NCBI RefSeq assembly: GCF_014696355.1
Contig: NZ_JACJQA010000046.1
Location: 62,001-126,000, forward strand
DNA length: 64,000 nt
DNA from: Pseudanabaena sp. FACHB-1998
GTDB lineage: Bacteria; Cyanobacteriota; Cyanobacteriia; Pseudanabaenales; Pseudanabaenaceae
Direction: 5' to 3'
Shown here: positions 1 through 64,000 of the stretch, in pieces
How positions within the stretch are numbered: the first letter of the stretch is position 1
How the letters are laid out: every line of letters begins with the position of its first letter
Notes under the pieces: generated by a model
What the model was told of the DNA's origin: nothing
Seen by the model: the letters and a program-made list of their open reading frames with translations, nothing else
Database searches by the model: none
Position numbers and translations under genes: made by a program

Positions 1-1
1 G

Positions 2-85
2 AATAGTATCGATAGTGTTACTATACAAGCTTTTCCTGATGTAGCGATCGCTTTGGAGGCAATGTTTCCGATCAAACAAAACTAA
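2..85 (+). CDS. C-terminal end of an unidentified protein (partial, cut by window edge)
   Basis: Frame 2 is open from the window edge to a TAA at 83-85 and encodes 27 residues ending in ALEAMFPIKQN. The composition (VTIQAFPDVAIALEAMF) is reminiscent of the C-terminal tail of Uma2-family restriction-like nucleases, which are abundant in cyanobacteria, but this is too short to assign. A HIP1 octamer lies inside it at 43-50. It converges on the HD-domain gene. Confidence 0.35.
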   Translation, partial: NSIDSVTIQAFPDVAIALEAMFPIKQN

Positions 86-213
86 ATGCTATTTGCTTTT
101 TGTAATTTTGCTTAAGCGATCTCTTTTGTTCAAATGCATCAGGATAAGTTGCATCTTGTAAAAGCATTTTACGAGATTGGCGATCACCATAAACCCTCAT
201 GTACAAGTGCTAG

Positions 214-756
214 TTACGTTGGGATGCTATGAAAGAGTCTTAAATCTCCTTCTGCTGCGATTTTTTCAAACCCGCTATCCAAAGCTATAAATATATTCCA
301 ATAATCTTGGCGGCACATTTTTGCAACTTTAGTAATCACCTTGTTTTCAAGTTCAGTATTACGTTTTCCTTTCCACAGATTATCAGCGAGTGCTACTACT
401 AATTCCTCAAAATCACATTCTATATGCTGCCATTGTCCATGAGAACGACAACAACGAGCAATTTTAGGATCAACACCATGTGACAACAACAGCACTTCAC
501 CTACAACTTCATGTTCATTACCTTTTTTAATTAGTTCTGAAGGATGCAAAATTTTCCCAACATCATGAAAGTCGACACCTAATCGAATCCAATCTGAGTC
601 AAATGAAATATTAAGTTGTTGAAATTGTAAAATCAGCAACTCTGCGGCTTCACCAACTAATTTGACATGCTGCATTAGGTGCGGCGATGCTCCTAGATTT
701 TTGAGGAATTTATAGGAATCTTGAACAGATTGAAAAGTTATAGACTGCTGTTCCAT
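214..756 (-). CDS. HD-domain phosphohydrolase-like protein
   Basis: This 180-residue protein has the metal-binding pattern of the HD superfamily: H30, the H64-D65 pair in DFHDVGKI, further histidines near 82 and 93-111, and D125 in ALADNLWKGK. HD proteins of this size usually hydrolyse phosphate esters of nucleotides or phosphorylated metabolites, and the substrate cannot be read from sequence. It is a stand-alone domain with no signal peptide or membrane segment. It lies 49 bp downstream of the DUF5615 gene on the same strand, so it could be co-transcribed with the toxin-antitoxin-type pair. The HD assignment is secure; the reaction is unknown. Confidence 0.75.
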   Translation of the reverse strand: MEQQSITFQSVQDSYKFLKNLGASPHLMQHVKLVGEAAELLILQFQQLNISFDSDWIRLGVDFHDVGKILHPSELIKKGNEHEVVGEVLLLSHGVDPKIARCCRSHGQWQHIECDFEELVVALADNLWKGKRNTELENKVITKVAKMCRQDYWNIFIALDSGFEKIAAEGDLRLFHSIPT

Positions 757-805
757 TAATAACTAAACTGATTTATTTCAGGTTGGATTCGCGTATTCAT
801 TAATT

Positions 806-1153
806 TTAGCTTCTACGAATCCGAATTTTTTGTTTTGACGCAATCACAACGGCTCCAGTTTCTAAATCTTGACTCCAACTAGACAATACATCTTGCAATA
901 GAGATATTCTTTCTGAACGAGGTAAATTCTCCAATCTTAAAACTCCACAATGCTGCCTTGCTTGTAGCCAAATCATTTGCTCAAAATCAGAATCCGTCGT
1001 AATGATAATGCGTCTTTCTCTTACCGCCCAATTCAAAATCTCACTATCACTCATTTTGTGATCAACATCACGCACACAAGCAACATCATGACCAGAATCT
1101 AGCAATAAACTCAATAAAGCTCCACTTGCATTCATATCAAGTAAAAATCTCAT
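806..1153 (-). CDS. DUF5615 PIN-like protein, probable toxin of a TA pair
   Basis: This 115-residue protein begins MRFLLDMNAS, the typical DUF5615/Mut7-C-like start of small PIN-fold proteins. Acidic residues at expected metal-binding positions are visible: D6, D36/E38 in SDSEIL, and D54/D56 in TTDSDF. Members are predicted RNases, and in cyanobacteria they usually sit directly after a DUF433 gene, as here (2-bp gap). By analogy it is the toxin, held by the upstream DUF433 product. Family and pairing are clear; toxicity and RNA target are inference. Confidence 0.8.
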   Translation of the reverse strand: MRFLLDMNASGALLSLLLDSGHDVACVRDVDHKMSDSEILNWAVRERRIIITTDSDFEQMIWLQARQHCGVLRLENLPRSERISLLQDVLSSWSQDLETGAVVIASKQKIRIRRS

Positions 1154-1155
1154 GA

Positions 1156-1407
1156 TTACGATGCAACCGCTCTTTCAAAAATCTCCTCATTAGCTACTAA
1201 GCGATAAGCATAGAGCAACGCTGCATAAATATCAGCAATTTCTAAATCTGGATAATCATCTAAAATTTCCTGCATTGCTGCTCCCTTAGACAAAAGCTCT
1301 AAAATCATCGCCACCGAAATTCTCATGCCGCGAATTATTGGCTTACCACCTAAAATATTATGGTCAAAAGTAATTCTTGATAACAAGGATTCATTAGTAA
1401 TTGACAT
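1156..1407 (-). CDS. DUF433 protein, probable antitoxin
   Basis: This 83-residue protein carries the DUF433 signature: an N-terminal ITFDHNILGGKPIIRGMRI segment followed by a helix-turn-helix-like region (VAMILELLSKGAAMQEILDDYP) and a C-terminal helix (ADIYAALLYAYR). DUF433 proteins are short DNA-binding-type antitoxins paired with DUF5615 PIN-like proteins. It is the first gene of the pair and the toxin gene follows 2 bp later, which suggests translational coupling. The operon would be expected to be autorepressed, but I see no clear operator upstream. Confidence 0.82.
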   Translation of the reverse strand: MSITNESLLSRITFDHNILGGKPIIRGMRISVAMILELLSKGAAMQEILDDYPDLEIADIYAALLYAYRLVANEEIFERAVAS

Positions 1408-1443
1408 AAATCTATCCTGTCTTGTCTCTTGCTGTTTTAGATA

Positions 1444-2022
1444 TTATTTAGCTTTTGTAATTGCGCCTAGGCGATCTCCAAAAGGAAAAAATCTAATCGT
1501 TGCTTTCCCGATGACATTTTCTTTTGGCAAAAATCCCCAAATGTGCGAATCATTGCTGTGATTGCGATTGTCACCCATCATCCAGTAATAACCATTGGGA
1601 ACCACCACTTCCCGCATTGCATATTTGGGAGCTTCGGCGATATAGGACTCATTGAGGGGGTGATCGTTGCGATAGACCTTGCCATTTTTAACCGCAATGC
1701 GATCGCCTTCCAATCCAATCAAGCGCTTGATATAAGCCTTGCTGTTATCTTCGATCGCGGGGGATTTGGGAGGATAAAAAATTAAAATATCGCCGCGTTG
1801 GGGGGCTTGCCATTTTTGCGATATCTTATCAACCAAGATGCGATCGCCTACTTGCAAAGTAGGCTCCATTGAGCCAGAGGGAATGAAGCGTGGCTCCACA
1901 ATAAAAGCACGTAGAAAAATAGCGATCGCAAGGGCAACAGCAAAAATCCGAATCGTTTCTCCATGCTGTTGCCACCACGGTTTGACAGTTACTTGCGAAT
2001 CGAGCTTACTTTCTGTGGACAT
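1444..2022 (-). CDS. lepB: Signal peptidase I (first of two)
   Basis: This 192-residue type I leader peptidase removes signal peptides from exported proteins at the membrane. One N-terminal transmembrane helix (about 23-41) is followed by catalytic S51 in PSGSMEPTL and the general-base lysine K99 in YIKRLIG. The conserved GDNRNHSNDSHIWG box is near 150-164. Length is normal for a compact cyanobacterial enzyme. It lies 61 bp downstream of a second lepB on the same strand. The paralogues probably differ in substrate or in location (plasma versus thylakoid membrane), but the sequence does not say which is which. Confidence 0.95.
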   Translation of the reverse strand: MSTESKLDSQVTVKPWWQQHGETIRIFAVALAIAIFLRAFIVEPRFIPSGSMEPTLQVGDRILVDKISQKWQAPQRGDILIFYPPKSPAIEDNSKAYIKRLIGLEGDRIAVKNGKVYRNDHPLNESYIAEAPKYAMREVVVPNGYYWMMGDNRNHSNDSHIWGFLPKENVIGKATIRFFPFGDRLGAITKAK

Positions 2023-2083
2023 GAATCAAGATCTATATATATTTGAGATGTTTAGAAATATGAGCGTAAAAAATTCCTAACTT

Positions 2084-2782
2084 CTAATATTTAGGAACAT
2101 TTAAGTTGCCCGCCCGATTGTCAAAGGGCCAATAGCGGAACATCGCACGACCCACCAGATTTTCCTCTGGTAAGAATCCCCACATGTGCGAGTCTAAGCT
2201 GTTATTGCGATTGTCGCCCATCATCCAATATTTACCTTCAGGAACCGTAAAAAAGGGATAGTCCTTTCCATTCTGAACATTGGGTGGACGGAAGCAATTG
2301 GGACAGAGGGCATCGTCTTGAGTTGGCAAAGTATAGTTTGGCGGTGCGGCAATATATGGCTCATTTAAAGGCAAGTCATTAACAAAAACCTTGCCATCAT
2401 GAATACTGATACGATCGCCGGGTACACCAACTACCCGTTTGATATAAACCTTGGTTGCATCGGGGACGACAGAACTATTAGGGGGATTAAAGACTACAAT
2501 TTCGCCACGCTCAGGTTTACGCCAGCGAAAAGAAAGCTTATCAATAATTAGGCGATCGTCAATTAAAAGGGTTGGCTCCATCGAGCTAGAAGGAATAAAC
2601 CTTGGTTCCGCGACGAATATCCGCACACCTACCGCCAATAACACAGCCACAGTGACGGTGGGCAAGTTCTCTAAAATAACGTTTTTAAAGGAATTTTCCT
2701 GAGCGGGGGGAGCGTGCTTAGGATCGGTTGGCGGATTAGATGATGGTTTATCAGGACGATCGCTAGAATTATCAGATGACAT
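2084..2782 (-). CDS. lepB: Signal peptidase I (second paralogue, with CPNC insertion)
   Basis: This 232-residue signal peptidase I has a Pro/Ser-rich cytoplasmic leader (1-35), one transmembrane helix (about 40-58), nucleophile S67 in PSSSMEPTL and lysine K115 in YIKRVVG. The GDNRNNSLDSHMWG box follows near residue 190. It differs from its neighbour by an insertion at about 150-175 containing C160-P-N-C163, a pair that could form a disulfide or bind a metal on the outer face of the membrane. The two lepB genes are tandem and probably co-transcribed, this one first. Confidence 0.95.
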   Translation of the reverse strand: MSSDNSSDRPDKPSSNPPTDPKHAPPAQENSFKNVILENLPTVTVAVLLAVGVRIFVAEPRFIPSSSMEPTLLIDDRLIIDKLSFRWRKPERGEIVVFNPPNSSVVPDATKVYIKRVVGVPGDRISIHDGKVFVNDLPLNEPYIAAPPNYTLPTQDDALCPNCFRPPNVQNGKDYPFFTVPEGKYWMMGDNRNNSLDSHMWGFLPEENLVGRAMFRYWPFDNRAGNLNVPKY

Positions 2783-2832
2783 ATAAAATGCTCGCTGGAT
2801 ACTGGTTTATTTTAAAATCTGATTCCTCTCAT

Positions 2833-2865
2833 TTAGGAAATAGGGCGCTACGCCTTATTTCCTAA
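2833..2865. terminator. Hairpin overlapping the lysC stop codon
   Basis: A 15-bp stem with one mismatch (TTAGGAAATAGGGCG and its complement) around a CTA loop. It includes the lysC stop codon and lies between lysC and lepB, so it probably acts as a terminator or RNA-stabilising hairpin. Confidence 0.55.
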
Positions 2866-4694
2866 ACTGGGGACTTAATCGCGCTCGGAACTTCGATCGC
2901 GCGATCGCCCGACAGGTCAAATTCTTGATGGATTAATTTCAGAGCTTGTTCCGCCTGATTATCTCGCACCACACAGCTAACTTTAATTTCCGATGTGGCA
3001 ATCATCTCTATATTAATACCTGCATCCGCAAGGGCGCTAAACATCCTTGCAGCAATGCCCGACTGATAGATCATATTGGAGCCGACAATACTAACTTTGC
3101 TGATATCGCCATCACAGCTAACTTCGCCATAGCCTAGCACTGATGCATATTGTTTTAGGGCGGTTTCAGCTTTAGCCAGATCGGCACTTGCCACCGTAAA
3201 GGCAATTTCATTGACATCGCGATCGGACTGGGACTGCACAATCATGTCCAAACTGATATTTTGTTCAACTAGTTGCTCAAGGATTTTAGCTGCCATCCCA
3301 GGGCGATCGGGGACTTGCTGTACGGCAATGCGGGCGCGATTGCGATCTAAAGCAACTCCGCGCACGGGCGCAGCCGCAATCAGTTTTGCCTTATTTTCAT
3401 CAGGAGGATGGCTTTGGACGGGAACATCAAAGGATTTTTGAATGGCGGCGATCGCTGCTTCTCCGTCGGTGGCGGCGATGACACAACTAATTTTGATTTC
3501 AGAGGTGGAAATCATCTGAATATTGATCCCCGCTTCCGCCAGAGCCATAAACATCTGCGCCGCCACTCCGGGTCTGCCGATCATGCCCACACCAATGATG
3601 CTGATTTTGGCGACGTGGGAATCAACGGTAATCGAGCTTGCACCAATTTCTAATCCGCGAGTCACCACTTCCGCCAGTTGCAATTGATCTTGAGGGATCG
3701 TAAAAGCTATGTCGTTGAGTCCTTGAGGTTCCTGTACGGCTTGGATAATTAAGTCCACATTGATCGCTTGATTGGCAAGGGATTTAAATAGCTGGGAGGC
3801 AATTCCGGGGCGATCGGGGACTTGGAGGAGAGCAATTTTTACTTGGTCATAATCAATGGAAACCGCTTCGACAAAGCGATTTACTTCTAAAGATTTCAGA
3901 TCGCCAGTGCCGATGTGTGGGGCAGTAATTACCGTACCAGCATCATCGAGCCAACTCGATCGCACACACATTTTTACGCCAAAATTCCGCGCAATTTCGA
4001 CGGAACGGGGATGCAATACCTTAGCGCCCAGACTGGCTAGCTCTAGCATCTCATCGCAAGTAATTTCTTCTAATAGTTGCGCCTTCGGGACGATTCGGGG
4101 ATCGGTGGTCAAAATCCCGGGGACATCAGTATAAATTTCGCAAATATCGGCTTTGATCGCCGCCGCGATCGCTACAGCCGAAGTATCCGATCCCCCACGA
4201 CCGAGAGTAGTAATTTCGGTACTTGGTAAACCTGACACAGGATTGATCGCCACACCTTGAAAACCTGCGATGATCACCACTTTGCCAAGAGCTAAGGCGG
4301 ACTGGATTGGCTCTGGCTCTACATAGAGGATTCTGGCGCGAGTATGATTTGCCTCGGTGACGACCCGTACCTGTGAGCCATTCATCGCGATCGCAGGTTG
4401 CCCCACTGCTTGCAAAGCCATACTTAGCAAAGCGATCGTCACCTGCTCGCCTGTCGCTAAGAGCAGATCCATCTCGCGCTCTTTAGCGGCAATTTCATCA
4501 AGGCTTTGAGCATGGGTAGCTGACACAGCTTCCGACAGAGCCACCAAACCATCCGTGGTTTTGCCCATTGCCGAAACGACGACAACAACTTGATTACCAG
4601 CATCAACTGTCCGCTTAATGCGATCGCGTACTGCTTTAATGCGATCGGCATCGGCTACGGAGGAGCCACCATATTTTTGAACTATTAGCGCCAT
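2862..4694 (-). CDS. lysC: Aspartate kinase with four ACT domains
   Basis: This 610-residue enzyme phosphorylates L-aspartate, the first step toward lysine, threonine and methionine. The amino-acid-kinase domain occupies about 1-250, starting VQKYGGSSVAD and including the TTLGRGGSDTSAVAIAAA segment. It is followed by two tandem ACT pairs (about 270-425 and 440-595); both halves contain repeated motifs such as VPDRPG(I/M)A and IEMIATSEIK. Double ACT pairs are characteristic of cyanobacterial aspartokinases and mediate feedback control by lysine and/or threonine. It starts at ATG 4694. It is monocistronic or weakly coupled to lepB 80 bp downstream. Confidence 0.95.
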   Translation of the reverse strand: MALIVQKYGGSSVADADRIKAVRDRIKRTVDAGNQVVVVVSAMGKTTDGLVALSEAVSATHAQSLDEIAAKEREMDLLLATGEQVTIALLSMALQAVGQPAIAMNGSQVRVVTEANHTRARILYVEPEPIQSALALGKVVIIAGFQGVAINPVSGLPSTEITTLGRGGSDTSAVAIAAAIKADICEIYTDVPGILTTDPRIVPKAQLLEEITCDEMLELASLGAKVLHPRSVEIARNFGVKMCVRSSWLDDAGTVITAPHIGTGDLKSLEVNRFVEAVSIDYDQVKIALLQVPDRPGIASQLFKSLANQAINVDLIIQAVQEPQGLNDIAFTIPQDQLQLAEVVTRGLEIGASSITVDSHVAKISIIGVGMIGRPGVAAQMFMALAEAGINIQMISTSEIKISCVIAATDGEAAIAAIQKSFDVPVQSHPPDENKAKLIAAAPVRGVALDRNRARIAVQQVPDRPGMAAKILEQLVEQNISLDMIVQSQSDRDVNEIAFTVASADLAKAETALKQYASVLGYGEVSCDGDISKVSIVGSNMIYQSGIAARMFSALADAGINIEMIATSEIKVSCVVRDNQAEQALKLIHQEFDLSGDRAIEVPSAIKSPV

Positions 4695-5098
4695 TCGTGG
4701 GGAAATTTATAAGCCTGAGAGAATTTCTTGCGATGTTTTGCCAAATAACCGAAGTTTCGTTAACTCAAGTCAACTCTTAAATCAACTAATTTCAGTCAAA
4801 GCATTACAGCCTATCTATCATACATTTCATCTAGCGATCGCCCTATATCAAAGCCAAAAAAGCCTTAGCCGTAAAAACAAATTTTTTTGCAGCCGTGCCG
4901 AAACGAGCCGAAATAAAGTAGAGATGCCCTGCCAAGTAGGGCATCTCTACTTTATTTCAAGGCTATTGTTAAAAGTTTTCTGCGATACATTGCGATCGCG
5001 GTAAATGCCAAGTATTGTTAAGATAATCCGTAAATTTGCTCTAATGGTATGATTGCCAAATTAGGAGTGAACGTGTACTTAACAAGGAACTGTCTTTT
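4695..5098. other. Divergent intergenic region between lysC and gpmI
   Basis: A 404-bp AT-rich region between divergent genes. It contains one long hairpin (4910-4958) and no ORF I can support. Promoters for both genes must lie here, but no clear -35/-10 pair stands out. Confidence 0.6.
4910..4958. repeat. 21-bp perfect inverted repeat
   Basis: A perfect 21-bp stem (outer part GAAATAAAGTAGAGATG) closes a 7-nt loop, GCCAAGT. It lies mid-way between two divergent genes, so it is not an ordinary terminator. It resembles the other intergenic palindromes of this window in size but has a different core. Confidence 0.75.
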
Positions 5099-6706
5099 AT
5101 GCAAACGGGGTCTGTTTCTCCACTGGTTCTGATCATTCTAGACGGCTGGGGACATAGAGAAGAAACCGAGGGCAATGCGATCGCCGCAGCAAATACTCCC
5201 GTCATAGATAGTCTGTGGAGTACTTACCCCAAAACTCTCCTCCAAGCCTCTGGCAAAGATGTTGGCTTGCCAAAAGGTCAAATGGGCAACTCAGAGGTTG
5301 GTCATTTGAATATTGGTGCGGGTCGTGTCGTACCCCAAGAATTAGTTAGAATTTCTGACGCTGTAGATGATGGCTCAATCATGTCCAATGAAGCCCTAGT
5401 CGCAGTCTGTGAAAAGGTCAAAGCCAACAATAGTAAATTACATTTACTGGGACTTTGCTCCGATGGTGGTGTTCATTCCCACATTGATCATTTATTAGGC
5501 TTAATTGATTTAGCTAAAGTACAGGGCGTTCCCGATGTTTGTATCCATGTGGTTACCGATGGACGCGACACTTTGCCTCAATCTGGTGTTAGCTTTATCA
5601 AGTTTATTCAGGCGCACCTCAACAAGATTGGGACTGGACGCATAGTCACCATCAGTGGTCGCTATTACGTGATGGATCGAGATAAGCGCTGGGATCGCGT
5701 CCAAAAAGCCTATGAAGTGCTCACCAATGATCAAATCACTACCAAGTTTTCTTCGGCTGTGGAAGTTTTAGAAGCAGCCTATCAAGAAAAAATTACCGAT
5801 GAGTTTCTGCCGCCCACTCGTGTCGCTCACGGCGCGATCGCCGCAGGTGATGGGGTGATCTGCTTTAACTTCCGTCCCGATCGCTCTCGGGAGATCACCC
5901 AGGCCCTCGTTGCCGAGAATTTTACAGGATTTGAACGTGGTGAACGCATTACGCCCATTGCCTACGCCACTTTTACCCAATACGATAGCTCTCTACCCGT
6001 ACCTGTTGCCTTCTTGCCCCAAAACCTCACTAATTTATTAGGTCAAGTGGTTTCGAGGCATGGACTCAAGCAGCTACGCCTAGCAGAAACTGAAAAATAT
6101 GCCCATGTCACCTATTTCTTTGATGGCGGCATGGAAGAAGCGAGTGAAGGCGACGATCGCATCTTAGTAAATAGCCCTCGCGTATCCACCTACGACCAGC
6201 AACCAGAAATGTCGGCGACCGAGGTGACTAAAATTGCGGCTGAAGCAATCGCTAAACGGATGTATTCGCTGATCGTCATTAACTATGCAAATCCTGACAT
6301 GGTAGGGCATACAGGCAATTTTGATGCAACCGTAAAAGCTTTAGAACATGTTGATCGATGTTTAGGCAACCTTTTGTCTAGCATTGCTAATGCTGGCGGC
6401 ACAGCCTTAATTACTGCTGATCACGGTAATGCCGAATATATGTGGGATGAGCATGGCAACCCTTGGACGGCTCACTCCAATAACCCAGTACCATTTATTT
6501 TGGTAGAGGGTGAAGGCATTAAAATTCATGGTCATGGTGCTGACGTGAAGTTGAAGCCCGCAGGCGGTCGTTTAGCGGATATTGCGCCCACGATTTTGGA
6601 AATTTTACAAATTCCTCAGCCAGAGGAAATGACAGGAGTTTCCTTATTAGAGTCCGCAGCCTACGAAATCAAAGCCCTCAAAACACCAGTGAAAATTGGC
6701 AAGTAA
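5099..6706 (+). CDS. gpmI: 2,3-bisphosphoglycerate-independent phosphoglycerate mutase
   Basis: This 535-residue enzyme interconverts 3- and 2-phosphoglycerate in glycolysis and carbon partitioning without 2,3-BPG. The alkaline-phosphatase fold is visible through the metal ligand D15 in LIILDGWG, phosphoserine S65 in MGNSEVGHLN, the substrate-binding TDGRDTLP and RYYVMDRD segments, and C-terminal metal ligands in NYANPDMVGHTG, TADHGNAE and WTAHSNNPVP. Length is typical. ATG 5099 is preceded by AAGGAA at a suitable distance. A strong hairpin follows the stop codon directly, so the gene ends its own transcript or shares it only partly with the downstream hydrolase gene. Confidence 0.97.
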   Translation: MQTGSVSPLVLIILDGWGHREETEGNAIAAANTPVIDSLWSTYPKTLLQASGKDVGLPKGQMGNSEVGHLNIGAGRVVPQELVRISDAVDDGSIMSNEALVAVCEKVKANNSKLHLLGLCSDGGVHSHIDHLLGLIDLAKVQGVPDVCIHVVTDGRDTLPQSGVSFIKFIQAHLNKIGTGRIVTISGRYYVMDRDKRWDRVQKAYEVLTNDQITTKFSSAVEVLEAAYQEKITDEFLPPTRVAHGAIAAGDGVICFNFRPDRSREITQALVAENFTGFERGERITPIAYATFTQYDSSLPVPVAFLPQNLTNLLGQVVSRHGLKQLRLAETEKYAHVTYFFDGGMEEASEGDDRILVNSPRVSTYDQQPEMSATEVTKIAAEAIAKRMYSLIVINYANPDMVGHTGNFDATVKALEHVDRCLGNLLSSIANAGGTALITADHGNAEYMWDEHGNPWTAHSNNPVPFILVEGEGIKIHGHGADVKLKPAGGRLADIAPTILEILQIPQPEEMTGVSLLESAAYEIKALKTPVKIGK

Positions 6707-6739
6707 AATAAAGGCGGTGCGAAGCACCGCCTTTATTTT
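6705..6739 (+). terminator. Terminator hairpin after gpmI
   Basis: A perfect 16-bp stem (AAAATAAAGGCGGTGC) around loop GAA, ending in a T-rich arm. It includes the last bases of the gpmI stop codon. It shares the GGCGGTGC-type core with the genome's palindrome family A. Confidence 0.8.
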
Positions 6740-6756
6740 ATGGAGAAATTACGAGA

Positions 6757-7587
6757 ATGTCTAAACTGACAAGACGAGAATTTATTGCTGTAAGTAGTTT
6801 GACGGCTGGATTTGCGATCGCTGTGCAGCCTATTTCTGCCAAAGTCATCACCACTGACAGTAAAGGCATTATGGCTGGGACTGTGGCAATTCCTGTCACT
6901 GATGGCTCAATTCCTGCCTATCGAGCAAGCCCCATTCTTGGCAAAAATTTTCCCGTAATTTTAGTTGTCCAAGAAATTTTTGGCGTTCATGCCTATATCC
7001 AAGATGTATGTCGCCGCCTTGCCAAATTAGGTTACTTAGCGATCGCCCCCGAAATGTTTTATCGCCAAGGTGATGTGTCTAAGCTCTCGGACATTCCTGA
7101 AATTCGCAAAATCGTCAATAAAGTCCCCGATGCACAGGTAATGGCTGATCTGGACGCAACCGTAGCATGGGCAGCAAAATCCGCGAAGGGCAATATTGAT
7201 CAGCTAGGAATTACGGGTTTTTGTTGGGGTGGGCGGGTTACTTGGCTCTATGCTGCTCATAATCCGAAAGTGAAAGCAGGGGTGGCATGGTATGGCAGAT
7301 TAGTCGGTGAAGCTTCCGAATTAACCCCCAAACATCCTCTTGACATTGCCCCCAATTTACAAGTGCCAATTTTGGGACTCTATGGTGGCAAAGATACGGG
7401 CATTCCTTTAGACACAGTTGAGCAGATGCGCGAGAAACTCAAAGGTTGTAGTAATACTTCGGAGATAGTTGTTTATCCAGATGCTCCCCACGCTTTCCAT
7501 GCCGATTATCGTCCTTCCTATCGTCAAACAGAAGCTGAAGATGGGTGGAAAAAACTAAAAGCTTGGTTTAAGAAAAACGGAGTTTAG
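6757..7587 (+). CDS. Tat-exported dienelactone-hydrolase family protein
   Basis: This 276-residue alpha/beta hydrolase is of the dienelactone hydrolase (carboxymethylenebutenolidase) family. The N-terminus has a twin-arginine signal ([10 protein letters not shown], hydrophobic stretch to about 28), so export folded through Tat is likely. The triad is visible: C156 in GFCWGG, D213 in YGGKDTG, H245 in APHAFH. The Cys nucleophile and E73 in VQEIFG match classical dienelactone hydrolases. The natural substrate in cyanobacteria is unknown. It starts at ATG 6757, just after the gpmI terminator, on the same strand. Confidence 0.85.
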
Positions 7588-7602
7588 AGCTATAGCCCCT
7601 TT

Positions 7603-7679
7603 GGTTAAGACATAAAAAACAATAAGTGAGTGGCGGCGATTCGCCGCCACTCACTTATTGTTTTTTGGCTTGTCCTCAT
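7603..7679. repeat. Palindrome family A copy, 26-bp perfect stem
   Basis: At 7614-7666 a 26-bp perfectly paired stem has a single-base centre, with core GTGGCGGCGA/TCGCCGCCAC and copy-specific outer arms (AAAAAACAATAAGTGA). Short outer repeats (GTTAAGACA, TGTCCTCAT) resemble the TTAGGACA-type ends of the copies at 39177, 42829 and 56608. It lies just after the hydrolase gene and may serve as its terminator. Confidence 0.8.
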
Positions 7680-7684
7680 GCAAG

Positions 7685-7797
7685 TGATACCAAATGAAGA
7701 AATGGCTTAGCCATTTCTTCATTTGAAAAACCTTACTGGGTTTGGGGTTTTAATCACAAAAGTGTTGACACACTTTCGTGATTTGGTATGACTATAG
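7685..7797. repeat. Composite palindromic element (family C)
   Basis: The element is bounded by GATACCAAA and TTTGGTATG. It holds a 17-bp perfect palindrome (7691-7725, centre ATGGCT/AGCCAT), an ACTGGGTTTG linker, and a second hairpin with the AAAGTGT...ACACTTTCGTGA motif (about 7756-7786). The same modules recur at 29903-30076 and 43926-44004. Confidence 0.7.
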
Positions 7798-7805
7798 CTA
7801 TAAAT

Positions 7806-7838
7806 AAAAAAGGCACTTGCTTAGCAAGTGCCTTTTTT
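7806..7838 (-). terminator. Rho-independent terminator of tmRNA
   Basis: A 16-bp perfect stem (AAAAAAGGCACTTGCT) with a run of T on the minus strand, located 11 bp past the tmRNA 3' end. Confidence 0.85.
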
Positions 7839-7848
7839 ATTAGGTTAA

Positions 7849-8237
7849 TGGAATCGGGCAGAGTCGAACTGCCGTCCGCACTAGCGCCTAACCTCCCAGT
7901 CATTCACAGGTTTATCCAATCTAATCCTCGTGGAGGGAACTGCTATTTATCTCTAGCAATGGGAGATGCACTGATAAAGTCTTGAGCGAAAAGCCTATCA
8001 GAGAAAGCTATTCACAGCATCCGTTGAGGGGTTGAGTGGTGCATTTAACGGAGTCATACAACACTCCTCGAAACCGAAAAGTTTGGTTCTTAGGCTGCTA
8101 CTGGAGCTGCTTTACGAGAGAAAGATACAATGTTGTTCGCATGTACTTGTTTGAGCCATTGATTTACGAGAGATAGCCCGCTCTCGACCTGCATCAAGGG
8201 ATAGCTTCTACTAACACGTCGAAACCCTTACGATCCC
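7849..8237 (-). ncRNA. ssrA: tmRNA
   Basis: On the minus strand the RNA begins GGGATCGTAAGG followed by TTTCGACGTG and ends with a T-arm (GGCAGTTCGACTCTGCC) and CGATTCCA. The ends form a 7-bp acceptor stem with one G-U pair. The 3' CCA is not encoded. The internal tag reading frame (minus strand, 8140-8090) encodes ANNIVSFSRKAAPVAA and a TAA stop, a typical cyanobacterial proteolysis tag. With SmpB, tmRNA rescues ribosomes stalled on broken mRNAs and marks the peptides for degradation. It is about 389 nt and one-piece, not permuted. Confidence 0.97.
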
Positions 8238-8247
8238 AGTTAATTTA

Positions 8248-8253
8248 ACTATA
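8248..8253 (-). promoter_or_regulatory. -10 element of the ssrA promoter
   Basis: On the minus strand TATAGT ends ten bases before the tmRNA 5' end, a standard position for a housekeeping -10 box. No good -35 hexamer is visible at 17 bp. Confidence 0.5.
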
Positions 8254-8289
8254 GCATTACTGAAGAACAAAATGGTGTAAAGCTCCGCT

Positions 8290-9177
8290 TTAGGCTTCTT
8301 CGTATTCCTCGTCATCATCTTGCGTTAGCCAATTGCATAGCCATAGCAACAGAGATACGGCTATCACCGAAAACAATTGGGAGCCATCGCCTTCATGCCA
8401 GTATTTGAATAAATCCGCTTGAGTTGAGATAACCACTAATAAAGAGACTCGCAAAGAATTAACGATAAAGGCGATCGCAATGGCGGATGGAAACATGATC
8501 CACCTGTTGACGAGAGATGTGGGGAAAACTAGGACAAACATGAGGGCGATCCGTAAGAGCATGAGAATAGGCGGTAATCCTGCACAGCCTCTCGCAACTT
8601 CTACCGCTCCAAATTGGCTGATGATCGTAACTCCTTGCTGCATTACTTTCACGCCCGAATACCACAGCACCGAATTGGCAAACTGAGCCGTAAACATGTT
8701 TACAGGAATGATCTTTTCAATGGCGGCGAATAGAAAGGTAACGGGTATACCAAGGGTTGCTGCTAAGAGAATCGCTTTCCAATATTGTTTTAATCCTTTC
8801 CACCCTGAAGCTATCAGGGCAACTCCGATCGTTCCCATCAGGGGTGTGAGAATAAATAAAACATCGTAAACTCGACGGGTGAGGAGGCTCTTAACTAGTA
8901 CCCAAATAATTAATAGTGTGCCTGTGGCGATCGCGCTGGGGGTACTTTCAAATTTTAATTTCGGGCGATCGCGAATGACTAACAGGATCGATACTGACCA
9001 AGTTAATATCTGGATTGCCGTTTCATCAACGCTGGTTGCTAGTCGAGCTAAGAGCGTAATATTGATGGCTATGAGGCTGACCCATGTGGCAAGTAACCAA
9101 AATTCCAACCTATTAGTTGCTTTTTTTAAAGCATTTGGAAGATTACTAAAGTCACCGCGCAAAATATGATCGAGCAT
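8290..9177 (-). CDS. Cyanoexosortase-type membrane transpeptidase
   Basis: This 295-residue multi-pass membrane protein belongs to the exosortase/archaeosortase superfamily. About eight hydrophobic helices are visible. The three catalytic-type residues are present: C198 in EVARGCAGL, R243 in NSLRVSLL and H261 in KYWHEGDG. Exosortases cut PEP-CTERM-type sorting signals at the outer face of the membrane and are linked to extracellular polysaccharide production. It lies 98 bp downstream of ctaE, separated by a hairpin, so it may have its own control. No PEP-CTERM substrate gene is in this window. The subtype (cyanoexosortase A or B) is not certain. Confidence 0.8.
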   Translation of the reverse strand: MLDHILRGDFSNLPNALKKATNRLEFWLLATWVSLIAINITLLARLATSVDETAIQILTWSVSILLVIRDRPKLKFESTPSAIATGTLLIIWVLVKSLLTRRVYDVLFILTPLMGTIGVALIASGWKGLKQYWKAILLAATLGIPVTFLFAAIEKIIPVNMFTAQFANSVLWYSGVKVMQQGVTIISQFGAVEVARGCAGLPPILMLLRIALMFVLVFPTSLVNRWIMFPSAIAIAFIVNSLRVSLLVVISTQADLFKYWHEGDGSQLFSVIAVSLLLWLCNWLTQDDDEEYEEA

Positions 9178-9234
9178 AGCTAATTAGAACAAACAGATTA
9201 CTTTTACTATAAAAGATTTGCACCTTGCATTGTG

Positions 9235-9267
9235 CAAAGAAGGCGGCGCATTGCGCCGCCTTCTTTG
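9235..9267. terminator. Hairpin between ctaE and the exosortase gene (palindrome family A)
   Basis: A 15-bp perfect stem with core AGGCGGCGC/GCGCCGCCT and loop ATT, located just after the ctaE stop codon. It probably ends the cytochrome oxidase transcript. Confidence 0.7.
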
Positions 9268-9274
9268 ATTTTGC

Positions 9275-9895
9275 TTAGAGAATATATAAAAGTAAGAATA
9301 GGACAATCCAGACAATATCCACAAAGTGCCAATAGACCGAAGCAGCTTCGATGCCAAAGTGACTCGTGTTGCTGTAATGTCCTGCCTTTAGCGATCGCAC
9401 CAGTACTGAGGCGATTAAGGTCAAACCGATGATGACGTGCAGACCGTGAAAGCCTGTGAGGACATAAAAGGTACTAGCAAATAGATTAGTGGTTAACCCA
9501 AATTCTAAATGCTGATATTCATAAATTTGTCCAGCAATGAAAATTGCGCCCATGACGAAAGTAGCGAGAAACCATAGCTGAGCAGCCTTGACTTTATTTT
9601 CTTTAATCGCGCTATCGGCTTGGTGAATTACAAAACTACTTGATACCAGAATGATTGTGTTGATTCCGGGTAGAAGAAGTTCTAGATCAGGCGTGCCTTC
9701 AGGCGGCCAAGAGGGGGCGACGGAGCGAAAGGTCAGATAGGCGGCGAACAAGCCAAAAAAGAGCATTCCTTCAGAAATCAGGAAGACAATTAATCCAAAA
9801 ACCCGTAAATCTGGATGTTCGGCATGACCCATTGACTCATGGGCATGAAGGGCTTCTTCGGAGGTGGTCGTTGTAGGAGCGATCGATCCTTGCAT
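9275..9895 (-). CDS. ctaE: Cytochrome c oxidase subunit III
   Basis: This 206-residue heme-copper oxidase subunit III has five predicted transmembrane helices and the conserved GFHGLHVIIG and EAASVYWHFVDIVWIVLF segments. It stabilises the aa3-type terminal oxidase that reduces oxygen in the cyanobacterial respiratory chain. It is third in a ctaC-ctaD-ctaE operon and begins 70 bp after ctaD. Length matches the short five-helix bacterial form. Confidence 0.95.
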   Translation of the reverse strand: MQGSIAPTTTTSEEALHAHESMGHAEHPDLRVFGLIVFLISEGMLFFGLFAAYLTFRSVAPSWPPEGTPDLELLLPGINTIILVSSSFVIHQADSAIKENKVKAAQLWFLATFVMGAIFIAGQIYEYQHLEFGLTTNLFASTFYVLTGFHGLHVIIGLTLIASVLVRSLKAGHYSNTSHFGIEAASVYWHFVDIVWIVLFLLLYIL

Positions 9896-9965
9896 AGGTA
9901 GATGTTTGGATAATTTGGACTCAATAAGGTAAGGGGCTTAAGCCCCTTGTTTTGGAATTTGGAAA

Positions 9966-11618
9966 TTAAGACGCAGCGATCGCCTCTTGACGATCTTCCT
10001 TATACTCTTCACCGTAGTCATAGGGCCCTGTAGCTAGTACAGGATCGCCAACCCAGTTATGGGGAATAGGAGGCGAAGAAGTTGTCCATTCGAGGGTTAA
10101 GGCATTCCAAGGATTATCAGGAGCTTGCTCACCTTTAAACCAACTGTAAACTGCATTGATCACGAAAGGAACTGTAGAAAATGCCAAGATTAATGCGCCA
10201 ACAGTGCAGATCACATTAATGGGTGCAAATTGTGGATCGTACTGAGCAACGCGGCGAGGCATTCCCTGTAAGCCCAGAATGTGCATCGGACCAAAGGTTA
10301 AGTGCATTCCAATAAAGGTCAGCACAAAATGGATTTTGCCCCAAAATTCATTCAACATCCGTCCCGTCATCTTAGGAAACCAGTGGTATAGCCCAGCGTA
10401 AATGCCAAAGACACTGCCACCAAACAGGACGTAATGGAAGTGAGCCACTACGAAATATGTGTCATGCACATGAATATCAACGGGAGCCGAACCAAGCATA
10501 ACGCCGCTTAAACCGCCGATTAAGAAAGTGGAGATAAAGCCCATTGCAAAGAGCAAGGGACTATCTAAGCGCAACTTACCGCCCCACAGTGTGGCAACCC
10601 AACTAAATACTTTGATCCCCGTTGGCACAGCTACCAATAAAGTCGCCACCATGAAGAACACGCGCAACCAGTCAGGTGTGCCACTGGTAAACATATGGTG
10701 CGCCCACACAAATAAGCCCAAAGCGCAAATCATCATGCTGGAATAGGCGATCGCCTTATATCCAAAAATTGGCTTGCGGCTATGGGGTGGGATCACTTCA
10801 GAAATGATGCCAAATACGGGCAGGATCATCACATACACGGCAGGGTGAGAATAAAACCAGAATAGGTGCTGATACACGACGGGATCGCCGCCGCCTGTGG
10901 GATTAAAGAAGTTTGTGCCGATCAGGAGGTCAAACCCTAGTAACACCATTGCTCCTGCTAATACAGGGGTTGCCAATAGCACCAATACGGAGGTTGCCAT
11001 CATCGCCCAGCAAAATAGAGGCATACTAAACAGATCCATCCCCTTCATCCGCATCGACCAGATCGTGACGAGGAAATTCACCGCCGCCAAAATTGATGAG
11101 GTTCCCACTAATAAAATGCTGAGAATCCAAATCGCTTGTCCGACATGTTCATCGGTCAAAATGCTCAAAGGTGGATAGGCTGTCCAACCTGTAGATGCGG
11201 GCCCCACAAAGAAGCTACCCATTAGTAACAATCCCGCGGGAATGGTCAACCAAAAGGCGATCGCATTCAATCTCGGAAAAGCCATATCTCGCGCCCCGAT
11301 CATTAGAGGCACAAGGTAATTGCCAAAACCACCCGTCACCGCAGGCACGATCCACAAAAAGATCATGACCGTACCGTGCATGGTAAACAGGCTGTTATAA
11401 AAAGCGGGATCGACAAGATCGGAGTCTGGTGTGGCAAGCTCTACACGCACTATCGAGGCAAGCGCCCCACCGACTAGATAAAACACAAACGAAGTAACGA
11501 GATATTGAATCCCGATTACTTTGTGATCGACGCTAAAGGTAAAGAACTCCCACCAAGGAGTCTTTTGGGGTTCAGCCCCTGCGCTCGGACTTTGAGTTGG
11601 AGTGAGAGTTTGGGTCAT
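9966..11618 (-). CDS. ctaD: Cytochrome c oxidase subunit I
   Basis: This 550-residue catalytic subunit has 12 transmembrane helices. Heme and copper ligands are visible: H in FTMHGTVMIFLW, H-P-A-V-Y in WFYSHPAVYVMILP (the His-Tyr pair at CuB), the HH pair in WAHHMF, and H-F-H in VVAHFHYVL. The LGLQGMPRR segment near the C-terminal part is typical. The EVIPPHSRKPIFGYK motif supports an A-type proton channel. It is the middle gene of ctaCDE, 41 bp after ctaC. Confidence 0.97.
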   Translation of the reverse strand: MTQTLTPTQSPSAGAEPQKTPWWEFFTFSVDHKVIGIQYLVTSFVFYLVGGALASIVRVELATPDSDLVDPAFYNSLFTMHGTVMIFLWIVPAVTGGFGNYLVPLMIGARDMAFPRLNAIAFWLTIPAGLLLMGSFFVGPASTGWTAYPPLSILTDEHVGQAIWILSILLVGTSSILAAVNFLVTIWSMRMKGMDLFSMPLFCWAMMATSVLVLLATPVLAGAMVLLGFDLLIGTNFFNPTGGGDPVVYQHLFWFYSHPAVYVMILPVFGIISEVIPPHSRKPIFGYKAIAYSSMMICALGLFVWAHHMFTSGTPDWLRVFFMVATLLVAVPTGIKVFSWVATLWGGKLRLDSPLLFAMGFISTFLIGGLSGVMLGSAPVDIHVHDTYFVVAHFHYVLFGGSVFGIYAGLYHWFPKMTGRMLNEFWGKIHFVLTFIGMHLTFGPMHILGLQGMPRRVAQYDPQFAPINVICTVGALILAFSTVPFVINAVYSWFKGEQAPDNPWNALTLEWTTSSPPIPHNWVGDPVLATGPYDYGEEYKEDRQEAIAAS

Positions 11619-11659
11619 AGAGAGGTTGGTAATTAGTGATGGATGAGAATTTTTAGCTG

Positions 11660-12631
11660 TTAGCGATTAGCTGTTAGCTTGCTACTTGTTATCCCCAGTT
11701 GAGAGACTTTACCTTTTAGATATTCCTGTTCGGATAGTTGAGAGGCAGGACGGGAGGCAACGATCGCTTCGGGATCGTTACTGGCGATTTCTTGTTGCTC
11801 CTTTAGCCACTTGGAGTAATCCTCTGGGGTATCAATAACCATCGTGGTACGCATACCGCCATGATAAGAACCGCACAACTCAGCGCAGACTACAGGATAT
11901 TCACCCACTACGCGGGGCGTAAATTCGAGATAGGTTTCGCGACCGGGAATCACGTCCTGTTTGATGCGTAGCTGAGGAACCCAAAAGGCATGAAGGACAT
12001 CTACTGCGCTCATATTCAAGCGGACTTTTTTGCCCACAGGTACATGTAACTCGGCAGTTGCAATTTCATCTGTGTAGTTAAAAATCCATGCGAACTGCAT
12101 GGCGCTGACATTGATCGCCACCACATCGGCATTTTCGGAAGGCATTACCCCCGCCATCATTACCCCATCATTATTCGATGAAGCTAGGGTTGCTTTGGAC
12201 ATTGGCATCCCCCCATGGTCATGATGGGCAACAGTATGACTCATTCCACCGTGAGCCATGCCGCTTAAGTCCTGAGTGCCTTGCATGGCGGTATAGACAT
12301 CGAAGCTATAAATGGCGACCCACATCACGATTACAGTGGGGATCGCAGTCCATGCAATTTCGAGGGTTAAGTTTTCGTGAATCGCGGGCCCGTCGGTTTC
12401 ATCGCCTTTGCGCTTACGAAATTTGACGATCGAATATATTAAGACTCCCTCAACAATGAGGAAAAATCCTGCCGCGATCGCCAGAATTGTGTTAAATAAG
12501 CCGTCATACAAAATGGCTTCATCGCCTGCCGCGACTGGTAGTAAGCCGTTATTGCGACCATACCAAATGCTGGCGGCAACGATCAGACCGATGATGACGA
12601 CTAGAGAAATTAGTTTGTTGTTTACTTTCAT
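11660..12631 (-). CDS. ctaC: Cytochrome c oxidase subunit II with a His/Met-rich insertion
   Basis: This 323-residue subunit carries the CuA centre that accepts electrons from cytochrome c or plastocyanin. Two N-terminal transmembrane helices (about 7-24 and 46-70) and another near 93-112 precede the cupredoxin domain. CuA ligands H214, C249, C253, H257 and M260 are in place (VVCAELCGSYHGGM). Between the last helix and the cupredoxin domain, residues 124-164 are rich in His and Met (HGGMSHTVAHHDHGGMPM), an unusual stretch that could hold copper. It is the first gene of ctaCDE and starts at ATG 12631. Confidence 0.95.
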   Translation of the reverse strand: MKVNNKLISLVVIIGLIVAASIWYGRNNGLLPVAAGDEAILYDGLFNTILAIAAGFFLIVEGVLIYSIVKFRKRKGDETDGPAIHENLTLEIAWTAIPTVIVMWVAIYSFDVYTAMQGTQDLSGMAHGGMSHTVAHHDHGGMPMSKATLASSNNDGVMMAGVMPSENADVVAINVSAMQFAWIFNYTDEIATAELHVPVGKKVRLNMSAVDVLHAFWVPQLRIKQDVIPGRETYLEFTPRVVGEYPVVCAELCGSYHGGMRTTMVIDTPEDYSKWLKEQQEIASNDPEAIVASRPASQLSEQEYLKGKVSQLGITSSKLTANR

Positions 12632-12920
12632 GGTGAGGTTGCCCTATCGTGCTGCTCCTATAAAGTAGATCGGAATTAATGGGAGCGTCCTAGCGGATAT
12701 TTTAAGAATTAGGACAGTTTGACATAGTGTCTATACTGGCATCTAATTCCAGAATGAGGGGCAATTGTTTGCAATCTTTTAGCAATTTCTTTGGGATCAT
12801 GGCTGGTCTAGCAACCTAATGCCAATTCACGAAAATGTGACGATACTTTATAAAGGGCTTAATATACTGCACACACGTACTCTATTCCCAGTCCCTTAAT
12901 TTTTAAAGTAAGTCCCCCCT

Positions 12921-13805
12921 ATGACTTTGCAGTGGTTTGAGTTTGCTTTTAAGATAAAAGGCTCCGTCGCACCGATCATCTTACCTAGAGTTTTAATTTT
13001 TACAGGATTTGCCTTCGCAGTTTCGATCTTTCATCATTACGAGCCTCAAATATCTCTCAAAATATTAGGAGATCTGACTAATAATGTTGTTTTTAACTTG
13101 GTCTTAGGCTTGCTCTTGGTCTTTCGGACAAATACTGCCTACGATCGCTATTGGGAAGGACGCAAAGCATGGGGAACCTTGGTGGTAAATATTCGTAATT
13201 TAGCGAGATTAATGCAAATTGCGATCGCTTCTCCCGAAGGGGAAGAACTTCAACAAAAAGAACGCTCGATTAAATATCTCAATGCTTTTGCGATCGCCAC
13301 AAAACGACATCTTCGCGGTGAAGCGATCGAGAATGATCTTGATGAGATTTTGCCAGAGGAAGATATAACTAAACTGCGAAATGCCAAACATGTTCCGTTA
13401 GAAATAACGCTTTGGTTGAGCGATTATCTGCAAAAGCAAGTGCAATGCGATCGCATTGACACCAATTATTTTGTCGCAATGAATAGTTCGATTAATGGTC
13501 TAGTCGAAGGCTTAACTAGTTGCGAAAGGATTCTCCGAACTCCATTACCTTTTGCCTATTGCGTTTATCTGAAACGATTAATCCTGATTTACTGTATCGG
13601 CTTACCATTCCATTTAGTAATGGAACTTGATTGGCTAGCGGCGATCGCAGTGGGGTTAGTTAGCTTTATCCTTTTGGGAGTGGAACAAATTGGTAGCGAA
13701 ATCGAAAATCCCTTTGGACATGATGCCAACGATTTGCCAATTGATGCACTATGCGAAAGTATAAACACGAATATTGAGCAAGTAATTGCCTACCAACTTA
13801 AGTAA
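12921..13805 (+). CDS. Bestrophin-family anion channel (UPF0187)
   Basis: This 294-residue membrane protein has the bestrophin/UPF0187 signature RTNTAYDRYWEGRKAWG near residues 75-91 and the VEQIGSEIENPFGHDANDLP motif near 253-272. Hydrophobic helices lie near 18-38, 52-70, 205-225 and 235-255. In cyanobacteria and chloroplasts such proteins form pentameric chloride or bicarbonate channels, some in thylakoids. Start ATG 12921 follows a CCCCCT run with no strong ribosome-binding site. It is monocistronic. The stop codon sits inside a repeat element (13801-13893). Confidence 0.88.
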   Translation: MTLQWFEFAFKIKGSVAPIILPRVLIFTGFAFAVSIFHHYEPQISLKILGDLTNNVVFNLVLGLLLVFRTNTAYDRYWEGRKAWGTLVVNIRNLARLMQIAIASPEGEELQQKERSIKYLNAFAIATKRHLRGEAIENDLDEILPEEDITKLRNAKHVPLEITLWLSDYLQKQVQCDRIDTNYFVAMNSSINGLVEGLTSCERILRTPLPFAYCVYLKRLILIYCIGLPFHLVMELDWLAAIAVGLVSFILLGVEQIGSEIENPFGHDANDLPIDALCESINTNIEQVIAYQLK

Positions 13806-13893
13806 AGGGACAAACCAAAATCAAAGGCTGTGGCGCACGCTGAGCGTACGCTACAGCTATTTAGGATTTTATATTTAATTGCGCCTAACTACT
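13801..13893. repeat. MITE-like element, family B, copy 1
   Basis: The central palindrome is close to GTGGCGCACGC...GCGTACGCTAC, and the right end (TTTTATATTTAATTGCGC, CTAACTACT) is shared with the copies at 41293, 48692 and 53419. The left end is degenerate and overlaps the bestrophin stop codon. Confidence 0.65.
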
Positions 13894-13981
13894 TAGCTCA
13901 AGGGTTTGATATTAATCGCTATACTTATCATTGATATGCTTGCATATTAGACCAGTCGCGCTTCAGCATCACCGTGTTCCT

Positions 13982-15889
13982 ATGGGCTATGAGCCACTCC
14001 ACCACAAATATCGTCCTCAAACCTTTGCCGATCTCGTCGGACAAGAGGCGATCGCCCATACCCTGACTAATGCCTTAAATACTAAGCGCATTGCTCCCGC
14101 TTACCTATTTACAGGCGCAAGAGGTACAGGCAAAACATCAAGTGCGCGGATTATGGCAAAGTCGCTCAATTGCCTAAGCTCTGACAATCCTACTCCTCAC
14201 CCCTGTGGCAAGTGTGAGCTATGCCATAGCATTGCCAATGGTAATGCCTTAGATATTACGGAAATCGACGCAGCAAGTAATACAGGTGTTGATAATATTC
14301 GAGAGTTAATTGAACGTGCCCAGTTTGCACCAGTTAAGGCAAGATTTAAGGTTTATATCATTGACGAATGTCATATGTTAAGTACCGCAGCATTTAATGC
14401 CTTGCTAAAAACCCTTGAAGAGCCACCCGATCGCGTAACTTTTATTCTCGCTACAACTGACCCACAGCGCGTATTACCTACGATTATTTCGCGATGTCAG
14501 CGTTTTGACTTTCGGCGGATTCCCCTTGATGCGATGGTTAAGCATTTAGGGAAGATTGCCGCGAATGAGAACATTAATATTCATCTGGAAGCTTTAACTT
14601 TAGTCGCCCAAATCGCACAGGGAGGACTGCGGGATGCCGAATCTCTGCTTGACCAATTGAGCTTATTAGATGGAGAGATTACCGTGGAGGCGGTTTGGGA
14701 TTTAGTTGGCTCTGTACCAGAACAGGACTTGCTCTCACTAATTGAGGCGATCGCTGCCGATCATTCCACGCAATTAATTGACTATGTGCGGCGAATTATG
14801 GATCGAGGTCGTGAACCTTTAATCGTGTTGCAGAATTTGGCGAATGTCTATCGAGATTTATTAATTGCGAAAACCGCAAGCGATCGCAGTGATTTAGTTG
14901 CGATGACTAGCTCTGGTTGGACGCGCTTAGTGCAGCTAGCTCAAACCTTGCCCGTTCCTAATATTTTGCTGGGTCAACAACATTTGCGATCGGCGGAGTT
15001 ACAGATTCGTAATTCCACTCAACCACGTTTGTGGTTAGAGGTTACACTCATGGGTTTATTGCCTTCCGCCCAAGGGGCGATCGCTACACCTCATCCCCAA
15101 GCAAGTGGAACTCCATCTCCAGCATATATTCCACCACGTCATGTTCCTGTAACTCCCCCAATCAATTCTCCGCTTCCTAAAGTTAATCCTCCTCTAGAAG
15201 TTGCGACTCCTCCGCAGCAAGACTTGCCAGTGGAAACTCCGATTTCTTCGGGTAATGATGATTTGGTGAGCTTTGCCTCAGTGGGCTATGACCTAGACCA
15301 GCTATGGCAAAATCTCTTACTAATGTTGCCGACTCCCACTAAATCAATTTTTGTGCAAATGGAAGGTCGATTTTTAGAAGTTGATACTAATAGCGTCAAA
15401 ATAGGCTTAGGTGGAAAGCGGGATGAGACTACTAAAAATATTGCTGTCCAAAAGCGTCCTGAATTAGAAAATGCTTGTGCTAAGTTGCTGCAACGTCCGA
15501 TTAAGGTGATGTTTAAGTTTGTGGCAAATCCTCTGCCAGAGGAATCGCCAACCCAAGTTCATGCGCCTTTACCTCATTCACCAGCGATCGTTACACCAGC
15601 GATTAGTGCGCCTGTAGTTATTGTTCCTGCTTCTCCTGCTCCGATTCCTTCTCCTCCTCCAAGTAATGGAGCAGTTATTTCTGTAAATAATCCCGTTATA
15701 GATTCACCTCCAACCTTGGAATCAGCAGGAAACATTAGCAAGCCCATTCCTGTCAATCCTCCGCAGACTAAGGGATATGTCGGTTTATCCGAAGAAGAGA
15801 AAATCGTGAGAAATATGGCAGATTTTTTTAATGGACAAGTTATTGATCTCGACGAGGAACCAACGGAGCAAGTTAATGCAAGCGATTAA
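13982..15889 (+). CDS. dnaX: DNA polymerase III subunit gamma/tau
   Basis: This clamp-loader ATPase opens the beta clamp and links the replicative polymerases. The AAA+ domain (about 1-220 from ATG 13982) has Walker A GARGTGKTS, the zinc-binding CGKCELCHSI cluster, the DECHMLS Walker B region and the SRCQRF sensor segment. Domain III follows to about 360. Then comes a Pro-rich linker (VTPPINSPLPKVNPP) and a small C-terminal domain. An in-frame TTG lies 51 bp upstream, but MGYEPLHHKYRP is the usual N-terminus, so ATG 13982 is preferred (635 residues). No intein interrupts it, unlike some cyanobacterial dnaX genes. Confidence 0.95.
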   Translation: MGYEPLHHKYRPQTFADLVGQEAIAHTLTNALNTKRIAPAYLFTGARGTGKTSSARIMAKSLNCLSSDNPTPHPCGKCELCHSIANGNALDITEIDAASNTGVDNIRELIERAQFAPVKARFKVYIIDECHMLSTAAFNALLKTLEEPPDRVTFILATTDPQRVLPTIISRCQRFDFRRIPLDAMVKHLGKIAANENINIHLEALTLVAQIAQGGLRDAESLLDQLSLLDGEITVEAVWDLVGSVPEQDLLSLIEAIAADHSTQLIDYVRRIMDRGREPLIVLQNLANVYRDLLIAKTASDRSDLVAMTSSGWTRLVQLAQTLPVPNILLGQQHLRSAELQIRNSTQPRLWLEVTLMGLLPSAQGAIATPHPQASGTPSPAYIPPRHVPVTPPINSPLPKVNPPLEVATPPQQDLPVETPISSGNDDLVSFASVGYDLDQLWQNLLLMLPTPTKSIFVQMEGRFLEVDTNSVKIGLGGKRDETTKNIAVQKRPELENACAKLLQRPIKVMFKFVANPLPEESPTQVHAPLPHSPAIVTPAISAPVVIVPASPAPIPSPPPSNGAVISVNNPVIDSPPTLESAGNISKPIPVNPPQTKGYVGLSEEEKIVRNMADFFNGQVIDLDEEPTEQVNASD

Positions 15890-15940
15890 TACCCCTAAAA
15901 ATTTGCATGGCTTTGCGCCGCCACTCTCTAGGGGGGTATT
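15888..15940. repeat. Degenerate hairpin after dnaX
   Basis: AATACCCCT pairs with AGGGGGGTATT around a loop that contains a half family-A core (TTTGCGCCGCCAC). It lies immediately after, and overlaps, the dnaX stop codon, so it is likely a decayed palindrome acting as terminator. Confidence 0.5.
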
Positions 15941-16026
15941 GCATAGCTATACAAAACTCCTGAGTGTTATAAGCTAAAAATAAACACGATAGATAAAAAT
16001 ATGTCGGAGATTTGAAATTAAGCTAC

Positions 16027-19000
16027 ATGAATATTGATCGTCCCCCATCGGCATTTTTTAAACGATTTTCAAGTATCCCTCTGCAATGGGTAATTATTGT
16101 GCCGTTTATGCTGCAAATTTTGGGGGCAGTGGGGGTAGTGGGCTATTTGTCCTATCGGAGTGGGCAAGAGTCGGTTCATAGGCTTGCAGGTAGGCTAAAA
16201 AATGAAATAAATATTCGAGTTGCCGAAAAGACCCTAACCTATCTGCAAACCATCGATCAGATCAATAAAAACAATATCAGCGCTCTCCGTCGTGGGAATT
16301 GGAGTTTTGATGATTTCTCTAGCCAAGAGCGACAGGCTTGGGAACAAATGCAGCTTAGTTCTTTGTCGCCAATGACGATTATCGGATTTGGTACACCGTC
16401 GGGGGGACATCGGGCTGTAGAAAGACTGAATGACGGAACATTTGCGATTCGGGCTGTCCAGAATGGTGGAGGCAGCTATATGAGCTTTACCACTAATCCT
16501 GATGGTACTCCTGCTCAAGGTACACAAACTACGATTAACTTTGATGCCCGTCAGCGTCCTTGGTATCAGGTCGCTGTAAAATCTCAAAAGGCGGCTTGGA
16601 CGAATGTATACCCTCATATCTATACGGGTGAACTTTTGATTGCGTTGGCGGAACCAATCTATGAGCCTAAGGACTCAAAACTCTTAGGAGTCACCTATGG
16701 CATCCGTACCATTGAAGAGATCAGCCGTTTTTTACGAACCATAGATATTAGGACAGGTTCAGTCTTTATCATTCAACGCGATGGAACTCTGGTCGCAAGC
16801 TCAGGCTCCGAGAAACCCTATAATCTTGCGCCAAATGCCAGTGATCAGCAACTCCTATCTGCGATCAATAGCCCAAGCCTTTCTATAAGCATGACTGCCA
16901 AATATTTGGGCGATCGCTTTGGAAATTTGGGAAATATCCAGCAAGCTGAGCAATTTGATTTTGCAATCAATGGCGATCGCCAACTTGTCCAAGCCGCACC
17001 AATCAGGGATCAACATGGACTGGATTGGCTAATTGTAGTGGTGATTCCTGAGTCTGATTTTATGGCAGAAATTCAGGCGAATAGAATCTGGACAATTTTA
17101 TTATGTGGACTTACCTTAGTTATCGCCACAGGGTTTGGGCTATTAACTACCCGTTGGATTGCCCGTCCGATTTTGCGATTAAGCCTTGCTAGTAAAGCCA
17201 TAGCTCGCCGAGAGTGGCAAGAGACATGGTTTGAAAATTGCGCGATCGCCGAAGTGAAAATGTTGAATGAAGCCTTTAGTCTGATGACGACAGAGCTTCG
17301 GGTGGCTGATCAACTCTTTGGGAACTATGAGCAAGATTTAAAGAGACAAGTTGCAGAAAAAACGATAGCTCTAACTGAAGCTCAACGGATTGCGCGGATT
17401 GGCAGTTGGGAGTTTAATGTCGTAACTGGAGAAAGCACTTGGTCAGATCAACAATTTCGCATTTTAGGTTACGACCCCAAGGAGCCATTACCCCTCTATG
17501 CCAACTTTTTCGATCTTCTTCCTGCCGCTGATCGCCCTAAAATGCAGACAGTTGTTGAGGAGGCGATCGCGCATGGCACACCCTACGAAGTGGAGCATGG
17601 TATTTTCCGTCCCGATGGCTCCATCTGTCATATCGTTAGCCGAGGTGAGGCGATATGCGATGAACAGGGGAAAGTAATTAAACTAGTCGGTATGATTACG
17701 GATATTACGGCGCAAAAAGAAGCGCAAAAAACTCTAGAACTTCAAAGCATCATCATGAATAATATGGCAGGTGGTGTGTGTTTAGTTAAAGCCGCAGATC
17801 TCATCATTGTCTACACTAATCCCAAATTTGACGCAATGTTTGGCTATGGAGAGGGTGAACTGGTCGGTCAACCCGTTGGCTTAATAAATTATGTTGAGAC
17901 AGAAGTAACACCCACTGTCCCTGTTCGAGATGTAGTTACGAAACTTGATCGCGATGGGGAAGCGGAATATGAAGTTCACAATCGCAAAAAAGATGGCACA
18001 CTTTTCTGGTGTAGAGTCCATACCTCTAGATTTGAGCATCCTGAATATGGAACTGTCTATGTCGCTGTTCAGCAAGATATAACTGAGTTAAAACAAGCAG
18101 AACTAGCGTTACAGCAGAGTGAATCTCAACTTCGCAATCTATTTGCGGGAATGACAGATTTTATCTTTGTGCTAAACCATGAAGGTAGATATCTAAAGGT
18201 TGCCCCGACTCAAGCCAATATTGAAAATAATAGTATCAGTAAGGTCAATCAGACTTTACACGAACATTTACCAAAAACTACTGCTGATTATTTCTTAGAG
18301 ATGATTCAGCAGGTTCTCCAAACGCAGGAAAGCCACAAAATTGAATACAGCTTGGAGATTGCAGGTAAAACACTATGGTTCTCAACAATTGTATCACCGC
18401 TAGATGGGGAGTCAGTCCTGTGGGTAGCTCGTAATATTAGCGATCGCAAACAATTAGAACTCGATCTACAGTTATCAGAAAGCAAACTAAATGACATTTT
18501 AAATAGTGCCACCGCCTCAATTGCACGATTGTTTGTCAAAGCTAACGGTACTTTTGCAATGGATTATATTTCTGATGGTTGCGAACTAGTTAGTGGCTAC
18601 ACATCTGCCGAACTAAAAGCGGATAATGCCCTTTGGCTGAGTCGGATTAATCCTCAAGATTGGGAAGCAGTACAATCTCAAGTATATGAGGATATTTTTG
18701 CTGAACGAGGCGGGAATTATACTTATCGATTTCACCATAAAGATGGATCGCAGCGTTGGATTTCGCAAACAAATCATTCGCGCTGGGATAATCGTGAAAA
18801 TGCTTGGATTGTCACGATCATCTCCAAAGATATTAGCGATCGCAAACAATTAGAGATAGATTTACAGTTGTCAGAAAACAAACTAAATGACATTTTAAAT
18901 AGTACAACCGCAGTAATTACGAGGACACTGATAAAAAATGATGGCACATGGGAAATAACCTATGTTTCTGAAGCCTGTGAAGCAGTCTCTGGTTACAGTT

Positions 19001-20895
19001 CCAAGGAATTAATTGATGATCAAGCACTTTGGGTCAGTTCTATCTATTCTGAAGATTGGCAAAGTTTGGGAGATCAAATTTACGCAGATATTTTTAATGA
19101 GATTGGTGGGACTTATATCTATAGATTTCGCCATAAAGACGGATCTCTACGTTGGATGTCGCAAACAAACCATTCTCGCTGGGATAAATTTCTGAATGCC
19201 TATGTCGTCACGATACTTACCTCAGATGTGAGCGATCGCAAACGAGCTGAAGAGTTACTGCAAAGAAGTGAATTAGCTCTAATTGAAGCTCAGAGAGTTG
19301 CTCATATCGGTAATTGGGAATTTGAAATTCAAAGTCAGAAGATTACTTGGTCTAAAGAACTTTTCCTTATGTTTGGGCTTGAACCTCATCAATCAGAGCC
19401 AAACTTTACAGACTATCTTCAGATGATTCATCCCGATGATCGCTTAATTCTGCAACAAAAGGTGGAACAGGCGATCACAGAGGGCATACCCTATAGAGTT
19501 GATTACCGTACTATTCAAGATGGAACAATCCGCTACCATGAAGGACGTGCAGAAGTAGAAAAGAACGCACAGGGACAGGTCATCCGCCTCTACGGAACTG
19601 CTTTGGATATTAGCGATCGCAAACAGATCGAAATAGAACTACTCCAAGCCAAAGAAAATGCAGAGGCAGCCACTAAAGCCAAGAGTGCATTTCTGGCTAA
19701 CATGAGTCACGAGATCCGCACACCGATGAATGGAGTGTTGGGCATGGCGCAACTTTTGGAAACCACACCTTTAGATACAGAGCAGCAGGACTTTGTGAAG
19801 ATCATCAAAGAAAGTGGTGATGCGCTATTGACTATTATTAACGATATTCTTGACCTATCAAAAATCGAGTCAGGGATGCTAGAACTCGAAAACAGGGATT
19901 TTGCACTTACCGAAGTGATTAGTTCCGTTTGTCAATTGCTATCTAGTCAAGCACAAGATAAACAAATTCAGCTTCAATATGAGATCGCCCCTAATATTCC
20001 GCATATATTGGTAGGCGATAGTCCTCGATTGCGTCAAATTCTGTTAAATCTTATTGGTAATGCAATCAAATTTACTGAACATGGTCAAGTACAAGTTTCT
20101 GTTAGTGGTAGCCCTGTTCAAAATACTTTCTTAGATGCTAATCAAGAATCACCGCAGAGTGCCAATAGGTGGGAACTTAGATTTGCGATCGCAGATACAG
20201 GGCTGGGTATCAAAGTTAACCAAATTTCCAAGCTATTTCAAGCCTTTACCCAAGCCGATGCTTCGATCAATCGCAAATATGGCGGAACGGGGCTGGGATT
20301 AACTATCAGTAAGCGACTCATCGATTTAATGAATGGTCAGATCTGGGTGGAGAGTTTCGGGCAGGTGGGCGGATATCCTCCTCTCGATTGGCAGCCTGAA
20401 GTAATTACCCAAGGAGCAACATTCTATTTCATTATCTATCTCACTATTGGTAAGGCGATCGCCCTACCTCAGACATCCGCGATTACCGAAATCAATCCTC
20501 ACTTAGCCGATCTGTTGCCTTTACGAATACTTTTAGCTGAGGACAATGTATTTAATCAAATTGTTGCTCAATCTCTTCTTGCTAAACTTGGTTATCAAAT
20601 TGATGTCGTTAATAATGGGAGAGAAGCCCTAGAGGCTTTGCAACGTAATCCCTATGACTTAGTATTTATGGATGTGCAGATGCCTGAAATGGATGGTATT
20701 ACGGCGACTAAGCTAATTCGCGGACTAGAGGATGATGCAATCAATCAAATCCAAATTATTGCGATGACTGCGGATGCTAGCTCTGAAGATCGCCAGAAAT
20801 GTTTGGCTTCAGGCATGAATGGTTTCATCAGCAAACCCATCAATATTCAAGAAATCATTCAGCTACAAAATATTGTATCTCCCAAGAAGTTATAG
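16027..20895 (+). CDS. Giant hybrid sensor histidine kinase (Cache, six PAS, receiver)
   Basis: About 1622 residues. TM1 (about 20-40), an extracytoplasmic double-Cache-type sensor (about 45-350) and TM2 (about 358-380) are followed by a HAMP linker and six PAS/PAC domains (about 450-1195), each closed by a DI(S/T)DRK-type motif. Then come a HisKA domain with H1228 in NMSHEIRTPMNG, an HATPase domain (NLIGNAIKFTE, ADTGLGI, GGTGLGLTIS) and a receiver with D1549 in VFMDVQMPEMDG. It autophosphorylates in response to an outside ligand or a PAS-borne cofactor. PAS domains 4 and 5 are a tandem duplication. A TTG start at 16012 would add five residues. The response-regulator partner is unknown. Confidence 0.93.
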   Translation: MNIDRPPSAFFKRFSSIPLQWVIIVPFMLQILGAVGVVGYLSYRSGQESVHRLAGRLKNEINIRVAEKTLTYLQTIDQINKNNISALRRGNWSFDDFSSQERQAWEQMQLSSLSPMTIIGFGTPSGGHRAVERLNDGTFAIRAVQNGGGSYMSFTTNPDGTPAQGTQTTINFDARQRPWYQVAVKSQKAAWTNVYPHIYTGELLIALAEPIYEPKDSKLLGVTYGIRTIEEISRFLRTIDIRTGSVFIIQRDGTLVASSGSEKPYNLAPNASDQQLLSAINSPSLSISMTAKYLGDRFGNLGNIQQAEQFDFAINGDRQLVQAAPIRDQHGLDWLIVVVIPESDFMAEIQANRIWTILLCGLTLVIATGFGLLTTRWIARPILRLSLASKAIARREWQETWFENCAIAEVKMLNEAFSLMTTELRVADQLFGNYEQDLKRQVAEKTIALTEAQRIARIGSWEFNVVTGESTWSDQQFRILGYDPKEPLPLYANFFDLLPAADRPKMQTVVEEAIAHGTPYEVEHGIFRPDGSICHIVSRGEAICDEQGKVIKLVGMITDITAQKEAQKTLELQSIIMNNMAGGVCLVKAADLIIVYTNPKFDAMFGYGEGELVGQPVGLINYVETEVTPTVPVRDVVTKLDRDGEAEYEVHNRKKDGTLFWCRVHTSRFEHPEYGTVYVAVQQDITELKQAELALQQSESQLRNLFAGMTDFIFVLNHEGRYLKVAPTQANIENNSISKVNQTLHEHLPKTTADYFLEMIQQVLQTQESHKIEYSLEIAGKTLWFSTIVSPLDGESVLWVARNISDRKQLELDLQLSESKLNDILNSATASIARLFVKANGTFAMDYISDGCELVSGYTSAELKADNALWLSRINPQDWEAVQSQVYEDIFAERGGNYTYRFHHKDGSQRWISQTNHSRWDNRENAWIVTIISKDISDRKQLEIDLQLSENKLNDILNSTTAVITRTLIKNDGTWEITYVSEACEAVSGYSSKELIDDQALWVSSIYSEDWQSLGDQIYADIFNEIGGTYIYRFRHKDGSLRWMSQTNHSRWDKFLNAYVVTILTSDVSDRKRAEELLQRSELALIEAQRVAHIGNWEFEIQSQKITWSKELFLMFGLEPHQSEPNFTDYLQMIHPDDRLILQQKVEQAITEGIPYRVDYRTIQDGTIRYHEGRAEVEKNAQGQVIRLYGTALDISDRKQIEIELLQAKENAEAATKAKSAFLANMSHEIRTPMNGVLGMAQLLETTPLDTEQQDFVKIIKESGDALLTIINDILDLSKIESGMLELENRDFALTEVISSVCQLLSSQAQDKQIQLQYEIAPNIPHILVGDSPRLRQILLNLIGNAIKFTEHGQVQVSVSGSPVQNTFLDANQESPQSANRWELRFAIADTGLGIKVNQISKLFQAFTQADASINRKYGGTGLGLTISKRLIDLMNGQIWVESFGQVGGYPPLDWQPEVITQGATFYFIIYLTIGKAIALPQTSAITEINPHLADLLPLRILLAEDNVFNQIVAQSLLAKLGYQIDVVNNGREALEALQRNPYDLVFMDVQMPEMDGITATKLIRGLEDDAINQIQIIAMTADASSEDRQKCLASGMNGFISKPINIQEIIQLQNIVSPKKL

Positions 20896-20948
20896 CTGTG
20901 AAGCGAGTTGCGGTGCTTCGCACCGACACTCGCTTCACAGCTATAACT
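20888..20948. repeat. 61-nt hairpin after the histidine kinase (palindrome family A)
   Basis: A 20-bp perfect outer stem (AGTTATAGCTGTGAAGCGAG) encloses a CGGTGC-TTC-GCACCG core. It overlaps the last codons of the kinase gene and probably terminates it. Confidence 0.75.
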
Positions 20949-21094
20949 GATGTTACGTGGAATGAATATCGCCCTCACCCCCCAGCCCCCTCTCCCATTA
21001 AGGGAGAGGGGGAGCAAGACTAATTTCTTGTCCCCCTCTCCCCTTTTGGGAGAGGGGCTAGGGGTGAGGGTCTTGTGAGCTTCCACGTAACATC
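20949..21094. mobile_element. 146-bp MITE-like insertion with 14-bp inverted ends
   Basis: The ends are perfect 14-bp inverted repeats (GATGTTACGTGGAA). The interior is made of complementary CCCTCACCCC and GGGAGAGGGG blocks plus an inner hairpin. The 10-mer AGCTATAACT is directly repeated at both borders (20939-20948 and 21095-21104), which looks like a target-site duplication. The target is the right arm of the preceding palindrome. There is no coding capacity, so any transposase must come from elsewhere. Confidence 0.75.
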
Positions 21095-21102
21095 AGCTAT
21101 AA

Positions 21103-22269
21103 CTACAAAAATCGGTTGGGGGAAAGTTGATTAATAATCTCATCGGTATTGCCCAAGGCGTGAGCCGTAAACCTTTGCGATAAGGTCGGCACATAGACAG
21201 TGGGGCTAGTAAAGCCTGAGAACAAATGGAGATTCGCATAGCCTTCTAATGCTCCCACCAACGGTAAACCATCGCTACTAAATGCAACTAAACAATTGCG
21301 CCATTTTCCTTGAAGTTCTCCAATTTTTGGTAAGACTTTGCTCACATAGGCGCGAATTTTTGTCTCACTTTGCTGAGCATCGATCGCTGCATAGGGATCA
21401 GTTAACACACGGCTAAGCTGTCCAAATCTCACACGGCGATCGCAAAATTGAATTGCCCCTGCATCAATGGAAGGTGGCAACAATTCGCGTCCTGACTCAT
21501 CCCAGAGAGCATCTTTTTCTTTGCTGGTTGTCGTTGCTTCGAGGTCATAGCGCTTGGTAGCCGCAGGCATGACCATCGTTCGTAATTCCAAATCAACGGG
21601 TGGGGTGTCGATCGCTTCAGCATGGGTGAAATAGACGCGAGCATTAATCCCTGAAGCCTTGAGCAAAGCGCGAGATAGTCCTCCAGCACAGACCACAACT
21701 CGCTCGGCTGAGAAATCCCCTTGCTCTGTAGATACACCCGTAAGGCGATCGCCTGCCACTAATAGACGATTGACCTTTGCGTAGAGAATCTCACCACCCA
21801 AACTTTCCAAAGCTTGGCTATGGGCTTTTACAAAGCAATCCAAATTAACATGAGCGTGGGGCAGAAGTAACGCGCCGCTAATGGCTTGGGTATTCAGAAG
21901 TGGTTCGCGATCGTGGGCTTCCTGAGCATTAAGTAAGGTCGGGGCGATCGCGCAACTGGCATATTGAGAAAGCATCTCTTGCGGGTCAGCATCAACTTCC
22001 AGAGTTAACAATAAATCTAGTTCTCGAAACTCCGTATCGATCCCTAATTCATGGGATAGATTCCGTTGGCGATTAATCCCTTCCTCGCATAGTTGCTTGG
22101 TGATAGGGCTTGATCCAGACCAATAGGAAATACCACCATAACCAAGGCTACTAGAGCCATTGAATTGAGAATTCTGCTCAATTAGCAATACAGAAAATCC
22201 TGCCTTCTGTAGTTCGTAGCTCAATGATATACCTGTGATCCCACCTCCAATTACGATCCAATCATGCAT
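21103..22269 (-). CDS. FAD-dependent oxidoreductase (DAO / glycine-oxidase-like)
   Basis: This 388-residue flavoprotein has an N-terminal Rossmann dinucleotide motif, VIGGGITGISLSYEL, and the DAO-family layout: a second FAD-contacting strand near 155-180 (GVSTEQGDFSAERVVVCAGG) and a C-terminal PLVGALEGYANLHLFSGF segment. Family members oxidise amines or amino acids, or repair reduced metabolites; the substrate is not evident. It starts 77 bp downstream of the GT2 gene on the same strand, separated by a palindrome. It is probably cytosolic. Confidence 0.8.
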   Translation of the reverse strand: MHDWIVIGGGITGISLSYELQKAGFSVLLIEQNSQFNGSSSLGYGGISYWSGSSPITKQLCEEGINRQRNLSHELGIDTEFRELDLLLTLEVDADPQEMLSQYASCAIAPTLLNAQEAHDREPLLNTQAISGALLLPHAHVNLDCFVKAHSQALESLGGEILYAKVNRLLVAGDRLTGVSTEQGDFSAERVVVCAGGLSRALLKASGINARVYFTHAEAIDTPPVDLELRTMVMPAATKRYDLEATTTSKEKDALWDESGRELLPPSIDAGAIQFCDRRVRFGQLSRVLTDPYAAIDAQQSETKIRAYVSKVLPKIGELQGKWRNCLVAFSSDGLPLVGALEGYANLHLFSGFTSPTVYVPTLSQRFTAHALGNTDEIINQLSPNRFL

Positions 22270-22310
22270 TACTTTCTATCTCTTTAATTCAATAAAAATT
22301 CTATATCGTG

Positions 22311-22347
22311 GAATTTCCTAGTTTGCCTTAGGCAAACTAGGAAATTC
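22311..22347. terminator. 18-bp palindrome after the GT2 gene
   Basis: A perfect 18-bp stem (GAATTTCCTAGTTTGCCT) with a one-base centre, reaching the first base of the glycosyltransferase stop codon. It is a likely terminator between the GT2 and FAD genes. Confidence 0.7.
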
Positions 22348-23714
22348 TATATTTCTTGTAAACCAATCTCTTCTAAAAGATTGTCGCCAGCACCTTGATG
22401 CTGCGTTTTTACCCACTTGAGGCGCTTTGGCAAAACACACATCCGCAAAGTCACAGAGCCAATAATCGGAATCCAATGCAACATATAAATCATGCCAGAG
22501 GCACTTTGAATGATGGCTTGTCCCCATGTAACTTGATAGGATCGACGCAGTCCAAATGCCATTGTTACCGAAGTAAGCGCTAGGGAAAATCCTGCGATCG
22601 CGGGCAACATGGGATTATGTCTCAACAGAATCGCGGCGATCGTGTCAGGAATAAAGGCGACAGTTAGCAAATATTGGTTGATGTAAAACAAGCTCGCGTC
22701 AAAGGTTTTGAGAAATCCCATTTTGCCGCTTACGAGTAAGCTCCAATAGTCAAGATAGCGCTGAAATCCGCCTTCCGCCCAGCGATTACGCTGATGCCAA
22801 AGTTGTTTGGCATTGACGACACCTTCTTCTAAAACCGCAGGGAAGTTAAGACAAGCGATATCCCATTGATTGAGATGGAGGCGAATCGTGAGGTCGAGGT
22901 CATCGGTAATGGTTTGTTCATTCCATCCCCCGCAATCATCAAGAGCCTTGCGGCGCACAAATTGACCATTGCCCCGCAATTCCCCTACACCGCCAACGCG
23001 AATGCGTAAATCCTGTAAACATAAATCTAGAGCCATTTCCGCCGATTGTCCTGCTGTCCACCAGTTTTCCGTGGCATTGGCGATCGCCTTGCGTAATTGT
23101 ACTGCGCCGATTTTAGCCTGTTGGAATACAGGGACAAGCGATCGCAAAACATCGTTGGGAACTTGAGCATCGGCATCAAATACGCCCACGATATCGCCCT
23201 GAGTGAGAGCTAGAACTTGATTTAATGCGCCTGATTTGCCCCCCTGTGCATCAGCACCTCGGCGAAGGGTCTTCAATTGTGGATACTTTTGCTTAAGTAG
23301 GTCTAGCACCTCTGGGGTGCGATCGCTACTATTATCATCCACAATCCACACCTCAAAGCGATCGCTGGGATAGTCCAACTGACAAAGGTTTTTGACCAGA
23401 TTGGCAATTACTGCCTCCTCATTTTTTGCCGAAGCTAAGAGAGAGAAAAAGGGTAAGTCTTTGTTTAATTCGGGGTTTGAGTCTGGATTAGCAAAATTAG
23501 TTGAGGTTACTTGGGTAACCAGATCAGGCAAAGGCGGCGCAAAGATCAGCCGCAAAGCATGAATAGCGAATAATCCGAGAAGTACCCATTGCATCCAAGG
23601 AGCGAAATGTAAACTAATGGTCAACCCATAGACAATGGCGAGTATGGTGATGGTTTTGAGCCTACGGCGATCGCCTCCTGAATGAAGGCTGCTACGAAAA
23701 TTCGTCTCGTGCAT
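22347..23714 (-). CDS. Processive family-2 membrane glycosyltransferase
   Basis: This 455-residue enzyme has two N-terminal helices (about 22-55), a GT-A domain and a C-terminal membrane region (about 330-430). The processive GT2 signature is complete: DDNSSDRT (nucleotide binding), DADAQVP (metal binding), TDDLDLT (acceptor/base) and QRNRW for the QxxRW motif. This architecture is shared with cellulose/hyaluronan-type and poly-beta-GlcNAc synthases, so it probably polymerises or extends an exported polysaccharide. No partner subunit is adjacent. The start chosen is ATG 23714. Confidence 0.85.
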   Translation of the reverse strand: MHETNFRSSLHSGGDRRRLKTITILAIVYGLTISLHFAPWMQWVLLGLFAIHALRLIFAPPLPDLVTQVTSTNFANPDSNPELNKDLPFFSLLASAKNEEAVIANLVKNLCQLDYPSDRFEVWIVDDNSSDRTPEVLDLLKQKYPQLKTLRRGADAQGGKSGALNQVLALTQGDIVGVFDADAQVPNDVLRSLVPVFQQAKIGAVQLRKAIANATENWWTAGQSAEMALDLCLQDLRIRVGGVGELRGNGQFVRRKALDDCGGWNEQTITDDLDLTIRLHLNQWDIACLNFPAVLEEGVVNAKQLWHQRNRWAEGGFQRYLDYWSLLVSGKMGFLKTFDASLFYINQYLLTVAFIPDTIAAILLRHNPMLPAIAGFSLALTSVTMAFGLRRSYQVTWGQAIIQSASGMIYMLHWIPIIGSVTLRMCVLPKRLKWVKTQHQGAGDNLLEEIGLQEI

Positions 23715-23854
23715 TTGCGGTATATATTACGAAATGTTTAGCTGGACATACTCAGGATACCGCTTTTCATCAAAGCTTTTCATCAAAGCTTTTTACAATT
23801 CTCTAAACCCCTAGGCTAAACCTCTGATTCCTAGGCAATATCCCAATGAAAGAG

Positions 23855-23913
23855 TGGCTTAGCCAAATAAATAGGGCGGCGCGTTGCGCCGCCCTATTTA
23901 TTTGGCTAAGCCA
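23855..23913. repeat. 28-bp perfect palindrome (family A) between GT2 and sppA
   Basis: Stem TGGCTTAGCCAAATAAATAG plus the GGCGGCGC core, loop GTT, perfectly complementary right arm. It lies between divergent genes, so it is not a simple terminator. Confidence 0.8.
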
Positions 23914-23978
23914 TAACCAACAACAACCTCTAAATCGCTAATATAGTGAAGATGGATCGAGAAATAAGTAATAACTGA

Positions 23979-24779
23979 ATGTTCGGCTTTCTAAAACGCA
24001 AAAATCGTAAAAAAATCGCACGTATTGAAATCACTGGAGCGATCGGGTCAAGTACTAGAACGCGAGTTCTAGAAGCCCTTGAATTTGTGGAAGAAAATAA
24101 ATTCCCTGCTCTCCTCCTGCGGATTGATAGTCCGGGGGGAACCGTTGGCGATTCTCAAGAAATCTATGCTGCTCTTAAGCGCATCAGAGAAAAAGTCAAA
24201 GTTGTTGCTAGCTTCGGCAATATTTCCGCCAGTGGCGGCGTGTATATCGGTGTTGGTGCTGATTACATTGTGTCCAACTCAGGCACAATCACAGGTAGTA
24301 TCGGCGTAATTTTGCGTGGTAATAACATTGAGAAATTACTAGACAAAATTGGTGTTTCTTTTAAAGTGATTAAGTCGGGAGCTTACAAAGATATTCTTTC
24401 GTTCGATCGCGAAATCACCCCCGAAGAAAGAGCAATTCTGCAATCCCTCATCGATACTAGCTATAACCAATTTGTCGAAACCGTCGCTGAAGGTCGTAAG
24501 CTCAGTCCCACTACAGTGCGATCGTTTGCCGACGGCAGAGTCTTTACAGGCGAGCAAGCCCTTGCCCTCGGTCTAGTTGATCGCCTTGGCACGGAAGAAG
24601 ATGCGCGTATATGGGCTGCCGAACTGGTTGGACTCGATCCCAAAACGACAAAAGTATTTACGATCAAGCCGCCCAAGTCCTTTGCCAGCAAGTTTTTGCC
24701 TAGCAATTCCGAAAATGCGATCGCCCGTCTGCAATTTGAAGCGGAAACCAGTGGAATGCCTCTTTGGATGTGGCAATAA
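23979..24779 (+). CDS. sppA: Signal peptide peptidase SppA, 36K type
   Basis: This 266-residue serine protease of the S49 family has the Ser-Lys dyad: S85 in NISASGGVYIG and K137 in KSGAYKD. The RIDSPGG motif at about 48-54 is typical. It lacks a clear N-terminal membrane helix, so it is either peripheral or cytosolic. SppA degrades cleaved signal peptides; in cyanobacteria homologues are tied to light and phycobilisome acclimation. It starts at ATG 23979 and is monocistronic, with a hairpin after the stop codon. Confidence 0.93.
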   Translation: MFGFLKRKNRKKIARIEITGAIGSSTRTRVLEALEFVEENKFPALLLRIDSPGGTVGDSQEIYAALKRIREKVKVVASFGNISASGGVYIGVGADYIVSNSGTITGSIGVILRGNNIEKLLDKIGVSFKVIKSGAYKDILSFDREITPEERAILQSLIDTSYNQFVETVAEGRKLSPTTVRSFADGRVFTGEQALALGLVDRLGTEEDARIWAAELVGLDPKTTKVFTIKPPKSFASKFLPSNSENAIARLQFEAETSGMPLWMWQ

Positions 24780-24782
24780 GCC

Positions 24783-24812
24783 CAAGAAAGCCAATTTATA
24801 ATGGCTTTCTTG
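24783..24812. terminator. Bidirectional terminator between sppA and the EamA gene
   Basis: An 11-bp stem (CAAGAAAGCCA) with an 8-nt loop between two convergent genes, ending in T-rich sequence. Confidence 0.65.
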
Positions 24813-25157
24813 TTATAGCTCTATGGAAGTAAAGACTAGCCCAGCAAGGATTAATCCCATACCCAATATGTACCAAGGAGTAATGCGATCGCCTAAGAAC
24901 AGTGTCGAGAAAAGTGTGACTAAAATGAAAGTTAAAAATGTGAAAGGATAAGCCTTAGAAAGGGGAATAAACCTTAAGGCAAATACCCAAAGTAAAGTAC
25001 CGATCCCATAAAACAATAAACCTAGTATTAATGCAGGATTTATCCAAGTAGAGATATTTTCACTATTAATTAAAACAGCCCCTTTTTTAAATAAGATATG
25101 TCCTCCAGTTGTTACTAAAGAAATAGCTAAAAGCAAAAGTAAATTTCTGTCAAACAT
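24813..25157 (-). CDS. Small EamA/SMR-type membrane carrier (ArnE/ArnF-like)
   Basis: This 114-residue protein has four transmembrane helices (about 5-23, 40-58, 68-88, 95-112) of the drug/metabolite transporter superfamily in its half-length, SMR/ArnE-like form. The motif ALRFIPLSKAYPF is typical of EamA-type proteins that move polyprenyl-phosphate sugars. In the Arn pathway ArnE/ArnF flip undecaprenyl-phosphate aminoarabinose. Here it is the last gene of a glycan cassette, 87 bp after a NodB-type deacylase. Single half-length carriers normally dimerise. The carrier role is inference from family and context. Confidence 0.75.
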   Translation of the reverse strand: MFDRNLLLLLAISLVTTGGHILFKKGAVLINSENISTWINPALILGLLFYGIGTLLWVFALRFIPLSKAYPFTFLTFILVTLFSTLFLGDRITPWYILGMGLILAGLVFTSIEL

Positions 25158-25244
25158 ATTAGCTGGGAAGTTCCAAATACAAGATTGATCTGCGTAGTGA
25201 TAATACGCCTAAAAAATGATAGATGCTTAAACAATCGCAATCTT

Positions 25245-26234
25245 TTAGCCTGTAGCACTATGGTAGAAATGGGGCTGAACCGAGGATATTTTAGAATGGC
25301 TTTTTTTGATTTCTTCTGCATGTTGTGACATCGGAACAATTGTGTAATGCTCGGATAAAATTTGTAAAACTTTACCAACCATTGCTACTTTCTTATAACT
25401 AGGCTGATTCATCGCTGGAAAAAAAGCTAACTCAGGAACGTCTTCTTCTCCCATAAAATCTAAGGGATGCAAAAGAAGAGACGGTTGTACTTTCATCAGC
25501 CGACAAAGAGCAATAGCAAAGCGGAAATAAAGTAAAGCTAAGGACTTGGAAAATACGGCTAGATATAACAGATAACTAACGTGAATTGGCAACTTAAAAA
25601 TAGGCATTGTGGTTACAGGAATCTCAATCAAATCGCCCATCAATCTCCATTTATAGGGATTTAAAGGACGAAATCCCTCTCGAAATTTGCCAAATAGCTC
25701 TTTACGTTTTTCCATTTCCTCTTTACTCAACTTGCTCGACATAAAGTAGTAAGCTCGAGCGAGGGGCCCTAAAAAAGTAGGAAATGTGGAAGCATCATAT
25801 TGATAGCCACGACGCGATAAAACTCTTAATACCGTAGAAGACAAACTGAATCCAGGTCCTCTAAATCCGATAGGACGACTTCCCGTCGCTTTCTCGATAT
25901 TCTCTTCGGCGATCGCCAATTCGTGATCTACTTCTTCTTCGGAGTAAAGATGCAACCAAGGCTCATGTTTAAAAGAATGATTGCCAATCTCATGTCCCGC
26001 ATCAGTAATCATTTTAAGAGCAGCATGGTTTTTCTCTAGAGAAGCATCTTGCCCGACAATAAAAAAAGTTATCTTGATATCGCGCTCTTTTAAAAAATTT
26101 AATACACGGGGAATAACAATATCTAAATAAGAAGGAAAGGATTGCCAACCCTCATCGCCATGGGTCTTCATATAAGACCATTGATTATCAAGATCCAGCG
26201 ATAGACTGGAGATATTATTATTTTTTGCTTTCAT
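25245..26234 (-). CDS. NodB-type polysaccharide deacetylase (ArnD/NaxD-like)
   Basis: This 329-residue protein has a NodB-homology domain (about 10-150). Motif 1 is LSLDLDNQW (D14/D16), motif 2 is HEIGNHSFKH with zinc-ligand-type H86 and H90, and motif 3 is FRGPGFS. The HPLD segment near residue 250 fits the family's late motif. There is no signal peptide, so the active site should face the cytoplasm, as in ArnD, which deformylates a lipid-linked sugar, rather than cell-wall deacetylases. It begins 23 bp after the membrane protein gene and precedes the EamA carrier gene. Confidence 0.85.
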   Translation of the reverse strand: MKAKNNNISSLSLDLDNQWSYMKTHGDEGWQSFPSYLDIVIPRVLNFLKERDIKITFFIVGQDASLEKNHAALKMITDAGHEIGNHSFKHEPWLHLYSEEEVDHELAIAEENIEKATGSRPIGFRGPGFSLSSTVLRVLSRRGYQYDASTFPTFLGPLARAYYFMSSKLSKEEMEKRKELFGKFREGFRPLNPYKWRLMGDLIEIPVTTMPIFKLPIHVSYLLYLAVFSKSLALLYFRFAIALCRLMKVQPSLLLHPLDFMGEEDVPELAFFPAMNQPSYKKVAMVGKVLQILSEHYTIVPMSQHAEEIKKSHSKISSVQPHFYHSATG

Positions 26235-26257
26235 TTTATTTTTACCAAAAGTTTAAG

Positions 26258-27766
26258 TTAGGAGGAAATTGATAGGGGTAACTTAGCTGTTACTATAATG
26301 AACCATAAAGTTATAAAGATAGTCAAAACTGCTAATAAACTCCAAAAAATCAAGAAAACTTTCGGGTTGCTTCTAAAGGGAATTAATTGATATTGATGAA
26401 TGCAATCTTGAGTAAAAGAACTGTTGAACTGACAAATGATGTTTGTAAATCTTTGACCTAACCGAAACTGATTAAATTTTAATTCCTCAGGGATATTTTT
26501 AGATTGAGAAATTTCCGCTCCATAATGTAAAGATACGGAAGCGATTTGGACTGTTAGGGATATTAATAGAATAGCTTGAAAAAGAATAGCAATCAAATTC
26601 TTTTTAGTTAAGTATTTGTTAATAAGAAAAGCAGCCATAGGAATAATTAAAAGATGAACTGATGTAAGTTGGTACTTAGCTCCCCAAGAATCATCGGCTG
26701 CCCAGTATAAATATCTACTAGTTAATAAAATGTGTCCGATCAGATTAAAAATTCCCGCAACAAAATAACATTGAATATAGGGAGAAAACTTTTTCCAGAA
26801 TAAGATCGCTGTGATAAGACAAGGTAGTAATAAAGGATCGTAAATAAATATACTTTTTGCGGGAGAGAATAGTACGCCTAAGATGCCAACATCTGGCGTA
26901 TAGGTAAAAGGATAATTTGCTGGAAGCGAAGGGATTCCTTGCCAAAGTGGATCGGTAGCTAATTGTTGAAAAGCAACTTTCTGCCCAAAATCTAAAAAGT
27001 TACCATAACGAAAAAAGTTTAACAAACCTACTAAAATACCTAAAGGTAAAAATCCAACTAGCCAAAAGCATAAAGCCTTAAATATATTACTTTTACTAGT
27101 TTGTTGTAAAAGTAAACAAGCTAATAGAAATAAAAAGATCGATATAGAATTAATAGCACTACTCATTCGCACCAAAAAAGCTGCACTCGCTGCTAGTCCA
27201 CTCAACAGAACAAAGTGATTCTTAAAAGATTGGGTATACCCTAGAACACAGGCATAGGAAATAAGAGTAAATAATAGTATTTGATTGACTTGTTGATGTT
27301 CTTGGGCGTAATGCAAAATAGTAGTGCAGAGCATAACTATAATACTCGTCAAACCCGCAACTTTTTCGGTAAAACCAAATAGATTAATAAGCCAATAACA
27401 AGCAATAACCGCACTAACATTTAAAGGAATAAAAATTAAATACGAAATCGTAGCATGTCGAACTTTAATTTCTGATTCATAGGGAAATAGATTATGTATT
27501 TGTGCGCCTATCCAGTCTCCCGGGAGCATCAATATAGATTGTCCTAAATCCCATGATATATACCTTCTTCCATCTTTACCAATTACTCCCGCCTTAACAT
27601 CTCCTTGAATTGTAGGCTTATAGTCGGCGGCAACTTCTTCAGTTCTTGTCCACCATGCATGAGACATATCGGCGCGTAGAGCTGTATCGATGCTACCAAG
27701 AGTGCCTCGGTTAATTAAAAAAATCCATAGGAAAGAAATTATTGCTACTTTTGTAATAATTTTCAT
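26258..27766 (-). CDS. Multi-pass membrane protein, possible GT-C glycosyltransferase (ArnT-like role)
   Basis: This 502-residue protein has about 11 hydrophobic helices, a first helix at 5-20 and a large first outer loop (about 22-105) with acidic residues (GSIDTALRADMS). That is the architecture of GT-C enzymes (PMT/ArnT/DUF2029-like), which use polyprenyl-phosphate sugars on the outer face of the membrane. I see no family-diagnostic motif beyond this. Position in the cassette, between FAD-enzyme and deacylase genes, supports transfer of the lipid-linked sugar to an envelope acceptor. Alternatively it could be a polymerase or transporter. Confidence 0.6.
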   Translation of the reverse strand: MKIITKVAIISFLWIFLINRGTLGSIDTALRADMSHAWWTRTEEVAADYKPTIQGDVKAGVIGKDGRRYISWDLGQSILMLPGDWIGAQIHNLFPYESEIKVRHATISYLIFIPLNVSAVIACYWLINLFGFTEKVAGLTSIIVMLCTTILHYAQEHQQVNQILLFTLISYACVLGYTQSFKNHFVLLSGLAASAAFLVRMSSAINSISIFLFLLACLLLQQTSKSNIFKALCFWLVGFLPLGILVGLLNFFRYGNFLDFGQKVAFQQLATDPLWQGIPSLPANYPFTYTPDVGILGVLFSPAKSIFIYDPLLLPCLITAILFWKKFSPYIQCYFVAGIFNLIGHILLTSRYLYWAADDSWGAKYQLTSVHLLIIPMAAFLINKYLTKKNLIAILFQAILLISLTVQIASVSLHYGAEISQSKNIPEELKFNQFRLGQRFTNIICQFNSSFTQDCIHQYQLIPFRSNPKVFLIFWSLLAVLTIFITLWFIIVTAKLPLSISS

Positions 27767-27899
27767 GATTAGTCTTAGCTATTTTGGTCTCGGAAAGTCT
27801 CAAGTTATTCAAATTAATAGGCAATAAACTTCATATTATTTATATTCTTGATATTGTTTATTTTTATTTCAAAAAAGTTTGAGTTAATTTTTTGATTTG

Positions 27900-29210
27900 C
27901 TAATCTATGCTTGCCAGCGCACTCTCGGCAAGCTGGATTGTTTCATTGACATTTAATGTTCCATTAAGGATGTGAGCAGAATTAATAATATAAACGCCTG
28001 ATATAGAGGTTTTAATAGGGGGTAAATTTTTTGAATAGTTAAGCGTAGCGATCGCTAGTACATGGCGGACTCTAGAAACCTGAAAGCAAATTACATCATC
28101 ACGTTCAAAGCGAGGGTACATATGGACGAGTGCTGTTATAAATTTTTCTTCAAGCTCGCGATCGCTTAATTCAAAGGCTGGGTCATCGGGAACGACATAC
28201 TTAGGTAAATAGACAAGGGAATTACCACCAAATTGCGATCGATCTACTAAAGCGGTCATTTCAATTACACCAGTAAAGGGAACCCAAGTGTCCGTAATAT
28301 TGGTGACATAAAACTTAGAAATTGGCTTTTTTAAAAGTACGGAAGCACAGATAATTCCTTGGTATTCAATATTATTTAATTTTCTAATTTCATCTTCAGA
28401 TAGTTTTGGACATACTTTAGCGGCAACTGGTGCTGGTGTGGTCAAAATAACTTTATCAAATTCAATATATTCACCATTGTCTAACTTAATACCCACTAAG
28501 TTACCTTCAATGGAATCGACACTAATAACCTTACTTCCAAGTTGGATTGAAACATTGGACTCTTGAAGTACTTCTGTAAAACGTTCCAGAATCCGACCAT
28601 ATCCTCCTGACAAATACCCAAATAGCTCTTTTTTTAACCCAGTTCTCCTAGCTGCGTATAATCTGGCAATAATAGCCCAAATAAATGATGCTGAAGCTTT
28701 TCTATAGTTCTCGCCCAGTTTAGAACGGAGTAAAGGTAACCAGATCTTCTCAAATGTGTACTTCCCTGACCATTTTGTTAGCCATTCAGTAACAGATATT
28801 TTTTCGAGCTTTTTCCAATCTTTGATTTTAGAGCCGTAAATAATGGTGAATGCAAAGCGTAGTTTATCAATCAAATTAAGAGGAAAAAATCTTAAAAACT
28901 CGATCGCATTGGAAATAGAATAGAGCCGACCATCCTTGTAGAAACCTGTTTTGGTCTCGACCCATTGTAAATCTTGTTCTAAGCCTAGTTCCTTAAGTAG
29001 CGATCGCAGGTGTTGATCCGATAATAGAATTACGTGATAGTGACGATCCCAGACGATATTTCCTAATTGCCAAGCATCTGCTAGTCCACCCAAGCGGTCA
29101 GAACTTTCAATTAAAGTTACTTGCTTACCTTGTTGCGCTAAACGTAGAGCGAGAGTCATTCCTAAAATGCCTCCACCTACAATGCCCCAATGCTCATTTT
29201 TTTGTGACAT
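27900..29210 (-). CDS. NAD(P)/FAD-binding amine-oxidase-like protein
   Basis: This 436-residue flavoprotein begins with a Rossmann motif (GIVGGGILGMTLALRL) followed by the second signature SSDRLGGLADAW. This pattern is shared by protoporphyrinogen oxidase, phytoene desaturase and UDP-galactopyranose mutase-like families. A C-terminal segment (NINSAHILNGTLNVNETIQLAE equivalent, near 410-430) closes the FAD site. Such proteins recur in glycolipid and glycan clusters with GT2 enzymes, often without known reaction. Here it lies inside the cassette, 32 bp after the acetyltransferase gene, so it may modify the sugar or the lipid carrier. Confidence 0.75.
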   Translation of the reverse strand: MSQKNEHWGIVGGGILGMTLALRLAQQGKQVTLIESSDRLGGLADAWQLGNIVWDRHYHVILLSDQHLRSLLKELGLEQDLQWVETKTGFYKDGRLYSISNAIEFLRFFPLNLIDKLRFAFTIIYGSKIKDWKKLEKISVTEWLTKWSGKYTFEKIWLPLLRSKLGENYRKASASFIWAIIARLYAARRTGLKKELFGYLSGGYGRILERFTEVLQESNVSIQLGSKVISVDSIEGNLVGIKLDNGEYIEFDKVILTTPAPVAAKVCPKLSEDEIRKLNNIEYQGIICASVLLKKPISKFYVTNITDTWVPFTGVIEMTALVDRSQFGGNSLVYLPKYVVPDDPAFELSDRELEEKFITALVHMYPRFERDDVICFQVSRVRHVLAIATLNYSKNLPPIKTSISGVYIINSAHILNGTLNVNETIQLAESALASID

Positions 29211-29242
29211 CTTTTAAGACTATGTGGGATTTGATACTAATT

Positions 29243-29875
29243 TCAAACTGGTGGAATTAATTCTATAACTTCACCTTTGGTGATCCTATATTTCAAACCA
29301 CAGGTTGTGCAAACTATCTCAGGTTCATCAAAGTTTCCCTCAACTGGAAAACGTTTAAGTAGTTGTCCGCAACGACAGACGCAGCCGACTGACTTAGCAG
29401 GATGTCCCATTGCCAAATGGAAATCGGGTACAGATTTAGTGACCAGAGAACCCATGCCAATCATGGCAAAACGACCAATGGTTAAATCATTGCCAATAGT
29501 ACATCCTGCGCCAATTGTTGCCCCTTCGCGCACCAGTGTAGGTAAGGTATGTTCATCGGGAGCAGAAGGACGAAGGTGCTTCAGATCGCTAGTAGTTGCT
29601 CTGGGGAAGCGATCATTAGTAAATGTCGTACTCGCACTAATCATCACACCATCTTCAATCGTAACCGCATTACAGATATAGACAAAAGCATTAATCTTTA
29701 CGCGATCGCCAATTTTGACTCCATAGGCAATATAAGTTTTTTCGCCCACAATGCATTCTTCGCCTATGTGGGTTGAGTGCCGAATATGCACGTTGTCCCA
29801 AATAGAACTATCTTTGCCAATGCTCACATTGTCTTCGATTATTGCTGATGGATGGATGCGAACTGACATAATCAT
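29243..29875 (-). CDS. Left-handed beta-helix sugar N-acyltransferase
   Basis: This 210-residue protein has hexapeptide repeats from about residue 6 to 150 (for example VSIGKDSSIWDNVHI, ATIGAGCTIGNDLTIG), the fold of WbpD/WlbB/FdtC-type 3-amino-sugar N-acetyltransferases. The tail adds a cysteine-rich segment (CVCRCG ... VCTTCG) that looks like a zinc ribbon. With the adjacent aminotransferase and Gfo/Idh oxidoreductase it would form a 3-acetamido-type nucleotide sugar. Start ATG 29875; a second Met lies two codons in. A composite palindrome separates it from the upstream Gfo/Idh gene. Confidence 0.85.
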   Translation of the reverse strand: MIMSVRIHPSAIIEDNVSIGKDSSIWDNVHIRHSTHIGEECIVGEKTYIAYGVKIGDRVKINAFVYICNAVTIEDGVMISASTTFTNDRFPRATTSDLKHLRPSAPDEHTLPTLVREGATIGAGCTIGNDLTIGRFAMIGMGSLVTKSVPDFHLAMGHPAKSVGCVCRCGQLLKRFPVEGNFDEPEIVCTTCGLKYRITKGEVIELIPPV

Positions 29876-29902
29876 TACATCTTGGCTATAAATATCCTTG
29901 AT

Positions 29903-30076
29903 TTATATCAAAACTAAAGATGGCTTAGCCATCTTTAGTTTTGAAAGCCCCAACTGGGTTTGACTTCTAATTTCTGAAAGTTAGAACTTACGCGGGTAGA
30001 TGTGGCTAGGACAAAGCCCGCGCCATATCTACCCGCGTAAGCCCTAAAAGTGTGATCACACTTTCGGAAACTGGTA
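29903..30076. repeat. Composite palindromic element (family C) interrupted by another insertion
   Basis: It contains a 17-bp perfect palindrome at 29909-29943 (centre ATGGCT/AGCCAT), the ACTGGGTTTG linker, and an AAAGTGTGATCACACTTTC palindrome whose left half is split by a 65-bp insertion (29982-30046). Layout matches 7685-7797. It sits between two genes of the glycan cassette. Confidence 0.75.
29982..30046. mobile_element. 65-bp palindromic insertion with 5-bp duplication
   Basis: Inverted repeats CTTACGCGGGTAGATG and its near-complement lie near the ends. AAAGT is present on both sides (29977-29981 and 30047-30051). Removing the insert and one AAAGT restores a near-perfect palindrome, TTTCTGAAAGTGTGA with its complement, which strongly supports a real insertion event. 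Confidence 0.75.
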
Positions 30077-31111
30077 TTACCCAGCGATCGAAGCAACTTC
30101 CTTAGTGGGCAAAACGAGAAGGTTATTAGAAATTGGAGTCCAACTGGTTTTCCGCATGGCTGCGTAGGCAGATTCGATCGCTTCTACGGAGGCTAAGCCA
30201 TCTTCGGCAGTAATCAGCAGAGGCTCTTCGTTTCTAATAGCTTTGGTGAAGTTCTCAATTTGGCTGCGAAAAGCTTGTACTTTGTTGTATCCCTTACCAA
30301 ATACAGTCCACTCATTGCTAGAGGCTTGGCGATATTTTGATTCTTTCCAACCGATAGAAATAGTGCCTTGGGAGCCATAGATACGAATATAGCTTTCGAG
30401 ATCCTTGCTAATACTCCAAGACAGATCAATGTTGCCACGAACGCCAATTTCACTCTTGACAAAGATTTGGACAGTATCTTCAACTTCCAAATTTTGAATT
30501 CGCTTGCCCTCAACTATTTGAATCTCCGAGAGATTGCCCAAAAAATATCGCATGATATCTACGGAATGAGTGCCGTTGTCAATGAGGACTCCACCACCGC
30601 TAATCTGTGGTTGAGAGTTCCAGCGCTTGCTCATATCCACCCGACCAGTAAAAGCATTCTCAAACAGAACGATTTCACCTAATATTCCTGAAGCCACAAT
30701 TTGTTTTGCTTGAATTACATCTTCCACATAGCGGAATTTAGAAGCCATGGTCAAAATTACACCTGACTTTTTTGCAGCTTCGAGCATTAATTTGGCGCTC
30801 TCGGAACTTACGCTCAGAGGCTTTTCGCAAAGTACATTTATTTTACGACCTAATAAATGTTGGCAAATTTCTAGATGGGTAATTGGAGGTGTACAGACAA
30901 TCGCCGCGTCAAGTTCGAGTTTGTCTGCCATAGCTTGGTAGGATTCAAAGCTTTCACATCCTAGTTTTGTTGACAGGGCTTGCGCTCTTGACAAGTCCAC
31001 ATCTGCAATACCAACAAGTTGGGCAATCTCAGTGGTCTCAAAAGCTTGAATGTAGGATTGCGCGATCGCCCCTGCTCCCACTAAACCAAATTTTAATTTT
31101 GAGTTTGACAT
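30077..31111 (-). CDS. Gfo/Idh/MocA-family sugar oxidoreductase
   Basis: This 344-residue NAD(P)-dependent enzyme has an N-terminal Rossmann domain (FGLVGAGAIAQSYIQAF) and the family's EKPLS motif (NVLCEKPLSVSSE, about residues 94-106), whose lysine contacts cofactor and substrate. The C-terminal alpha/beta domain contains GGGVLIDNGTHSVD with the conserved Asp/His pair. In nucleotide-sugar pathways such as WlbA, members oxidise C3 of a UDP-sugar ahead of a DegT aminotransferase. The aminotransferase gene is 26 bp upstream, which fits that role. Confidence 0.88.
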   Translation of the reverse strand: MSNSKLKFGLVGAGAIAQSYIQAFETTEIAQLVGIADVDLSRAQALSTKLGCESFESYQAMADKLELDAAIVCTPPITHLEICQHLLGRKINVLCEKPLSVSSESAKLMLEAAKKSGVILTMASKFRYVEDVIQAKQIVASGILGEIVLFENAFTGRVDMSKRWNSQPQISGGGVLIDNGTHSVDIMRYFLGNLSEIQIVEGKRIQNLEVEDTVQIFVKSEIGVRGNIDLSWSISKDLESYIRIYGSQGTISIGWKESKYRQASSNEWTVFGKGYNKVQAFRSQIENFTKAIRNEEPLLITAEDGLASVEAIESAYAAMRKTSWTPISNNLLVLPTKEVASIAG

Positions 31112-31137
31112 GGTTATTTCCTGTTTATGGTCGGTGT

Positions 31138-32367
31138 TTATTTTTTAAGTTGTTCAACAGCTTCCAAAATTGCCTCGGCAATGTAATTGATATGCTCGTC
31201 TGTGTAACGCTCATTCCAAGGCAGTACCAGAACCGCTTCTAAACCAGAATAAGTACCAGTAAAGCGATCGGTAGCATAATCCACAGCCTCAGGTCTAGCT
31301 AAAGTGAAGGGGAAACGGGAATTGCCAAAGGTGCGCTGCTTTTGGAAAATCTCACACATAAAGGCTGGCTTTTGGATATAGCGAGGTGCGGAGAAAATTC
31401 CTTTTGCTTTGAGATTCTTGGCTAGACCCACTGCGCCATCAGCAATTTTTTGGCTATCAACACTCAAGCAATACTTCCAATAAACATGGGTATTTCGAGA
31501 ATCAATGGTAGGAGTAACAATTCCATCTAAACCTTGCAATTTAGCGGTCAATTTCTCTGCGGCGACTTGGCGGCTTTGGACTATTTCGGTAAGTTTGCTA
31601 AGTTGAGCTACTGCCACTGCGCCTTGCAACTCGCACATTCTGCCATTCAGGGCAAGGAAGTAATGATCGGGCTGAGGATCTCCATAGCCCCATGCTTTAT
31701 TGATAAACAAAAACATCCGTCTCGCAAAGGCATCGTCATTAGTAGTCACAATCCCACCTTCGCCCGTGGTGATGTGTTTACCTTGCTGTAGGCTAAAGCA
31801 ACCAATGGAGCCGATCGCCCCAACTTTTTTGCCATTGTGTTCTGCAAGGAATGATTGAGCACAATCTTCAATGATGGGAATGTTTCGGGAAGCAGCTAAT
31901 TCAACAATCTCGGTCATGTTGCAGGGATTGCCGAAAAGATGCGTCACAATAATAGCTTTGGTGCGATCGCTCAAACAAGCCTTGATCGATTCCGCAGTGA
32001 CATTCCAAGTTGTAGGATCGACATCAGCAAAAACAGGAATTGCGCCCTGATAGAGAATCGGAGTCAAAGCCCCCATGTCAGTAATGGAAGTAGTGATAAT
32101 TTCATCCCCAGGTTCGGGATCAATTGCGGCGATCGCTGTATGAATAGCCCCTGAGCCTGAAGAACAGGCATAGGCATACTTAACACCGAGCATCTCTGCG
32201 AACTGATTTTCTAAAGCCTTTACAAAGTTTCCTTTAGTACTGGTGAGTGTACCGCTATTGATGGCTTCAGCTAAAAGTTTAAGCTCTGCTTCTCCGAGAG
32301 TTCGTCCAGAGGAATCTTGATCCGATGGTAATTGAATTGGCTTGACTAGAGTTTGAGTAGCTTCCAT
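31138..32367 (-). CDS. DegT/DnrJ/EryC1/StrS sugar aminotransferase
   Basis: This 409-residue PLP enzyme transfers an amino group to a keto-sugar nucleotide. Visible features are the SSGSGAIHTAIAA phosphate-contact segment (about 69-81), ED168 in IPIIEDCAQS, and the Schiff-base lysine K197 in FSLQQGKHITTGEGG. It corresponds in type to ArnB, WlbC and FdtB. It precedes the Gfo/Idh gene by 26 bp and follows the GT2 gene by 107 bp, so sugar synthesis and transfer are encoded together. Confidence 0.92.
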   Translation of the reverse strand: MEATQTLVKPIQLPSDQDSSGRTLGEAELKLLAEAINSGTLTSTKGNFVKALENQFAEMLGVKYAYACSSGSGAIHTAIAAIDPEPGDEIITTSITDMGALTPILYQGAIPVFADVDPTTWNVTAESIKACLSDRTKAIIVTHLFGNPCNMTEIVELAASRNIPIIEDCAQSFLAEHNGKKVGAIGSIGCFSLQQGKHITTGEGGIVTTNDDAFARRMFLFINKAWGYGDPQPDHYFLALNGRMCELQGAVAVAQLSKLTEIVQSRQVAAEKLTAKLQGLDGIVTPTIDSRNTHVYWKYCLSVDSQKIADGAVGLAKNLKAKGIFSAPRYIQKPAFMCEIFQKQRTFGNSRFPFTLARPEAVDYATDRFTGTYSGLEAVLVLPWNERYTDEHINYIAEAILEAVEQLKK

Positions 32368-32474
32368 TTTAAATATACCTAACTAATTTTTGAGATGCTC
32401 GTGATTTACTGATAACAAACTTCAACTCACTCAGCCCCACAATATTTTTGCAATATCTATTGAGGCAGTCACAA

Positions 32475-33626
32475 TTATGATTTTTCAGGATTTGCTTTAC
32501 CCTCGAATATAGTCGTACCAAGGTGAAAGATTTCTTCAAAGTATTTCTTGCTCTGCATAGATAGAACTCCAAGACTGAAAAATTGGATTGATAGAATCAA
32601 CGTAATTCCACCAATAAAAAAGGTGTGGGGAGCCTGAGCATAAGCCATAGCTATAGCTTCCGTAAAATCAGGAAATTGCTGGTAATTAGCAAGCTCTTGA
32701 TAATTTGTCCACGATCTGATAAATGCATAAAAGTCTGCATAAAGCGACAATAAAAATAGAATTAAACTGGGAATGAGAAAAAAGATTACGGGTCTAAATA
32801 GGAAACCAGAAAGAAGAATCGAAAGTGTATGCTTAGCAATTTTCATACTAGATGAGCGTTGCACTTGGTTGGCTTTTTGGGGTAGCCAATGTAAATGTGC
32901 AGGTATTTCTTCAACTCGCGCACCCAGAAGTCTAGCTTTATGGATGATTTCTGGGTTGATTTCCATACCTTTAGAACGAAGACTTAACTTCTTCAGGAAT
33001 TTAGCATCATAGACTCTGACCATGCCCGTCAAGGTGGCAAGACTTTTATTATCCGTGAAAGATAAGAAGCGATTAGCCCAAATACTCAAGATTTTCCTTA
33101 AAAATGGCACATTTGAAATTGAGCCACCTCTCATATAAGGAGATGCCACGACAATTCTGGCTTGGGACTTAATAATTTGGTCGAGCATATCGCCGATATG
33201 TTCAGCGGAGTAGCTTAAGTCCAGATCTACAACCGTTATATAGTCACCTTGACAATTTTTAAAACCATATCTCAAAGCTTGTCCAAGACCAAAATTGGTG
33301 CGATGATGAAGGACGGTTATATTATTACGATTTTTGGCAAACTCTAAGGCTAATTTGTGAGTATTGTCTCGACTTCCGTCGTTAACAATGATCATTTCCC
33401 ATCTATATTTGTACTCTAGAGATTCCATGTAACTGCAAAGAATTTCTAGATTGTTTTCAATAATAGTTGACTCGTTATAAGCGGGTATAAGTAGCGAAAC
33501 TAATGGCTTTTCAACTGAATATGGCAGCGATGTCCGATGGCTGTCAGAACGTTGAGAATGACAAATATTTGCTTGTGGACTCTCTGTAGAAGAGATCTCT
33601 AACCCTAGCGCCGTAGAATGAAGCAT
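32475..33626 (-). CDS. Polyprenyl-phosphate-type GT2 glycosyltransferase (ArnC/DPM-like)
   Basis: This 383-residue enzyme has a GT-A domain (about 42-265) with PLVSLLIPAYNES, the VNDGSRDNT nucleotide-binding motif and DLDLSYS metal motif, followed by two transmembrane helices (about 272-298 and 330-355). This is the layout of dolichol/undecaprenyl-phosphate sugar transferases such as ArnC, DPM1 and GtrB. It is the first gene of the minus-strand cassette. A 30-residue N-terminal extension may be mis-started; no better internal Met is visible before the catalytic domain. Confidence 0.88.
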   Translation of the reverse strand: MLHSTALGLEISSTESPQANICHSQRSDSHRTSLPYSVEKPLVSLLIPAYNESTIIENNLEILCSYMESLEYKYRWEMIIVNDGSRDNTHKLALEFAKNRNNITVLHHRTNFGLGQALRYGFKNCQGDYITVVDLDLSYSAEHIGDMLDQIIKSQARIVVASPYMRGGSISNVPFLRKILSIWANRFLSFTDNKSLATLTGMVRVYDAKFLKKLSLRSKGMEINPEIIHKARLLGARVEEIPAHLHWLPQKANQVQRSSSMKIAKHTLSILLSGFLFRPVIFFLIPSLILFLLSLYADFYAFIRSWTNYQELANYQQFPDFTEAIAMAYAQAPHTFFIGGITLILSIQFFSLGVLSMQSKKYFEEIFHLGTTIFEGKANPEKS

Positions 33627-34146
33627 AATTTTTGTGCCGTTGAGCGATAATTCCTAAGACAAAAATCATAAAAATGTTTAACCTTTTTCACTATTTAACT
33701 AAATAGTGAAATTAAGTAATTACGCTTTTAGATTGACTCGAATTTTAAAAGCAAATATTAGAAAATTTGATAGTTAAAACTTACTGCTATATATAGTTAC
33801 TAAATAATCAACCAAAAATCAAGGCAAAAAGTTATTGACAAGTTATACAGAAGTTATACATTTCATACATTTGTTTTTATTTTAATTTGACAAGCTATAC
33901 AAAAGTTGTACAATTTATGCATTTTTTTTGCTTTAATTTGAGATTTAAAAATGTAGCTTCCATTATTGTGCTAAAACAAAATCAAAGCCCAATAAAAATT
34001 TTCCAGTGACTTGAGTATCTAAGATATGGTGATTACGATCGCTAATTAATAGGGATAAAATCTCTTAAAAAGGAACAGTCATGTCACAAGCAAAATAGGG
34101 AACTAGTTGCACAATATAGAAGTCGGTTTAAGGGAGGGGTAAACCT
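33627..34146. other. 520-bp AT-rich divergent intergenic region
   Basis: It separates the GT2-led cassette from a small plus-strand gene. It holds two tandem 52-bp repeats with promoter-like sequence (33835-33938), then a leader with a five-codon ORF and nested hairpins (34066-34165). Nothing else coding is visible. Confidence 0.7.
33835..33938 (+). repeat. Two tandem imperfect 52-bp repeats with sigma70-like boxes
   Basis: Both units begin TTGACAAG(T/C)TATACA and end ATTTTAAT/CTTTAAT-like. In the second unit TTGACA (33887-33892) is followed after 16 bp by TACAAT (33909-33914), a good promoter match on the plus strand. The first unit has a weaker -10. Confidence 0.6.
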
Positions 34147-34165
34147 ATGACTCCTGTGCAACTAG
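34066..34165 (+). promoter_or_regulatory. Structured leader with a five-codon ORF and a looped ribosome-binding site
   Basis: AAGGA precedes a mini-ORF, ATG-TCA-CAA-GCA-AAA-TAG (34081-34098, MSQAK). An 11-bp perfect inverted repeat (CTAGTTGCACA at 34103-34113, TGTGCAACTAG at 34155-34165) encloses the Shine-Dalgarno GGGAGGGG (34132-34139) and the ATG of the next gene. Inside, GGTTTA/TAAACC form a small stem that shows the SD in a 9-nt loop. This resembles translational attenuation leaders. Confidence 0.45.
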
Positions 34166-34365
34166 AGAGAATCCAAAAAATGCTTACAGAATCTCAGTTT
34201 AATCTCTTTTCCAAGTTAACCAAAATGCGTGATTGGATGGGAGAGTTATATTTAGAATTTATTCTGTCGCAGGAAGATATCGAATATATCTATCATTCAG
34301 AGAGCAATATTTGCACTGAGCTAGATAAAGACCAAGATAAGCGATCGCCTTATTTGATGAGATAA
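34147..34365 (+). CDS. Small hypothetical protein, 72 residues
   Basis: I do not recognise the family. The protein is soluble and rich in charged and aromatic residues (SKLTKMRDWMGELYLEF, QEDIEYIYHSES), probably helical in its first half and acidic in its second. The gene is supported by a strong Shine-Dalgarno (GGGAGGGG) 7 bp before ATG 34147, an upstream promoter-like sequence, and a clean terminator hairpin after the stop codon. It has no neighbour on its strand. It may be a regulatory or stress peptide, but nothing in the sequence states a function. Confidence 0.6.
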   Translation: MTPVQLERIQKMLTESQFNLFSKLTKMRDWMGELYLEFILSQEDIEYIYHSESNICTELDKDQDKRSPYLMR

Positions 34366-34403
34366 AGGCAATGCAGTTTAGAGATAAATTGCATTGCCTT
34401 TAT
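34362..34403. terminator. Bidirectional terminator between convergent genes
   Basis: A 14-bp perfect stem (ATAAAGGCAATGCA) with a 14-nt loop, between the small plus-strand gene and the photolyase gene. Confidence 0.7.
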
Positions 34404-34431
34404 AAGTTGATTTAGCAATCTTGTGTTGGAT

Positions 34432-36012
34432 TTATTTCAAGCTCTGGATAAATTTTAAAGAAGATTCACGAATTGCTTGTTGCTCAGATTCAGATTTTTT
34501 ATCGTAGGCATTAACCATTAGCGATACCCGCCCATTTTCTGCAAAACTCTCGCGGTGCTGATCGATAAAGTTCCAATATAAATAGTTAAACGGACAGGCT
34601 TTCTCCCCAGTTTTTTCTTTGACATCATACTGGCATTGAGAACAGCAATTGCTCATTTTATTGATATAGTTACCACCCGCTACATAGGGCTTTGAGGCTA
34701 AAATCCCGCCATCAGCAAAGGTAGACATCCCCAAGACATTCGGAAGTTCTACCCATTCGTAAGCGTCCACATAGGCAAGCCAAAACCAGCGATTAAGCTG
34801 ACGGGGATCGGTATTGGTGAGATTACTAAAATTGCTCAAAATCATTAATCTCTGAATGTGATGGGAATAGCCATAATTGAGAACATTGGCGATCGCATCC
34901 TTTAGGCACAGTAAATCAGTCTGAGCGTCCCAATAAAGTTGAGGTAAATCATTAGTAAACCTAAAATAGTTGCTTTCGCGAGCCTCTGGCATCTTGGCTT
35001 CGTAATAGACCCTTATATATTCGCGCCAGCCCAGAATTTGACGGACAAAACCTTCAACGGAGTTTAGGGGAGCAAGATTTTGGTGATAGGCAGCGATCGC
35101 CATTTCGCAAAGTTCTTGAGGCAGGAGTAAGCCATTGTTGAGATAAATTGATAAAACTGAATGAAATAGAAATGGCTCGCCAGTTTTGACTGCGTCTTCG
35201 TAGGCTCCAAAGCTGGCTAACCGAGTTTCGATAAATAATTTCGCCAGTTCCAAGGCGCGATCGCGAGTTACCGCATAATTAAACTTTTCGAGTTTCCCAA
35301 AAGCATTTGGTAAATAGTTTTGAACAAGTTCAATTACTTCCTGTGTTATTGCATCAGGCTCAATTTCAGGAATCGTCGGAATAAGAATATTTTTCGGTAA
35401 AGACTTACGATTTTCTTTGTCATAGTTCCAATTACCGCCAATAGGTTTACCATCTTCCATCAAGTAATTAGTTTGCCTACGAAGTTCTCTATAGAATGTT
35501 TCTAAACGATAACCCTTTTTGATTTTTGATTTAAATTGCTCTGGGTCAGCTATAAAAAAATTATTAGGAATTACATTAATCCGATCGCCAAATTGCTGAC
35601 TAAGAAGCGCCATTTGCTGTCTTGTATCCCATTCTGACGGCAGCATATAGGTTAAATCAATATGGGGATGCTGCTCCAAAAAATCAGCGATCGCCTCGGC
35701 ATGAAATCCTTCTGTGAATAGATTTAGCACGGGAAATCCCAGTTGTTGACAGGCGATCACAAAATGTCGCTGAGCGCTGAGAATATAAACTAATTTTTGC
35801 TTGTGATGGGGAATTGCGGTGGCATAGCTAAAAGATTCGACAAAGATTAGCAAAGGCTTTTGATCAAGCAATGCTTTAGGGAATACTGCGAGATTGAGCT
35901 GGTCGTAGAGAATAAATATGGCGCGATCGCTGTTATTTAATCGCGAATCTGATTTATCTGTAATTATGTCTCTATCTATTTGAGAGAGGAATTTAGAAGC
36001 TGTCTCTAACAT
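34432..36012 (-). CDS. FeS-containing bacterial cryptochrome/(6-4) photolyase (PhrB-like)
   Basis: This 526-residue flavoprotein is of the FeS-BCP class. The C-terminal domain has the diagnostic cysteine spacing C457-x2-C460-x12-C473 (NCCSQCQYDVKE ... ACPF), with a fourth cysteine in TDLLCLKDA, which together ligate a 4Fe-4S cluster. FAD-domain motifs such as ILGWREYIRVYYE and YGYSHHIQRLMILSNF (the HH pair near the lesion) are present. Known members repair (6-4) photoproducts in UV-damaged DNA using blue light, or signal. It starts 6 bp after the HAD gene, so the two are co-transcribed, an odd partnership. Confidence 0.9.
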   Translation of the reverse strand: MLETASKFLSQIDRDIITDKSDSRLNNSDRAIFILYDQLNLAVFPKALLDQKPLLIFVESFSYATAIPHHKQKLVYILSAQRHFVIACQQLGFPVLNLFTEGFHAEAIADFLEQHPHIDLTYMLPSEWDTRQQMALLSQQFGDRINVIPNNFFIADPEQFKSKIKKGYRLETFYRELRRQTNYLMEDGKPIGGNWNYDKENRKSLPKNILIPTIPEIEPDAITQEVIELVQNYLPNAFGKLEKFNYAVTRDRALELAKLFIETRLASFGAYEDAVKTGEPFLFHSVLSIYLNNGLLLPQELCEMAIAAYHQNLAPLNSVEGFVRQILGWREYIRVYYEAKMPEARESNYFRFTNDLPQLYWDAQTDLLCLKDAIANVLNYGYSHHIQRLMILSNFSNLTNTDPRQLNRWFWLAYVDAYEWVELPNVLGMSTFADGGILASKPYVAGGNYINKMSNCCSQCQYDVKEKTGEKACPFNYLYWNFIDQHRESFAENGRVSLMVNAYDKKSESEQQAIRESSLKFIQSLK

Positions 36013-36018
36013 TATGTT

Positions 36019-38043
36019 TTAATTTTTGCGTAAAATCTGGAGTTGATTCAAAAATCTTTTGGATTTTTTGAGCAACTGACGTTGAGCGATCGCCACAAGT
36101 ACTAATTTTTGAATTAGAGGTGAGCTTACCTGAAAACTGGCTTCATTCCATGCGTTGCGATGGACATTAAAGCTTTCTCGTTGCCCGATCGCATATTTAA
36201 TAATATCTATCAATCTAAAAGGCATAGCCCAATAGAAGTGATAAAGTTCATTGGGATCGTCAAAAAATGGACAATCCGTAAAGGCGTTCGCTTCTGTTAG
36301 GGAAGGCGAATGTTTTAGGGTAACGAACATTTCATCTAAAGCTTCGCGCCATAGTTTAGGAGATGTAGACCAATCAAAATTACGAGGCGATCGCTCGACC
36401 ATAAGCTTTACAAAAGTGATTACTGATTCCTGAAATGATGGTAAACCCCAATCTAGGGCGGGCTGATTCTGGATATGCTTCAGCACTGGTTTAACCGAGA
36501 GATCATCTTGCAAGGCGTAATCAAGAGTAGTTCCTTCACAACCTGCACAAAAAACTTCCATCGAAGAAACATATCGGTAGTCGATAGTATTGCGAAGTCC
36601 TGTAGAGTTATTTAGATTAAAGAAAAATGCGACAACTTCTCCTTTTAATTTCAATCCGCCTGTAGGTTTGTCGAGGGCAAAATAGAAACCAACTGGTAGT
36701 CTTGAACCAAATATTTCAAAGGCATTTTCTAAGGAAAGCTGTAAACTACCGCGCCAGCCCACATCAACCAACCCAAATGCTTGACCATCTAGCATTTTTT
36801 CTTGTTGCAGATAGGCTTTGAGGACTTCTCGCTTTTGCTTAGCAATGTCGAGAATTAGGGGGGCTAGAGTGGCATTTTGTTCTAATTGGGCGCGTAGGTT
36901 AACTCGCTCTTTTGCGGATAAATTTTGCTGCCAGCGATCGCTTGGATAGCCTAATGATTTAAAAATTGGTTGAGCAGTTTGATGATCTAGACACATTCTG
37001 GCTAACAGGCTTTCAATTGTAAAAATGTCAGTATCATCAAACATCCATTCCCAAAAAGCTTTATTAATCTTAGTTAATCCGGGCATTCTCAAGGCTTGGC
37101 GACTAACGTATAGGTAACGTAATTCTACTTCTGGATAAATCTGGGGCGCTAACTCCTTGGCGATCTGTAAGAGAATCTCTCCATCCCTTGCCAGAAAATA
37201 AATTCGGGCAAGCTCTCGAACTTTTGCCTGTTGGAGTATCCAGATTACATAGGCAGTTAATACGGGGGCTGCCACGGAGGCGGCAATATCACGCAATATA
37301 GATTCTTTGGAGGTTTTGACTTCTCTAGTTAAGCGGGTGTAGCGAGAAATACCCGCCCAGAGGGAAATAATTCCATTGGTGCTGTGGGCATATTTTTGCA
37401 GAATTGATTCATAACGATTAGGATTAGCATCAGGGAAATAAGTTGCCTTTATTCCTAAAGATTGAGGTTGTGCGACATCAGAATTGGCGTTATTTCCAAT
37501 ATGGGTGAGGTCTTGAGGTGATAGTTTCAAATCTTCTAAAACCTTTAAGAACAAATCACCCTTACCCTTGGATTTCCGATATTGCCAAGAGACGTAGAGG
37601 CGATCGCCTTCTTCCCAACAGCCGTAATATTTCAATCTCTCTTCTAAAAACTCGGCAGGCAAATACATATCGGAGAGAAAAAGAATCTGTGAATGCACTT
37701 GTCTTGCTTGAGCAATCATTTTTAGTGCTTGCGGTACAACCACTAGATATTCTGTTTCTACTAATAGCTCTAGCTGCTTGAGCTTATCTATGATATCTAA
37801 GGGGATTTCTATAGCATTCGCAAATTCGCGGTAGATTTCATCCAGACTAACTTCTCCTCCTTCATAAAATAAACGCGATCGCTTTTCGGCATTAGTTCTG
37901 GCTGCCAGATAGGTTTCCGCAGAGAAGTTAGTCCAGCCAAATTGCAAAGCGCGATCGCCACAAATTCTAAAAATTTCCGTAGGTTCAATTACTAATCTGG
38001 TAAGAACTGTGTCAAAGATATCAAAGCTCGCTATTCTGGGCAT
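36019..38043 (-). CDS. HAD-superfamily protein with long C-terminal region (COG5610-like)
   Basis: This 674-residue protein has an N-terminal HAD domain (about 1-215) with motif I SFDIFDTVLTRL (nucleophile D8, acid D11), motif II FLSDMY near 135 and motif III/IV HIGNNANSDV near 195. The remaining 450 residues form a second globular part with no motif I can name, including a cysteine-containing CAGCEGTTLDY segment. Proteins of this type usually occur in surface-polysaccharide loci. It lies between a GT8-like gene (upstream) and the FeS photolyase gene (6 bp downstream). The reaction is unknown. Confidence 0.75.
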   Translation of the reverse strand: MPRIASFDIFDTVLTRLVIEPTEIFRICGDRALQFGWTNFSAETYLAARTNAEKRSRLFYEGGEVSLDEIYREFANAIEIPLDIIDKLKQLELLVETEYLVVVPQALKMIAQARQVHSQILFLSDMYLPAEFLEERLKYYGCWEEGDRLYVSWQYRKSKGKGDLFLKVLEDLKLSPQDLTHIGNNANSDVAQPQSLGIKATYFPDANPNRYESILQKYAHSTNGIISLWAGISRYTRLTREVKTSKESILRDIAASVAAPVLTAYVIWILQQAKVRELARIYFLARDGEILLQIAKELAPQIYPEVELRYLYVSRQALRMPGLTKINKAFWEWMFDDTDIFTIESLLARMCLDHQTAQPIFKSLGYPSDRWQQNLSAKERVNLRAQLEQNATLAPLILDIAKQKREVLKAYLQQEKMLDGQAFGLVDVGWRGSLQLSLENAFEIFGSRLPVGFYFALDKPTGGLKLKGEVVAFFFNLNNSTGLRNTIDYRYVSSMEVFCAGCEGTTLDYALQDDLSVKPVLKHIQNQPALDWGLPSFQESVITFVKLMVERSPRNFDWSTSPKLWREALDEMFVTLKHSPSLTEANAFTDCPFFDDPNELYHFYWAMPFRLIDIIKYAIGQRESFNVHRNAWNEASFQVSSPLIQKLVLVAIAQRQLLKKSKRFLNQLQILRKN

Positions 38044-38104
38044 AAATTTGGAATAGTAATTATTTTTATTGTTTCTTTAATTCCTAAGGTGGTAGTCCTA
38101 GTTT

Positions 38105-38155
38105 TATATAGGTAAGGATGGGCGGCGCTTCGCGCCGCCCATCCTTACCTATATA
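38105..38155. repeat. 24-bp perfect palindrome (family A)
   Basis: Stem TATATAGGTAAGGATG plus core GGCGGCGC, loop TTC, exact complement. It lies between two same-strand genes and could terminate the upstream GT8-like gene. Confidence 0.8.
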
Positions 38156-38164
38156 GCATTACCC

Positions 38165-39010
38165 TTACGGTTTAAAGAATGTTGAGAGCCAGAACTTATG
38201 TCTAACATCGTTGACATAGTGGCGCATCGCTATTTTCTTAGTAGCAAACTTATCGGGGTACATAAACTGATCATCCACATTCATAATATATTTATCTTTC
38301 GCAAGGGCGACTCCATGATTACGTTTAATTGTTAAATTCACGATAGTTTGCTCTGAAAAATAATTAGGAGATTCCGATAATTTCCCTAATCTCTGAACTG
38401 GCTCACTCCAATCTAAAGCCTTTTTAAATAAAATGAATCCCGCATTAATTGGATCTTGCTTTTCGATATCTTCATAAATGAGACGACTATCTAGGGAATT
38501 TTTACAATCGGGCAGATAGTAAGTATTCTTATCAGTTGAAGAAGCCAAATCTGCTAAATCTGAAGCTCCCTTAAAGAAAAGAATATCTGAATCAGTATAA
38601 AGAGTTGAGCCATCAATGGGAATAGACATGAGAGCCGCAAGCTTCTTTCCCATCGCCTGTTGAGATGCATATTCATAAACAGATGGCGGCAGATCTTCTC
38701 TTTGAAATTTAGTCAAAAGTTGTACATCGACGCAGGGATGCACTTTCTTAAGAAGTTGAATGCTTTCATGGGTATAACTTCCATCAGACATGATGATAAA
38801 TGCTTCTGGGATGCCTACATAACGGAGAAAAGAGCGCAAACTTGCCACCTGCTCTGGTAAATCACGTTCGCAGGATAAAGCATAGACCTTAATTGGAACT
38901 TGACGGCTTTGTTTGATTGGGAAACTAACTATGGCAGAAAGATTGGATTTATAAATTGATCGGAGAAATTTCGCTTGTATTTTTGCTGAATGATAGCCAA
39001 TATTTACCAC
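38165..39010 (-). CDS. GT8-like putative glycosyltransferase
   Basis: This 281-residue protein has a nucleotide-sugar-transferase appearance: a Rossmann-like first half, the metal-binding DxD-type motif TLYTDSDILFF (about residues 138-148), and a late QTIVNL segment. This pattern is shared with GT8 and related retaining transferases. The start is GTG 39010 with GGAGAG upstream at good spacing. It is first in a three-gene run with the HAD and photolyase genes. Family placement is moderate; donor and acceptor are unknown. Confidence 0.65.
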   Translation of the reverse strand: MVNIGYHSAKIQAKFLRSIYKSNLSAIVSFPIKQSRQVPIKVYALSCERDLPEQVASLRSFLRYVGIPEAFIIMSDGSYTHESIQLLKKVHPCVDVQLLTKFQREDLPPSVYEYASQQAMGKKLAALMSIPIDGSTLYTDSDILFFKGASDLADLASSTDKNTYYLPDCKNSLDSRLIYEDIEKQDPINAGFILFKKALDWSEPVQRLGKLSESPNYFSEQTIVNLTIKRNHGVALAKDKYIMNVDDQFMYPDKFATKKIAMRHYVNDVRHKFWLSTFFKP

Positions 39011-39176
39011 TTATCTCTCCTCATCGTAATTTACTAACAATAGATTACTAGGTAATGCTATCGATGTATCCCTAGGAACTGCATCGAACAAAATTAATTT
39101 CTTTTATCTCCCGAAATTATACAGTGATTAATTTTTTAGTGAGTCGCTAGCCCTATCTATAGCTGTAGTCTCTTGC

Positions 39177-39252
39177 CTTAGGATAAACCGAAACCCAAGA
39201 AGCGAGTTGCGGTGATTAGCGCTGTAACTCGCTTCGGGTTTTGTGACCTAAC
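39177..39252. repeat. Palindrome family A copy, imperfect
   Basis: Ends TTAGGATAAA and TTGTGACCTAA flank a hairpin, AAGCGAGTTGC with GTAACTCGCTT, whose core (GGTGATTAGCGCT) is degenerate. The arm AAGCGAGTTGC is shared with the copy at 20888. Confidence 0.65.
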
Positions 39253-39270
39253 CTTATAATAAGGGTGTAA

Positions 39271-39303
39271 AAAGGACAAAATGGCGTAGCCATTTTGTCC
39301 TTT
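39271..39303 (-). terminator. Hairpin after the ABM-domain gene
   Basis: A 15-bp perfect stem (AAAGGACAAAATGGC) around GTA, 5 bp beyond the stop codon of the minus-strand gene. Confidence 0.65.
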
Positions 39304-39307
39304 GGTA

Positions 39308-39892
39308 TTATCTCCTTTTTCTTTTTGGGGTTGGATAAAGCCAAAAGTTGAGTATTTTGGTCAGATAAGGCATGACGGGATAGGTCAGCAACGTAGAAAC
39401 AAAAATCACCGAAATTAGTAAGCTGATTAATGGTGGTAATCCCTGCAAAAACGGTGCAACAACTAGATTGGCTAATAAGATAAGCGGGTAAACGGCAATC
39501 ACTCCCACGATGACCTGTTTGTAGTAAGCGGGTTGGGGAGGGGCTGGCAATGAATTTTGTGGCAATGTAAACCACAACTCTAAACCACTGGACTGATGTT
39601 GAAGCGATCGCCTTGCAATAAATTCTTTTGATCTTCGCATCCATTGCTGATAGACAGACGACGTGAGCCAAGTTTTGCAATGATCGTAATTATCGAATTT
39701 TACTATGACCACATATTCAGGATATTGATGATCGCGAGGGCGAATTATTTCCACTCCTATAAATCCTGCAAACTGCTGAGCAGATTGATTAATTCCTTTA
39801 GTCCAATCCTCATATTCTTCGATGAGATTTGGTTCAACAACTTCTGAAATAACTAAAGTAATCGGATCGGAATGCTGTCCAAATTGCTCCAT
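39308..39892 (-). CDS. Antibiotic-biosynthesis-monooxygenase (ABM) domain membrane protein
   Basis: This 194-residue protein has an ABM ferredoxin-like domain (about 8-105: TLVISEVVEPNLIEEYEDW, FIGVEIIRP, YVVIVKFDNYDHCKTW) joined to two C-terminal transmembrane helices (about 125-145 and 152-175) and a basic tail. ABM domains are small dimeric oxygenase or heme-degrading folds, and the membrane-anchored form is common but uncharacterised. It starts at ATG 39892. A different-frame ORF over the same DNA (39216-39680) is a shadow. Confidence 0.75.
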   Translation of the reverse strand: MEQFGQHSDPITLVISEVVEPNLIEEYEDWTKGINQSAQQFAGFIGVEIIRPRDHQYPEYVVIVKFDNYDHCKTWLTSSVYQQWMRRSKEFIARRSLQHQSSGLELWFTLPQNSLPAPPQPAYYKQVIVGVIAVYPLILLANLVVAPFLQGLPPLISLLISVIFVSTLLTYPVMPYLTKILNFWLYPTPKRKRR

Positions 39893-39966
39893 AGAATTCG
39901 CAATAAATAGTTGAGGTTAGTTTAACAAATGACTCTGTTAATTTTTTGTTTAAGCAAAGCAATCCC

Positions 39967-40014
39967 GCAATCAATGAAAGTGGCGGCGCAAAGCGCCGCA
40001 CTTTCATTGATTGC
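39967..40014. repeat. Palindrome family A copy
   Basis: Stem GCAATCAATGAAAGT with core GCGGCGC-AAA-GCGCCGC and one bulged G. It lies between the response-regulator gene and the ABM gene on the same strand. Confidence 0.75.
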
Positions 40015-40030
40015 CTAAATCTTATTTATT

Positions 40031-40666
40031 TTAGATTTTAACTTGAGCTACTAAAATTGCAATTTGAGTTCTATTGCGTAGATTTAGCTGACTGAGGATG
40101 CTGGTAATATGATTTTTGACTGTTTTAGGTGAAATATACAGTTGATTAGCAATTTCTTCGTTATTAGCTCCTGTCGCAATCAACTGCACTATCTCCTGTT
40201 CTCTGGGGGTGAGTTTACTCCAGTCCGTACTCAAAACATCGGCAGTTTCTGGTATTCGCGCAATTACTCTTCGACCTAAGTTTAAATCTAAATGCATATA
40301 GCCTCGGTACACGGCCTGAATCGCAAATGCTAATTCTTCAGGTGGCGTATTTTTGAGAATATATCCCGAAGCGCCGTATTTTAGAGCTTGCGAAATATTT
40401 TCATCGGTGTCGTCAATGGTCAAGATCAGGACTTTTGTTTCTGGAGCGCGATCGCAAATGTGACGAGTGGTCTCTACTCCATCCATGACGGGCATTTGAA
40501 TATCCATCAAAACAACATCTGGCTTGAGAAGTTCTACCTGCGCGATCGCTACTTTTCCATTTTCTGCCTCGCCAACTATTTCTAGAGAATTCTCATCACC
40601 AAGGGAGATTTTGAGGGCGCGACGAATGAAAGCATGATCGTCTACCAGTAAAACGCGAATTTTCAT
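40031..40666 (-). CDS. NarL/FixJ-family response regulator
   Basis: This 211-residue regulator has a receiver domain (about 1-120) with acidic pocket VDDH, phospho-acceptor Asp in VVLMDIQMPVMDG and the conserved Lys in YILKNTPP. A LuxR-type helix-turn-helix follows (about 145-205: LTPREQEIVQLIATGANNEEIANQLYISPKTVKNHI). It activates or represses transcription after phosphorylation by an unlinked kinase. It is divergent from a single-domain response regulator; a long inverted repeat lies between them and could be a binding site. Confidence 0.93.
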   Translation of the reverse strand: MKIRVLLVDDHAFIRRALKISLGDENSLEIVGEAENGKVAIAQVELLKPDVVLMDIQMPVMDGVETTRHICDRAPETKVLILTIDDTDENISQALKYGASGYILKNTPPEELAFAIQAVYRGYMHLDLNLGRRVIARIPETADVLSTDWSKLTPREQEIVQLIATGANNEEIANQLYISPKTVKNHITSILSQLNLRNRTQIAILVAQVKI

Positions 40667-40699
40667 AGGATTGTCCGATTACACTTAAACCCGAATCCC

Positions 40700-40744
40700 T
40701 AGATTTTTGAAAAGTTGTGCAAAGCACAACTTTCCAAAAATCTA
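40700..40744. repeat. 21-bp inverted repeat upstream of the NarL-type gene
   Basis: Stem TAGATTTTTGAAAAGTTGTGC with one mismatch around AAA. It lies in the divergent region, not after a gene. Confidence 0.65.
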
Positions 40745-40800
40745 TTGTGATTCGTTTTATTATTTGAGCTTAACTTTTATGAGTTAATTCTTCAAGTAAC

Positions 40801-40852
40801 CTTAGTCCTAATTGAGGATAGGACTAAAGTACTACCTCAATTCAGGACTTAG
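40801..40852. promoter_or_regulatory. Long inverted repeat between divergent response-regulator genes
   Basis: CTTAGTCCTAATTGAGG pairs with CCTCAATTCAGGACTTAG (one mismatch, one bulge), and the spacer holds a third AGGACTA. It lies 62 bp before ATG 40914. It may be an operator for the NarL-type regulator. Confidence 0.45.
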
Positions 40853-40913
40853 TCTTCATGTGTAATCAAATTCTCCAGCCTAGGATTGAGTGATTGAATG
40901 GAGATTCAAAGCC

Positions 40914-41285
40914 ATGTCTAAGATTTTAGTTGTTGAAGATAGTTCTACGCAGAGAGAAATGATTGTCAATTTACTCAAAAATAATCAATTTGAGATTTCT
41001 ACCGCGAGTAATGGTTTAGAAGCGATCGCTCAGGCTCAATCTTTTCACCCAGATTTAGTAATCACAGATATCATCATGCCTCAAATGCATGGCTATGAAC
41101 TATGTCGCCGACTGAGAGATAATCCTGAAACGTGGAACATTAATATTGTGATGTGTTCTGCCAAATCCACTAAAGCTGATCGCCATTGGGGATTAAGACA
41201 AGGCGCTAATGCCTACGTTACCAAGCCTTTTCATCCCGATGATCTGCTAGATACCGTAAAAGAACTTTTAAGCAGTTCCGCCTAG
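40914..41285 (+). CDS. Single-domain response regulator (CheY/PilH-like)
   Basis: This 123-residue stand-alone receiver has acidic pocket VVEDSS, Asp in LVITDIIMPQMHGYE, the Thr/Ser switch in MCSAKSTKAD and K in YVTKPF. It has no output domain, so it signals by protein contact, as PilG/PilH/CheY proteins do in phototaxis and motility. ATG 40914 (MSKILVVEDSS) is preferred over a GTG at 40890, since it starts the domain correctly. A family-B repeat follows directly. Confidence 0.9.
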   Translation: MSKILVVEDSSTQREMIVNLLKNNQFEISTASNGLEAIAQAQSFHPDLVITDIIMPQMHGYELCRRLRDNPETWNINIVMCSAKSTKADRHWGLRQGANAYVTKPFHPDDLLDTVKELLSSSA

Positions 41286-41292
41286 TTACAAC

Positions 41293-41389
41293 ACTTAAGC
41301 GAAATTAAATATAAAACCCAAAACCTGCGGCGCACGCGCAGCGTGAGCCACAGGTTTTGGGGCTGGTTTTTTAATTATGCCCAGCTACT
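41293..41389. repeat. MITE-like element, family B, copy 2 (inverted orientation)
   Basis: Ends CTTAAGCGAAATTAAATATA and TTAATTATGCCCAGCTACT match the opposite ends of the 53419 copy, so it lies in reverse orientation. The central palindrome is ACCTGCGGCGCACGC with GCGTGAGCCACAGGT. It fills the gap between convergent genes. Confidence 0.75.
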
Positions 41390-41397
41390 GCGATATT

Positions 41398-42579
41398 TTA
41401 GACAGGAGTAGTAAAACGAATCTTGAGATAATCGTCTTCCATTTTCGCGCCCGATGTCTGGAGAACAGAGAGGGCTTGAGGTAACACTAAATTACGACGA
41501 TGATTACCAATACGGATATTTAGCTCATCGCCAGTTTTAGTAAGTTCAATCTTTTCCTTCGGAACTCCCGGAAGATAGAGTTCTAAGCGATACTGCTTGT
41601 TCTCTTCAACCACCCGCATCGTATTTTCTTTATAGTAAATTTGAGCAGGATCTTCTTCGCCAAACAAGGTTTCTTTCAGACGCTCTAGAGCGGTAATACC
41701 ACACATTTCCTCAGCGTAGAGAGGAATTTGCTTGATCGGCAGAGGATGGAAGTCACGATAGATTTGTTCGCAATATTGCTTCTGATTATCCTTCCAAACT
41801 TTAAAGAAGGGATCTTGAACTTCTTCTGGAATAATCCGATTAGCAATTACCAAATCTGTCGCCACATTGTAGAGACTAAGATAGGAATGCGCTCTGAGCG
41901 ACTCATTGATCACCATCTTTTCGGGATTTGTCACCAATCGGACGGTAGTAATTGTGTTATCGGTGAGGATTTTTTCGAGTGCTTCCAATTCTTCATAGAA
42001 CTCATAGGGAGCATCCATCACTTCTTTATTGGGTAAAGAGAAGCCTGTAACCCGCTTAAAAATTGGCTCGAATACAGGACTCAAGACCTGAGCCATCCCT
42101 TGCAAGGGTTTATAAAACTTCCGCATATACCAGCCTGCGACTTCTGGAAGAGATAGCAAGCGCAGTGCTGTCCCTGTTGGTGCAGAGTCAATTACCAATA
42201 CATCAAAATCTTTTTCGTCATAGTGACGCTTCACTCGCACTAAACCAAAAATCTCATCCATCCCCGGGAGGATGGCTAACTCTTCGGCTTGTACACCTTC
42301 CAAGCCTCGTGCTTGAAGAACTTCGCTAATATAACGCTTGACCGCACCCCAGTTTCCTTCAAGCTCCCTTAGAGCATCTAGTTCGGCTCCCCAAAGATTT
42401 GGTCTTACTTCTTTCGGATCGTGACCTAACTCGACCATAAAGCTATCGGCGAGGGAGTGAGCAGGATCGGTACTCAAAACTAGCGTTTTATAACCCAATT
42501 CAGCACAACGCAGACCTGTCGCTGCTGCTACGGAAGTTTTACCAACTCCGCCTTTTCCAGTCATTAAAATGATACGCAT
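41398..42579 (-). CDS. ArsA/Get3-family ATPase with C-terminal HSP20-like domain
   Basis: This 393-residue protein has the deviant Walker [12 protein letters not shown] near the N-terminus, the switch segment [12 protein letters not shown] and the [15 protein letters not shown] motif, all typical of ArsA/Get3 P-loop ATPases. The last 80 residues (about 312-393: [27 protein letters not shown]) form an alpha-crystallin/HSP20-like domain, common in the cyanobacterial and plastid members. No arsenite-pump genes are near, so arsenic resistance is unlikely; roles in membrane-protein handling are the better guess. Confidence 0.88.
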
Positions 42580-43011
42580 GGTCGATATGACTCGTCTTGT
42601 TGAATTATCGAGAATCTAGAATTAATCTCGCTTTAACGGGATTAGTCCTAGTAAAATTTTGAATAAATAGATGGCTTAGCAAATCTTTACATTTGCTGCT
42701 CATTCTAACATCGATATTGCGATCGCCTGTATAAAAAACTCGCAATTATCTAGCCTTTGGTTTGTTTTTCTAGTTTTTGGGGATAAATATATGTTAGCTT
42801 AGCCAAATATATAGCCACAGCTAGTCATGTTAAGACAAATCCAAACGATAAAAGAGAGATGCTGCCCTAGACTCAGCCTCTCTCTTTTATCGTTTACAAC
42901 GCTTTGCACTCAAAGGAACCGAAATATCTTGCTTCCTTTGAGCGGTAATTTCCTTATGTATTCATAAAAATCGCTCCAGATAAGTTAAATGATCGAAAAT
43001 CATTAATCTAT
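42580..43011. other. Intergenic region with two hairpins
   Basis: 432 bp between divergent genes. It holds a palindrome at 42843-42895 flanked by GTTAAGACAAA, and a second inverted repeat, CTCAAAGGAA/TTCCTTTGAG (42909-42942). There is no supportable ORF. Confidence 0.6.
42829..42895. repeat. Palindrome with family-A-like outer end but different core
   Basis: A stem of about 21 bp, AAACGATAAAAGAGAG plus GCTG with one mismatch. It is preceded by GTTAAGACAAA, similar to the ends of the copies at 7603 and 56608. The usual GGCGGC core is absent. Confidence 0.6.
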
Positions 43012-43371
43012 ATGAATGAGAAACTTTCCCCTATAGATCTTGATCAGCTAAACCAAATATCAGAGGGAGATCTAGAGTTTGAGGTTGAGGTTTTGCAAGT
43101 ATATATAGAAGATGTGATGCAAAGAATAACCATAATCGGTGAAGCGATCGCTACTAGCGATCTCTCACCAATTATGAAAGAGGCTCACCATATTAAGGGT
43201 TCGAGTAGTAATGTTGGGGCGTTACAAATGCGTAATTTAGCCATTCAATTAGAAGGAATAAATTTTCCGCAGGATCATGACAAAGCTTTAGAAATTCTTG
43301 GGGCGATGCCTGTGGCGATGCAAGATATTGAGATTTTTGTGAATGAGAAATTAGCAAATTTGGGTTCTTGA
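43012..43371 (+). CDS. Histidine phosphotransfer (Hpt) domain protein
   Basis: This 119-residue four-helix Hpt protein has the phosphorylatable H59 in KEAHHIKGSSSNVGA. It would relay phosphate between a hybrid kinase, such as the large one at 16027, and a response regulator. No cognate partner is adjacent. Start ATG 43012 lacks a strong SD. A palindrome begins seven bases after the stop codon. Confidence 0.85.
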   Translation: MNEKLSPIDLDQLNQISEGDLEFEVEVLQVYIEDVMQRITIIGEAIATSDLSPIMKEAHHIKGSSSNVGALQMRNLAIQLEGINFPQDHDKALEILGAMPVAMQDIEIFVNEKLANLGS

Positions 43372-43377
43372 GCTTGT

Positions 43378-43422
43378 TATATATGTAAGTGGCGGCACTT
43401 CGCGCCGCCACTTACATATATA
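43378..43422. repeat. 19-bp palindrome (family A) after the Hpt gene
   Basis: Stem TATATATGTAAGTGGCGGC, 7-nt loop ACTTCGC, exact complement. It is a likely terminator. Confidence 0.75.
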
Positions 43423-43494
43423 AAGTTTTGGGACTATAAGACTCCCTATGAGACTATACTGTACATAGCGATGTTCTAATTTGCCACCGTAGTT

Positions 43495-43875
43495 ATGAGT
43501 CTCCCTTTTTCTGCATTTAATCTAAATTCGGATCATGTCTACGAGCTAATGGATGTAGAGGCGATCCAAAAAGCTTTGGGGCGATCGCGGGCTTCGGTAT
43601 ATCGATATGCCAATACTGACCCCAATCAAAGTGACCTTAACCTACCCTATGATCCCCAAAAGCTCAATCCAGAGTTGCGCCAAAGCGATCGCGAACCGTT
43701 GTTATTTCACCCTACGGAAGTATCCAGATTTGCTAGAGATGTTCTGAAGATGAAGCAGGTAACGATTCAGGTGCAGGAACCGACTCAGAATGAAACTAAT
43801 CGGCTCTTGCGGGAAATTTTGCAAGAATTAAAAACTCTGAATCAAGCGATCGGAAATCTCAGTAATCGAGCGTAG
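43495..43875 (+). CDS. Conserved-type small HTH protein with C-terminal helix
   Basis: This 126-residue protein has a helix-turn-helix-like segment (VEAIQKALGRSRASVYRYANTD, about residues 20-41), a linker, a second small helical region (LFHPTEVSRFARDVLKM) and a C-terminal amphipathic helix with heptad leucines (TNRLLREILQELKTLNQAIGNL) likely to oligomerise. It looks like a cyanobacterial DNA-binding or scaffold protein, but I cannot name a family. Start ATG 43495. Confidence 0.65.
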   Translation: MSLPFSAFNLNSDHVYELMDVEAIQKALGRSRASVYRYANTDPNQSDLNLPYDPQKLNPELRQSDREPLLFHPTEVSRFARDVLKMKQVTIQVQEPTQNETNRLLREILQELKTLNQAIGNLSNRA

Positions 43876-43925
43876 GGTGGGTCAGCGTCAGCGTAACGCA
43901 CTCAATAACCGCAAAGGATACGTTT

Positions 43926-44004
43926 ACCAATTCATGAAAGTGCTGTCACACTTTCGTGATTTATACCAAATGAAGAAATGGCGGAGCCATTTCTTCATTT
44001 GGTA
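43926..44004. repeat. Composite palindromic element (family C), short version
   Basis: The CATGAAAGTG...CACACTTTCGTG hairpin is followed by a 19-bp palindrome, TACCAAATGAAGAAATGGC with loop GGA (43964-44004). These are the same modules as 7685-7797, in the opposite order and without the middle linker. Confidence 0.7.
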
Positions 44005-44035
44005 CTACGCGATCGACAGCAGGGCTGCATTAGGG

Positions 44036-45961
44036 TTAGCTGAGATAGGTATATCCATTTAAGCAATGCTCATACTTTTGTAAGAATAATCTTGCTTCAT
44101 CAAGGGTAATTTGCTTCTCTTGGAGAGCGCGTTCCGTTTCTTGACGAATATTCTCTAGCATCGCATCGCGATTGTACTGCACATAGGCGAGTACCTCAGT
44201 CATCGAGTCACCCTTGATCACATGCTCAACCTTATAGCCTGTGGGAGTTGCATGGATATGCACAGCATCGGTATCACCAAACAAATTATGTAAATCACCA
44301 AGAATTTCTTGATAAGCTCCACCAAGGAATAGAGCTAAGAAATAAGGTTCTTCCGCAATAAAGGGATGTAATTCGAGAACCGATTTAACATCGCGCAAAT
44401 CGATAAAGCGGTCAATTTTGCCATCACTATCACAGGTTAAATCTGCGATCGTGCCGCGACAGGTGGGTTCCTCATTGAGGCGATGGATGGGCATGATCGG
44501 GAAGAGTTGATCGATCGCCCAACTATCGGGAGCAGACTGAAATACTGAGAAGTTGCAATAATAAGTCAGCGCCATCGCTTTTTCTAGATCTTCGAGATCA
44601 TCGGGGACATAGTTAAGTTTGCGAGTTACCTTGAGAATGCGATCGCAACATTCCCAAAATAGGCGTTCCACTCTAGCGCGTTGTTTCAGGGTGAGATAGC
44701 CAAACGTGAATAAACTAACCGCCTCCTGATTGAACTGAACGGCATCATGATAAATCTCTTGATAGTTGTTCTCATTGATGTTTTCTAAAGCTTCAAAAAG
44801 ATTCCGTACAATTAGATGCTCATCTTCTTTTAATGGTTCAATGGGCTGGTTGGGAGTACCGCTGATGCCCACTACGTCAAAGATTAAGACTGACTGGTGA
44901 GAAGCGATCGCCCGACCACTTTCGCTAGTTAAGGTGGGTACAGGAATTCCCTTTTCGGTACAAGCATCCTTAATCGCCGCGACGATATCGTAGGCATAGT
45001 TCTGCATACTGTAGTTCTTAGATGCATAGAAATTAGTTTTGGAACCGTCGTAATCTACGCCCAAACCACCACCCACATCGAGATGTCCCATGGGTGCGCC
45101 TAGGGTTGCAAGCTGCACATAGATTTGTCCTGCTTCCCGCAAGGCATCTTTGATGGTGCTGATATTACTGATTTGCGAACCAATGTGAAAATGTAGCAGT
45201 TTCAGGGAATCCAGCATATTAGCGGCTTCTAATTGCTCGACAGTTTCGAGAATTTCCCACATACTCAATCCAAACTTTGCTCGTTCGCCTGTCGAATCTT
45301 CCCAATGTCCAACACCTTTGGCACTAAGCTTCGCTCTAACCCCAACCACAGGCGCAATTCCCAACTTTGTTGCCGCCCGAATGATCATCTCCACTTCTTC
45401 CAACTGCTCGATCACAATGATCGTATTTTGTCCCAGTTTCCTTGCCAGCAGGGCTGTTTCAATATACTCAGCATCTTTGTAACCATTACAAATCAGCAGT
45501 GAACCGGGAGTGCGTAAGGTGGCAAGGGCAATTAATAATTCGGGTTTAGAACCTGCTTCTAGCCCAAACTGAAAGGGTTTCCCATACTTGGCTATTTCCT
45601 CCACCAATTGACGTTGCTGATTGACTTTGACAGGAAAAACGCCACGATAAACGCCATTGTAGTTATAACGGGCGATCGCCTTAGCAAAGGTGGAGTTAAG
45701 CCGTTCAATGCGATCGGCGAGGATATCGGAAAATCTAACTAAGATCGGCGATCGCAATCCTCTTTGTTTGAGATCATTCACCAGTTCAAACAGGTCAATA
45801 CAGCCCCCGCGATCACCTTTGGGGGAGACAGTTACGTGACCAGCCTCGTTAATACTAAAATAAGGTTCACCCCAGCCATTGATGCGATAAAGGGTCTCAC
45901 TATCTTGAATTGTCCACTTTTTCGTATCGGCAACGACAGGTAACTGAATCTCTTGCAACAT
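44036..45961 (-). CDS. speA: Biosynthetic arginine decarboxylase
   Basis: This 641-residue fold-III PLP enzyme decarboxylates arginine to agmatine for polyamine synthesis. PLP lysine K112 is in YRGVFPVKVNQQ; further motifs are HFHIGSQIS, LDVGGGLGVDY and SESGRAIASHQS. The C-terminal helical domain typical of SpeA follows. Length matches the family. It begins at ATG 45961. Agmatine and putrescine genes are not nearby. Confidence 0.96.
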   Translation of the reverse strand: MLQEIQLPVVADTKKWTIQDSETLYRINGWGEPYFSINEAGHVTVSPKGDRGGCIDLFELVNDLKQRGLRSPILVRFSDILADRIERLNSTFAKAIARYNYNGVYRGVFPVKVNQQRQLVEEIAKYGKPFQFGLEAGSKPELLIALATLRTPGSLLICNGYKDAEYIETALLARKLGQNTIIVIEQLEEVEMIIRAATKLGIAPVVGVRAKLSAKGVGHWEDSTGERAKFGLSMWEILETVEQLEAANMLDSLKLLHFHIGSQISNISTIKDALREAGQIYVQLATLGAPMGHLDVGGGLGVDYDGSKTNFYASKNYSMQNYAYDIVAAIKDACTEKGIPVPTLTSESGRAIASHQSVLIFDVVGISGTPNQPIEPLKEDEHLIVRNLFEALENINENNYQEIYHDAVQFNQEAVSLFTFGYLTLKQRARVERLFWECCDRILKVTRKLNYVPDDLEDLEKAMALTYYCNFSVFQSAPDSWAIDQLFPIMPIHRLNEEPTCRGTIADLTCDSDGKIDRFIDLRDVKSVLELHPFIAEEPYFLALFLGGAYQEILGDLHNLFGDTDAVHIHATPTGYKVEHVIKGDSMTEVLAYVQYNRDAMLENIRQETERALQEKQITLDEARLFLQKYEHCLNGYTYLS

Positions 45962-46120
45962 TGTTAATAAACCCTACAAACCTTGATCTACATGCTGGAA
46001 TAGGCGGCGCTTTAAGCTGACCGTATCAACTTTAGCACTATCAACTAAATCTAGGTGCTAAGCCCGTAATTCGTCTAGATCTTTTTGAACAAGCCAAAAA
46101 TAAAGCCACCGACCTAAGCC

Positions 46121-46663
46121 TTAGTATCTGTCATATACAGATTTACAAGACCAAAAGTAACCTGCTCCCACTTCTAAAACTTTGTCATTGGGCATAAATA
46201 AGTCCCAATAGGATAAATCTAAATCTTCTAAATCTGGTTGCAAAATCAATTCATAATCTTCTTCAAATAATAATTGCAACTCTAAATTCTCTGGATTAAC
46301 TTCAAATTTAAGAATTTTCTTGTTCTCTAAACTTTCTCTAGTAAGTTGTTTAGCGTTCTTGATTTCGTCATCAGTCTCAGGTTCTTCAGACTTAAGCAAA
46401 AGTTGCCCTGATTTTTTTAATAGCCAAGGCGTTGCCCTGGCTCCAAACTGCCAGCTTCCTTTTTGTAAATTTCTTAACTTAGGATGGTCACAGATTGACA
46501 TTTCTCCAAAATCAAGATGTAGTTCATCTCCATAACTAAAGCGAACTTGATGGCAAATCTCTCCAATTAATTGCTCAGTTAAAATATTTATAACATTTAC
46601 AATTTCTTGAGATACTTGGATATTTGGGTTGGTTGTATCAGATATTTTTGTAGAAATGATCAT
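46121..46663 (-). CDS. Hypothetical protein, second gene of an overlapping pair
   Basis: This 180-residue acidic protein is of no family I recognise. Segments include VRFSYGDELHLDFGEMSI, GSWQFGARATPWLL and a long charged helix (ESLENKKILKFEVNPENLELQL). It has no membrane segment. Its ATG overlaps the stop codon of the upstream 67-residue gene by four bases (ATGA), so the two are translationally coupled. A small basic partner followed by a larger acidic one resembles toxin-immunity or TA arrangements, but nothing proves it. Confidence 0.65.
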   Translation of the reverse strand: MIISTKISDTTNPNIQVSQEIVNVINILTEQLIGEICHQVRFSYGDELHLDFGEMSICDHPKLRNLQKGSWQFGARATPWLLKKSGQLLLKSEEPETDDEIKNAKQLTRESLENKKILKFEVNPENLELQLLFEEDYELILQPDLEDLDLSYWDLFMPNDKVLEVGAGYFWSCKSVYDRY

Positions 46664-46863
46664 GGTTTTATTTCTCTTAAAAACTCTTTTGCCTTTTGAC
46701 GAAGTTCTGCATAAGTAAAGTCACCCTTGTCATTTAAACTACCGCGATGACCATCTGCTTTTTCCTGCTCAATAAAATCTCCAAAATCTTCTCGGAGTCG
46801 TTTGTCCATCTTAAACTCTCTAGCGATCGCCTCAATTTGTTGAATATCACGTTTTCTTCCCAT
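46660..46863 (-). CDS. Small basic protein, first gene of an overlapping pair
   Basis: This 67-residue helical protein has the features IEAIAREFKMDKRLREDFGDFIEQEKADGH and GDFTYAELRQKAKEFL (read as separate helices). This pattern recalls C-terminal segments of some polymorphic-toxin-type proteins, from memory only. It overlaps the next gene by 4 bp. A full-length toxin delivery gene is not present; upstream is a divergent AAA ATPase gene. Confidence 0.6.
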   Translation of the reverse strand: MGRKRDIQQIEAIAREFKMDKRLREDFGDFIEQEKADGHRGSLNDKGDFTYAELRQKAKEFLREIKP

Positions 46864-46973
46864 TAGTTACAATCACAATCTGTGAAAACCTATGCTGTTG
46901 CCACTATTGCTATAGTTTCCTGTAGATTATAGGCTGTAGATATTCTAGCGTTTTACTCACGGCTTGCTGATCT

Positions 46974-48470
46974 ATGAATTTTGAAGCTGACTTAAATCTG
47001 ACCCTCCGCGCCCGTTATCCCTTGATTTATATACCTTCAGCCGAAGAGGAACGGGTCGAAGCCGTGATTACCAATGTGGCAAAATCCCTTGGTCGTAGCG
47101 TATTTGTTTGGGATTTTGTTGATGGCTATCAGTCTAATCCGACTGATGCGGGGGCTGGTAAACGCAATCCCCTCCAAGCTTTGGAATTTGTGGATAAAAT
47201 CCCCAAAGGTGCGGTGTTTGTGTTGCGAGATTTCGATCGCTTTCTCGATGATGTAGCGATCGCCCGTAAGCTGAAAAATCTTGCCCGCAAGCTCAAAAGT
47301 GAAGCCCAGAATATCATTGTGCTTGCCTCACAAATTAATATCCCTGACAGCCTCAGTGAATTTTTCTCAATTCTCGAATTTCCGCTTCCCAATCCTAGCG
47401 AACTGAAAATAGAAATTGAACAAATCGCCAATTCGACAAACTCAGCTAATGATCTGCAATTAAACAAACAGGCGATCGATGATTTAGTCCGTGCTAGTCA
47501 AGGTTTATCTCTAGAGCGCATCAGGCGAGTATTAGCCAAAGCGATCGCTGAAAACAACTGCTTGCGTCCCGAAGATGTAGAACTAATTCTCGAAGAAAAG
47601 CGCCAAAGTATTCGCCAAACACAGATCTTAGAATTCTATCCATCGACTACGGAAATTAGTGATATTGGTGGTTTGGATAATCTCAAAGAATGGTTGTTAA
47701 GGCGAGGGGGAGCCTTTAGCGATCGCGCCCGTAAGTATGGCTTACCACATCCCAGAGGATTGCTCTTGGCAGGAATTCAAGGCACTGGCAAATCCCTCAC
47801 CGCGAAGGCAATTTCTCACCATTGGCATTTGCCCCTATTGCGCCTCGATGTTGGTCGTCTGTTTGCGGGACTAGTTGGTGAGAGTGAGTCTCGCACAAGG
47901 CAAATGATTCAGCTAGCAGAAGCACTCTCTCCCTGCGTATTGTGGATTGATGAAATAGATAAGGCTTTCTCAGGTGTTGAAGGTCGTGGTGATTCAGGAA
48001 CGACGAATCGTGTTTTTGGAACTTTTCTAACATGGATGGCAGAAAAGACTTCGCCTGTATTTGTGGTGGCAACTGCGAATAATATCCGTGCTTTGCCTCC
48101 TGAACTCTTACGAAAGGGCAGATTCGATGAGGTATTCTTCGTGGGTTTGCCTAACCAAGAGGAGCGATCGCAAATTTTTGCAGTGCATTTGAGCAAGTAC
48201 CGTCCCCACAATACTCGCGCCTACGATATTGATCGCCTCGCCTATGAAACACCAGATTTTTCAGGTGCAGAAATTGAACAGGGCATCATCGAAGCCATGC
48301 ATATCGGCTTCAGTCAAAATCGTGATTTTACCACCGATGATATTCTCGAAGCCGCTAGCCAAATCGTGCCGCTAGCCCAAACGGCTCAACATGAAATTCA
48401 AGTTTTGCAAGAATGGGCTGCCTCTGGTAAGGCAAGATTGGCTTCGCGGCAGAACGTATTCAACAAATAG
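46974..48470 (+). CDS. ycf46: Ycf46-type AAA ATPase
   Basis: This 498-residue protein has a degenerate N-terminal AAA-like half (about 1-225; Walker-A-less, with FVLRDFDRFLDD) and a C-terminal active AAA domain: Walker A GIQGTGKS near residue 268, Walker B CVLWIDEIDKAF, arginine finger and sensor RKGRFDEVFFVGLP. This layout matches plastid-encoded Ycf46, needed in cyanobacteria for photosynthetic performance and inorganic carbon use under some conditions. Start ATG 46974, divergent from the orphan pair. Confidence 0.92.
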   Translation: MNFEADLNLTLRARYPLIYIPSAEEERVEAVITNVAKSLGRSVFVWDFVDGYQSNPTDAGAGKRNPLQALEFVDKIPKGAVFVLRDFDRFLDDVAIARKLKNLARKLKSEAQNIIVLASQINIPDSLSEFFSILEFPLPNPSELKIEIEQIANSTNSANDLQLNKQAIDDLVRASQGLSLERIRRVLAKAIAENNCLRPEDVELILEEKRQSIRQTQILEFYPSTTEISDIGGLDNLKEWLLRRGGAFSDRARKYGLPHPRGLLLAGIQGTGKSLTAKAISHHWHLPLLRLDVGRLFAGLVGESESRTRQMIQLAEALSPCVLWIDEIDKAFSGVEGRGDSGTTNRVFGTFLTWMAEKTSPVFVVATANNIRALPPELLRKGRFDEVFFVGLPNQEERSQIFAVHLSKYRPHNTRAYDIDRLAYETPDFSGAEIEQGIIEAMHIGFSQNRDFTTDDILEAASQIVPLAQTAQHEIQVLQEWAASGKARLASRQNVFNK

Positions 48471-48489
48471 ACTGTGTTACTGCGATTAA

Positions 48490-48666
48490 TCAAGGTTTGG
48501 CTATATCGCGTAGAAATTTTTGCATTCCTTTACCGAACTCAGGACTTTCAATCATTTCTGAGATAGTGTGATGCCCAAAACCAGAAATCAAAAGTATTTG
48601 TTTGGGGTTTAGCAAAAGACTACCTAAAATAAATAGCCCCATTTTGAAAAGATGGTATTTGCTCAT
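48490..48666 (-). CDS. Possible small membrane peptide, 58 residues
   Basis: From ATG 48666 to TGA 48490-48492. A basic start (MSKYHLFKM) is followed by a hydrophobic stretch (GLFILGSLLLN, then QILLISGF) and a charged amphipathic C-terminus. It has weak TTAGG-like ribosome-binding sequence and no known family. It may be a real short protein or a decayed gene fragment. Confidence 0.3.
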   Translation of the reverse strand: MSKYHLFKMGLFILGSLLLNPKQILLISGFGHHTISEMIESPEFGKGMQKFLRDIAKP

Positions 48667-48691
48667 AAGACCTAAAATTATTGCTCAATTA

Positions 48692-48790
48692 CTAACTAGC
48701 GGGGCATAATTAAAAATCCAGAAACAAAAACTGTGGCGCACGCGTAGCGTGCGTCACAGTTTTTGGGGTTTTGGTTTGTGCTGGCTAACT
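48692..48790. repeat. MITE-like element, family B, copy 3
   Basis: Left end AACTAGCGGGGCATAATTAA, centre AAAAACTGTGGCGCACGC with its complement, right end GGCTAACT. It lies between Ycf46 and dnaK (convergent). Confidence 0.7.
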
Positions 48791-48832
48791 CTTGCTTTGC
48801 TATAGATTCCATAAGCGCCCCTTATTTGGATA

Positions 48833-50800
48833 TTACATCCAATCATCATCATCATCGTAGGACACTCGCGTATTGGGGCGGCGGCGATCGTCTTCATCCT
48901 TTCCACGCTTATTGCGGCTAGCAAAACTGCCAATACTTTCGAGAAGGCCGCCAAAGAGATCATCATCTTCATCTTCGTAGTATTCATCCTCAGCGTAGAG
49001 TTCAGTAGACAAAGCATAGAGAGCTTCTTGCAATTCCACTTGGGCGCGATCAATCAGCGCATCATCTTCTTTAGAAATTGCCTCCCTTAGCTTTTTAATG
49101 GAACTTTCGATTTGTTTGCGACGCTCGTAACTGAGTTTGTAGCCATAGTTGAGAGCTAGATCCTTCAGTTGCCGCTCGGCTCCTACGGCGAGATTATCAG
49201 CACGATTTAATTTTTCGATACGTTCCCGTTTTGCCCGATCGCGATCGGCAAACTTCTCCGCTTCCGATACCATCCGCTCGACTTCTTTTTCATCTAGAGT
49301 AGAAGCTCCTCGAATGGTGACCCGACGCTCCACACCAGTACGGCGATCGCTTGCTGTAACGGACAAAATCCCATCGGTATTCAAATCGAAGGTGACATCA
49401 ACTTGAGCAACTCCCCTTGGCTGTGGATCGAGTCCGCTTAGTTTAAAGCGTCCTAGCGATTTGTTATATTCAGCCAGATCTCTTTCGCCTTGGATCACAT
49501 GGATTTCTACGGAAGTTTGATTGTCTTCCGCTGTGGTGAAAAGTTCCATTTTGCGGCAGGGAATGGTCGTGTTTCGAGGAATTAAGCGTTTGACTACGCC
49601 GCCCGAAGTTTCGACACCTAAGGATAAAGGAGTGACATCCAGCAATAAAACATCTTTGATTTCGCCAGACAAAATAGCGGCTTGGATCACTGCACCGATC
49701 GCCACAACTTCATCGGGATTAACACTTTGGCTAGGCGGCTTACCGATCGCCCGTTCCACCATTTCTTGCACCGCAGGAATACGGGTCGAGCCGCCCACTA
49801 AAACCACTTCATCAATTTGGCGAGGATTAATTTGGGCATCCCGCAACACCCGATCAAGGGGGATTTGCAAACGCTCCAACAAATCTGTACTGAGTCGCTC
49901 AAACTGCGATCGCTTTAAGCTCGTTTCTAAATGCAGGGGACCATCGGCAGTAGCGGTAATAAAAGGTAAGTTAATTTCGGTTACACCCACCGTTGACAAC
50001 TCGATTTTGGCTTTTTCCGCAGCTTCCGTGAGTCTTTGGAGTGCTTGACGCTCTTTGCGGAGATCCACTCCATCGGATTTCAGAAATTCTTCGGCTAAGT
50101 AATTCACAATTTGGCGATCGAAATCGTCGCCGCCCAATTGAGTATCGCCAGTAGTTGCCTTGACCTCAAATAAGCCATCACTAACTTCAAGTACGGAAAC
50201 GTCAAACGTGCCGCCGCCGAGGTCAAATACTAAAATTTTCTTGTTAGATTTTTTATCCAAGCCATAGGCTAAGGAAGCTGCCGTCGGTTCATTTAAAATC
50301 CGCTTCACCTCAATTCCTGCGATGCGTCCTGCATCCTTGGTGGCTTGGCGCTGCGAATCATTAAAGTAGGCAGGAACGGTAATTACCGCCCCTGTGACTG
50401 GTTCGCCTAAATAGCGGCTTGCCTCATCCACCAGCTTACGGATCACCATTGCCGAAATTTCTTCAGGCGCAAAGTCCTTTTCCAGACGCGGACTGCGTAA
50501 CTTGATATTACCCTGCTCATCACGACGGACTGTGTAAGGCACTTTTTTGATGTCAGCCGATAGCTCTTGATGCTTGCGTCCGATAAATCTTTTGACAGAA
50601 TAAAAAGTATTGTCTGGATTTAGCACTGCCTGACGACGTGCCATCTGTCCGACTAGCCTCTCACCATCTTTGGTAAAACTAACGACGGAGGGGGTGGTGC
50701 GGCTACCTTCTGAGTTCGCAATTACTATGGGTTTGCCACCTTCCATAACGGCTACCACAGAGTTTGTCGTACCCAAGTCAATACCTACAATTTTGCCCAT
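48833..50800 (-). CDS. dnaK: Hsp70 chaperone DnaK (paralogue with acidic tail)
   Basis: This 655-residue Hsp70 has a complete ATPase domain ([64 protein letters not shown]) and a substrate-binding domain. The C-terminus is not the usual Gly/Ala-rich tail: it has an acidic stretch ([14 protein letters not shown]), then a basic one ([16 protein letters not shown]), and ends DDDDDWM. Start ATG 50800 ([10 protein letters not shown]) is preferred over one 30 bp upstream. It lies 254 bp downstream of ftn2 on the same strand. Cyanobacteria carry several DnaK paralogues, and this one is a specialised type. Confidence 0.93.
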
Positions 50801-50970
50801 GCTTGACGTATATCCCTCTTCACTTCCCAAGACTGTCTATTAACAGCTTAACAATTTTTAATTTTGGCTTATTTTAGCTTGCCTTAATTGATTAATATCC
50901 TAACTTTACAGCGCTTTGCGCTGAAGTAAAAATCAATATGGCTGTAGGCAATCCACTCAGGACATACAGC

Positions 50971-51013
50971 CCAGTAAAGAATTACGTCACTTTGCGCCGC
51001 AACTCTTTACTGG
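50971..51013. repeat. Degenerate palindrome between ftn2 and dnaK
   Basis: CCAGTAAAGA pairs with TCTTTACTGG, and a half family-A core (TTTGCGCCGCAAC) lies in the loop. It has the appearance of a decayed family-A copy. Confidence 0.5.
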
Positions 51014-51054
51014 ATTTTATTTTTTCCCAGCCTTATTGACTATAGCTATATTAA

Positions 51055-53232
51055 TTAAAAAACCAGCATCTCGCGGATTAGCCATTTGTTGTCTTTGCGT
51101 ACCAAATCATACTCCACTGTGTAGCTAGCATCTTTTTTAGACGCACTGCTATCAAGCTCACCATTACTAAAGTAATTGCGAGACTCAGAAATTTTTGCGA
51201 CTACTTTGGCTTTGCTGTCACCGTCGGGGGTTACTTTATCCACTTCGGTCGATTTGACTTCATATTGCAAATAAGAATTACTGGACTTTAATTCCTTAGC
51301 ACGACCTTTCCAATCACTGAGGGCTGGATCGGTCAGAATTTCCTCTAATAACTTTTCTTCGTAATCTTTGCCAAGAGCTTTAGTTTTAGTAGCTTGCCAT
51401 GTTTCGATTACTTTCGTTGCGGACTCTTTATCTAGGGGACCTGGTTGAGCCACGGCTATGACATTATTGGTCTTCGTGGCTTCTAAAATGCTATTGATTG
51501 GCTTTTCCAAAGTTACGGGAACTTCGTTACGGGGGCTGCTGGTCAAAGAGCGCACTGCCCAGACAACTAACCAAATTGAACCGCCAATAAGGGCGATCGC
51601 TAAGGCAATAACGATCGCTAAACGTCCTAAATTAAATTTGCGCTTAGGTGGGGCCGCGTGACCGCTGGAATTACCAGAGTGAGAGGCTGGTCGCTTAATT
51701 TCTTTGACTGCTTCGTTAAAGGGCTTCCCTGAACTGGCGGGTGTGGGCACATTATTGAGGCGGCGTGATTTCGGTAGATCCTTAGCTACATTGCCAACAT
51801 TGGGATTATAGCCATTGGAGGAGCTAGAGGTAGGTCGATCCAGCACGGGCGTAGCTGATCGCTGAAAGCGGTTGGGAGGTTCGGGCGTATAGGTGGAAAG
51901 GCGAGGTTCGGGAGTGGTTTCTAGCTCTTTTCTAGAAATATCTTCGATCGCGGGACTGGAGGTTAAGCGATCGCCACCCACGGGGGAAGTCCAATCTGAG
52001 GACATTGCGCCCGTATTGGGCAATTCTTCGAGGTAAGCTTGCACCTGTTCATCGGCGAAATAGTCTTTTAGCGATACGACTTGACTCATGAGATCGCGGA
52101 AATGAGGATAAACTTCTTCCTGTAACCAGCGTTCGCTGTAAAGACATAGACCAGGCAAGAGATCGGGCGCACCTTCAGAATTTTGGCGAATAAAGGCGAT
52201 TTGATCGGCTTCAGCGCTATTTTCGATCGCTGCGCTTGCTTCCTCAGTTTGACCGAGCAGCAAGGCACATACGGCTTTTTCTAAATAAATATCTTGTTTG
52301 GCGCTGAGCTTAACTAGCAATCCCTTAGCACGACGGATCAGCGCAGGTTGACGTTGCGAAAACCCACGAGCAATTAGCGCATAAACGGCTAAATAAGTTG
52401 CCACCGAAGAAGGACGACGCGCCTCTTCCTCAAATAGGGTTTGCTGCTCGATCGCCGTCATGTAGCTGCGTAATTGTTGGATAAACCGCAGAAAATCATC
52501 TATTCCTAAGCTGGAATAGTCGTTACCTGAGCCATCAATTCCCCGACGAGCTTCTAACATTTCTTGCAAGAGCGCCATGCCCTTGCGATGTTCGTTGGTG
52601 TGATTGTCAGGAGATGCTAATAACTCAAGAATGCGATAGGGGCGCAAGCGAAATAAATCCGCTTGAATTTCGCTACGAATGCTTAGAAATAAGCCTTCGC
52701 GTAAAAGTAAATCTTGAGCCGATTCTAGGGAAGATGCAGCCGACTCATATTGCCCCTGTTTCCAATATTCGCGACCAAGATCGAGAAAAGATAAAGAAAC
52801 TGAGAGCAGTAAATCGGGATCGTGAGGCGAGATCCTTGATGACTGATAATCTGTTTCTTCGGGGTCATAGTAGGGCTTGGCAAGGGATAGGACTTTCGCG
52901 GATTCCCCTAGCTCATACAAAATTAATAGTAGTCCTGCGAAGTCTTTTTCGTCGGCTTCAATTTGGGGGGGTAGGGTGGTGATGGGGCGCTCATTAGAGC
53001 GATCGCTGGGTGGGGCTTCGGGACTTGTTAAGTTAGGAGGCTCAATACGATCGTGATCGAGTAATAGCTCATAGGCTTTATCAATAATGCGCTTGCGGGA
53101 GGCGATCGCAGCATCAGAATATTCTCGCCTTGGCATAGAGAGCAGGCGATCGCGATGGGCTTGATGGATTTTATCTAGCCCTGACAGATGTGTTAAACCA
53201 AGAATGCGGTAACAGTCTAGGGGAACTCTCAC
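51055..53232 (-). CDS. ftn2: Cell-division protein Ftn2/ZipN (ARC6 homologue)
   Basis: This 725-residue protein has an N-terminal J-like domain (about 1-65, DCYRILGLTHLSGLDKIHQAHRDRLLS), a long helical TPR-like region (about 90-400), a Pro/Ser-rich linker (about 400-530), one transmembrane helix (about 540-562, FNLGRLAIVIALAIALIGGSIWLVV being the region) and a C-terminal IMS/DUF4101 domain (about 610-725). ARC6/Ftn2 tethers FtsZ to the membrane during division. It starts at GTG/ATG 53232. Confidence 0.92.
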   Translation of the reverse strand: MRVPLDCYRILGLTHLSGLDKIHQAHRDRLLSMPRREYSDAAIASRKRIIDKAYELLLDHDRIEPPNLTSPEAPPSDRSNERPITTLPPQIEADEKDFAGLLLILYELGESAKVLSLAKPYYDPEETDYQSSRISPHDPDLLLSVSLSFLDLGREYWKQGQYESAASSLESAQDLLLREGLFLSIRSEIQADLFRLRPYRILELLASPDNHTNEHRKGMALLQEMLEARRGIDGSGNDYSSLGIDDFLRFIQQLRSYMTAIEQQTLFEEEARRPSSVATYLAVYALIARGFSQRQPALIRRAKGLLVKLSAKQDIYLEKAVCALLLGQTEEASAAIENSAEADQIAFIRQNSEGAPDLLPGLCLYSERWLQEEVYPHFRDLMSQVVSLKDYFADEQVQAYLEELPNTGAMSSDWTSPVGGDRLTSSPAIEDISRKELETTPEPRLSTYTPEPPNRFQRSATPVLDRPTSSSSNGYNPNVGNVAKDLPKSRRLNNVPTPASSGKPFNEAVKEIKRPASHSGNSSGHAAPPKRKFNLGRLAIVIALAIALIGGSIWLVVWAVRSLTSSPRNEVPVTLEKPINSILEATKTNNVIAVAQPGPLDKESATKVIETWQATKTKALGKDYEEKLLEEILTDPALSDWKGRAKELKSSNSYLQYEVKSTEVDKVTPDGDSKAKVVAKISESRNYFSNGELDSSASKKDASYTVEYDLVRKDNKWLIREMLVF

Positions 53233-53418
53233 TTTGCTTTTCTACCCAAAACTTCAATTGGAAATGCCGATCTGAACGCCGATAATGCCAACCTGTTTGC
53301 CTCTCAAAAAAAGATGCTCCGTACCGAACATACTAGTATCTTGAGTTGTATGTACTCATTTTTTGACTACATAGAACGCCCGAATTATACACTAAGATAA
53401 TTAACTTGGTGAAATATA

Positions 53419-53511
53419 AGTAGCTGGGCATAATTAAAAACCCAGAATCAAAACCTGTGGCGCACGCGCAGCGTGCGCCACAGGTTTTATATTTAATTTC
53501 GCTTAGCTACT
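53419..53511. repeat. MITE-like element, family B, copy 4 (most complete)
   Basis: A 93-bp element. Inverted ends AGTAGCTGGGCATAATTAA and TTAATTTCGCTTAGCTACT are flanked by a further complementary AAATATAA/TTATATTT. The centre is an almost perfect palindrome, AAAACCTGTGGCGCACGCGC with its complement. It lies between the TetR-fusion gene and ftn2. Confidence 0.8.
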
Positions 53512-53524
53512 TATATTTTGACAT

Positions 53525-54772
53525 TTAAGAATCAAGGGCGATCGCTTTATCAATGGCGAGTTTTTCATTGAGGCGAATTTGATAGGCTTGCAACTCTCTC
53601 GCCCTGAGACCACTAATAATGCAAAAACTATCAGGATCGATGCCACGACTTAACATTTCGATACACCAAGTATGTCTTGCCTGTTCGATGCTTAAGGGTG
53701 AGCCATCAGGATTAAGATAGGGCTGTGTCCAGCTTTCCCAAAGTTGTTCGATTTCTTCGAGAGAGATAGGTCTAAGATCGCCACTAATAAACATTGATTC
53801 CATATCACTGGGCTGATCTTTATGAGCCTTAAATTCATTTTTCCGCGATTTTAAATAGGCGCTCAAGGGATTATTCGTTGCCGAGCCGTAGCGATGACCG
53901 AGAATTTTTTGATTAATAGGTACTGACCTCGTGTTTCCTGCGCCATCCCTAGTCCGCAAAATGCCGTGATTAGCGTGATGTTGGTAATCTTGAAAACGCA
54001 ATTTGGTTATATCTAGGGCCGTTAAGCCTGCCCCAAATAGGAGATAGGCGATCGCATAGTCCTTAACTCCACATTTTTTTGCCTGTACCAAAATTTCGCG
54101 CACGGTTTCCGACGTAATGTCCATGATCTGTCTCGCATGAACGATGGGGCTTACTTCTTGGATAAACATATCAACGAGCGTGTTGACAAACTCATCGCGA
54201 TCGCTCCAGATCGCTTGCACATCGCTGGTGAGCGTAATTACGGCATAGCCCAAAATGCAGGTATTTAATAAGTTGGCAAGTTTAATCGGCGGCAAAGAAT
54301 ATTGCAGACGCGAATTAGCCAATACATCATTAATCGCCGTAGCGATCGTTTGATTAACCTGATTTATCCCTTGAGCAAGGGCTTGACGACTTTCCAGAGG
54401 ATACTGACCTGCCTCACCCACCAGCGATCGCACTAATTCAGGTACACTTTCGAGCGCCCTCAAAGAACTCTGAATATAATATTTAAGAAATCGGCGTAAA
54501 TCGCTCTGACTAGAAATATCCGATACCATGAGTGACTCCCCTACTTGAGCCAACACCAAATATTTTTGCAAACATTCTTGCAATACAGCTAACAATAAAC
54601 CATGCTTATTCCCAAAATGGCGAAATAAAGTTACTTCATTAACCTGAGCAAAGTCGGCAATTTGGCGAGTGGTTGTCTCGGTAATTCCTTTGCTGGCAAA
54701 CAACTCTAGGGCTGTATTGACAATTCTCTGGCGAGTAGGAATTCGAGATACAGACACGGGAGTATGTACCAT
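53525..54772 (-). CDS. TetR-type regulator fused to a degenerate tyrosine-recombinase domain
   Basis: This 415-residue protein starts at ATG 54772; a TTG 15 bp upstream is less likely since it would overlap a palindromic site. Residues about 10-57 form a TetR HTH (TRQIADFAQVNEVTLFRHFGNK) with a TetR ligand domain to about 200. Residues about 215-415 resemble the catalytic domain of phage integrases: GAGLTALDITKLRF (first Arg replaced by T251), QARHTWCIEML (R366 kept, preceding His replaced by E363), and ISGLRARELQAY (His replaced by L, Tyr397 kept). DNA cleavage is therefore unlikely. It is divergent from a desaturase gene and probably regulates it. Confidence 0.8.
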   Translation of the reverse strand: MVHTPVSVSRIPTRQRIVNTALELFASKGITETTTRQIADFAQVNEVTLFRHFGNKHGLLLAVLQECLQKYLVLAQVGESLMVSDISSQSDLRRFLKYYIQSSLRALESVPELVRSLVGEAGQYPLESRQALAQGINQVNQTIATAINDVLANSRLQYSLPPIKLANLLNTCILGYAVITLTSDVQAIWSDRDEFVNTLVDMFIQEVSPIVHARQIMDITSETVREILVQAKKCGVKDYAIAYLLFGAGLTALDITKLRFQDYQHHANHGILRTRDGAGNTRSVPINQKILGHRYGSATNNPLSAYLKSRKNEFKAHKDQPSDMESMFISGDLRPISLEEIEQLWESWTQPYLNPDGSPLSIEQARHTWCIEMLSRGIDPDSFCIISGLRARELQAYQIRLNEKLAIDKAIALDS

Positions 54773-54783
54773 TAAGATGATTT

Positions 54784-54798
54784 GCAAGTGCTACTTGC
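54784..54798. promoter_or_regulatory. Candidate operator 1, GCAAGTGCTACTTGC
   Basis: A 15-bp near-palindrome 11 bp upstream of the TetR-fusion start codon. A near-identical copy lies 51 bp away at 54835. It is probably the binding site of the adjacent TetR-type regulator. Confidence 0.6.
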
Positions 54799-54834
54799 AT
54801 TATTGATTAAAAAACAGTTAGACTTAACATAACT

Positions 54835-54849
54835 GTAAGTGATACTTGC
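54835..54849. promoter_or_regulatory. Candidate operator 2, GTAAGTGATACTTGC
   Basis: It differs from operator 1 at two positions. It lies 31 bp before the desaturase ATG (54881), so it could block that promoter. Confidence 0.6.
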
Positions 54850-54880
54850 ATCTCCTCACCACCCTCAACGTTATTATTTC

Positions 54881-55744
54881 ATGACCGTTACTACTGAAGC
54901 CATATCAACAGAGCAAAAGCTGAACTGGACAAACGTTGCCTTTTTCAGTGCTTTCCATCTTGCGGCTCTAGCCGCGCCATTTTATTTTTCTTGGCAAGCT
55001 GTTGTCCTTACAGTTTTCTTGCATTGGTTTTTCGGAAGCATTGGGATTACCTTGGGTTATCACCGCTTACTGAGCCATCGTAGTTTTCAAGTGCCTCAGT
55101 GGTTGGAATACATCATTGCTACTGTTGGTGCGTTGGCATTGCAAGGTGGACCAGTATTTTGGGTGGGTGGACACCGACAGCATCACGGATTTACAGAGGA
55201 CAATCAAAAAGATCCCTATTCAGCAAATAAAGGCTTCTGGTGGAGCCACATCATGTGGATCATGTATTCCAAGCCAGAACATTTTCAGCGCTCAAACTAT
55301 AGCAAATTCGCACCCGACCTAGCTAATGATCCGTACTACACATTTCTAGATCGTTACTTTTTGCTGTTGCAAGTGCCTCTAGCGGCATTGCTCTACGTCG
55401 TTGGCGAATATGTTTATTCGGGGCTAGGTGCTTCATTCTTGATTTACGGCATGGCTGTGCGTTGCGTATTTCTCTGGCACAGTACTTGGTTGATTAACTC
55501 CGCTTGTCACAAGTGGGGCTACAAAAACTTTGCCGAAACCCCCGATCATTCGACTAACCTCTGGTGGGCGGCGATCTTGACCTATGGCGAAGGCTGGCAC
55601 AATAATCACCACGCTTATCCTAAATCCGCCAGAGCTGGTTTGAAATGGTGGGAGATCGATCCTACTTGGGCGGTTATTAATCTATTAAAAACAGTTGGCT
55701 TAGCCAAAAAGGTCTACTTACCTGAACCGTGGCAGGCTAAATAA
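54881..55744 (+). CDS. desC: Acyl-lipid desaturase (delta-9 type)
   Basis: This 287-residue membrane di-iron enzyme introduces a double bond into membrane-lipid fatty acids. The three histidine boxes are present: HRLLSHRS, HRQHHGFTED and HNNHHAYP. Four hydrophobic helices flank them. The layout matches cyanobacterial DesC. ATG 54881 (MTVTTEAIS) is preferred to an upstream GTG that lies inside operator 2. A strong terminator follows the stop codon. Control by the divergent TetR-type protein is inferred from the paired palindromes. Confidence 0.93.
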   Translation: MTVTTEAISTEQKLNWTNVAFFSAFHLAALAAPFYFSWQAVVLTVFLHWFFGSIGITLGYHRLLSHRSFQVPQWLEYIIATVGALALQGGPVFWVGGHRQHHGFTEDNQKDPYSANKGFWWSHIMWIMYSKPEHFQRSNYSKFAPDLANDPYYTFLDRYFLLLQVPLAALLYVVGEYVYSGLGASFLIYGMAVRCVFLWHSTWLINSACHKWGYKNFAETPDHSTNLWWAAILTYGEGWHNNHHAYPKSARAGLKWWEIDPTWAVINLLKTVGLAKKVYLPEPWQAK

Positions 55745-55749
55745 CTATC

Positions 55750-55786
55750 AAAAAAGAAAGGGCGCTTAGCGCCCTTTCTTTTTTTT
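55750..55786 (+). terminator. Terminator of desC
   Basis: A 16-bp stem (AAAAAAGAAAGGGCGC) around TTA, with a run of T following. Confidence 0.85.
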
Positions 55787-55909
55787 GTAGTAGCTAAAAC
55801 AGATACATTGATGCGATCGCCAATATGCAAATCTTAATTGGATAGGTCAAAGCTATGTTTACTTGATTTATGACAAATATTAAGAAACTAAACACGGAAA
55901 GTCAGATAT

Positions 55910-56380
55910 ATGGATAATCGCCACATTCGCTTTAGCGATCGCCCAGAAGAAGTAGATTTAAAACAATTGCAAGCTCTATTAAAAATTGGGGCATTTTGGG
56001 CAAAGGAAAGAACCTTGCAAGGTTTGGCGATCGCCATTGAGAACTCTAAGCCAGTGGTAACTGTATGGGATAGCGATCGGCTGATTGGTCATGCGCGGGC
56101 TACAAGCGACGGGATTTATAGAGCTACTATTTGGGATGTGGTAATCGATCCCGATTATCGAGGTACTGGTTTAGGACGCAAGTTAGTACAAACAGTATTG
56201 GCTCATCCCCATGTTTGTAATGTTGAGCGAGTTTATTTAATGACCACTCACCAACAAAAGTTTTATGAGCATATTGGCTTCGAGCAAAATTCTTCTTCTA
56301 CCTTGGTTTTATGTAAGGGAGAATTTGATGGCGATCGAAAAATAACTACTTCTGAATTAGCTCCATCTAATATTATTTAG
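55910..56380 (+). CDS. GNAT-family N-acetyltransferase
   Basis: This 156-residue GNAT protein has the acetyl-CoA pyrophosphate loop at about residues 80-100 (VVIDPDYRGTGLGRKLVQ), strand beta-4 just before it (ATIWDVVI), and a C-terminal YEHIGF motif. It resembles the plastid/cyanobacterial Ycf52-like GNAT group, but the substrate is unknown. Start ATG 55910 has a GGAAAG sequence upstream. It is monocistronic. Confidence 0.85.
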   Translation: MDNRHIRFSDRPEEVDLKQLQALLKIGAFWAKERTLQGLAIAIENSKPVVTVWDSDRLIGHARATSDGIYRATIWDVVIDPDYRGTGLGRKLVQTVLAHPHVCNVERVYLMTTHQQKFYEHIGFEQNSSSTLVLCKGEFDGDRKITTSELAPSNII

Positions 56381-56607
56381 TTATTATTCAGTTTTTCATG
56401 GGTAGACCACACTAAATTAATATTTTAGATGAGTTTGCATAAAGTTCTATGGAATATATTATGCAAATTCAGCTCTAGATTTTATCTGAATCTCTTTTTA
56501 TAGATTTGCTTAAATAGAATCCCAAAAACTCAAAATATACTTCTATCAAATATTTTTTGAAAATATTTTTTGATTTTTGTGATCGCGAATAGTTGTCGCC
56601 ACTCTTG

Positions 56608-56681
56608 TTAGGACACAAAAACAGAAGCAAGTTGCGGCGCGAAGCGCCGCAACTCGCTTCTGGGACTTTGATTTATCCTAA
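56608..56681. repeat. Palindrome family A copy with visible outer ends
   Basis: Outer repeats TTAGGACACAAA and TTTATCCTAA flank a 19-bp stem, CAGAAGCAAGTTGCGGCGC, loop GAA, with one mismatch. It is one of the clearest family-A copies with terminal repeats. Confidence 0.75.
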
Positions 56682-56922
56682 TGCAAGTGACCATCGCTAT
56701 ACTTGTAAAACACTTGCAAAAAATCTTCTTCTGATTTGGTACTTTAATAAATCAAAAAATAAATTTAGGTCATCTTTATAATTGTTATCTAGATTAATTC
56801 ATCAAGATTTAAAGATATATATTTGCAGTAAAACTATCTCCTAAGATTCAAATAATTAATGTGGGCTTTGAATAGTATTTGCAAATACTTTCAAGTAGGT
56901 CATCATATGCAAATATATAATG

Positions 56923-56941
56923 TAAATATGTGACATATTTA
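56923..56941. promoter_or_regulatory. 19-bp palindrome upstream of phoU
   Basis: TAAATATGTGACATATTTA is perfectly symmetric around its central base and ends 25 bp before ATG 56967. It is a candidate operator; the regulator is unknown. Confidence 0.4.
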
Positions 56942-56966
56942 TCCCATTTGATTTTGGTGGGAGCCA

Positions 56967-57638
56967 ATGGTAGAAACCTCATATCAAGGTCAAAAACGCA
57001 CAAGGAGTGAATTCGAGAGACAACTAAACCGCCTAGAACAAGATTCTTTGCGAATGGGCGCACTTGTCGAAAATTCCTTTTTACTAGCTCATGCGGCTCT
57101 ATTTGAGCGAGATTTAGACTCTGCTTTTCGCATTGATGCTCAAGATAAGCAAATAGATCAAATCTATCGACAAATTGAAATTGATTGTATTAACTTGATT
57201 GCCTTACAGTCCCCAGTGGCTCGTGATTTACGGCTTCTCAGTGCATTGATGCAGCTAATTCGTGATATTGAGCGGATTGGTGACTATGCGGAGAATCTTG
57301 GTGATATTGCTATCAAGCTATTTCCCTATCCCCCCTCTCCCTATTTAAATGAATTGCAAGTTATGTCTAATCGCTGTCGGGCGATGTTAGCCATGAGCTT
57401 GGAAGCTCTAGCTAATCTTGATGAAAATATTGGCTTGCAAATTAAGGCAAAGGATGACGCAGTGGACTATGACTACAAGCATATTTATGATCTTCTGGCG
57501 GCGCAGCGCTTGTATGGTGAACCCATGGAACCTGTAATGCTGATGGTTTTAGCAATTCACCATTTAGAACGAATGGCAGATCATGCAACTAATGTGGGCT
57601 TGCGAGTTGCCTATATTGTGACGGGTAAATTAGGCTAA
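56967..57638 (+). CDS. phoU: Phosphate-signalling protein PhoU
   Basis: This 223-residue protein is made of two three-helix PhoU repeats. Metal-binding-type motifs are DAQDKQIDQIYRQIE near residue 57, RDIERIGDYAENLGDI near residue 90, and HHLERMADHATNVG near residue 195. PhoU links the Pst phosphate transporter to the histidine kinase and prevents Pho-regulon expression when phosphate is ample. It is not next to pst or phoBR genes here. A family-A-like hairpin overlaps the stop codon. Confidence 0.95.
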   Translation: MVETSYQGQKRTRSEFERQLNRLEQDSLRMGALVENSFLLAHAALFERDLDSAFRIDAQDKQIDQIYRQIEIDCINLIALQSPVARDLRLLSALMQLIRDIERIGDYAENLGDIAIKLFPYPPSPYLNELQVMSNRCRAMLAMSLEALANLDENIGLQIKAKDDAVDYDYKHIYDLLAAQRLYGEPMEPVMLMVLAIHHLERMADHATNVGLRVAYIVTGKLG

Positions 57639-57690
57639 GGGAAAAGAAGGGTAGCGCTTCGCGCTGCGCTATCCTTCTTTTCCCTTAGCT
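57635..57690 (+). terminator. Hairpin overlapping the phoU stop codon
   Basis: CTAAGGGAAAAGAAGG pairs with CCTTCTTTTCCCTTAG, one mismatch inward, then TAGCGC with the complementary GCGCTA. The stop codon is the first part of the stem. Confidence 0.7.
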
Positions 57691-57799
57691 GGCGAAAAAT
57701 AATCGACAGTAAATAAGCTTGTAGCGCTATAGCAGGGTAATCTAAAGTAAGTGCTTTACAGCACAAATGTGTTTATGTGGGAAAGTTTTAAGGATTGCA

Positions 57800-58633
57800 A
57801 TGAAGTCATATTTGGCGGCCGCCGTACAAATGACCAGTGTCTCAGATGTAGACAAAAATCTTGCTCAAGCAGAAGATTTGATCCAACTGGCAGTTAATCG
57901 AGGTGCAGAATTAGTTTGTCTGCCTGAAAACTTTTCGTTTTTAGGTGATGAGAGTGAAAAAATTAAACTTTCTACAGAAATTGCAGAAAAGAGTGAGAAA
58001 TTTCTAGTTACGATCGCCCAACGTTATCAAATTTTGTTACTTGGCGGAGGCTTTCCCGTACCAGTAAGTAATGCCAATAACGGCGATGCGGGCAAAATGT
58101 ATAACACGGCTCTGCTAATTGGTCGGGAAGGCGAGGAATTGGCGCGTTACCGCAAAATGCATCTTTTTGATGTGAATTTACCCGACGGGAATACTTATCA
58201 GGAATCTGCGACCATTTTGGCGGGAGCCGAAGCCCCTCCTGTATATAGCTCAGATAAGTATGGTAATTTGGGTCTATCGGTATGCTATGACGTAAGATTT
58301 CCAGAGTTATATCGATATTTGTCTCAAAACGGCGCAAATGTCTTATTTGTTCCTGCGGCTTTCACGGCTTTTACGGGTAAGGATCATTGGCAGGTTTTGC
58401 TACAAGCTAGGGCGATCGAAAATACGAGCTATGTAATCGCACCCGCACAGGTAGGAATGCATACACCCCGTCGCCAATCCCACGGTCATGCCATGATTAT
58501 TGATCCTTGGGGTCTGGTGTTAGCCGATGCGGGCGATCGCACTGGTGTGGCGATCGCCGAAATTCAACCTTCGCGGATTGAGCAAATTCGTCGCCAGATG
58601 CCGAGTTTGCAACATCGCACCTTTTTCAAATAG
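57800..58633 (+). CDS. Carbon-nitrogen hydrolase (Nit1/deaminated-glutathione-amidase-like)
   Basis: This 277-residue nitrilase-superfamily enzyme has the triad E43 in LPENF, K119 in RYRKMHLFD and C162 in LSVCYDVRFPE. Length and the RKMHLFDV/CYDVRFPEL context match the Nit1/NIT2 group, which removes deaminated glutathione, a toxic side product, in metabolite repair. ATG 57800 (MKSYLAAAVQM) is preferred to an upstream TTG/GTG-type extension at 57767. It follows phoU by 161 bp. Confidence 0.88.
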   Translation: MKSYLAAAVQMTSVSDVDKNLAQAEDLIQLAVNRGAELVCLPENFSFLGDESEKIKLSTEIAEKSEKFLVTIAQRYQILLLGGGFPVPVSNANNGDAGKMYNTALLIGREGEELARYRKMHLFDVNLPDGNTYQESATILAGAEAPPVYSSDKYGNLGLSVCYDVRFPELYRYLSQNGANVLFVPAAFTAFTGKDHWQVLLQARAIENTSYVIAPAQVGMHTPRRQSHGHAMIIDPWGLVLADAGDRTGVAIAEIQPSRIEQIRRQMPSLQHRTFFK

Positions 58634-58641
58634 CTTTTTAA

Positions 58642-58688
58642 AATAAATTTTTGAAAGTTTTGCCTAGCAAAACTTTCAAAAATTTATT
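58642..58688. terminator. 22-bp perfect hairpin after the amidase gene
   Basis: Stem AATAAATTTTTGAAAGTTTTGC around CTA, 8 bp past the stop codon; a related AAAGTT-type stem occurs at 40700. Confidence 0.75.
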
Positions 58689-58750
58689 GGTTTGTCGTTG
58701 ATTTTAAAGACTTATAAGTAGCTAAAGCCTGCAAGCTGAGTTTAGTTTTC

Positions 58751-58784
58751 AATTCGCGAAAGTGTGACAACACTTTCGCGAATT
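58751..58784. repeat. 14-bp hairpin with AAAGTG motif (family C module)
   Basis: AATTCGCGAAAGTG pairs exactly with CACTTTCGCGAATT around TGACAA. It is similar to the AAAGTG hairpins at about 7756, 30047 and 43931. Confidence 0.65.
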
Positions 58785-58926
58785 TGATATTACAGGTTAT
58801 GAAAATCTTCTTTCTGAAGACTTTTAGAGTTTCAGGTTCGTTATCTTAGATATGTATTAAGATCATTTCTTGAAGGTTCAGCTTAAATATTTCTTTTTCT
58901 TAAATCACTTTCTAGCACGAGCAGTT

Positions 58927-60090
58927 ATGCAATCCTTTCCAGTGCTTGGTAATACGATCCGTCCATTGCAGCATCGCGACCTAGAGTTTATCCAGCGATT
59001 TGCATCACCTAACGATCTAGAGCAAATTGCCGTTAGCGATCTCAGTGGATGTCGCAGCCGCCAAAAGATTAGCCTGCATCAACTGGCTAGCTGGCTACCT
59101 GCCCCTGTCCAGACTTTGCTCAAGCCCTACGTCCGAGCCTATGTCTCGGAATGCAATGGTGTGATTCAGGGCTTTATTAGAGTTTCACCCTTTAACAACA
59201 ACAGCAGCACTTGGCAAATCGATCGCGTTGTTGTCTTGCCTGAAGCCCAAAATGGTCAACATAATGTTGGCACGCAATTAATTCGCTATTGCCTTGAAAC
59301 TTGCTGGGAAGCGAGGACTTGGGTACTACAGGTTGACATCAATCAAAAGGACACGATCGCCCTCTACCGCCAAAATGGTTTTCAACCCCTTGCTCAATTT
59401 ACGGATTGGGAAATTAGTAGCGAAAGCCTTAAGGAACTAGCGCAACATTCTCCCGATTTGCCAAACTTAATGCCTGTGAGTAATGCGGATGCTAGCTTGC
59501 TCTATCAGCTAGATACAGCGGCGATGCCTCCCCAAATTCGTCAAGTTTACGATCTTAATGTCGATGACTTTCGGGCTAAAGCCATTGATAAGATGATCAA
59601 TCATGGCTCACTATTGATTAATCATTTACATGATGTGTCGGGCTATGTCTATGAGCCTCAACGCAAGGCAGCGATCGGTTATTTTTATCTGCTATTGCAA
59701 CGTCCAACCGCTAATCAACCCGATGAAAAACTGATTCATCACTGCCAATTAACCGTTCATCCTGCTTACACTTGGCTATATCCCGAGCTAACCTCGCAAA
59801 TTGCGCGAATTGTTACTACACAATCCCCTGAAAATGCGAGTTTGCAAGTATCTTCGGCAGATTATCAGCCCGAACGGGAAGATTATTTAGAAAGGATTCA
59901 AGCGGAACGTCAAGGGCATTCGCTCTTGATGGCTCGATCTGTATGGCATAAAATCCGCGAGGCTAAACCAGTATTAGATGGTTTGCAACTTTCGCGGATG
60001 TTGTCAGGGCTACAGCCTACCCAGAAGCCAGTTCCGGGAAGAATTGAGAATTTGCCTCAGCAGCATCAACATCAGGATGAACCGCTTTAA
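58927..60090 (+). CDS. GNAT-domain protein with a long C-terminal extension
   Basis: A 387-residue protein from ATG 58927 (a TTG at 58870 would add 19 hydrophobic residues). The N-terminal GNAT domain covers about 8-165, with RVVVLPEAQNGQHNVGTQLIRYC as the acetyl-CoA region and IALYRQNGFQPL as the closing motif. The rest (about 185-387) looks like a second, degenerate GNAT-like or unknown fold. It precedes cyanophycin synthetase by 201 bp on the same strand. Substrate unknown. Confidence 0.7.
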   Translation: MQSFPVLGNTIRPLQHRDLEFIQRFASPNDLEQIAVSDLSGCRSRQKISLHQLASWLPAPVQTLLKPYVRAYVSECNGVIQGFIRVSPFNNNSSTWQIDRVVVLPEAQNGQHNVGTQLIRYCLETCWEARTWVLQVDINQKDTIALYRQNGFQPLAQFTDWEISSESLKELAQHSPDLPNLMPVSNADASLLYQLDTAAMPPQIRQVYDLNVDDFRAKAIDKMINHGSLLINHLHDVSGYVYEPQRKAAIGYFYLLLQRPTANQPDEKLIHHCQLTVHPAYTWLYPELTSQIARIVTTQSPENASLQVSSADYQPEREDYLERIQAERQGHSLLMARSVWHKIREAKPVLDGLQLSRMLSGLQPTQKPVPGRIENLPQQHQHQDEPL

Positions 60091-60095
60091 AATAT

Positions 60096-60130
60096 GGCAT
60101 AGTCATTTCCCTTGCGGCAATGACTATGCC
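60096..60130 (+). terminator. Hairpin after the GNAT-domain gene
   Basis: GGCATAGTCATT pairs with AATGACTATGCC around an 11-nt loop. Confidence 0.65.
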
Positions 60131-60291
60131 AAAATATAAAAATACGACGATAACTTAAGCCTCTCATTTACTGAAATTATTGTTAACCTATCTAGTTTTG
60201 GTTCAATTTATACAAAATGAAGATCCACTAGATCGCTAGGATTAAGCATTAGACATTTAGGCATTGGATGCACCTTTAAAAACGCTTGACT

Positions 60292-62883
60292 ATGAAAATT
60301 CTCAAAATCCAGACATTACGTGGTCCAAATTATTGGAGTATCCAACGACATCAGCTAGTAGTTGTGCGATTAGATTTGGAGGATTTTCAAGTACAACGTG
60401 CTAGCTTTTTTCAAAACCTATGTAAGGTGTTGCCAAGTCTAGCGGGTAAAGAAATTGCTTCACGCACAGATATTAGTAATGCTGATTTTTTAGCTGAAAT
60501 AATTAAAGAAATTGCGATCGCTTTGCAAGGCTACATTGGCATGAAGGTCGATTTTGGGGCAATCCGACCCACAGTCGAAAAAAATATTTATCAAGTTGTC
60601 TTTGAATATCAAACTGAAGAAGCAGGACGCTACGCAGCAAGGGCGGCGGTACGCATTTGTACCAGTATTCTCGAAACTGGAACCTATGCTGTCAGCGAAT
60701 TGCAAGAAGACTTAAAAGATTTACGAGATATTCGTCTTGATGGTCAGTTAGGACCTAGTACGGATTCGATAGTGGGTGAGGCAAAGGCACGAAAGATTCC
60801 TTGGTTAGAGCTAGGTAGCCGTGCCATGATTCAACTGGGCTATGGTGTGCATCAAAGCCGCATTCAGGCAACTTTATCCAATAAAACGGGGATTTTAGCC
60901 GTAGAGTTAGCTTGTGATAAAGAGGGGACAAAGCGGATTTTACGGGATTCGGGCGTGCCAGTGCCAAGAGGGACAACGATCCGATCGCCTAAATATTTAG
61001 AAGACTCAATCACGGAAGTCGGTGGCTTTCCGATTGTCATTAAGCCCTTAAATGGTAATCATGGACGCGGGATCACAATTGATATCAGGACATTAAAGGA
61101 GGCGATGGATGCCTTCGATATGGCTCAAGAGGTTTCCGAAGAGGTCATTATTGAGCGCTTCCACACTGGGCGCGATCACCGTGTTTTAGTCATCAACGGT
61201 AAATTTGTGGCAGTTGCCGAGCGCGTTCCCGCTAATGTCACAGGCGATGGCGTTTCCACCATTTCGCAACTAATCGAAATTACTAATAAAGATCCCCGTC
61301 GTGGCGATGGTCACGACAATGTGTTGACCCGCATCGAAATCGATCGCACCAGCATGGATATTTTGGTCAGACAAGGCTTTACTCTAGAGTCCGTACCGCC
61401 AAAAGATCAGGTTTGCTATCTTAAGGCAACGGCTAACCTCAGTACGGGCGGAGTATCGGTGGATCGCACTGATGAGATCCACCCAGAGAATATTTGGTTG
61501 GCAGAACGAGTTGCCAAAATTATTGGCTTGGATATTGCGGGTATTGATGTGGTTACTGAAGATATCTCTCTACCAGTACGTCAAACTGACGGGGCGATCG
61601 TTGAAGTAAATGCTGCTCCCGGATTTAGGATGCATACCGCTCCGAGCATTGGTACTCCTCGCAATGTAGCGGCTCCTGTGATCGATATGCTCTTCCCTGA
61701 AGGAGCGCCCACAAGGATTCCGATTGTGGCAATCACTGGTACCAATGGTAAAACTACGACAACCCGCTTAATTGCCCATATTTTTAAAGAAACAGGCAAA
61801 AGAGTCGGTTATACCACCACCGATGGTATTTATATTGGTCAATGCTTAGTCGAAAAGGGCGATACCACGGGACCCTATAGCGCTCAAGTTATCCTTCGCG
61901 ATCCCACGGTTGAGGTGGCGGTTTTAGAAACTGCTAGAGGCGGTATTTTGCGATCGGGCTTGGGCTTTGATGGCTGTGATGTCGGCGTGGTGATGAACGT
62001 ACAGGCGGATCACCTTGGTATTGGGGACATTGACACCATTGAAGATTTGGCAAGATTAAAGAGTGTGGTCGTGAAGACAGCTTTACCCACAGGCTATGCG
62101 GTACTGAATGCCGATGATCCCCTTGTCGTGGCGATGGCTCAAGAGGTGGAAGTAAAGGTTGCCTATTTCAGTATGAATCCTGATAATCCTTTGATTAAGT
62201 CCCACGTTGCTGAGGGTGGACTCGCGGCGGTCTATGAAGAGGGATATTTAACTATTGTCAAAGGTGACTGGAAGCTCAGAATTGAAGAAGCGGTAAATGT
62301 GCCTTTGACCCTCGGTGGAAGGGCTGCTTTTAATATTCAAAATTCTCTTGCCGCCAGTTTGGCAGCTTTTTCGCAAGATGTGAATATTGAGCAGATTCGT
62401 CAAGGCTTATCAACCTTTGTGGCTTCTAGCGCCCAAACTCCCGGACGGATGAATTTGTTTGATTTGGGTAAATATCATGCGTTGGTTGACTATGCTCATA
62501 ATCCTGCGGGATTTAAGGCGATCGCCGATTTTATCCAGAAATGGGAAGGTGAAGCGATCGGCGTAATTGGCGCCCCTGGCGATCGGCGTGATGAGGACAT
62601 CCTTGAGCTAGGACAGCTTGCCGCAGGAATGTTTAGCCGCATATTTATCAAAGAAGATAAGGACTTGCGAGGACGCAAACCTCGCGTTGTTGCCGATCTC
62701 CTACGCCAAGGTATAGAAGAAATTAACGGTAATATTCCTTGTATTACAATTCTTGACGAAGCGGAAGCCCTCACAGCAGCCTTGGATAGCGCTCCTCAGA
62801 GTGGTTTAGTTGTGGTATTCCCTGACAAAGTGGATCAGGCAATTGGTATTATTGAATCGCGAAAGTCTAAATTGCCATCATAA
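60292..62883 (+). CDS. cphA: Cyanophycin synthetase
   Basis: This 863-residue enzyme polymerises arginine and aspartate into cyanophycin, the nitrogen-storage polymer. The N-terminal domain (about 1-160) is followed by an ATP-grasp domain (about 210-480; PIVIKPLNGNHGRGIT, IVEVNAAPGFRMH) that adds Arg or Asp, and a Mur-ligase-like domain (about 485-863; P-loop ITGTNGKTTTTRLI). Start ATG 60292 is preferred to a TTG 6 bp upstream. Cyanophycinase (cphB), commonly next to cphA, is not upstream here. A PfkB-type kinase gene follows after 18 bp, so the two may be co-transcribed. Confidence 0.97.
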   Translation: MKILKIQTLRGPNYWSIQRHQLVVVRLDLEDFQVQRASFFQNLCKVLPSLAGKEIASRTDISNADFLAEIIKEIAIALQGYIGMKVDFGAIRPTVEKNIYQVVFEYQTEEAGRYAARAAVRICTSILETGTYAVSELQEDLKDLRDIRLDGQLGPSTDSIVGEAKARKIPWLELGSRAMIQLGYGVHQSRIQATLSNKTGILAVELACDKEGTKRILRDSGVPVPRGTTIRSPKYLEDSITEVGGFPIVIKPLNGNHGRGITIDIRTLKEAMDAFDMAQEVSEEVIIERFHTGRDHRVLVINGKFVAVAERVPANVTGDGVSTISQLIEITNKDPRRGDGHDNVLTRIEIDRTSMDILVRQGFTLESVPPKDQVCYLKATANLSTGGVSVDRTDEIHPENIWLAERVAKIIGLDIAGIDVVTEDISLPVRQTDGAIVEVNAAPGFRMHTAPSIGTPRNVAAPVIDMLFPEGAPTRIPIVAITGTNGKTTTTRLIAHIFKETGKRVGYTTTDGIYIGQCLVEKGDTTGPYSAQVILRDPTVEVAVLETARGGILRSGLGFDGCDVGVVMNVQADHLGIGDIDTIEDLARLKSVVVKTALPTGYAVLNADDPLVVAMAQEVEVKVAYFSMNPDNPLIKSHVAEGGLAAVYEEGYLTIVKGDWKLRIEEAVNVPLTLGGRAAFNIQNSLAASLAAFSQDVNIEQIRQGLSTFVASSAQTPGRMNLFDLGKYHALVDYAHNPAGFKAIADFIQKWEGEAIGVIGAPGDRRDEDILELGQLAAGMFSRIFIKEDKDLRGRKPRVVADLLRQGIEEINGNIPCITILDEAEALTAALDSAPQSGLVVVFPDKVDQAIGIIESRKSKLPS

Positions 62884-62901
62884 TTGCCATAACAACCGCC
62901 T

Positions 62902-63879
62902 ATGCCGCGTGTAATCTGCCTTGGCGAAGTCTTAATTGATCAAATTGCTGAAGATATTGGCGTTCCCTATGACCAAGTTAGTTCTTGGCATCCCTATATG
63001 GGTGGAGCGCCTGCTAATGTTGCCTGTGGCTTAGCTAAGCTTGGAACTCCTGTCAGCTTGATTAGCTCGGTGGGGCAAGATGCGGTGGGAGCCGATTTGC
63101 TGAAACAACTGGGAATCGCTGGGGTGGAGACTTCAGGGGTACAAGTACATCCTGAAACAACTACTCGTGAGGTGTATGTTACTCGCGATCCCACAGGCGA
63201 TCGCCACTTCAATCGATTTAATGGTGATGGCAAGACTGTATTTGCAGACACGTTGATGTCTGCCGAGCATTTACCTGCTCATTTGTTTGCAGATGCTAAA
63301 TTTTTGGTGCTAGGAACTTTAGGGTTATCGAGTCCCGAGAGTTCGCGAGCAGTGGGACGAGCGCTCAAGCTAGCCGAACAAAACTATGTGCGGGTGGTGG
63401 TGGATATTAATTGGAGAGCCATGTTTTGGCGATATCCCGAGCAAATCCTGAAGTTACTGCCCCTATTGCTGAAATATACGGATTTTCTGAAAATGACGGA
63501 GGATGAGGCGAAATTTCTCTTTCGTTTAACTAGCCCTGCGGCGATCGCCCAAGCCTACAGCCATCTGGAAGGGATTATCATTACGAATGGTGACAAGGAC
63601 TGTCGCTATTATCTAGGCGAAAAACAAGGCAAACATTCAGCTTTTCCTGTGCATTCAATTGATACCACGGGTGCAGGAGATGCCTTCTTAGCCGCCTTTA
63701 TTCATAAAATTTATCACCGCCCCTTGACGCATTTGCTGGATGCTCAGTTTGCTCATGAAGCGATCGCCTATGCCTGTGCGGCTGGTGCTTTATCGACTTT
63801 GGATATGGGTGCGATCGCTGGTCAACCGAGCGATCGGCAAATTCGCGAATTTCTGGCAATACGTGAGCCTAAACATTAA
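62902..63879 (+). CDS. PfkB-family carbohydrate kinase (fructokinase-like)
   Basis: This 325-residue ribokinase-family enzyme has the N-terminal GGAPANVACGLAKLG substrate motif near residue 34 and the C-terminal signature DTTGAGDAFLAAF near residue 252 with catalytic Asp. Overall pattern and length fit a fructokinase, supplying fructose 6-phosphate from sucrose breakdown; other sugars are possible. It starts 18 bp after cphA and ends at a perfect terminator. Confidence 0.9.
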   Translation: MPRVICLGEVLIDQIAEDIGVPYDQVSSWHPYMGGAPANVACGLAKLGTPVSLISSVGQDAVGADLLKQLGIAGVETSGVQVHPETTTREVYVTRDPTGDRHFNRFNGDGKTVFADTLMSAEHLPAHLFADAKFLVLGTLGLSSPESSRAVGRALKLAEQNYVRVVVDINWRAMFWRYPEQILKLLPLLLKYTDFLKMTEDEAKFLFRLTSPAAIAQAYSHLEGIIITNGDKDCRYYLGEKQGKHSAFPVHSIDTTGAGDAFLAAFIHKIYHRPLTHLLDAQFAHEAIAYACAAGALSTLDMGAIAGQPSDRQIREFLAIREPKH

Positions 63880-63880
63880 A

Positions 63881-63918
63881 ATAAAGATTTTGTAGCATAA
63901 TCGCTACAAAATCTTTAT
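63881..63918 (+). terminator. Terminator of the cphA-pfkB unit
   Basis: A 16-bp perfect stem (ATAAAGATTTTGTAGC) around ATAATC, 2 bp past the stop codon. Confidence 0.8.
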
Positions 63919-63928
63919 TTATAAAACT

Positions 63929-64000
63929 ATGCACGCTCTATCTTTACCTACTTGGGTAATTCATATTTCTAGTGTGATTGAATGGGCTTTAGCAATTTGG
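63929..64000 (+). CDS. DUF2499 / Ycf49-like membrane protein (partial, runs off the window)
   Basis: ATG 63929 opens MHALSLPTWVIHISSVIEW and continues to the window end without a stop. This start is typical of DUF2499 (Ycf49-like) proteins of cyanobacteria and plastids, small multi-pass membrane proteins of unknown role. Only 24 codons are visible. Confidence 0.7.
   Translation, partial: MHALSLPTWVIHISSVIEWALAIW

Follow-up and report, generated by a model that had tools for sequence, protein, structure and literature searches.

A TetR regulator joined to a degenerate tyrosine-recombinase domain adjoins a fatty acid desaturase gene and conserved twin palindromes in Cyanobacteria

The closest precedent for the fusion protein described here is MrpR (YopR), the master repressor of the Bacillus prophage SPbeta (PDB 8A0A), which, according to excerpts of its description, resembles the fusion in having a recombinase fold without recombination and acts as a repressor of transcription (PMC10516654). 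Three of seven catalytic residues are present in it (Glu, Lys and Tyr), while the Arg and His positions are changed (PMC10516654, Table 3); the same excerpts report that a change of the Tyr leads to temperature sensitivity and that MrpR is a monomer by gel filtration (PMC10516654). Another recombinase-fold repressor is SroF of phage phi3T (9rgl, 9rd5), known here from its PDB titles alone, in which no TetR half is stated. Among recombinases, the XerA/XerC/XerD type is nearest both in sequence profile (4a8e) and in structure (5hxy_D). The TetR half of the fusion has the same fold as the lipid-responsive regulators FadR (Bacillus, Thermus) and FasR (Mycobacterium), whose chains in our match list comprise about 190-200 residues, and the fusion likewise adjoins a lipid gene. 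To our knowledge, FadR and FasR carry no recombinase domain. How cyanobacteria set the unsaturation of their membranes is an old question, and the open-licence literature that we searched held no title fitting such a fusion or a TetR regulator of a desaturase.

The protein is encoded in Pseudanabaena sp. FACHB-1998 by a minus-strand gene at 53525-54772 of the window, by which we mean the whole stretch of 64,000 nucleotides that was analysed. The gene is supported by ORF analysis, translation, Pfam and full-length homologues, specifies 415 amino acids and ends with a stop codon at 53527-53525; its start is assumed to be the ATG at 54772, the same open frame containing a TTG further upstream. 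Residues 17-63 (54584-54724, minus strand) form a TetR_N helix-turn-helix (Pfam E 2.7e-13). PF00440 (TetR_N) matches all 57 aligned homologues, in which N45-F50 and nearby residues of this motif are invariant (57/57). The TetR part named in the earlier note turned out to be more than a helix-turn-helix: residues 12-205 (54158-54739, minus strand) make up a whole TetR half, with an all-helical ligand and dimer domain whose helices reach residue 205 in the AF2 model and which is also found by structure matches. The remainder, residues 214-415 (53528-54133, minus strand), is a degenerate tyrosine-recombinase catalytic domain (Int domain) according to AF2, the XerA match and the sequence profile. 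In the window protein alone, Phage_integrase scores weakly at residues 219-381 (E 4.4e-5, 23.8 bits; curated cut-off 27.1). This weak score does not reflect chance, since 53 of the 57 homologues match at E <= 0.01 (best 2.6e-12) and the profile of the family finds XerA; together with the structure, these family-wide matches rule out a chance integrase match. A pseudogene or assembly artefact is likewise ruled out by the presence of the same open fusion in many genomes, including single-contig ones. Further neighbours of the fusion in the window are an ARC6-like gene, Hsp70, GNAT and a PhoU gene. Just 3' of the fusion gene, at 53450-53488, lies a strong hairpin of 18 pairs, which is terminator-like or belongs to a repeat family.

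Structure prediction supported both halves. The whole-protein AF2 model reached a mean pLDDT of 83.2 and a pTM of 0.53, and because of the latter the placing of the TetR and Int halves relative to each other is unsure, whereas the C-terminal half modelled alone gave a pLDDT of 94.6 and a pTM of 0.91. The best structure match of the Int domain (VIA) was XerA 5hxy_D (Z 20.0, rmsd 3.5, 179 residues aligned), followed by XerH and an integron integrase, while lambda Int and Cre ranked lower; YopR/MrpR (Z 11.4-11.9) and SroF (Z 12.5-13.0) were among the matches. The best matches among viral models, so far as they carry a name, were integrases. The family profile of the C-terminal half retrieved Pyrococcus XerA (PDB 4a8e) with an E value of 7.1e-11. 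The comparison with XerD and lambda Int proposed in the earlier note thus ended in a recombinase fold, closest to XerA and further from lambda Int, and its central claim, a TetR regulator and a tyrosine-recombinase domain in one protein, is borne out by Pfam, profile, AF2 and structure alike. The TetR half matched EthR (Z 17.9) as well as FadR and FasR (Z about 16) over ~180-190 residues; the likeness to FadR and FasR is one of fold only, as EthR, QacR and others match too. The core-binding domain of recombinases is absent from the fusion, where the TetR half stands instead (Pfam, AF2 and structure), and no resemblance was found between the TetR and Int profiles. Compared with XerA/XerC/XerD-type recombinases, the fusion has lost the catalytic set, lacks a core-binding domain, is joined to TetR and contains an extra conserved stretch. 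MrpR, in contrast, has its own core-binding domain, keeps the Lys, has no TetR part and is phage-borne, as far as the excerpts of its description go; the fusion is without this core-binding plus catalytic architecture and is not phage-borne in the records searched. Each half is of a known kind, and it is their joining, conserved in Cyanobacteria, that appears new against the papers searched.

An intact tyrosine-recombinase active site (R, D/E, K, H, R, H/W, Y) was found in none of the fusion members scored. The six scored positions were complete in none of 125 fusion members (124 distinct, as the rows include one repeat); a single member has five, eight have four and the rest three or fewer. 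The Arg-I position (251) is occupied by Ser in 83 members, Thr in 27 and Arg in one, the acidic position (254) by Glu in 99 and Asp in 21, the His-II position (363) by His in none and Lys in two, the Arg-II position (366) by Gln in 82 and Arg in 37, and the His/Trp position (389) by Trp in 47. The Tyr position (397) retains Tyr in 119 members and shows Phe in four, Cys in one and His in one; any Lys in the beta-turn was found in 19. T251, E363, R366 and Y397 of the window protein sit where the earlier note had put them, as judged from translation, alignment and profile. R366, given there as a kept Arg, holds for the window protein but not for most of the family, and the catalytic Lys, which the note did not list among the losses, is absent from the window protein and from the majority of members. 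The least degenerate member, L136 (genome G113), keeps Arg-I, Glu, Arg-II, Trp and Tyr and has lost His-II and the Lys. The catalytic loss, for which the note had proposed an alignment of homologues, is thus family-wide but uneven. The retained Tyr is no proof of activity, since MrpR, in which a comparable set of residues is kept and changed, has its Tyr without recombinase activity, and, judging from its residues, the Int domain is almost surely unable to cut DNA.

Nevertheless, the Int domain is under purifying selection. In 325 pairs within the genus, of which 284 were usable for the Int domain, the median dN/dS was about 0 for the helix-turn-helix, 0.029 for the TetR ligand domain and 0.109 for the Int domain (maximum 0.245); these are rough values, as synonymous sites are almost saturated (the median dS is 1.2 in the TetR ligand domain and 1.5 in the Int domain). 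Column counts in 112 unique members (24 repeats removed from 136 rows) additionally revealed a near-invariant family-specific stretch at residues 282-311 (53840-53929, minus strand), R-x-VP-x-NQ-x-I-x-G-x-RYGS-x3-NPL-x3-LK-x-RK, about nine residues of which have no partner in XerA. That a recombinase fold was recruited into a transcription factor, as the earlier note suggested, is supported by the fold, the family-wide catalytic loss and this selection.

The plus-strand gene at 54884-55744 encodes a fatty acid desaturase of the DesC type (Pfam FA_desaturase E 6.6e-20; the ATG at 54884 is assumed as start, the open frame beginning earlier). Neither this neighbour nor the palindromes described below figured in the earlier note. 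Of 136 loci (L001-L136, a few of which repeat a genome), 135 have a desaturase gene that adjoins the fusion divergently at a distance of no more than 0.71 kb; in the exception, L061, the contig ends about 309 bases before the desaturase open frame. The same neighbour was found in 17/18 loci of a follow-up set, the remaining one being the orphan tail L141, and in 15/18 loci of another set, the remaining three being paralogous TetR controls. In G047, fusion and desaturase genes stand in tandem and both palindromes precede the desaturase gene rather than tetR, which points to the desaturase as the conserved target. A search of eight genomes for the class of desaturase showed that in the six that carry either the fusion or its TetR-only form the adjoining enzyme is 57-66% identical to that of the window (100% for the window's own), while two genomes with no match (G056 and G069) each have one desaturase with 50-51% identity. 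The genome of the window itself contains a second copy, 60% identical to the first; for Anabaena PCC 7120, the part of a 2008 survey available here gives two d9 genes (PMC2593844). No third gene was shared among seven desaturase-side neighbours from seven loci. Overall, the desaturase gene is very probably the target of the fusion regulator, which makes the protein a candidate desaturase regulator that many lineages have conserved, together with its likely operators, next to a single class of desaturase.

The interval between regulator and desaturase gene contains two copies of GCAAGTNNNACTTRC, in most cases separated by 46-53 bp. Members of the TetR family bind palindromes close to their own gene, and we predict from sequence that the two conserved copies found here are operators. 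In the window, predicted operator A (GCAAGT-GCT-ACTTGC, 54784-54798) is perfectly palindromic and lies 11 bp ahead of the tetR ATG, and predicted operator B (GTAAGT-GAT-ACTTGC, 54835-54849) follows 51 bp from A and 34 bp before the desaturase ATG; both are conserved across loci. We counted sites with <=2 mismatches within 900 bases before the helix-turn-helix in 142 family and control loci and found two in 109 loci, three in 19, one in 10 and none in four. The four comprise the three paralogous TetR controls, with no site in that range, and G047, whose sites are on the other side; in most of the 19 loci, the third site is found at a distance of about 650 bases, where it overlies the desaturase gene. 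Both sites were present in 125 of 128 distinct fusions (130 rows including two repeats). L080 and L099 have a second site only at 3 mismatches, and L030 has one site even at that threshold; in L151, the nearest two sites are 85 bp apart. Within the 109 two-site loci, the distance from A to B is 47 bp in 49, 46 bp in 32, 51 bp in 11 and between 43 and 70 bp in the others. The operator pattern occurs at only two places in the 4.78-Mb genome, both at this locus, and at 0-2 places outside the locus in each of 20 other genomes, compared to 0-7 per strand for a control pattern; G038 contains no exact match anywhere. Exact pattern matches in these 21 genomes hence gave no sign of a wider regulon. As a minor observation, a further near-palindrome is found inside the desaturase gene of the window (55369-55383), where it may only reflect protein conservation, and some congeners show one with 1-2 mismatches at about -647 from the helix-turn-helix.

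Comparison of two-site loci suggests a desaturase promoter in this interval. A -35 box TTGCAT (54795-54800, plus strand), overlapping operator A, and a -10 box TAGACT (54819-54824, plus strand; 18 bp after the -35 box, best of five spacings) are predicted in the window. Among the 107 of 112 upstream stretches taken in, site A always ends with TTGC, the operator's own arm, followed by A (107/107). The best -10-like hexamer, picked from five spacings, was found 16-18 bp on in all 107 and is preceded by TG in 75. A generic promoter scan of the window did not list the predicted desaturase promoter, and the groups with 46- and 47-bp spacing showed no strongly conserved sequence beyond the operators and the promoter-like bases.

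The family is widespread. A match at E <= 1e-3, in many cases to the TetR half only, was obtained in 53 of 58 relatives, and one at E <= 1e-30 in 44 of 386 phylum-sample genomes, three of them TetR-only; the best 80 of 533 relatives in a scan of named genomes were all cyanobacterial by title. Among 146 cyanobacterial genomes, some of which were scored in part (e.g. 22 of 61 candidates), the Int domain occurred only inside fusions, with 14 genomes matching (E <= 1e-8). All 136 fusion loci contain an open frame of at least 400 residues. G047, which carries the fusion, forms the first branch (97/96) of a 16S tree that comprises 19 genomes and has a single distant E. coli row as its root. A 16S match was obtained for 21 of 30 genomes asked; some pieces, taken from locus flanks, were longer than the gene (up to 2.8 kb), and the columns used were those occupied in at least 30% of rows. 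Barring transfer, the fusion is probably as old as the sampled phylum, and the tree favours an ancestral fusion with later loss of the domain over transfer. The regulator may thus be as old as the phylum itself.

Nine intact loci of three lineages are TetR-only (L137-L140 and L157-L161). All of them adjoin the desaturase gene and keep the palindrome, with one mismatch in some sites, and a sensitive locus scan revealed no remnant of the Int domain in any, which assigns the palindrome to the TetR half. Seven of the nine, from two lineages only, have one site; in six of these (all but L139) the site is A, with promoter-like boxes following. Both sites are kept in L137 and L161, and also in the frame-broken L162. 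L140 is placed inside the family of fusions to which that of the window belongs (100/100) in a rooted tree of 44 rows chosen by hand, while L137 stands beside fusion bearers (97) in a large tree, from which 18 near-identical Pseudanabaena rows were left out, and has no supported placement in the rooted one. Neither the TetR-only f5 clade nor the deepest member had a supported joining point in the TetR trees. Overall, two or more losses of the Int domain with retention of the locus are probable, and these lineages represent natural deletions for comparison. L162-L166, which are cut by contig ends or frame-broken, were left out of both the fusion and the TetR-only counts. In L162, L164 and L166, all on draft contigs, TetR and Int lie in different frames or TetR is split, and sequencing error and real decay are indistinguishable there.

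The reading that we favour, and hold to be reasonably probable, is that the fusion is an autoregulated TetR repressor of the adjoining desaturase gene whose dead Int domain couples two dimers. TetR dimers would bind the two like palindromes; at A they would cover the -35 box of the desaturase together with the stretch just before the tetR start, resulting in autoregulation, and at B they would cover the start of the desaturase transcript and occlude it. Release of the DNA would be caused by a small molecule that enters the TetR ligand domain and is most likely a signal of acyl-lipid nature. The Int domain, which appears to descend from the catalytic domain of a Xer-like recombinase, would hold the A and B dimers together through recombinase-type subunit contacts on paired sites, including those of the long conserved C-terminal helix. 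Coupling of A and B is the role that fits best because nearly all fusions have both sites. A second site is wholly missing from only one fusion (L030) compared to seven of the nine TetR-only loci, which is suggestive of coupling, though from two lineages only. If so, the link is more likely flexible than rigid, since the spacing varies; a rigid bridge would suit the locus poorly, given that spacings of 46-47 and 51 bp, the two main classes, turn the sites to different sides of the helix. The reading as a whole is favoured by the near-constant desaturase neighbour, also on a plasmid, by the rarity of the pattern elsewhere, by the paralogous TetR controls with no site, by the FadR- and FasR-like fold and by the low dN/dS of the Int domain. 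Speaking against it are the two sites in the TetR-only L137 and L161 and in the frame-broken L162, the lone, weaker or more distant second site in the fusions L030, L080, L099 and L151, the promoter missing from the generic scan, the fold-only likeness to FadR and FasR and the five positions kept in L136. Of the 'DNA-binding or oligomerisation module' envisaged in the earlier note, oligomerisation would be the better-fitting half, and DNA binding by the domain the less likely one.

The latter role is nonetheless the most serious alternative, in which the Int domain would act as an additional DNA-binding module, gripping the promoter DNA either between the operators or next to them and with no strong preference for sequence. 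We regard this as unlikely. The fold is that of XerH, Cre and lambda Int, which have been solved on DNA, MrpR binds DNA as a repressor with the same fold according to excerpts of its description (PMC10516654), and the stretch at 282-311 contributes conserved Arg and Lys residues. Against this, the core-binding domain of recombinases is absent, and a DNA-binding role is further weakened by a palindrome that is kept without the domain, by the lack of extra conserved sequence in the 46- and 47-bp groups and by a net charge with a median of only +1 (range -5 to +6 in the 125 fusion members compared).

The low charge would equally suit a sensor or partner-binding module that responds to a lipid, temperature or another protein and gates the TetR half, its role on DNA having gone. 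Such a module might also explain why most active-site residues have disappeared while a new family motif is near-invariant, and why the domain was lost in lineages where regulator, target and palindrome persist. However, no ligand or partner is indicated and the few neighbours scanned have no third gene in common, so that we consider this reading rather improbable. That the Int domain is an inert relic of an ancient fusion event is very improbable: it was probably lost at least twice with the locus kept and evolves faster than the TetR half, but its dN/dS is low even at the maximum, most of its near-invariant residues are also found in the deepest-branching member, and the frame is open in 136/136 loci. 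A live recombinase aimed by TetR at the operators, e.g. for inversion or resolution of the DNA between A and B, is hardly conceivable, as the paired sites, the Tyr in 119/125 and Asp or Glu in 120/125 members and the five of six positions in L136 stand against a family with no complete set, no His at His-II (Lys in two), one Arg at Arg-I, Lys in the beta-turn of only 19 and a Tyr replaced in six.

Returning to the coupling of two dimers, we tentatively suggest, while thinking it doubtful, that the dead Int domains are a synapsis device which a TetR regulator captured before the diversification of the sampled cyanobacteria and which pairs the dimers across the desaturase promoter, much as recombinases bring two half-sites together, and that the resulting pseudo-synapse may sense temperature or membrane state. 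If true, the desaturase would be switched by making and breaking a pseudo-synapse.

With regard to mobile DNA, 50,697 phage records contained no relative, and none of 31 pattern matches in viral contigs was confirmed. A search of plasmids gave one match, which is the whole regulator-desaturase pair. Taken together, these searches rule out a mobile-element integrase that came to lie beside a TetR gene by accident. The fusion thus represents a cellular rather than phage-borne case of a recombinase domain that has seemingly turned into a regulatory part. For a derivation of the domain from one of the genome's own recombinases, three loci gave weak matches only (4 to 12 bits per domain). One locus of this genome, L209 (G000:C31), is an open frame of 518 residues with two tandem Phage_integrase matches. 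An orphan tail was noted in G027 (L141, G027:C3:2527478-2527639), a 132-residue ORF that shares 57% identity at its end with fusion residues 361-414 and looks like a detached copy of the Int tail; the fusion locus of this genome is L030, with one operator only, and G027 is absent from the matches of the 146-genome Int scan. The plasmid match lies on the mobilizable pP742403 of Gloeothece citriformis PCC 7424, where the pair has both sites, 47 bp apart, and the record labels the fusion just as 'TetR/AcrR family transcriptional regulator'. On this plasmid (L206, NC_011730.1, 15572-24132), the pair is located near genes for an orange carotenoid protein and a light-harvesting-like protein, a set that is perhaps a mobile photoprotection cassette.
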